A DNA stretch of 25,900 nucleotides, from the IMG/VR virus record IMGVR_UViG_3300048014_000435, positions 1 through 25,900 of that record; one strand, 5' to 3'. The translations under genes were made by a program, and so were the position numbers. This document shows positions 1 through 25,900 of this stretch, piece by piece (within the stretch, counting starts at the first letter, position 1; every line of letters starts with the position of its first letter). A model generated the notes under the pieces. It ran no database searches, had not been told where the DNA came from, and was given only the letters and a program-made list of their open reading frames with translations. The DNA comes from a virus.

Positions 1-963
1 TCACGTATCCATCCGAGTCCTCGGCATCGGCGCACGAATATGTTTTTCGCCTACTCCATCATCCACGCTGTATCTCGTAGTCACACTTGCCAAGTCACGC
101 AGCATTCCTTCGATACGATAAATGGCGCTTTCATCCGGTACATCTAGATTACTGCACCAACCGATTGTCTCGCCGCTAGCTAAAGCCGGTGGTTTAACTA
201 GATTAAGCGCCGATTCGAATGCCAATGCTGAGCCAAGCCCCTCGGTGGTCTGGATGCTACCTAGTGCTCGGCCGTTAGTTGCGGGCGTCTGGCCGCGGTC
301 AACAGCTTTCTGTACGATTGAACGATTGTTAAACGTTGCCGTCAATCGATCCAGCACAAACTCTCTCACAGGTTCCGTGGCATCATGCGGTGGCGCGGCC
401 ATCGGAAGTTTTCCGGTGGTATTTTGCACATCCAGCGGCTCGCCGGAATCGTCGGATTGATTTCTGTTCTTAATCGACAATGTTGAACTGCCACCCACCA
501 CACGCGCACGCGTCTCTGACTTCCAACCAGCTACATCAATCGATTGGGTGAAACTTCCATTGCCACGGACGGGCTTAATGCGCGGTATCGATCGTTCGCC
601 GTAAGCGCGCACTTGAGCACGTAGGGCGTCTTCACGGTTCAGGGAAACCGACTGCACGCTTAGACCAACCGGCTCGCTAGCTAACTCTAACACCATGTTG
701 GAGCCGATGATGCTTGCATTCCCGTCTTTTGCCGCGAACATTCGTGGACCATAAAATGCCCTGATCCGCTCGCGCGCATACTCGCTGATGCCAGTTCTGC
801 TCTCGTCTTCTCCTAATAACTGCCCTTTCGCTACCCAGTCGACCAAACCGGTTCGCGCACAGTTCTTCGCTGCCTCGTTGAATTGACGACGGTCTGTAAG
901 AACAGGTAACCTAAAGGTGTCATTAATCGTGCAGAACTCATTTCTCACTTCTGGGTCGCTCAC
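1..963 (-). CDS. Unknown protein after the tail chaperone (320 aa)
   Basis: The gene starts with GTG at 963 (GGGAG seven bases upstream) and ends with TGA at the window edge, so it is complete. The product is hydrophilic, basic and without membrane segment or clear repeat. An N-terminal helical part (QFNEAAKNCARTGLVDWVAK) is followed by a long section likely of low order (about 170-210). I do not recognise it. In a siphovirus the tape measure gene is expected in this area, but this protein is far too short and too polar, so the tape measure probably lies further downstream. It could be a second tail assembly protein or an inserted gene. Confidence 0.6.
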   Translation of the reverse strand: MSDPEVRNEFCTINDTFRLPVLTDRRQFNEAAKNCARTGLVDWVAKGQLLGEDESRTGISEYARERIRAFYGPRMFAAKDGNASIIGSNMVLELASEPVGLSVQSVSLNREDALRAQVRAYGERSIPRIKPVRGNGSFTQSIDVAGWKSETRARVVGGSSTLSIKNRNQSDDSGEPLDVQNTTGKLPMAAPPHDATEPVREFVLDRLTATFNNRSIVQKAVDRGQTPATNGRALGSIQTTEGLGSALAFESALNLVKPPALASGETIGWCSNLDVPDESAIYRIEGMLRDLASVTTRYSVDDGVGEKHIRAPMPRTRMDT

Positions 964-1024
964 TAAAACGCTCCCTACTATGATTTTAGGGATTCCGTTA
1001 GCTCATCTCATGTCGGCACGTAGC

Positions 1025-1599
1025 TCAAAACAATCCGTCGAAATGTCGCTGCTCGGCCGCACGTCTGCACTCTAATGCCCATTCGTTTCGAGGCACTGTT
1101 TTCCCGCAGTACTCAAAAAACTCAACGACATCCACCGCGTCTTCAAGAAGTAAGAGCGATGGCAAAACGCTATTTCCCAACAGCGTCAACCGTTGCCATC
1201 GCTGGAAAGTTTTGGGCCAGATTGTCCCGTTGCCAGATCTATAACCTGCGTCGGCCACGCTGCGGACATGTGCTCAACAGATCTAAAACTAAACAGTGTG
1301 TCTAAATCGGCGTCACTGAGCTCGTAATTCCATCCGAGCATGAATGCACCAAGCGAGGCGATCGCCGAAATGGTTCCACAATCATCGACGCTGGCACGAA
1401 TGGCATCAATTAAGTCCTCCATTTCTTGGCCATACGTCAGCACCGATCGTACTCTCGCGACCTTACCATCGCGGAAGCACGGTTGGATCTCGAGCCATGG
1501 CTTTGGAAAATACCAAGTCTGTGCATCGCCAAGAACAACCGGCACCGAATGCTCCAGCTCAAAGCTGGAACGGCGTCGGCTCTTTTCGTCAATCACCAC
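1025..1599 (-). CDS. Frameshifted tail assembly chaperone (GT-like, 191 aa)
   Basis: A -1 slip on CCCAAAA joins the first 130 codons of the 137-codon frame to the overlapping -1 frame (61 codons, ending at 1025), giving 191 residues. The extension begins TFQRWQRLTLLGNSVLPS and has helical segments (LLLLEDAVDVVEFFEYCG, LECRRAAEQR). The downstream ORF has no credible own start: its only in-frame GTG lacks a ribosome binding site. The layout matches the conserved G/GT arrangement of long-tailed phages, where the extended form binds the tape measure and tail tube proteins. Coordinates cover both frames, with the change of frame at 1210. Confidence 0.75.
1155..1216 (-). promoter_or_regulatory. Programmed -1 frameshift signal: slippery site and stem
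   Basis: The heptamer CCCAAAA (1216 down to 1210) is read as C-CCA-AAA in the upstream frame and fits the X-XXY-YYZ rule. Six bases (CTTTCC) separate it from a perfect 11-bp stem whose 5' arm AGCGATGGCAA spans 1203-1193 and whose 3' arm TTGCCATCGCT spans 1165-1155, with a 27-base loop that contains the upstream stop codon. Extra CG pairs can extend the stem with a two-base bulge. Confidence 0.8.
1186..1599 (-). CDS. Tail assembly chaperone, unshifted product (G-like, 137 aa)
   Basis: The frame starts with GTG after a strong AGGAGG six bases upstream. Helical sections such as MEDLIDAIRASVDDCG (about 61-76) and GWNYELSDADLDTLFSFRS (about 90-108) fit tail assembly chaperones, which bind the tape measure protein while the tail grows. 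It lies after the tail tube gene, where G/GT-type chaperones sit. Near its end it carries the slippery heptamer C-CCA-AAA and it stops at 1186-1188, in the loop of a long stem. The unshifted protein would be the abundant form. Confidence 0.72.
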   Translation of the reverse strand: MVIDEKSRRRSSFELEHSVPVVLGDAQTWYFPKPWLEIQPCFRDGKVARVRSVLTYGQEMEDLIDAIRASVDDCGTISAIASLGAFMLGWNYELSDADLDTLFSFRSVEHMSAAWPTQVIDLATGQSGPKLSSDGNG

Positions 1600-1978
1600 A
1601 AGCTTCCTCCTGCATCAAGTGCCCTGCCCGCACACCATTGGACAAATCCAACCATTCATATCTCGGCTGACCTGGTCGCCGCGAGCGTAGCGTTGTGTAT
1701 AGTGTGTCGTCTGCGTCTTTCGTGATGAACAACCAGCCATCGCTCTGTCGGCGGACGTAAGCTCGTTCCCCGACAGAGCGATTCACCCCTAGCAAAGGCT
1801 CAGCAAGAGCGAGTATGGAGTTGATTCGGTCGATTTGCCGCCGGCCATCTTTCATTATCTCAGGGATAAGGAGTGCGTCAGCACGCATTTGCCGAGAGCC
1901 TTCCTTAATTGTAAGCGACTCACACAGATCCATTGGCTTATGATCCGCTAACATTACAACCTCTTCGTTATCAATCAT
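1589..1978 (-). CDS. Unknown protein between tail tube and chaperone (121-129 aa)
   Basis: The protein is hydrophilic, with a helical core around residues 30-70 (MRADALLIPEIMKDGRRQ) and a more beta-like C-terminus ending NGVRAGHLMQEEACGD. No family is recognised. The longest frame starts at ATG 1978 with no ribosome binding site. ATG 1954 (residue 9, MLADHKP) has AGAGG five bases upstream and gives 121 residues. The last codons carry the strong AGGAGG ribosome binding site of the next gene and overlap it by 11 bases. Its place suggests a role in tail assembly, but there is no direct evidence. Confidence 0.55.
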   Translation of the reverse strand: MIDNEEVVMLADHKPMDLCESLTIKEGSRQMRADALLIPEIMKDGRRQIDRINSILALAEPLLGVNRSVGERAYVRRQSDGWLFITKDADDTLYTTLRSRRPGQPRYEWLDLSNGVRAGHLMQEEACGD

Positions 1979-2021
1979 GCGTACTCGCTTACTCTATTCG
2001 GCCTCAATCTCTTTCCGATTG

Positions 2022-2438
2022 CTATGCCCGTGTGAAAGAAAGCGGATTCGTGATACCGTCAGCTGAGTACGCACGGAATGTCGCCGACCCAGTAGCAAGG
2101 TGTCCGAAATGTCCGGTGTCAGTCGTGCTCTCATGCACTGCGTTCGCCATTACCCACAATACATTTCCGCCAACAGCGGCTAGTGCGTCTATCTGTGTTG
2201 CCTGTATCTGCCCTGAAGAACCGGGCACAATACCCATGAGCGATGCGACATCGCCACTACTAATCGTACACCGTGGGCGATTCATATTGTTTGCAATCAC
2301 CACGGGATATCGGTTATTATCTCCCGCAAATTCCACAAGCTCACCACCCTGCGAAAAGACGACGCTAGTAACTCTACTAAGTGATGTCGAACCAAAAGCG
2401 ACACCAGTCCAATTCATCTGCAAATTACTTGCACTCAT
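2022..2438 (-). CDS. Probable tail tube (major tail) protein
   Basis: The start MSASNLQMNWTG at 2438 (GAGG nine bases upstream) is preferred over the longer frame to 2486. The 138-residue protein is beta-rich and has the phrases NWTGVAFGSTSLSRVTSV, FAGDNNRYPVVIANNMNRP, TISSGDVASLMGIVPGS and a C-terminal NPLSFTRA. The overall pattern is that of small tail-tube proteins, which stack as hexameric rings. Position between tail terminator and chaperone genes agrees. The N-terminal extension of the longest frame has no similarity to this pattern. Confidence 0.75.
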   Translation of the reverse strand: MSASNLQMNWTGVAFGSTSLSRVTSVVFSQGGELVEFAGDNNRYPVVIANNMNRPRCTISSGDVASLMGIVPGSSGQIQATQIDALAAVGGNVLWVMANAVHESTTDTGHFGHLATGSATFRAYSADGITNPLSFTRA

Positions 2439-2515
2439 GCCTTTGGTCCTCGACCTTAAACACTTGATAAGATTACACAACGTCACGAATCGTACAGACC
2501 AGCAAACTTAGATGC

Positions 2516-2965
2516 CTATGGCGCTTCGTCCGCGCTATCCCACCCATTCAAGATATACTGGTAGGTGAAGGTGCTAGAAATCTCGCGTTCTGGCGGTATG
2601 GCTTTATGCCAGATCCCGGCGACGAATCGCGTCATCTGCGGGTTTACAAACCCACCGAGAGGTTGTCCATTGAGCGTGTCGCCTGCGATGTTGAAAAGTT
2701 GTTCAGCAAGTTCATCGCGAGTTTGCGGGTCAGGATGTCGAACCACAATACTTATCGTGACTTTGCTAGTCACGATCACACCACCCAGTAATGCCGAATC
2801 CCATGTCGGTGTAAACTCACTCGACTCCGGTTCGATAATTGCTAAGCACTGGCTTGATGATGGAGTAGAAGCTCGATCAGGCGTACCAGTCAGCCAAACA
2901 GTATCAAACGCGTCGGTATCGAGTAATAGACTGCGAATCGCATTTCTTATATCACGATCTCTCAT
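2516..2965 (-). CDS. Probable tail terminator / tail completion protein
   Basis: The 149-residue protein has the mixed alpha/beta pattern of small tail terminators: an N-terminal helix (RDIRNAIRSLLLDTDAF), a central beta region (GGVIVTSKVTISIVVRHPD), a second helix (TRDELAEQLFNIAGDTLNG) and a final strand (SSTFTYQYILNGW). Tail terminators (gpU-like) cap the tail tube at the head end. It precedes the tail tube gene by 77 bases, as expected. Upstream it follows the stop of the giant gene by 18 bases. I know no signature that would make this certain. Confidence 0.65.
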   Translation of the reverse strand: MRDRDIRNAIRSLLLDTDAFDTVWLTGTPDRASTPSSSQCLAIIEPESSEFTPTWDSALLGGVIVTSKVTISIVVRHPDPQTRDELAEQLFNIAGDTLNGQPLGGFVNPQMTRFVAGIWHKAIPPEREISSTFTYQYILNGWDSADEAP

Positions 2966-2983
2966 ATGCCTTACGAAACCTCG

Positions 2984-5900
2984 TCACGAAACTCGCCGTA
3001 GTCCGGGAAACCACCGAGCTGAGTCAACAGATTTTGTTCTAAATGACCAAGAAATAGTACCGGTTAGTGGTTTCCCCATAACGCTCGAGCCGCTAGTCAC
3101 CGTTACAGTGTAGCGTGTTGCTCTGGAAAGCGGAGCCAGGGGTGTGAGAGTTGCTTCCCGAGACGAGGTATTGTAACTGAGTGTTGTAGGAACAACTTGG
3201 CCTATGCTAGTTGTTAGTGTTAGGTTCAGCGTTGTTGAATTCATCGGAAGCGAGAAAGTAACAGTTGCGGGACTTCCAGTTGACACATTGCTCGCACCAG
3301 AGTACGGTGTGACTGTTATGATTATAGGAGATGGTGCAACGTTCGCGGCCCCGACGTAATCCTGATACGCCTGCAAGGCCGGGATTGTGTTGTTCTGTAA
3401 CTGATTCCGGCCTGTTTGATACCAGAACTGGTTTCCGGTGCCACGGCCCGGCTGCTGGCCGTACCACTGAGCCATCGCCCACACTGTTTTCCCGACATCG
3501 TTGAGCAACGCAAATATGTTGAGCAGCGTCATGCCACCCGCTTGCTGGACACCCACGTACGCCATGAAGATGTCGTACATGCCCGGCATGCTAAGGATGT
3601 CTTGCTGTAACCTGAAATACAGACCAGGATCTTTATAACTCACAGAGCCGCCGGTTGGGTTCTGCATGTTACCTTCATACCCGACGACCTGGCAGTTGTA
3701 GCCCGTGGCCGTGTTGTACGCCGCAACGGCCGCATTAAGGTACGAGTAAGTGCCCGCGTACTGCCCGTTGGTCCCCGTGCCCTGAAAGCCTTGCCCGTAT
3801 AGCTGATCGTGCTTGATCAGGTCGCAAACCATCTGTTGTGACCAAGGCTGCGATGTCCCGTATGCCACCGAATACGGGACGCCTGGAGCGAAACTTGCGG
3901 TCGCGGCGGCAAAAATAGGATCGCTCGGAGCCCCCGAGTAAGGAGCCACTCCAATCGCGTCTATCTGGATCGGCCCCGATAGTCCGAGCAGACCATACAC
4001 AGCCTGGTTCGTGGCCAAGTTGAATTGCGTACCGGCCGAACCGTATCCACTTGATATGAACTGACTGCTGACGAACCTTACGATTTCGCCCCCACGACCA
4101 ACGGCCGCGAAAGCGTTGTATACGATCTCATGACACTGTGCGGCCCGGACCAAGGCACCCTCGTAGTTATTGACCTTAGATCCGTTGGTCATCAGGGCGC
4201 CAAGAGATGCACTCCAGGGCGATTGCCAAGCTTCGGAGTTCCACTCTTCGTTCGAGTATTCCACGTAGACCTTGCGGCCAGGTGGCAAATATTCGAGCAC
4301 CAGATTCGCATACTCCAGTACCAGCGTGTCACTAGCACAGTGCGGAATCGTCAGCCAGAAGTCGGCACCCGGCATCGCCCCCGCGACCGCACAAGCCACT
4401 TCCATCGGGGTTGTCGAAAGGTCGGGAACCTGTACCGATACTGTATAGTTGGTGGTCGAAACCGTACCGTTGATTGAGGGAACGCCACCCGGAACGCCGG
4501 TATTGTTTGTCACGCTCGAACTGTAAATGCCGAGCGCGAATGTTGTAGCGCCCGTCACCCAAACGATGTAGCCACTGAGGTTTCCGAGCGAAAGTGATAC
4601 TGTCCCGGCGCTTCCGTTCGGAACCGTGACGGTAAACGCATACTGGCCGCTTCCAAGCGAAAGCGAGATCGCTTGCCCTGTCTTCAAACCGTGAGGTATC
4701 GACGTGACAAACTCGGCGCCGTACCAGTTAACTGGATCTGTTCCTGCTGACGCGGCAAGATAGTTCAGGGTCGCGGGCGTGAACTGATAAAGTTGCGGAG
4801 AACCCGTCGGCGCTGCCGTTGTTCCAGGGTAATTTGCCGCCGTATAAACGTAAGGCGATGTCGTGAGATTGTAATTTCGGATCGCCGTGATACTGATCGA
4901 TCGTGAAAAATTCGTGATCGCGTTCGTCACACTGGAGCCGTCGGACCAGCCAAGATAGCTGGGCATCTGCCGATCCGCAGGATCGACGACGTTAGTGTTA
5001 CCTGAATAACCACACGTAGAATCCATCGCACGCACGCACGCTGATGCGGTGCCGACCGAAGACGTCAGGTAATTCACCATCTGCTGATCGGGAGCCGTCG
5101 CGATGCGGGCAAACGAGGTCGCGTACGGCGAGAAGATCCAAGCATTTTGCGTTGTGTTCGTGACCGTCGCGCCGATGGAATAATTGGCGTTCGACAAGAT
5201 CACGCCAAGATGGGCCGACCAGCTCGACGGATTGGCGGACGTGTACGTCACCCGGTACGTATTGGAGATCCCGACCAAAACTCCGTTCGTCAAGGTGCCG
5301 GGGCTGCTCGCCACGAGCGTACAGTTCAAGAGACCAGACGCACCGTAAATGGTGTACTGGTTCGGTGCCGAAGGGTTGGTGTCGTCCCACACGGAGGTCC
5401 AGAGACCGGTACTGTAACCAGTACCACCATTCGTGATCGTAAGGCTCGTCACGGCACCGCCGCTGACCGTGGCCGTCGCGGTCGCGCCTTGTCCGCCCGG
5501 CCCCCAGATCGATACTGTCGGAGCCGACGTATATCCCGAGCCGCCATTCGTGATCGTAAGGCCCGTGACAGCACCCCCGCCGACCGTAACAGTGACGGTT
5601 GCCGCCGCGCCCGTCCCACCGCCCCCCGAAAACGTGGCGATCGGCGCCGCCGGTTGCGGCGTTTCCTTGTTGTCAATAGCATTGCTGTTTTCGGGGGTAT
5701 AGAACAAACCATAGCAGCCATTCGGCGAACTCGTGGTGTTTCCGTTCAGATACGTGATCGGCGTGTCGCCGGGCTGGTTGGACGTCAAGGCTCCAAACCA
5801 TGGCGTTTGAACCTTGTGAATCCAGTTCGCCGATATCGAATAACAACCGCTGTAAGTCGCGATCGGGTCCGTCAGGTTCGCCCCGAGCTGCATCGGGGTC

Positions 5901-8668
5901 TTGCCAGGCGCGACTTGGCCTGTCGCGATCGCATGAAAAGCGGGCTCATCGACCCCTGTATAATTGCTGACGAATCCGTTCTGGACAGGCCCCGCCAAAT
6001 TGCCGTTAAGGGCAGTCGCCCATCCCGAGGGAGCCGAATACGTGAAAACGTCCGTGGCGGACGCCTGCGAAGGCAGGGGAATACACACCCACGGATCATT
6101 CACGCTGGTCGGAGTGCCGACCGCGCTCAGTTGCACCGTCACACTCGCGCCACTGCCCGTGGGGTCGTTGACCGTGACATTCGGGGACGACGTATAGCCT
6201 GAGCCGATATTCACCAGGGCAACGCCAGTCAGGTAGGTCGCGGCGATGGTTGGTTGTGCCGCCGCCCCCGTCCCGCTGCCGAAAACCCAAACGGTCGGCA
6301 ACATCGTGAAATTGCCGGCCGACCCGCTGATCGCGATCGCCGTGACGGCGCCACCCGACACCGTGGGTGTCAGGGTGTAATTGGTGCCCGAGAACAAGAC
6401 CGTCGGCGGCGACGTGTAGCCCGATCCGCCATTGGTGATCGTCACACCATAGATGACCAGCGAATTATTACCGCTGTTGTACCCCGTACTCATGGTCGCG
6501 GTCGCGCCTGAGCCGCCACCGCCAACCAGGATTACGCTCGGGACCGTAGAACCACCGTAGTACCCGCTGTTCCCCAGGTAAATGGCCGTGACAACCCCGC
6601 CGGTCACGAACGCGGTGGCGGTCGCGATGTTCCCAGAAGCGTTGCCTTCAAGGTACACCGTCGTCCCCGACGTGTAGCCGGTTCCACCAGCCGTCACCGT
6701 GATGCCCGTCAAGGCCGACGACGGGAACATCGCCGCCGCGACCGCTCCCGTCCCGCCACCACCCGTGAGCGCGATCGTTGGGGACGTGTAGCCCACGCCG
6801 CCCGCTCCGATGATCGACGTCACGGCGCCGCCAGACACCACGGCCGTGCCAGTGGCTGGCATGATACTCGCTGCCGCTGTTGTCGTGACGGTTGGGGCCG
6901 ACGTGTAACCGGAGCCACCGTTCGTCACCGTGTAAGCAACAACACAAACGTTCCCATCGACCGTCGCGCTAATCGGGGTTGCCGCCGCGCCCGTCCCACC
7001 GCCCCCTGAGAAGTTGGTATAAAGTGTATATGTCAGGTTGCTGCCACAGCCCGCAAGGTACGCTCTCAGGATCAAGGCGGGCGTGATCGGCGAGCCATTC
7101 TTCAGGACCGTCGGAACCGTGTTGACGTAGAGCACCGGATTCAGGGCAGCGCCAAGCGTCACCGACGCCACGGCTCCTGTTCCGGTAGGGTCGCTGATCG
7201 TGATCGTTGGAGGAGCGATCGCGTAATAGTTCGTCCCGCCCGCCAGGACCGGAATACCGACGATCTTGCCGTTCACAACGATCGGCTTGCCGAGCGCCGC
7301 ATTCGTTCCGGCGGGCGATGCCGTGATGGTGGCCGTCGGGTTGATGTAGCCAGTGCCCTGAGCCGTTACCTGAACACTCAGGACTGATTGTTCGTACGTC
7401 CCCACATTGTTGACCAGTGCACCGCCTGCCGCCGCCTGGGCCAGAAACAGGAAGAGTTGCTGACCCGATTTCGAGATATAGGCATCGCCAACCTTCGCCG
7501 GGAACGAATAGGACAGCACTTCCGAAGCATAGACAGCACTTCCAGTACCCGACTGTGTCCACGTAATGGCGGTCGAAGCCGTGCCGTGATTTGTGAAACC
7601 AAGGGCGGTAACGCTTGGCGAGCCACCCGCTTGGTTAGCCCCTAGACTGAAGTAATACGAGGCAGGAACCGAGATTGAACCGGGATTCGCTGTACGGTTC
7701 AGTAAAGCGGCCACTTCACTGGCGGTAACGACATGCGTCGTCCATATAGCGAAGTCCGACATTGACACCGACCCGCCACCGGAAAACGCGGTGCCGTTGC
7801 CGAGCACTAGATCGGTTGTGGTGTACGAAGTTTGTAGCGTTTGAGCGATGAAGCTGGTCGCGACAAGAGCGCCATTCAGGTACGCGCACTGCCGGGGAGT
7901 ACCAAGTGTATTTGGCCCAGATCCAGAGTCCCACGTCAGCACCAAGTGATACGTAGTACCCGCGATGATCGGTGTCGTTGCCGTAAGGGATGTGTTATTC
8001 GCGCCTGCCAGCGATCCAGTGATGCTCCCTGGGTAAGTAATACCAATACTACCGAAACTCGGGTGCGCGTTAAGCAAGTTTGCAGACGTCGGTAGCGGCC
8101 CGTTGAACCGAAACCAAAGCTGCATTGAGAGCTGGTTGAGACCCGATAATCCCGAGAAGTAATTACTGGTGAATTGCCACGGAGGCGTCGAAAGGGTGTT
8201 TCCTGATGGAGGTCCGTTGAGTGCATACCTTCCAATCGACGACTTGCCACGCCGGAACGGGATCGTTCTGGTGATGGGCCGCTGGACACCCGTCAGTGCG
8301 ACGATCTGCGGCGCGAGCTTGAACCGAGAGGTTCCGTCGGGCGCGACCCGGTTGAACGCGGCGCCGTTGAACGTCGATCGCCACAGGGGCGGCGTGACCG
8401 TATTGTTCGCGTTGAACTGACTCGTATTGAACGGCGTGCTATTGAACGTGCTGACCGGCTTGACGGCCCCAGTTGTCCCCGAAAACGCCGTTCCAGGAGC
8501 CGGACCCAGCCACGCCCCGCGCATGCTGGACCCACGCCGAAACGGAATCGACCGCGTCACGGGACGACGCGGCGACGGGAACACGACCGGCTTTCCGGAC
8601 AGCCCCACGGCCCCGTTGAAAGCCGACGTGTTGAACGCCGGTACGTTAAATGCTGATCCGACCGCCAT
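2984..8668 (-). CDS. Giant multidomain adhesin/glycosidase-like virion protein (1894 aa)
   Basis: Domains in order are as follows. Residues 1-150 hold FN-pentad repeats (AFNVP AFNTS AFNGA type) with a duplicated segment, RPVTRSIPFRRGSS (35-48) and RPITRTIPFRRGKSS (130-144). Residues 165-325 are LamG/concanavalin-like. Residues 435-850 contain about nine GGSGYTSAPTV-type repeats, with two more at 1010-1090. Residues 1100-1780 form a glycosidase-like TIM barrel with VYVEYSNEEWN (E1474 as acid/base candidate) and VVGYEGN (E1665 as nucleophile candidate). An insert around 1318-1410 begins EFVTSIPHGLKTGQA, and 1778-1878 is a bacterial Ig-like (Big_5 type) domain. It probably binds and cleaves host surface polysaccharide. 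No signal peptide is present. The repeats interrupt the barrel's N-terminal half. Confidence 0.85.
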   Translation of the reverse strand: MAVGSAFNVPAFNTSAFNGAVGLSGKPVVFPSPRRPVTRSIPFRRGSSMRGAWLGPAPGTAFSGTTGAVKPVSTFNSTPFNTSQFNANNTVTPPLWRSTFNGAAFNRVAPDGTSRFKLAPQIVALTGVQRPITRTIPFRRGKSSIGRYALNGPPSGNTLSTPPWQFTSNYFSGLSGLNQLSMQLWFRFNGPLPTSANLLNAHPSFGSIGITYPGSITGSLAGANNTSLTATTPIIAGTTYHLVLTWDSGSGPNTLGTPRQCAYLNGALVATSFIAQTLQTSYTTTDLVLGNGTAFSGGGSVSMSDFAIWTTHVVTASEVAALLNRTANPGSISVPASYYFSLGANQAGGSPSVTALGFTNHGTASTAITWTQSGTGSAVYASEVLSYSFPAKVGDAYISKSGQQLFLFLAQAAAGGALVNNVGTYEQSVLSVQVTAQGTGYINPTATITASPAGTNAALGKPIVVNGKIVGIPVLAGGTNYYAIAPPTITISDPTGTGAVASVTLGAALNPVLYVNTVPTVLKNGSPITPALILRAYLAGCGSNLTYTLYTNFSGGGGTGAAATPISATVDGNVCVVAYTVTNGGSGYTSAPTVTTTAAASIMPATGTAVVSGGAVTSIIGAGGVGYTSPTIALTGGGGTGAVAAAMFPSSALTGITVTAGGTGYTSGTTVYLEGNASGNIATATAFVTGGVVTAIYLGNSGYYGGSTVPSVILVGGGGSGATATMSTGYNSGNNSLVIYGVTITNGGSGYTSPPTVLFSGTNYTLTPTVSGGAVTAIAISGSAGNFTMLPTVWVFGSGTGAAAQPTIAATYLTGVALVNIGSGYTSSPNVTVNDPTGSGASVTVQLSAVGTPTSVNDPWVCIPLPSQASATDVFTYSAPSGWATALNGNLAGPVQNGFVSNYTGVDEPAFHAIATGQVAPGKTPMQLGANLTDPIATYSGCYSISANWIHKVQTPWFGALTSNQPGDTPITYLNGNTTSSPNGCYGLFYTPENSNAIDNKETPQPAAPIATFSGGGGTGAAATVTVTVGGGAVTGLTITNGGSGYTSAPTVSIWGPGGQGATATATVSGGAVTSLTITNGGTGYSTGLWTSVWDDTNPSAPNQYTIYGASGLLNCTLVASSPGTLTNGVLVGISNTYRVTYTSANPSSWSAHLGVILSNANYSIGATVTNTTQNAWIFSPYATSFARIATAPDQQMVNYLTSSVGTASACVRAMDSTCGYSGNTNVVDPADRQMPSYLGWSDGSSVTNAITNFSRSISITAIRNYNLTTSPYVYTAANYPGTTAAPTGSPQLYQFTPATLNYLAASAGTDPVNWYGAEFVTSIPHGLKTGQAISLSLGSGQYAFTVTVPNGSAGTVSLSLGNLSGYIVWVTGATTFALGIYSSSVTNNTGVPGGVPSINGTVSTTNYTVSVQVPDLSTTPMEVACAVAGAMPGADFWLTIPHCASDTLVLEYANLVLEYLPPGRKVYVEYSNEEWNSEAWQSPWSASLGALMTNGSKVNNYEGALVRAAQCHEIVYNAFAAVGRGGEIVRFVSSQFISSGYGSAGTQFNLATNQAVYGLLGLSGPIQIDAIGVAPYSGAPSDPIFAAATASFAPGVPYSVAYGTSQPWSQQMVCDLIKHDQLYGQGFQGTGTNGQYAGTYSYLNAAVAAYNTATGYNCQVVGYEGNMQNPTGGSVSYKDPGLYFRLQQDILSMPGMYDIFMAYVGVQQAGGMTLLNIFALLNDVGKTVWAMAQWYGQQPGRGTGNQFWYQTGRNQLQNNTIPALQAYQDYVGAANVAPSPIIITVTPYSGASNVSTGSPATVTFSLPMNSTTLNLTLTTSIGQVVPTTLSYNTSSREATLTPLAPLSRATRYTVTVTSGSSVMGKPLTGTISWSFRTKSVDSARWFPGLRRVS
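6119..7366 (-). repeat. GGSGYTS-type glycine-rich repeat tract inside the giant gene
   Basis: The coding DNA holds about nine degenerate copies of a unit that translates as GGGGTGAAAT ... GGAVT ... TNGGSGYTSAPTV. Copy lengths differ, and some copies have diverged (for example SGSAGNFTMLPTV and VNIGSGYTSSPNV), which indicates an old expansion. Two further, cleaner copies lie at about 5399-5641. Recurrence of the GYTS core and of the GGAVT strand makes a repeated beta-arch or beta-solenoid-like fold likely. This is a protein repeat, not a CRISPR or integration repeat. Confidence 0.75.
8219..8668 (-). repeat. FN-pentad and IPFRRG repeats at the N-terminus of the giant protein
   Basis: Eight copies of an xFNxx pentad occur in three clusters (residues 6-20, 74-86 and 99-107). 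Two copies of an RP(V/I)TR(S/T)IPFRRG segment (35-46 and 130-141) follow. The five-residue period with a central Phe-Asn differs from the classic A(D/N)Lxx pentapeptide repeat. Such N-terminal modules may attach the protein to the virion. Confidence 0.65.
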
Positions 8669-8686
8669 GTTGTTCGCCCTATCGGA

Positions 8687-9103
8687 TCAGGAAATCGGAA
8701 TCGCGTACTGAACCGCCAAGCTCTTGATCAGCGTGATGGTACCAGACGAAAGCTGACCAGATGCCTCGATAATTTCCCAGGCAGCCTCGATGACGGTTGG
8801 ATCGGCGTTATCGAGTTCCGCTACCAAACCTGGCAACTGGGACATCACGTAACTCTTCTCGGCCGTTGTTGCGGATGAATTCAGAATCGCGACGGTAAAG
8901 CCCTGCGGATCAGGCTTGGCCGTCGGCGCCGCAGGCGCTGTCCACGTCGTGCCGGACAGAGTCCAGCCAATTCCGGGCATTGGCGAGAGGCCATCAATCT
9001 GAATCAGCGTGTAGCCGGTGGGTGCCGCGTAAGCGCTCGTGCCGTCCCACAAGATCACGTTTTCGGCAATACCAATCGGATCAACCAATGCGTAAGTGTG
9101 CAT
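8687..9103 (-). CDS. Small fibre-associated protein, possible fibre assembly factor
   Basis: The 138-residue product begins MHTYALVDPIGIAENVILWDG and has a Pro/Ala-rich middle (TWTAPAAPTAKPDPQG) and a helical C-terminal part. The opening (IAENVILWDGTSAY, WTLSGTTWTAP) resembles short proteins encoded beside phage tail fibres that carry a small beta domain ending in a W-x-x-P-type motif. It sits between the glycine-rich fibre and the giant protein and could be a chaperone or cap for either. Ribosome binding site GGAG lies seven bases upstream. Confidence 0.65.
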   Translation of the reverse strand: MHTYALVDPIGIAENVILWDGTSAYAAPTGYTLIQIDGLSPMPGIGWTLSGTTWTAPAAPTAKPDPQGFTVAILNSSATTAEKSYVMSQLPGLVAELDNADPTVIEAAWEIIEASGQLSSGTITLIKSLAVQYAIPIS

Positions 9104-9116
9104 GCTATGTCTCCGA

Positions 9117-10391
9117 TCACCAAGAGTAAACGATCACATAGCCGTTGCCGCCCGCGCCGCCAGCCCCGCTGGAAATGCCCGTGCCCGTGACCGCCGCACC
9201 GCCGCCGCCACCACCACCACCGTAACTTCCGCCCGCGCCGCCCGCTCCCGCCGAGACGCCCGCCGAGGCTCCGCCACCACCGCCGCCGCCGTACCCGCAC
9301 CATGCGGCGTTCGCGTCACCGGAGCCCTGGTAACTTCCACCAGCCGTCCCTGCCGTGGGTGAGCTTCCGCCGGTGCCGGCAAGCCCGCCAGTGACGCTGG
9401 AGCCCGGACCGTTATAGCCGCTGACATTGGTCGCGTTGCGGCTCGACTGTCCAACCCCTGAAGAGTTGACCCCACCACCACCACTGCCACCGCCGCATGT
9501 GATTCCGTTGTAGAGGGTGGCTGAGCCATTGCCCTGCGCCCCCGCACTACAACCCTGACCACCGCCACCACCACTCGTTAAGCCCCATCCGGCCGACCCG
9601 CCGCTTGACGTTCCGGTACTGCCTCCACCACCCGGATAAGATCCTCCGGCAGTGAGATAGGTCCCAAAGCTGCTCCCGCCCCCGTAACCACCAGCGTTCC
9701 CGTTGCTCGCGGTCGTGCCCGAAACCGCCGCGCCCCCGCTCCCACCGCTGCCCACCGTGACCGTTACGGTGGAAGCCAGGTCCGCCGATGAAAACCAGGC
9801 ATCGCTATAACCGCCACCGGCACCGCCGCCACCGCCAGAACTTGCAGTACCCGACGCCTGGATCGCGCCAGAGCCACCACCAGAACCACCGCCAATCACA
9901 ATAACTCGCACAATCGTGCACCCAGTCGGCTTGGTCCATGTGCCAGAAGAAGTGAACTTGCTCACAGTGGGGGCGAGCTGCGCGACCTCCGTGTTGAGCG
10001 TGCTGATCGCCGACGTATTCGTGCTTACTTCGGTATTCAGCGTCACGATACTGCCGTTAATTGAGTTAACCTGCTGATTCAAATCGCTGATGTAGCCAGC
10101 GGTAATCCGCGCCTCAACATAATCGCCAATCGCAAAATTTTGATCGGTCGTTCCCTCAAGGGCGCCGCTGATATTGATCGTGTTGCCACTGACGCTGGTC
10201 ACTCCGTAGATCGTCGAGACCTCAGCCGATCCTTGACCGTATGTCGCTTGCTTGATGACTGTAATCCGGATGGGGAACGTACCGCCAAGCTCACTCGTCC
10301 CTGATGACACGCTAAAGCTACCACTGCCAGCAGCGTAGGACGCGGATAACTGAAGCTGTATCACATTATTCTGCGGGTTATATAAACTCAT
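9117..10391 (-). CDS. Glycine-rich tail-fibre-type protein
   Basis: From the ATG at 10391 (AGGA nine bases upstream; a longer GTG frame to 10430 is less likely) the protein has 424 residues. The N-terminal 100 residues are beta-rich. Residues about 101-140 form a short coiled coil (ISDLNQQVNSINGSIVTL), a trimerisation signature. The phrase FTSSGTWTKPTGCTIVRVIVIGGG (about 146-169, here abbreviated in effect to its key FTSSGTWTKP and VIGGG parts) is followed by 250 residues dominated by Gly and Ser, ending GYVIVYSW. This is the known layout of glycine-rich receptor-binding tips made of polyglycine II helices. It likely binds the host surface. Confidence 0.82.
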   Translation of the reverse strand: MSLYNPQNNVIQLQLSASYAAGSGSFSVSSGTSELGGTFPIRITVIKQATYGQGSAEVSTIYGVTSVSGNTINISGALEGTTDQNFAIGDYVEARITAGYISDLNQQVNSINGSIVTLNTEVSTNTSAISTLNTEVAQLAPTVSKFTSSGTWTKPTGCTIVRVIVIGGGSGGGSGAIQASGTASSGGGGGAGGGYSDAWFSSADLASTVTVTVGSGGSGGAAVSGTTASNGNAGGYGGGSSFGTYLTAGGSYPGGGGSTGTSSGGSAGWGLTSGGGGGQGCSAGAQGNGSATLYNGITCGGGSGGGGVNSSGVGQSSRNATNVSGYNGPGSSVTGGLAGTGGSSPTAGTAGGSYQGSGDANAAWCGYGGGGGGGASAGVSAGAGGAGGSYGGGGGGGGAAVTGTGISSGAGGAGGNGYVIVYSW

Positions 10392-10572
10392 CACTTTCAA
10401 TCCTATTGAGTTAGCTTCCACCCAGATCACTCTGTGACTTCCGGCTAACTATCCAACACCAAATACCGACATCCCGACGCACACATCGCCGAACCGTCCA
10501 CAAAACTGCGACTCAAGCTTTCGATCAAACAACTCGGCTAACTCTCAAGATCCATTCGTTCTGGGCCTACGC

Positions 10573-11166
10573 CTATACCATAGCTATAGCGGTCAAACCC
10601 ACCACGGGCAGCGGACCATTAACCTTGGCTACCATAGTCACGACAGTGCCATTCTTCTCCTCACCATTCGCGTTATAAGCCCGAACAGCGATCGTATAAC
10701 TCACCCCATCGACAAGACCCGCCAAAGCGGTGCTGAATCTATTCAAAAATCCCATCGAATATAAAACGCTCGCTGCCGCAGAACTGTAATTCGGAGTACC
10801 GCCAGTTCCCAAGTAAACGTTGAAACCCGTCGGCGGTAGAACCGGCCCAAGTGCCGCATGAAACCACTCGACCTTGATACCACCCCCTTGCGTTCCGAGC
10901 GCCCTTAGTCCAATTGGGGGATTGGGTCGATTCGTAATGTCATTGCCGAGGTTGTCCAGCACGATCTCAACAGCACAATCAATGTTTTCTTCCTCAAGGC
11001 CGCTAACGGTATCGAACGCACGCACGCCGAACCAATAGTCGCCATTTGGCTGCAATGCTGCTGTCGTCCATGTAGTTGCATTCGTCACGACAGCCACTGG
11101 CGCGGCATAATTAATCGCGTCACCTACGCCAGTGTTCGAATACACATTATATGCGATTGCCATCAT
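10573..11166 (-). CDS. Fibronectin type III domain virion protein
   Basis: The 197-residue protein carries one clear FN3 domain at about 83-182. It runs PNPPIGLRALG, IKVEWFHA, TGFNVYLGT and GLVDGVSYTIAVRAYNANGEE, the last being the typical tyrosine-corner and strand-F region. A shorter, related half-domain occupies residues 5-65 (YNVYSNTGVG, NGDYWFGVRAFDTVSG). FN3 domains in phage structural proteins mediate surface contacts, probably with carbohydrates. It is coupled to the preceding gene by ATGA and precedes the glycine-rich fibre gene by 182 bases. Confidence 0.8.
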   Translation of the reverse strand: MMAIAYNVYSNTGVGDAINYAAPVAVVTNATTWTTAALQPNGDYWFGVRAFDTVSGLEEENIDCAVEIVLDNLGNDITNRPNPPIGLRALGTQGGGIKVEWFHAALGPVLPPTGFNVYLGTGGTPNYSSAAASVLYSMGFLNRFSTALAGLVDGVSYTIAVRAYNANGEEKNGTVVTMVAKVNGPLPVVGLTAIAMV

Positions 11167-11618
11167 TCTTCCATCAGTACATAACCGCGCACATCGACCG
11201 CGGCCGGTGCGTTGATCGTGAAACCAAGCGTGTCTGCTGGATCAACCAGCAACTCCTGACCCAGCGGTGCCAGCCACTCGTAACCAAGTTGCGGATGTAC
11301 CGTGAAAGTCTTCAGTGTTGCTCCCCATGTCGTTGGTTCCACCGAATATTGAAGTGGCGTGGTTTGGATATAAGAGTTATATGCTCTCTCATTCGCGTCA
11401 ATCACAACGTTCGTACTGCCGCTCGTACCACTTGTTGGTGAGCGATTGACGGTAACTTGCACCGGCTGGGCCGAGTTCACCGTGCCGTCGTAGAAGAAGC
11501 CGTAACCATATACCTTGCCACGGAGGCTGGCCGGCATTTTGAGAGCGAGAACCGTTTTTGGCGAACCCGCTGTGAGAGCCGTCGAGCTAAGGTTCGTATA
11601 CGTCAGTAAAGCTGCCAT
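11163..11618 (-). CDS. Beta-rich small virion protein (151 aa)
   Basis: The protein is compact and beta-rich, with LTAGSPKTVLALKMPASLRGKVYG near the start and TLKTFTVHPQLGYEWLAPLGQELLVDPADT later (quoted here only as landmarks for residues about 16-39 and 101-129). The general pattern is that of small phage surface proteins preceding fibres. It begins with ATG after AGGAA and ends in an ATGA overlap with the FN3 gene, so the two are coupled. No enzyme motif is present. Confidence 0.62.
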   Translation of the reverse strand: MAALLTYTNLSSTALTAGSPKTVLALKMPASLRGKVYGYGFFYDGTVNSAQPVQVTVNRSPTSGTSGSTNVVIDANERAYNSYIQTTPLQYSVEPTTWGATLKTFTVHPQLGYEWLAPLGQELLVDPADTLGFTINAPAAVDVRGYVLMEE

Positions 11619-11633
11619 TGAGTGATTCCTATC

Positions 11634-12317
11634 TTATCGGGAAAGCTTGCAATTGAAAATGGTCGATGGTTCGGCTGAGTTACCCATCGGTCCCCACCGA
11701 ACTTCCACCCGTGCCACCACATTCTCGAGCTGCTGACTAATACGCTTGATCTTGAGTGCGAAGTCACCATGGTCGGATCGCGTTTCAGCGGTATAGCGGT
11801 CTTGTAGGACGGTAAGCACTGTCGCCAATCGTAGATCCTGCAGATCATAAATCCATGACGATGTCCTTTCGGCGATCTGCTCGTCGATACCAAACCGCCG
11901 CTTGATGGCGAAGCTTGCTTCCTCGCTCTGCGGATCCAACGTGTTTATCGTGAACGTAACTCCGCTCAACCCACTCGTTGCCGCTGGTGGCTGACCCACG
12001 TTGAGGTCCTTGTAGAGCCGACGAAGCACAATCGAATTCCCCGCCACGCTATCGATCGCCAACAACGCTCCACTGCCGGGATACACGCTCTTCGGCGATG
12101 TTAGGCAGATCACTTGGTTGGGCTCGACACCATTGGCTTCGAAGTCAACGCTCTCAGAACTCAATTGCCACGGTGACCCCGCTAGAAACACTCCATCTGT
12201 GCCTTGCGCCATCATTTGCCATTGCGGGCACAGAATGGTAAAATCACCGCCTGCTCGAACCGCTATGTCCTCATCGGTTGCATAAACAGGTGTCGTTTGT
12301 TTGGGGAGATTGCTCAT
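11634..12317 (-). CDS. Virion-associated protein of unknown function (227 aa)
   Basis: The N-terminal two thirds look beta-rich, with phrases such as RAGGDFTILCPQWQ and ALLAIDSVAGNSIVLRRLYKD. These resemble a small beta-barrel seen in phage structural and distal-tail proteins. The C-terminal third (about 135-205) is helical, with FAIKRRFGIDEQIAERTSSW and a run through DLQDLRLATVLTVLQ. The protein has no signal peptide or membrane helix. It lies in the structural operon between small unknowns and the beta-rich/FN3 proteins. Head-tail connector or neck protein is a guess from place and size only. Its stop is 15 bases before the next start. Confidence 0.6.
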   Translation of the reverse strand: MSNLPKQTTPVYATDEDIAVRAGGDFTILCPQWQMMAQGTDGVFLAGSPWQLSSESVDFEANGVEPNQVICLTSPKSVYPGSGALLAIDSVAGNSIVLRRLYKDLNVGQPPAATSGLSGVTFTINTLDPQSEEASFAIKRRFGIDEQIAERTSSWIYDLQDLRLATVLTVLQDRYTAETRSDHGDFALKIKRISQQLENVVARVEVRWGPMGNSAEPSTIFNCKLSR

Positions 12318-12450
12318 GGATGATTGTCACTTCAAGACAGTGTGTGTAACCTGTGCTAGCGCACGTTCCAACCGCGCACCGTCAAAGCTCATCATAAGGC
12401 GCGTCTCATCACCCGCCTTGAATAAGACTGCTACCTTATTGACTTGCAGC

Positions 12451-12792
12451 TTAGTCTTTGAAGTCCAGTTCCTTCACAATCTCAGTTGCCGAGTCTGACG
12501 GTTCCACGGGGATCGCGCCATGGCCTGGAGTGCGTGCACAGGTCAATTCAGGTGTCACGGCCTCGTCAACATGAAAACGATGGTCCGGTGGCTTCACCGG
12601 AGATGGCTCAGATTTCGTCAGGCTCACGGCGTTCTTTACTTGAACGAGCGGACCGTCAGTGATAATCCCGTGTCCAACCGCGGGCGCTCCCGCTAGGTCT
12701 AAATACGAGTTCGACCGGCGGTCCCCTCGGTACTCCTGATTAGGGGGCTTTATCACGTCTCTCGATGTTTTGCTCATTGCACTCGCCCTCAT
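12451..12792 (-). CDS. Small hydrophilic, proline-rich protein of unknown function
   Basis: The 113-residue product is polar and proline-rich (PVKPPDHRFHVDEAVTPE around 67-84), without membrane segment or signal peptide, and probably disordered. Two starts compete. ATG 12792 overlaps the stop of the 43-aa frame, while ATG 12777 (residue 6, MSKTSRDV) has GAGGG eight bases upstream and gives 108 residues. The position within the head-to-tail region suggests a minor virion or assembly protein. No family is recognised. Confidence 0.55.
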   Translation of the reverse strand: MRASAMSKTSRDVIKPPNQEYRGDRRSNSYLDLAGAPAVGHGIITDGPLVQVKNAVSLTKSEPSPVKPPDHRFHVDEAVTPELTCARTPGHGAIPVEPSDSATEIVKELDFKD

Positions 12793-12920
12793 CGTTCACG
12801 AACTAACTTGACTGACTTGAAGCCGCCAACACGCCCAGCAACGCGCATCATCCATAGCGCAGTCAAGAATCTGAGCTTGAATAACTTCCCGCACCGGATG
12901 ACAATTGTGATTTGCGACAT
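12789..12920 (-). CDS. 43-aa basic amphipathic small protein
   Basis: This frame fills most of the 166-base gap behind the beta-rich protein. It begins MSQITIVIRCGKLFKLRF and continues LTALWMMRVAGRVGGFKS, ending in a basic tail. The middle is an amphipathic helix with alternating Leu/Met and Arg/Lys, a pattern I associate with small genes found in siphovirus structural operons. It ends in an ATGA overlap with one possible start of the next gene, arguing for translational coupling. The ribosome binding site is weak. Function unknown. Confidence 0.5.
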   Translation of the reverse strand: MSQITIVIRCGKLFKLRFLTALWMMRVAGRVGGFKSVKLVRER

Positions 12921-12958
12921 TTGGCTAGGTCTCAGACGGATAACTCGCGTTTCATAAA

Positions 12959-14062
12959 TCATGGCCAAATCCGTTTAGTAATGCGCGTTCCAATACCCGT
13001 GGAGTTAGAAACGAAGTGTCCTGGGTTAGCCTCGACTAGTGCGCCAACTTCAACACATAGCTGTGCGAGCAACGCGAAAACGGCATGGCTTCGAGATACT
13101 TCCGTCAAAACGTCAGCCTGGGCGGTTGGCGTACCTCGATTATATTCGTAGATTGCTTGCCGCAATCGCGTATACACGCCGTTCAGGTTGCCGTCCTTAA
13201 TTGCCCGAACCATTTCATAAGTCCGGCTAGTCCAGCTAGTGCTGTTGCTCTTGGGAGCTGGCGTCGCCAAAGCTGACGTAGACACCGCGAGCGACAGATT
13301 AGTCATTGCGGCCGTAACGCCTCGTAAATACAAAGACTCGCTTCCACTCGCACCCCCCGGTGGTGTCAAATATATATTTCGAGCAATATTGCCGGACTGC
13401 AGCGCTGGAAACGTCACCTGCGGAATGGTAGTACTCGTTCCATTGGTAACAGGTACTGGCGGCGTCGAGCTGACGGATCGTGCGATTGATAGTGAGTACG
13501 AAACACCAGTAACCCCGGAAGCATAAAGCGTCTCCGTCCCACTAGCGCCGTTTGCGGGAGTCAAGTAAATGTTCGCCGCCGATGCCCATGATGGCAGTGC
13601 GCTCAGCGTTACCTGTGGAATATTGCCGGCTACGATTATAAACTGAGCTGACTCGGGTGACCCTGTCGTCTCGCCGTTGTTACTGGAATCCAGCCATGTA
13701 TACTTCACATAATACGAACCAGCAGCTAGTTTCCCACCAGTGCTACCGCCACCCGCCGTATTGACCACCGGCGCTGTTGCGGGTGGCTGCTGACTGCTTA
13801 CCGTGAACTCCGCCGATTCCGGTGAGGCCAATGTTTCCCCAAAACCGTTTGACTCCGTGAATGTCAGATAATAATTGCCCGCCGATAATGCGCCTCCTGC
13901 CACTCCACCGCCGGTTGCCGATACGACCGCTGGTGACGACGGATTAGCCGTGCCGCCACTATTCGCGGCTATTAATCGGTCCACCTGGCCCGATGTACCA
14001 CCCGCCTGAAACTGGTTAAACGTCGTGCCCGATGGTTGTACATTCGGTGAAACATATGCCAT
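12959..14062 (-). CDS. Beta-rich virion protein with two internal duplications
   Basis: The 367-residue protein starts at MAYVSPNVQPSG, one base after the previous stop; a longer frame upstream is overlap with the previous gene. It contains two Ig-like modules with the phrases AGNYYLTFTESNGFGETLASPES (residues about 61-83, quoted in shortened form elsewhere) and AGSYYVKYTWLDSSNNGETT (114-133). Two further modules share IPQVT, NIYLTP, GASG and LY(A/L)xGVT (147-195 and 213-258). The order is A-A'-B-B'. A helical C-terminal part (about 280-345) is unlike the repeats and may anchor it to the particle. It is likely a decoration, whisker or fibre protein of the head or neck. No receptor-binding residue is evident. 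Confidence 0.72.
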   Translation of the reverse strand: MAYVSPNVQPSGTTFNQFQAGGTSGQVDRLIAANSGGTANPSSPAVVSATGGGVAGGALSAGNYYLTFTESNGFGETLASPESAEFTVSSQQPPATAPVVNTAGGGSTGGKLAAGSYYVKYTWLDSSNNGETTGSPESAQFIIVAGNIPQVTLSALPSWASAANIYLTPANGASGTETLYASGVTGVSYSLSIARSVSSTPPVPVTNGTSTTIPQVTFPALQSGNIARNIYLTPPGGASGSESLYLRGVTAAMTNLSLAVSTSALATPAPKSNSTSWTSRTYEMVRAIKDGNLNGVYTRLRQAIYEYNRGTPTAQADVLTEVSRSHAVFALLAQLCVEVGALVEANPGHFVSNSTGIGTRITKRIWP

Positions 14063-14063
14063 C

Positions 14064-14498
14064 TTATTTGTGCACCTTTGCTGCCTTGGCGTGAGTTTTG
14101 GACGCAGGGCCCTCTGAGCGCTGTTCGTCAAAGTCGCATATAACCCCAAAGGGACGCGCGGGAGACGAAAGCCCGAAGGCTTGCCAACCCTCGTCCAGCA
14201 TCGCCGCGGAAGCCGCAGCCAGAGCATGCAACTTCTGAAGCTCTTGCTCACCCTGATCTAGCGTCCCGCGCACCTGAGACAGCTCGAGCGGAAAGAAAAC
14301 GGGCCTGCCATCCTCCTTCCGCGCCCGGTGATACCGCTCGCATAGCTGACCCAAGAGAACGGACACCCGATAAATCTCCGCGTTGTGCCGCGCGCGATCA
14401 GCCAACACCGGGCTCACGCCCAGACGGGCCGCCTGTCGCTCGATATAATGGGGAGAACCCCGGAAACGCCACACGATGGTTGACCTCGCTCTACCCAT
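14064..14498 (-). CDS. Unknown head-completion-type protein (136-144 aa)
   Basis: A mostly helical, basic protein follows the capsid gene, where adaptor or completion proteins are usual. I recognise no family. It contains a helix-rich segment around residues 16-62 (GVSPVLADRARHNAEIY), a central QLSQ/QGEQELQKL region and a lysine-rich tail ending AKAAKVHK. Its ATG at 14498 sits right below the GC-rich hairpin with no ribosome binding site. A GTG eight codons on (14474) has GAGG nine bases upstream and may be the true start, giving 136 residues. GC content appears higher than in the next gene. The stop is one base before the ATG of the next gene, so the two are likely translated together. Confidence 0.6.
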   Translation of the reverse strand: MGRARSTIVWRFRGSPHYIERQAARLGVSPVLADRARHNAEIYRVSVLLGQLCERYHRARKEDGRPVFFPLELSQVRGTLDQGEQELQKLHALAAASAAMLDEGWQAFGLSSPARPFGVICDFDEQRSEGPASKTHAKAAKVHK

Positions 14499-14505
14499 GC
14501 AGGAC

Positions 14506-14536
14506 GGCGGTAGGGGCGTCGCCCCACGTACCCGCC
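14506..14536. terminator. GC-rich hairpin after the capsid gene
   Basis: An inner stem GGGGC/GCCCC (14513-14517 and 14521-14525, loop GTC) is nested in an outer GGCGG/CCGCC stem (14506-14510 and 14532-14536). It lies right behind the capsid stop on the minus strand. There is no U-tract, so it is not a classical intrinsic terminator, but it could slow transcription or protect the capsid mRNA 3' end. Confidence 0.4.
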
Positions 14537-14558
14537 GCCCCTCTAGAAGTTCAAATCA

Positions 14559-15746
14559 TCAATTCGCACTGAACGCAGTGATCCCCTCGACCCACGCGTG
14601 GTGTGGCTCGTTAACAACTTCAATCGCCAGTTCCGCCAACCACTCTCCCTCGACCATATCACCACGATTGCCGCGCAGGTTCCAATAGGGATTCCGCTTG
14701 TTCCGAATGTAAATCTCAGAACTCGTCAACGCAACTGCTGTATACGGCCTGAGTAACGGTGCTTCTATGATCGTCACGCCATGCAGAAACGGCGCTTCAT
14801 AGGTATTGATCGGAGTACCAAAAACTGTCTCGCCAGACGGAATCCGTTGGATTGCCTGGCCCCATGTTGCAAACGCACTCATAAAGTTCGTACTCACTAC
14901 AAGCAAATCAGGCTCACCACCGCCCGCCCGCGCTGCTTGGAGCGTATCCCGTACGAGGTCCGTTGGGCCATACGCCGCACCGTTCACCGGTGTCGTTCCA
15001 CTAACCGGACTCACGTTATTTGTCTGAAAAATCGATCGAAGGCCGTTCATCTTCGCTGTAACACCCAGCGAATCAATCGGACCTTGGGCTATACCGTAAT
15101 AACAGCAGTTTTCAATATCATCGACCATATTCTGCAGCTGAATGGTCATATTAAAGTCAAATGGAGATTGCACGCCCCCAGGCATCACCTGTGCACGTGC
15201 CGATTGAGCTGAACCTCCAACCTGCACCGGGAACTGAAACGTTTGGCAGTACTGGGTCCTTGCCGTACCAATCGTCGTGAGGCCAGTCTGGTTAACTTCA
15301 GCACCGGTACGGCTGTTGCCGACCAGATTAACGGTCGACCCGATGGCAGCCGAACTCAGTAGTCCCGAACTTCCTTGACTCACCACATTACGCGTAACGT
15401 TGATCGTCGTTGAACTCGACGGATCACCGCTGACCTGCACGTATTCCGTGTTTCCAGTTGAACTATCAACAATCTGTAAGACGTCATGGTTCATCAAGAA
15501 CGTTGCATCTGACAATGTAAGGCTCGTTGCCGCGCTACTACCGATGGCCATCCCGAGCGAAGTCGACCGCGCTCGATATTGATGTGTATACATCTGGAAA
15601 TCTACCCGTTCCACTGGAACATATGGTAGACGGGTCACCAATGGGTTCCGGTTGGCAAACCAATTCCGGATCGCGACCGTGATATCATTGCGTGCCTCAA
15701 TCCCAGCCATCTGGGTCCCGAGGTAGCCCTGCAAAAAATTTGACAT
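14559..15746 (-). CDS. Major capsid protein (HK97-fold, DUF5309/SU10-like pattern)
   Basis: The 395-residue protein has the size and location of the major capsid protein. The N-terminal part is extended (MSNFLQGYLGTQMAGIEARND). The central region includes FQFPVQVGGSAQSARA and a helix, MVDDIENCCYYGIAQG, like the spine helix preceded by a marker loop in DUF5309/SU10-type capsids. The C-terminal part has RNKRNPYWNLRGNRGDM and VEGEWLAELAIEVVNEP, matching the late P-domain strands of that family. It forms the icosahedral shell. Ribosome binding site GGAG lies seven bases before the ATG. A GC-rich hairpin follows the stop. Family naming is from memory of the pattern. Confidence 0.88.
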   Translation of the reverse strand: MSNFLQGYLGTQMAGIEARNDITVAIRNWFANRNPLVTRLPYVPVERVDFQMYTHQYRARSTSLGMAIGSSAATSLTLSDATFLMNHDVLQIVDSSTGNTEYVQVSGDPSSSTTINVTRNVVSQGSSGLLSSAAIGSTVNLVGNSRTGAEVNQTGLTTIGTARTQYCQTFQFPVQVGGSAQSARAQVMPGGVQSPFDFNMTIQLQNMVDDIENCCYYGIAQGPIDSLGVTAKMNGLRSIFQTNNVSPVSGTTPVNGAAYGPTDLVRDTLQAARAGGGEPDLLVVSTNFMSAFATWGQAIQRIPSGETVFGTPINTYEAPFLHGVTIIEAPLLRPYTAVALTSSEIYIRNKRNPYWNLRGNRGDMVEGEWLAELAIEVVNEPHHAWVEGITAFSAN

Positions 15747-15824
15747 TCATCCGCTCCAATCGCCGCGCTCTCGGTTCTCGGGTCACGGCGATAACCCGGC
15801 CGGCTTGCCCTCGGAGGACTCTAA

Positions 15825-15848
15825 ACTGACGCTCTATCGACCGTCAGT
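15825..15848. repeat. 7-bp hairpin between scaffold and capsid genes
   Basis: ACTGACG (15825-15831) and CGTCAGT (15842-15848) form a perfect 7-bp stem with a 10-base loop in the 178-base gap ahead of the capsid gene. On the minus strand it is followed by only two or three T residues, so termination would be weak at most. An mRNA-processing or stabilising role for the abundant capsid message is possible. Confidence 0.4.
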
Positions 15849-15924
15849 GTTTACATGAAACTTCGAACCAATACCGTGCTTCGTTCTGACTGTGTCTCAC
15901 CGAGATCGGTCGCCGACCACCACC

Positions 15925-16641
15925 CTAATAACGACCTTGACTCTTCAAACCCATGGGCGCGGCTAAATTGAGGCGTGGATCTATACCGTCCTTCTCGCGT
16001 ATCGACTGCATATGCAGAATGACTGCCTCCCCCATGGACTTCGGCTGACTGAGCGGCGCGACATTGGCCGGACTAGTTGGCGGCACTTGATGCCCGCCCG
16101 TCGTTCCCGCAGTTCCACCTTGGTTTGACGACCGTACGAAATGCGCGTACTCCGGTCGAGCCAATTGCGTTTTTGCATAGTCATTCACTGACTGAAATGT
16201 CGGCGTCCGAACCACAAATGATTCTCCCTCGGCCTGTACGTGAAATTCCTGCCGCCAAAGTCGACTCAATTGCTCTGCGCCACCAGGTACGAGATTTTGC
16301 GATGCCAACACCCGAGACAGTTCACCCTCGAGCGCATATCGCTTTGCCCGCTCCTCAATCGCCTGTAGCTTTACGCGCTCTGCCTGCACTTGTTGTTCCG
16401 ACTGTTCACGAACCATGCGTAGCGCGTCTTCCACTTCGCCTTTTTGCGCGAGGATCCTCGCTTGCTCCTGCTGCGCGGCGGCCTCACGGCTACGCTGTTC
16501 AGACTCCAATTGAGCAAGCCGTGCCTGCACGCTCGTAAATGCATTGAGCTGCTCGACTGGAATCGTCACGGTCTGTACCGCCGCCGGAACGGGCATGTGC
16601 TGCGCGACGGAAGTCGCCGCGGAATTCAGCTCGTCTAGCAT
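15925..16641 (-). CDS. Probable capsid scaffolding protein
   Basis: The 238-residue protein sits immediately upstream of the major capsid gene. Its N-terminal part (about 25-110) is a highly charged, Gln/Glu/Ala/Arg-rich coiled coil, for example QLESEQRSREAAAQQEQARI. Its C-terminus is Gly/Pro-rich and flexible (GGTAGTTGGHQVPPTSP). Scaffolding proteins typically have this layout and drive prohead assembly before being expelled or digested. It has no visible protease motif, so it is not an obvious fused maturation protease. The start ATG has GGAGA about eight bases upstream. Confidence 0.72.
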   Translation of the reverse strand: MLDELNSAATSVAQHMPVPAAVQTVTIPVEQLNAFTSVQARLAQLESEQRSREAAAQQEQARILAQKGEVEDALRMVREQSEQQVQAERVKLQAIEERAKRYALEGELSRVLASQNLVPGGAEQLSRLWRQEFHVQAEGESFVVRTPTFQSVNDYAKTQLARPEYAHFVRSSNQGGTAGTTGGHQVPPTSPANVAPLSQPKSMGEAVILHMQSIREKDGIDPRLNLAAPMGLKSQGRY

Positions 16642-16658
16642 GTGTGTGTTCTCCGCAA

Positions 16659-17465
16659 TCAGTAGGATCGAAATTGAACCGCTGCCGATTTCGAGCGATA
16701 ATCAGAATCCAAGGCTCGGCCGCACCGCTCGTATAAACCTTCTGCACGTGTAAACTCTGGCGTCGTTCTACCGGACCAATTGGCACCCATCGTTGTTGCT
16801 TTGTCTGACTTCGTCTCCAGGTGAATTGCGATCAGCTCCGGAATCAATGCCCGATCGCGCCTGTCCCATTGAATTGCATGCAACACATCGGTGTGTTCGG
16901 CCGTCCCTTGAAACTGAACCGGATACCTATGGATACCAGAGCGGTTCACATTCCAAAGCTGAAAAAAGCCGAGCGGGCAGTATCCACCATAGTCAAAATG
17001 AGCGATTCTTGCTCCAAATGGCATGCCTCGGGGCGCGTGAATCATGCACGAACTCTCGAATTGAAGATCGGTAGAGCTCCTGAGCCGGTCCCAAGCCTCC
17101 CGACCAGTGCAATTCACACGGTCGCATCCAAAAAGCTTCGCTGGATCGAGGTCGATCCGGTCAAGAATATTACGAGCGTTAGGTGGCAGTACTATATCGG
17201 AATCAAGGTGAAGTACCCAGTCTTTCAAGCTCAAGTTGGCTAAACCGTAATTAATACCTCTAGCCTTATTGAATACAGCTCCATCATTATAGAAACACCG
17301 TGTCGGCAAGCATCGGACACCATGGCGATGACACAGTTGCCTTGTACGCTTGTCTTCAGGCGTTGTAACCACGACAAGCTCGTCAACCTGAGACATTACA
17401 AATGGCAGTGTTTCCGCCAGGAAGTCGGCGTAGTCAACACATACAGTAACAGCTTCAACTCGCAT
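16659..17465 (-). CDS. GT-A fold glycosyltransferase in the capsid gene cluster
   Basis: The 268-residue protein has the features of a family-2-like GT-A glycosyltransferase. It starts with a short beta strand (EAVTVCVDYADFL), then VDELVVVTTPEDKRT (27-41) and NKARGINYGL (66-75). The metal-binding DSD is in WVLHLDSDIVLPP (83-95; D88, D90), and a late HLET segment (215-218) could supply the C-terminal His. Such enzymes transfer a sugar from a nucleotide donor. No membrane segment is seen, so it acts in the cytoplasm. Its placement between portal and scaffold suggests modification of capsid or fibre proteins, or of DNA bases, but this is inference. Start ATG has no clear ribosome binding site, and a 31-codon frame upstream overlaps it and could couple translation. 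Confidence 0.82.
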   Translation of the reverse strand: MRVEAVTVCVDYADFLAETLPFVMSQVDELVVVTTPEDKRTRQLCHRHGVRCLPTRCFYNDGAVFNKARGINYGLANLSLKDWVLHLDSDIVLPPNARNILDRIDLDPAKLFGCDRVNCTGREAWDRLRSSTDLQFESSCMIHAPRGMPFGARIAHFDYGGYCPLGFFQLWNVNRSGIHRYPVQFQGTAEHTDVLHAIQWDRRDRALIPELIAIHLETKSDKATTMGANWSGRTTPEFTRAEGLYERCGRALDSDYRSKSAAVQFRSY

Positions 17466-17605
17466 ATCTGTGTACGATCACTCCACCAAAACCAAGACTA
17501 CCCAAATGTTTGTTAGCTTGCCCCAAGCCTAAATCCACCGTCTGGCTCATACTAATGACGCCACGAAGCCCGGTATCCTTTGTCCATGATCCACGTTGCT
17601 TATGG

Positions 17606-19447
17606 CTACAGCACTGTGGAAACGCTGTTCGTCACGAATGTCCCGTCCGATTGACCCAGCGGGTCTACACCGCCTGCCTGTTCGGCTGAACCATCACCCA
17701 AAAGTATGTCTGATTCGTCGGTAATGCCCGCATTAGGTATTTCATGTACCTCCCCCGGCATACGGCTCTTCTTGACAAGCATCAGCTCAATTTCCCGATC
17801 GAGCGATGCATATTGTTCATCGCTAAGCCCTAGCAGCGTTTGACGGACGATCGCCTGAATCACCTCACGCTCCAGATTCGGTGCCTCTCCGGCCCGCGCG
17901 ATAATCTGCTGAAGCTTGATCATGATGCCACTCATGTGGTCCGCCGAGAAAAGCTCAAACCTCGCGGGATACACGATCCTCATTTGGTCGCGCTCAGTCC
18001 GCGACGGTGCTTGACCCCGTAGTACCAGCAAAGCATACTCAGCAATAAAACGCTCTGTTTTTGCGAGGCTCTTGGCAATGGATGAAAGCAGTTTATTGCC
18101 CGTTAAGGCGTCCAACTGCTTGCTCACGCCGGACTGACTCACTGAACCGGCCCCGGACACGCCGGCTGGCTTTAACAAACATGCACGCCGATCCTTAAGA
18201 TCAATCAGGTCCCGTTTGTTGCGTCGTAATGATTCCGATGGATCCTTCGGGGGGCTGACAAATTCCCAACCTTGGTATGTGCCAGTCTCCGAATTTTTCT
18301 TCATCGGCAATACATAACCTGGTCCAACTGACAACGTGTTATCGCTCTTGCAGAAGTCCTCCGCGCCCGAAAGGAATGGGTGAGCCTGCAGCGTATCGGA
18401 TAAGATCAACTCGCTGTCTCTGTTATAATACTCACGCTGATATTCAGCGATCGCCTCATACCGAGATTTGCCAATATGTGGCGTTCGGTGCTTAGGTAAG
18501 TCTACCAATCGAACAATCGGAACACATCCGAAATGATGCTTGACTCTTGTCACAATTTCGGAGCCGTCACTGCTGAACAAAATGGATTCTGTTGGCGTCC
18601 ATAGCCGGTATCTCACGTACGTCCGACGCCACCCACTTCCCGAGTCACCCGTATCCTCCGGATCAATAACGCGGCCGTGCTTGTCATAGTCCACACGCTC
18701 GCTTGGATCCGCGTACTCTCGAACAAGGCATTCCACGTACCGCCCTGCCTGATCGGTTCGCCACCACACCATGTTCTGCGGCAATATATAACTCGCGACA
18801 CACCGGTCCAAGCCAAATCTAAGCTCATCAGCTCGGGTAAGTACCGGCTCTCCAGCTGGAGCCCTTGGATGGTCCAAGCAAACGTCAATGCATCCTAACA
18901 CCAGCAAGAGCGGAGCAATCGTTTCCCTCATCCAGTCATCGACAGGTGTCCCACGACCATCAACGTCCTTCCACCACTCGACCAAGTCTACTGGACCGTG
19001 CCTCGCAACCTCTTGGTCGTATACTTTTGCTAAATGAATCTCAATGGCTTCTGCCACAAACTCCGGCACGGGCGTTCGTGACCGCCGAAGTTCGTAATCA
19101 TCGTCCATCGCGGTAGCTGAAGGGTCAGCCCCCAGCATACCCGGGTATGCACCATTTGCAAAATCCATCGGTAGGCCGGCCACACCACCAACAAAGCCTG
19201 TGAAGCCTTGGTACGTTGATGGAAATTGCTGTGGATCGGGATATTCACGGCGGTGACGGAATAGATTCCGCGTAGGAAGGCCCCGACGATCTGGGCCGTA
19301 CACCGCATTACGATACCGATCTCCACCCTCAAAGGAATCAAGCAACCAACGCCATCGAACCTGATGTTCGAGCCAATCCACGTGGCGACGAGAAACGATC
19401 AGACGTCCATCCATTTCGCCATTAATTGACACTCGATATGGCTCCAA
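17606..19447 (-). CDS. Phage portal protein
   Basis: A protein of about 610 residues directly after the large terminase and before the scaffold and capsid genes is expected to be the portal, the dodecameric ring through which DNA enters and leaves. The sequence agrees: a long mixed alpha/beta body, a region around YEAIAEYQREYYNRDSE and a late helical section with SQSGVSKQLDALTGNKLL, a type of segment seen in many portals. The longest frame opens with TTG. A GTG five codons further in (19432) has GGAG nine bases upstream and is the better start, giving 608 residues. No frameshift or truncation was noticed. Assignment is by context and overall pattern rather than a single diagnostic motif. Confidence 0.82.
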   Translation of the reverse strand: MEPYRVSINGEMDGRLIVSRRHVDWLEHQVRWRWLLDSFEGGDRYRNAVYGPDRRGLPTRNLFRHRREYPDPQQFPSTYQGFTGFVGGVAGLPMDFANGAYPGMLGADPSATAMDDDYELRRSRTPVPEFVAEAIEIHLAKVYDQEVARHGPVDLVEWWKDVDGRGTPVDDWMRETIAPLLLVLGCIDVCLDHPRAPAGEPVLTRADELRFGLDRCVASYILPQNMVWWRTDQAGRYVECLVREYADPSERVDYDKHGRVIDPEDTGDSGSGWRRTYVRYRLWTPTESILFSSDGSEIVTRVKHHFGCVPIVRLVDLPKHRTPHIGKSRYEAIAEYQREYYNRDSELILSDTLQAHPFLSGAEDFCKSDNTLSVGPGYVLPMKKNSETGTYQGWEFVSPPKDPSESLRRNKRDLIDLKDRRACLLKPAGVSGAGSVSQSGVSKQLDALTGNKLLSSIAKSLAKTERFIAEYALLVLRGQAPSRTERDQMRIVYPARFELFSADHMSGIMIKLQQIIARAGEAPNLEREVIQAIVRQTLLGLSDEQYASLDREIELMLVKKSRMPGEVHEIPNAGITDESDILLGDGSAEQAGGVDPLGQSDGTFVTNSVSTVL

Positions 19448-19531
19448 TCGATACGATATACGTACATGCGCGCATCACGACTCACCCGCATGTTTAGTGC
19501 TAATATAACTACAACCAACGCTGACCCAACG

Positions 19532-19645
19532 TTACTGATTGTCAGTCATCAGCCTACAAACTATTTCGGTCATATGAACGATTAGCGGTACGAGAAGTGC
19601 CAGCGCGGTCAGGTAAACAAGACGATCGATCCATGAGTGACGCAT
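19532..19645 (-). CDS. 37-aa single-helix membrane peptide between terminase and portal
   Basis: The 372-base gap between the terminase and portal genes contains a compact frame with an ATG at 19645 and a TAA at 19532-19534. A strong Shine-Dalgarno sequence (GGGAGG, about eight bases upstream) precedes the ATG. The peptide reads MRHSWIDRLVYLTALALL and continues VPLIVHMTEIVCRLMTDNQ, giving one membrane helix at about residues 9-30 with a basic N-terminus. The good ribosome binding site plus a clean membrane helix in an otherwise empty interval support a real gene. Function is unknown. It could be a small lysis-control, superinfection or membrane-targeting peptide. Confidence 0.55.
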   Translation of the reverse strand: MRHSWIDRLVYLTALALLVPLIVHMTEIVCRLMTDNQ

Positions 19646-19819
19646 GATCCAAGCCTCCCGACGCCCAGGGCTCGTCAGCTAAAAAGTTTGCTCATTGCTG
19701 TGTAGGGTACTAATCGACTTAACCACCGGCTTCCGAGTCAGGATTCTGGACTCCTTCAACTTCGTGAGCTAAATCCAAAAATCCCCACGCCCTACTCGCG
19801 ACCCTGCATGTCGCGGCTA

Positions 19820-21388
19820 TCAAAGCAAGCCCCTTGCACACACATCCCGTAGCTTGGCTGCCGGCATCCGGCTCTCAGGTAACTCAAGCTTGAGTCCACC
19901 ACAAAGTGGATCGATCATGTCCTCGTGGGGGTGCTGGGGATCTCGAGGACAGTCCAGCCATTGGTTTCCGGCTCGCGCTCTGACATACGACGTCAATGCA
20001 TCACGTAAATGCCTGCAGCGCGGATGGATTGTTAAATTGACGGTCCCATCCGCGGACCTGAGCAGGGCTTCGACCAGCTGTAATCCATCAGCTTTCCGAC
20101 CCACTGGCCAGCTTTCTAGACCGTTACGCCCTTGCAGCCCTGCGCGCTGGTACTCCCCGCGGACTGTTGGCCCAACAGCCGTTCGATGGGTACCCGCGGG
20201 ATCAATGGAAACACGTTGACGGGCTGTTGCTGACCCACACAACTCCCACGACCTCAGCATAATCGCTCGCGCATTTGCTTCGGCAGACACAGCCTCCGCG
20301 AAGTAATCGGCAAACACATTCACCTTCACACCCAGTCCATCCAAACGCTGCCGAACCTGAAACCAAATGGCCCCTGTGTGTACGCCTGGGTCAACTGCTA
20401 CATGCACCGGCAGATCTGGCATATATTCCGCCGAAACCCGGATATGCTCCCGCTCATTAAACGTGATGAACCACACGCCCGCCGCCTTGGGCCGGAGACA
20501 CAGATAGTCACTCTCAAACACGCGAAGACTTACGCCTTTCGCTTTCTGTGCCAGATTCTCAATCGAGTAGTGCCCGCAAGAACGTTTCGCCTTCGGCAGG
20601 CCGCTCGGATGCAAATCCCGGTCGCCATGACACCAATCGACCAAAGGACATTCTGGACACTTCTCAAGTTCCCGGCCGCTACGCTCCTCAGGACACCGCT
20701 CCAAGACCTCAAAAATACAGAAGGTGTCGACTGGAAACGCTCCCGCCCTACCGCGTTCAACCAACTCCGCCATCGGACCAGTTGTCCGATGCCACGTCGA
20801 AGTCATAAGAACACTCGACCGATGACAACCCATATCCATGGCCATTCCGATCGCTGACTCTCGAATATCGCTATCGATCTCGTCAACCTCATCGAGCTTC
20901 AGGCTCGGAACATGCGGTCCTCGGACTGCCGTCCGACTAGCAGCGAGTAGTGCAACGACGCTACCATTACAGTATCGCACCTCCGTCTTTAACACATTCG
21001 CAATGCTCTCCGCGTCTGACTGACCGTGGGGCCCTTGGCCCATTACAACGGCTTCGCTGATCGCGCGATGAATCTGCTCCGCCTGTGTTAATGAGCCTCC
21101 CAAAATCCTTGTCTCGTGGCCGGGATTAAACCGACTCACCAAGTGTGTCTCCAGTGCCGACAGAAAGCTCTTACCACTACCGCGTGGACCGTGCCAAAGT
21201 GCCAAAGCTGGACGCTCGAATACCTGTCGCGCGAAAAGATCATATGGTGATGAATGATCAATGCAAACCGCCTCGTGCGGTACTTTAATCCCGGTGAAGC
21301 TGCGAATCCAGCTCCACAGGTCTCGACGTGTTGTAGGCCGACAACCACGCGCAGCTTCAATCGCTCGGCATATTGTCGTTCCTGTCAC
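19820..21388 (-). CDS. terL: Terminase large subunit (packaging ATPase/nuclease)
   Basis: The 522-residue protein shows a Walker A motif, GPRGSGKS (67-74), a Walker B motif, LKLDEVDE (163-170, D166/E167), and a coupling motif near SVLMTSTWHR (192-201). A C-terminal RNase H-type nuclease follows, with candidate metal ligands D333 (VAVDPG), D396 (SIDPAG) and D490/D493 (HEDMIDP). Between the ATPase and nuclease parts is a cysteine cluster (C232, C244, C247, C253, C271) that could bind zinc. The protein pumps DNA into the prohead and cuts the concatemer. The start is GTG, chosen because a strong GGAGG lies six bases upstream, and it overlaps the small subunit gene. The length is normal for the family. 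Confidence 0.95.
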   Translation of the reverse strand: MTGTTICRAIEAARGCRPTTRRDLWSWIRSFTGIKVPHEAVCIDHSSPYDLFARQVFERPALALWHGPRGSGKSFLSALETHLVSRFNPGHETRILGGSLTQAEQIHRAISEAVVMGQGPHGQSDAESIANVLKTEVRYCNGSVVALLAASRTAVRGPHVPSLKLDEVDEIDSDIRESAIGMAMDMGCHRSSVLMTSTWHRTTGPMAELVERGRAGAFPVDTFCIFEVLERCPEERSGRELEKCPECPLVDWCHGDRDLHPSGLPKAKRSCGHYSIENLAQKAKGVSLRVFESDYLCLRPKAAGVWFITFNEREHIRVSAEYMPDLPVHVAVDPGVHTGAIWFQVRQRLDGLGVKVNVFADYFAEAVSAEANARAIMLRSWELCGSATARQRVSIDPAGTHRTAVGPTVRGEYQRAGLQGRNGLESWPVGRKADGLQLVEALLRSADGTVNLTIHPRCRHLRDALTSYVRARAGNQWLDCPRDPQHPHEDMIDPLCGGLKLELPESRMPAAKLRDVCARGLL

Positions 21389-21740
21389 ACAAAGCCTCCA
21401 AAATCCTAGAAACGGTCTGCTTGCAAACCACGGACGAATGCACTGCTGCTGAAGACTTACCTGTACTCAACTGATCGATGCGATCGAAAATTTCAACCAA
21501 CGCTCGTACGTTACCGCCAAGGGCTTCCTTGATCAACGCCTCAACAAGCTGCTGCGCCAAGGTCGTGTTTGTTGCATCATCAATCCTTCCCAGATGCTCA
21601 CGAAGTAGATCACTCAATGACAACGGTTCTCTCGATCCTTCGGTCATCCCTGGCAAGTCGATAGACGACTCTCCGCTACTGCCTCGCTGCGCTCTATTTC
21701 TGCCGCGCTTACCCCGGACGCGCGCCACCGCTATTGCCAC
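21357..21740 (-). CDS. Probable terminase small subunit
   Basis: The 127-residue protein begins with GTG at 21740. It has a basic, arginine-rich N-terminus (RVRGKRGRNRAQR), then an acidic linker and a helical core with the phrase KEALGGNVRALVEIFDRIDQ (residues about 72-91). That phrase resembles the short DNA-packaging proteins found beside large terminases in many phages (DUF5681-like pattern, from memory). Its 3' end overlaps the large terminase by 32 bases, the usual coupling of these genes. Known role: recognises phage DNA and recruits the large subunit. Assignment rests on the context plus this weak motif. Confidence 0.7.
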   Translation of the reverse strand: MAIAVARVRGKRGRNRAQRGSSGESSIDLPGMTEGSREPLSLSDLLREHLGRIDDATNTTLAQQLVEALIKEALGGNVRALVEIFDRIDQLSTGKSSAAVHSSVVCKQTVSRILEALCDRNDNMPSD

Positions 21741-21813
21741 TCCACACCACCCTAGCTACGGACATCAACTTGTGTTAGACAGCCCAGACTCTCAAGCCTT
21801 TCTTCGCATCCCT

Positions 21814-22092
21814 TCATGGTATATTCGGTGGCGACTGATCAATGGTTGCGCGACGACGTCGACCCGCCCTCACCGGACGAAACTGGTGGTAAACCCAGAA
21901 TGCGAAGTTTACAAGTGCGGTCCCCGCGCTACAAACCGCAAGCGTCCATGCGGTGAGATCGGCGGGGGCTAACCCGACGCTGCCAGATCGCGATCCCACA
22001 AGGCTTCGCCCACTGAAGTCATACACGCACGCCATTACACCGGTCAGCACTCCCAAGACCGACAAGCCATACAACCAAGAATAGCTATTCAT
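21814..22092 (-). CDS. Small two-helix membrane protein with basic tail, holin-like candidate
   Basis: The 92-residue product has hydrophobic helices at about residues 5-24 and 46-68 and a highly basic segment right after the second helix (RPVRAGRRRR, about 72-81). The positive-inside rule predicts both ends in the cytoplasm. It starts inside the stop of the 85-aa gene (ATGA overlap), so the pair is translationally coupled. The layout is typical of class II holins, yet no family signature is visible. It is followed, after about 70 bases, by the probable small terminase subunit. Confidence 0.7.
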   Translation of the reverse strand: MNSYSWLYGLSVLGVLTGVMACVYDFSGRSLVGSRSGSVGLAPADLTAWTLAVCSAGTALVNFAFWVYHQFRPVRAGRRRRATIDQSPPNIP

Positions 22093-22346
22093 GATTTCGA
22101 TGCGTTCTCAATACTGGTAGTCGTTACCTTGTCGACCGAACCCACGGTCGGCAATTTACCCGCAATATCCAACCCTGCCACCACAGCGGTAACCGCCACC
22201 ACCAGCCAGCCAGCCCGTTGCAGACTGGTACACATATACCACTGTACACCAAACACTCCAGCAAAAAGCATGACTGGCAACACCCGGATACTAATACCAA
22301 CAAGATTCCCGCCCAGATACGCTCTTATCGCCGCTAGAATCGCCAT
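22089..22346 (-). CDS. Small two-helix membrane protein, holin-like candidate
   Basis: This 85-residue protein has two hydrophobic segments at about residues 17-39 and 46-63, with little between them, and a polar Ser/Thr-rich C-terminus. It is preceded by a strong Shine-Dalgarno sequence (GGAGGTGA, nine bases before the ATG). It overlaps the next gene, also a two-helix membrane protein, by four bases (ATGA). Size, topology and pairing fit a holin or holin/antiholin pair, but holins are too diverse for sequence alone to decide. No family was recognised. Confidence 0.7.
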   Translation of the reverse strand: MAILAAIRAYLGGNLVGISIRVLPVMLFAGVFGVQWYMCTSLQRAGWLVVAVTAVVAGLDIAGKLPTVGSVDKVTTTSIENASKS

Positions 22347-22818
22347 TGACTAAAGTCACCTCCGAATAGTGCTATATCGATTACCAATTTTGCACAAGCC
22401 AAACACTAACGACAGCGAGAACTCGAAACCCGATCGATCCATGCCGGTTCTCGCCCTTTACGCTCAAGCCTCTTCCGCGCCCGCTGGAGCTCGAAGCTCC
22501 CAATATCGCTGCGCAAGCGACTGGCTCGAAGCTGCACTCGCTAATTGTTGGGGAACTGCTGGCCTAGGTATTTTGAAGCAACACTAACCCAAACTTGTAA
22601 GCAGTATTCGTTTGTCATCCGCGCCTTACGCTCTCAATTTTGCGTCAATGAACCGCCGCGAGCCAATCCGATTCAGGCACAGCCCTAATCGCACCGTTTC
22701 TGTCATCGTGGTCGACATACGCCGAAGAGCTTGGATAGAGGCCCGGACCTACACCAACGATTGGCGCAGAAGTTAATTAGGCGCAATTTTCGAAGCCATT
22801 GGCGAGCTGGGCGGAATC
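22347..22818. other. Non-coding stretch with several small inverted repeats
   Basis: No convincing gene was found in these 472 bases. They hold an 8-bp inverted repeat, GCGAGAAC/GTTCTCGC (arms near 22415-22422 and 22447-22454), a hairpin GGAGCT-CGA-AGCTCC (22486-22500) that on the minus strand has a TTCG-like loop, and a small TCGCT/AGCGA stem just after it. An imperfect direct repeat containing AACACTAAC occurs at 22402-22410 and 22580-22588. The last bases, on the minus strand, provide a strong GGAGGTGA ribosome binding site for the 85-aa gene. A structured RNA, leader or regulatory region is possible, but nothing decides between these. Confidence 0.4.
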
Positions 22819-23133
22819 CTACAGAGCTCCGCCTACACCGCTACCACCAGCATGGCTGTTGCGTTCCAAGCGTTGCAATGATTTCATAATCGCATCCTGC
22901 TGAATGGTAAATAATGACCTTTCTTTGGTCATGCGCTCGATATCCGCCTTGAGCGCCTTGCGCTCTTCGACTAGCCGTTCGGCCTGTTCTCGGAGTAGTT
23001 CCCGATTGCGTATCAACGTGTTTCGACGCTCAGCGATATTACCCGCGTCACTGATGGCATACGAAACAAGTGCGACAACGCAAAGGCTACCGGCCACGGC
23101 GAGAAGGAGTGGTCCCTGATCGCCTTGAGTCAC
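22819..23133 (-). CDS. Single-helix coiled-coil membrane protein, i-spanin-like
   Basis: The 104-residue protein starts with GTG and overlaps the stop of the preceding gene by four bases (GTGA). A hydrophobic helix at about residues 9-27 is followed by a strongly charged coiled coil (about 34-95, for example NRELLREQAERLVEERKALK) and a short Gly-rich tail. Inner-membrane spanins (Rz type) have just this layout: an N-terminal anchor and a periplasmic coiled coil of around 100 to 150 residues. No overlapping Rz1-type lipoprotein frame was recognised inside it, so the assignment is by architecture only. About 470 non-coding bases follow before the next membrane gene. Confidence 0.7.
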   Translation of the reverse strand: MTQGDQGPLLLAVAGSLCVVALVSYAISDAGNIAERRNTLIRNRELLREQAERLVEERKALKADIERMTKERSLFTIQQDAIMKSLQRLERNSHAGGSGVGGAL

Positions 23134-23645
23134 GATGCTTTCTCCTTAGTTGATATCACGGTTCGAGCTGTCTTGCTTCCGACGGCTATTTCATTTATCT
23201 GTCCCATGAGGAGCTGCACTCCGGCTATCGACGCATGCATCGAAGAAATTGACCTTTCCAGGCCGTGAATGGAGGCGACTGAATTCTCTAACGTTTTCTC
23301 TACTGCTTTCATCGCCAGAATCGCATCCCTGAGCAAGGCGTTTTGTGCTTCCGTCATTCGGGTGACTTGCTCTTGGAACGCGCGCTGAAGATGTTCTTGC
23401 CGGTCAGTCAGGCGGTCGAGTTGATCCTGGAATTTCCGCTGTGATTCCGCATGGTAGTCTCGAAAATCAGAAAACACCCGCGCTTGTTTTTCTCCCTCGG
23501 TTTTTAGAAACCCCAGAAAGTAATACGTAACAGCTACCGCCGCGCCGGCAGCGCCCAGTGATCCGATTAGGTTGGTCACGGAAATCCCGACAGCGTTAGG
23601 ATCAACATTTACGGCAGCCTGCGCGATCGCTATAAAAGCTGTCAT
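23130..23645 (-). CDS. Membrane-anchored coiled-coil protein (lysis module candidate)
   Basis: This 171-residue protein has one hydrophobic helix at about residues 25-47, rich in Gly/Ala/Val, followed by a long heptad-like stretch (about 50-150) full of Gln, Glu, Arg and Leu, such as FQDQLDRLTDRQEHLQ. That pattern predicts a membrane anchor with an extended coiled-coil rod. The start ATG at 23645 has an upstream AGAAGG-type ribosome binding site. It ends in a GTGA overlap with the next gene, another single-helix coiled-coil protein, so the two are probably translationally coupled and may interact. A spanin-like or holin-associated role is an inference. A methyl-accepting-type or structural rod protein is the alternative. 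Confidence 0.75.
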   Translation of the reverse strand: MTAFIAIAQAAVNVDPNAVGISVTNLIGSLGAAGAAVAVTYYFLGFLKTEGEKQARVFSDFRDYHAESQRKFQDQLDRLTDRQEHLQRAFQEQVTRMTEAQNALLRDAILAMKAVEKTLENSVASIHGLERSISSMHASIAGVQLLMGQINEIAVGSKTARTVISTKEKAS

Positions 23646-23787
23646 CGAACCTTCTTTGTTTAACTCCGTCGGGCATGGCTATAGAACGTCAATACTACCC
23701 GGAGATTGTCCGCGGAATCGTTCTAGAGCTTGCGCTTGCCCGAGGAACTATGTTTGGACCGAAGCAGTATAAGTCGGTGCCGACCCA

Positions 23788-23822
23788 GTTATAGGCGTGT
23801 CTGAGTCTCCAGTGCCTATAAC
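23788..23822. repeat. 9-bp perfect inverted repeat in the intergenic region
   Basis: GTTATAGGC (23788-23796) and GCCTATAAC (23814-23822) form a perfect 9-bp stem with a 17-base loop. A second small inverted repeat, GTCGG-TG-CCGAC, sits directly before it at about 23773-23784. There is no U-tract on either strand, so it is unlikely to be an intrinsic terminator. It lies just upstream of the plus-strand promoter and could be an operator or a folded RNA element. Confidence 0.4.
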
Positions 23823-23840
23823 AGCTCTTCGTGGAATCGT

Positions 23841-23870
23841 TTGACTTCCTCGAACGCTCCCGGCTATGAT
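23841..23870 (+). promoter_or_regulatory. Sigma70-type promoter on the plus strand
   Basis: TTGACT (23841-23846; five of six matches to TTGACA) is followed after 18 bases by TATGAT (23865-23870; five of six matches to TATAAT). The predicted start near 23877 gives a leader of about 50 bases before the plus-strand ORF at 23930. No comparably good promoter was found by eye elsewhere in the window. Confidence 0.5.
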
Positions 23871-23929
23871 ACGCAAGCGAGAAGTCGTGAGACGGTAATC
23901 AGGCTGTCTGCACTCTTAGTACTACTTCG

Positions 23930-24319
23930 ATGACAGGAACTGGTATTAGGGCATTGGAATTGGGCGAACACCCAGCTGGAGTGTTGGGCGAGATAAGAAG
24001 CGTCAGTTTTGGTCCTATACGACGGTCGGCGGTGATACCCGAGGGACAAAGCTTGTCAGTTACGGGTGAGGTATACCCTGATAAACTTAAGAGTAGATCT
24101 ACCGTAAACGCTGGTTATCAATGCCGTTGGTTTTGTATCGCGAACGCTACAAGATTACTTCAAACCGATAAGGTATCAATCACGACGGCCAATATCGCAG
24201 CCGAGCAGCTTTGCAGGGCTGAGGAATGTACTGTACGAACTTGTTCACATGCCGGTGGTACTCCGAGAAAGTATCGCTTGGCCCAATCGGCGTGCACGCC
24301 GGCATACGTGAACGATTGA
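23930..24319 (+). CDS. Plus-strand ORF, unknown, moron-like (129 aa)
   Basis: This is the only plus-strand ORF in the window that is not a shadow of a minus-strand gene. It starts with ATG, 14 codons after an in-frame stop, and I see no Shine-Dalgarno sequence. The predicted protein has no signal peptide or membrane segment. It looks beta-rich in the first two thirds (for example IPEGQSLSVTGEV and TDKVSITTANI) and contains several cysteines. No family is recognised. The support is contextual: a good sigma70-type promoter lies 60 bases upstream on the same strand and a hairpin follows 22 bases after the stop. Such a self-contained unit inserted against the direction of a late operon is typical of a 'moron' cargo gene. 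It could still be a chance ORF in a non-coding stretch. Confidence 0.42.
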   Translation: MTGTGIRALELGEHPAGVLGEIRSVSFGPIRRSAVIPEGQSLSVTGEVYPDKLKSRSTVNAGYQCRWFCIANATRLLQTDKVSITTANIAAEQLCRAEECTVRTCSHAGGTPRKYRLAQSACTPAYVND

Positions 24320-24341
24320 TTCGCACGACCAGCGGCGAACT

Positions 24342-24357
24342 AGCGCTCAAAAGCGCT
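24342..24357. terminator. Convergent hairpin between the papain-like gene and the plus-strand ORF
   Basis: Two copies of the self-complementary hexamer AGCGCT (24342-24347 and 24352-24357) are separated by CAAA and form a 6-bp stem with a 4-base loop. On the plus strand the stem is followed by TTTAT, a weak U-tract. On the minus strand it follows directly after the TAA of the papain-like gene. It lies exactly between the ends of two converging ORFs, which is where a bidirectional terminator is expected. The short stem and weak U-tract keep this moderate. Confidence 0.5.
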
Positions 24358-25260
24358 TTATGAAGCAAGGTCATACTTCCAACTTGGCGGCAATTCGCGT
24401 TGATGGAACGATGGTGACTTCGAAAGTGCCCAGCTATCACCCTCGTTCAGAATTGCCTCGATGACTGGCTGCTCCGCCCAGAATGAGAATGTGGGTTGGT
24501 CAAGCGCGGTTGGTCCGGTTGGGCAATTGGGTCCCCAACTTTGCAGGACGCATGCGCCGGGTCGGTCAAAACGTACGCCAGCGATGCACATGCAATGGCC
24601 CCAGGTTCCATGTGCCTTGGCAAATCCGTCCGAATCTCGGGTCAGTGTGAAACCCTGACCTGTGCAAATCGTAACGGGATAGCCGCTTTGGATGGCTGCT
24701 ATCAGCTCGGCCCATGTGGTCACCATTGCTGCCGCGCCAAGCTTGAATGACTTGGCCGCTTGTTCAACGCTCGCTGGTGGCCCAGTTAGGCCCCAGCTTC
24801 TTGCTCGATCCCCAGAATAGGTCCCGTCATGGTCAAGCATCGCGCGACTAACCATGCCCACTGTGGTCATAGCTTTGACTGCGGCGGCCCCATATGAGCC
24901 ATCCTGCCGACCTAAAATCCCCGCAACCTTCCGCGACTCTCCGTAAATAAATTCCGTATCCGTTTCTTCAAATATAGATGGCTCACCAAGTCCAATCTCA
25001 ACGCACTGCAACAGGTCGTTTGCATGAGCATGGCCGAAGCTCACGCAATCGCCAATTTGTTGAGCGACATATTGTGGGTCCTGACCCAAGACCTGTCGCC
25101 AAGCTTTGTATAAGAGTACTGGGGTCGTTGGAATACCTGCCAACATAAGATGAGGTGCGCACTGGGCAAGGCCAGGAAACTGAGTCGCAAAGTGTTGCTG
25201 GGTTTCATCGATACCCAACCAGCCGCAGTATGTTGTATATTGACTGTTAGTTGCGCTCAT
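24358..25260 (-). CDS. Papain-like (C1-type) cysteine protease domain protein
   Basis: The 300-residue protein carries the three landmarks of a papain-like fold in order. There is an oxyanion Gln/catalytic Cys segment (QQIGDCVSF, Q68 and C72), a catalytic His segment (GHCMCIAGV, H222) and a downstream Asn-type segment (LQSWGPN, residues 239-245) that mirrors the classical NSWG motif. No signal peptide is visible, and the start ATG at 25260 has only a weak ribosome binding site. Family knowledge: C1 peptidases cleave peptide bonds, and phage relatives occur as virion or lysis proteins. Neighbours are small membrane proteins, so a role in lysis or in cutting a host surface protein is plausible. 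The window shows no other recognisable endolysin or prohead protease. The stop codon abuts a symmetrical hairpin at 24342-24357. Confidence 0.75.
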   Translation of the reverse strand: MSATNSQYTTYCGWLGIDETQQHFATQFPGLAQCAPHLMLAGIPTTPVLLYKAWRQVLGQDPQYVAQQIGDCVSFGHAHANDLLQCVEIGLGEPSIFEETDTEFIYGESRKVAGILGRQDGSYGAAAVKAMTTVGMVSRAMLDHDGTYSGDRARSWGLTGPPASVEQAAKSFKLGAAAMVTTWAELIAAIQSGYPVTICTGQGFTLTRDSDGFAKAHGTWGHCMCIAGVRFDRPGACVLQSWGPNCPTGPTALDQPTFSFWAEQPVIEAILNEGDSWALSKSPSFHQRELPPSWKYDLAS

Positions 25261-25296
25261 AGTTTGGTATCTCGATTCCCGGGATATTATGGATCG

Positions 25297-25440
25297 TTAC
25301 GTTGTGACTAATCTGGTAAGCTTACCACGCACATGCGGACTATTATTTAGCGGGGCCTTTATCACAGCCAGCTCCCACTGCTCCTGACTCTTCGCGGGTT
25401 GACAGCACGCGTAAAGCGTGCACAGCGTTATATAGGCCAA
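25297..25440 (-). CDS. Possible small lipoprotein-like ORF (47 aa), TTG start
   Basis: This short minus-strand frame fills much of the gap between the 147-aa membrane protein and the papain-like gene. From TTG it reads LAYITLCTLYACC and then a polar stretch starting QPAKSQEQWE. The short hydrophobic start ending in L-Y-A-C-C resembles a lipobox, although Tyr at -3 is not typical. It would be the right size and place for an outer-membrane spanin-type lipoprotein, but the ribosome binding site is weak and the start is not ATG or GTG. Its DNA also contains a perfect 6-bp hairpin (arms 25405-25410 and 25416-25421), so the stretch could be non-coding. Real but tentative candidate. Confidence 0.3.
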   Translation of the reverse strand: MAYITLCTLYACCQPAKSQEQWELAVIKAPLNNSPHVRGKLTRLVTT

Positions 25441-25456
25441 TAGAATCCGTTAGCGG

Positions 25457-25900
25457 TCATCGCCTTAGGCCGCTCGCAAAGCCTCGCCAAGCCGCGGACA
25501 TCGCAGCTCTTGCCTGGGCCGAAACATCAGAATCATTGGTGGATTCGGGTATTAGCTTACTGAATGCTGGAGTTACTATTTGGTCAAATAGCTTTCTGCG
25601 ATTCTCTTCCCACGATTTGCCAACCGTTTCAAGTGCTGTCGCCAAGCTTTTACCGGAATCCAGTAAGGTTGCGCCATCCTCCCAGGCTGTGGCGTATGCC
25701 ATACCGAGTTGGTAATGATAGAGCCGCCCTAACGCTGCAAAGCGTGGATCATGTGGCGGACTAGGTGGCGATGAGGGGTCGATTGGAAACAATACAAAAA
25801 GTGTACTAAGAGCTATCACTCCGCCAAAAATACCAGAAATTGCAATTGTCAGTATCGTGTGAAGACTGGGGATGCTTGACAAGATTTTGTCGATAGCCAT
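25457..25900 (-). CDS. Small membrane-anchored protein of unknown function
   Basis: This 147-residue protein starts with ATG at the very edge of the window, so a longer upstream start cannot be excluded. It has one strong hydrophobic segment at about residues 15-38, followed by a proline/serine-rich linker (about 41-50) and a soluble, mostly helical tail. The likely topology is a single-pass anchor with the C-terminal domain outside or inside the membrane. I do not recognise a family. Its position at the head of a run of small membrane proteins and a papain-like enzyme, upstream of the terminase, fits a role in lysis or envelope interaction, but that is inference from context only. The stop codon lies about 17 bases upstream of a possible 47-codon ORF with a TTG start. 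Confidence 0.7.
   Translation of the reverse strand: MAIDKILSSIPSLHTILTIAISGIFGGVIALSTLFVLFPIDPSSPPSPPHDPRFAALGRLYHYQLGMAYATAWEDGATLLDSGKSLATALETVGKSWEENRRKLFDQIVTPAFSKLIPESTNDSDVSAQARAAMSAAWRGFASGLRR

Follow-up and report, generated by a model that had tools for sequence, protein, structure and literature searches.

The overlapping reading frames orfA and orfB very probably constitute a G/GT-type tail assembly chaperone gene of a tailed phage infecting Planctomycetes, in which the long product A-B is made by a −1 slip. Both lie on the window, the whole stretch of DNA that was analyzed, which is an entire virus contig of 25.9 kb with recognizable terminase, portal, capsid and scaffold genes. 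A programmed −1 frameshift had been proposed here in a preliminary description made from the sequence alone; it is supported by the signal itself, by conservation over 22 loci, by coding selection on B and by natural A-B fusions. The features of the region are listed in Table 1.

Table 1 Features of the orfA/orfB pair and its neighbors in the window.
Feature	Position	Strand	Remarks
Putative major tail (tube) protein, ~138 aa	2447-2022	minus	68-73% identity in six relatives
Small conserved gene	1978-1589	minus	between the tube-like gene and orfA; 57-59% identity over ~92 residues in G003 and L018
orfA, gpG-like short product, 137 aa	1599-1186	minus	GTG start at 1599
Slippery heptamer CCCAAAA, in frame C_CCA_AAA	1216-1210	minus	CCA and AAA are orfA codons
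orfB, −1 frame extension (T-like domain)	1212-1025	minus	61 codons past the slip; stop at 1027-1025
6-nt spacer CTTTCC	1209-1204	minus	between heptamer and stem
Candidate stimulatory hairpin	1203-1155	minus	outer and inner helix, 5-nt bulge, GGGA loop
orfA stop TGA	1188-1186	minus	within the hairpin, 21 nt past the heptamer
320-aa gene after orfB, low-complexity	963-1	minus	at the tape-measure position

The heptamer had been placed in the correct position and frame on the minus strand, and the coordinates given for the 6-base spacer and the perfect 11-bp stem were exact (1203-1193 pairing with 1165-1155, 11/11 pairs). RNA folding of the slip region, which had been suggested as a check, yielded a stable hairpin and, in the minimum free energy (MFE) structure, an additional inner helix of 9 bp (1187-1179 pairing with 1174-1166); a 5-nt bulge separates it from the outer stem, on which it stacks. 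With its 20 pairs the hairpin reaches −28.9 kcal/mol (z −3.8), and none of 200 shuffled sequences folded as low. The orfA stop codon had been assigned to the loop; it does lie within the hairpin, but two of its three bases are paired in the inner helix that was missed before. Of the dinucleotide-shuffled sequences, 9.8% had an in-frame XXXYYYZ motif at some point of the 88-nt overlap, and the heptamer alone is therefore weak evidence. A perfect stem of at least 11 bp at a spacer of 4-9 was found in 0.01% of shuffles, and heptamer and stem jointly in 0 of 20,000 dinucleotide shuffles. The site had also been called a textbook case. The parts of the signal are correct, but the wording is somewhat strong: C_CCA_AAA was not found as a named slip site in the frameshift literature looked through for it, and the gene downstream of orfB in the window is not recognizable as a tape measure.

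A direct search of a phage collection and of viral contigs with A gave no match, nor did terminase and portal queries in the phage collection. Through a portal search we reached G003, a relative of 33.4 kb that ends with genes for a tube-like protein, a small protein, A, B in the −1 frame and then a protein with a different N-terminus. A profile of two tube-like sequences brought up five loci from assemblies of Planctomycetales and Isosphaeraceae; 398 genomes of that class were then searched with a seven-sequence profile, and 23 of them had matches. Portal homologues were present in those of these genomes that were tested (n = 16). Where coordinates were checked, portal and terminase genes lay ~12 kb upstream on the same strand, which identifies the relatives as phage loci. 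In the resulting set of two-frame loci, where A and B occupy different frames, the window is joined by 21 others, nearly all of them in genomes of Planctomycetes. A second A homologue in one genome (L076 in G011, ~6.1-6.4 kb from the far end, minus strand) was left out of the locus counts. Its frame continues into KTFARLL, which resembles the start of B, before it ends; the homologue is possibly a decayed fused copy.

B lies in the −1 frame relative to A in all 22 two-frame loci, and C_CCA_AAA is present in frame in 18 of them (the window and 17 of the 21 others), with the A stop codon following 3-27 nt past it. Among these loci the identity of A to that of the window is often only 26-46%. Elsewhere in these A genes CCA accounts for 12 of 184 proline codons and AAA for 7 of 39 lysine codons, so that codon habit does not explain why the heptamer was kept. 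Each of the 21 loci that were folded has a hairpin just downstream of the slip site, mostly beginning 4-8 nt past it in the MFE structures, and 0-2 nt past it in L018 and L061. For a 60-nt segment starting at +3, the mean energy percentile along the gene was 0.21 versus 0.5 expected; by the same measure three loci (L017, L055 and L058) have hairpins that do not exceed the remainder of the gene in strength. The hairpin sequences differ among subgroups, compensatory changes are few and pairwise covariation is modest. A downstream stimulatory structure is not obligatory in known cases of G/GT-type chaperone frameshifting.

B is protein-coding and under selection in its own frame. The DNA that encodes B only, past the A stop, has an excess at the third codon position of the B frame in every subgroup (e.g., 0.16/0.09/0.45), and conservation in this frame begins at the slip, the residues before it not being conserved. 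The 191-residue fusion predicted earlier, with 61 codons past the slip, is correct when counted from the GTG at 1599. An AGGAGG lies ahead of the orfA start at 1611-1606 (minus strand). A second GTG at 1596 fits the orfA homologues better and would give a fusion of 190 residues. The B part may be missed or mis-started by a gene caller that works from start to stop codon.

The statement that orfB has no plausible start of its own was nearly right, since the window has a GTG ahead of the slip, at 1258, that opens a 77-codon frame, and in several relatives an ATG or GTG precedes the slip by 43-61 nt. B might thus be a separate gene, started inside orfA by coupling or internal initiation, with heptamer and stem incidental. 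We regard this as highly unlikely: in five loci (L018, L054, L056, L057 and L070) the B frame offers no ATG, GTG or TTG ahead of conserved B, conservation starts at the slip and not at an upstream codon, the heptamer is kept beyond codon bias, and B is fused in frame to A in five further loci. In no homologous locus did B stand as an independent gene with a separate start. The comparison with homologues that had been named beforehand as a test of the frameshift thus came out in its favor.

The heptamer is not universal. It holds in the 18 loci above, and four close relatives (G003, L018, L019 and L022) have CGG_TCT_TTT_CGC in place of C_CCA_AAA. In the last A codons of L017, L018, L019 and L022, twelve bases, CGGTCTTTTCGC, are invariant where CCCAAAA would stand. 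CGG_TCT_TTT_CGC is apparently a non-canonical slip site, and judged from its codons the event is likely a one-tRNA slip, in which tRNA-Phe would move from TTT to the overlapping TTT. The helix in this subgroup begins 6 nt past TTT (hairpin from +7), which places it two codons further on than the helix of the window; slip site and hairpin appear to have moved together.

In another five loci (L064-L068), A-B is a single continuous ORF of 176-188 residues. Models built from the two-frame loci only recognized B in these proteins at E-values of 3e-13 to 5e-16 and A at 7e-11 to 3e-14, which gives independent support to the fusion as a real product. No canonical heptamer remains near the A-B junction. 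In four of the five (L064, L066, L067 and L068), a second, A-only gene lies directly behind the fused one; these loci have the two-gene form, a long-form gene plus a short-form gene with no slippery site at the junction. On the tree of the tube-like protein they cluster, with one change versus a shuffled mean of 3.8, compatible with either direction of change. The fifth (L065:3259-3816) has no second A gene and no tape-measure-like gene; its next gene begins 9 nt after the fused stop, and portal and terminase lie upstream in the same genome.

Given such one-frame relatives and the origin of the window as a single metagenomic contig, we considered whether the two frames reflect a sequencing error or a decayed gene that was once one A-B frame. 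This can be given practically no weight: the −1 arrangement is common to 22 loci from independent assemblies, by which an artefact is ruled out, and both frames are under selection. We think it probable that within one family of Planctomycete phage chaperones the route to A and A-B has shifted: most loci use the C_CCA_AAA slip, one subgroup a single-tRNA T_TTT slip, and a sister group no slip but an A-B fusion plus a second A gene; the sole fused locus without an extra A is also without a tape-measure-like gene.

The assignment to tail chaperones is supported by position, by the A/A-B design and by the predicted fold of A. The AlphaFold2 model of A (pLDDT 78) has a four-stranded sheet with helices. 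Among viral models it matched A0A6J5LCU1 from an uncultured Caudovirales phage (BFVD) at E 3.3e-7 with probability 1.00, TM-scores of 0.70/0.73 over 127 columns and only 20% identity; this was the only match below 1e-3, and its name, "tail assembly chaperone", is an annotation that is possibly transferred. A fold search of the PDB with A gave no match, which is not proof of a new fold. Searches of Pfam, PHROGs and NCBIfam with A and its homologues returned only isolated single-member matches of no functional meaning, and B had no match in Pfam. The chaperone role proposed in the preliminary description is thus backed by the fold match, gene order and short/long design, but by no profile match for A or B.

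The neighboring genes come in the order tube-like gene, small gene, A/B and tape-measure-position gene, these neighbors being placed by position and not by sequence or fold. The tube-like gene is always just upstream of the chaperone pair. Its product is a putative tube protein by size and position; Pfam and PHROGs contained no named family for it, and its structure model (pLDDT 32) was unusable. The 320-aa gene behind orfB is without recognizable similarity. At this position the protein begins with M..(L)II.(A)RFD in G003, L018, L019 and L022, and it has 512-723 aa in L061-L063 and L020-L021. In the window, L053-L060 and L070 the gene encodes a low-complexity protein of ~205-373 aa; if this short gene is the tape measure, the tails would be very short.

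Because A and B match no sequence family and the tube and tape-measure neighbors are unnamed in PHROGs and Pfam, the frameshift could be real and the pair yet be some other assembly protein of the phage, produced in two lengths, in line with the fused protein being kept in L065 though a tape-measure-like gene is absent. We consider this unlikely, as the single significant viral fold match is named a tail assembly chaperone, the pair sits directly ahead of the tape-measure position and follows the small conserved tube-like protein, and a short form together with one ~60 residues longer follows the lambda G/GT design.

In phage lambda, the tail chaperones gpG and gpGT are made by a −1 frameshift; in the lambda model the short part binds the tape measure and the T part the tube subunit (PMC5009743). 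The frameshift of tail assembly chaperones in general is likewise described in PMC5009743; Xu, Hendrix and Duda 2004 is cited there and in PMC10885494. The window resembles lambda in having a short A and a predicted long A-B from a −1 slip near the end of A, in the likely position within the tail region and in the X_XXY_YYZ form of the heptamer. It differs from lambda in the slip site C_CCA_AAA with a strong downstream hairpin, in the host group Planctomycetota and in A and B proteins that show no sequence relation to a chaperone family of Pfam or NCBIfam or to one named in PHROGs. The A/B family is very probably a sequence-divergent one of the lambda G/GT kind, and the type of frameshift itself is already known.

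For T4-like phages, a two-gene chaperone is described as an alternative to frameshifting (Vladimirov et al. 2022, as cited in PMC10885494). As far as that citation describes them, they resemble L064, L066, L067 and L068 in combining a fused long-form gene and a short-form gene without a frameshift, and differ in that here both solutions occur inside one family, the window itself using the frameshift. Our analysis adds phages of Planctomycetota to those with a tail-chaperone frameshift, by way of a gene family unknown to sequence libraries. This family offers three natural variants of one design, namely a canonical heptamer, a non-canonical slip site and a fusion with an extra A gene, so that the question why phages keep G and GT, and in which ratio, becomes testable by comparison. 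The clade with a fusion plus an extra A gene in place of slippage is its most informative part.

For the window, the following account of slippage, of how often it happens and of what A and B bind is our inference. Most ribosomes would read orfA to its TGA, giving the short protein A. At C_CCA_AAA a minority would be stalled by the 20-bp hairpin that begins 6 nt further on, and would move back one base, the peptidyl-tRNA-Pro moving from CCA to CCC and the tRNA-Lys from AAA to AAA. These ribosomes would go on in the −1 frame and produce A-B, ~191 residues long. If the lambda model applies, the tape measure protein would be covered by many A molecules, and tube subunits would be brought in through the B part of A-B.

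Two further genes of the window were recorded on the minus strand. Between portal and scaffold lies a family-2 glycosyltransferase gene (16659-17465; Pfam PF00535, E 3e-6). A gene at 2984-8668, flanked by the capsid genes on one side and the tail chaperone region on the other, encodes a repetitive protein of 1894 residues with a C-terminal Ig-like domain (Big_5, E 5e-15).
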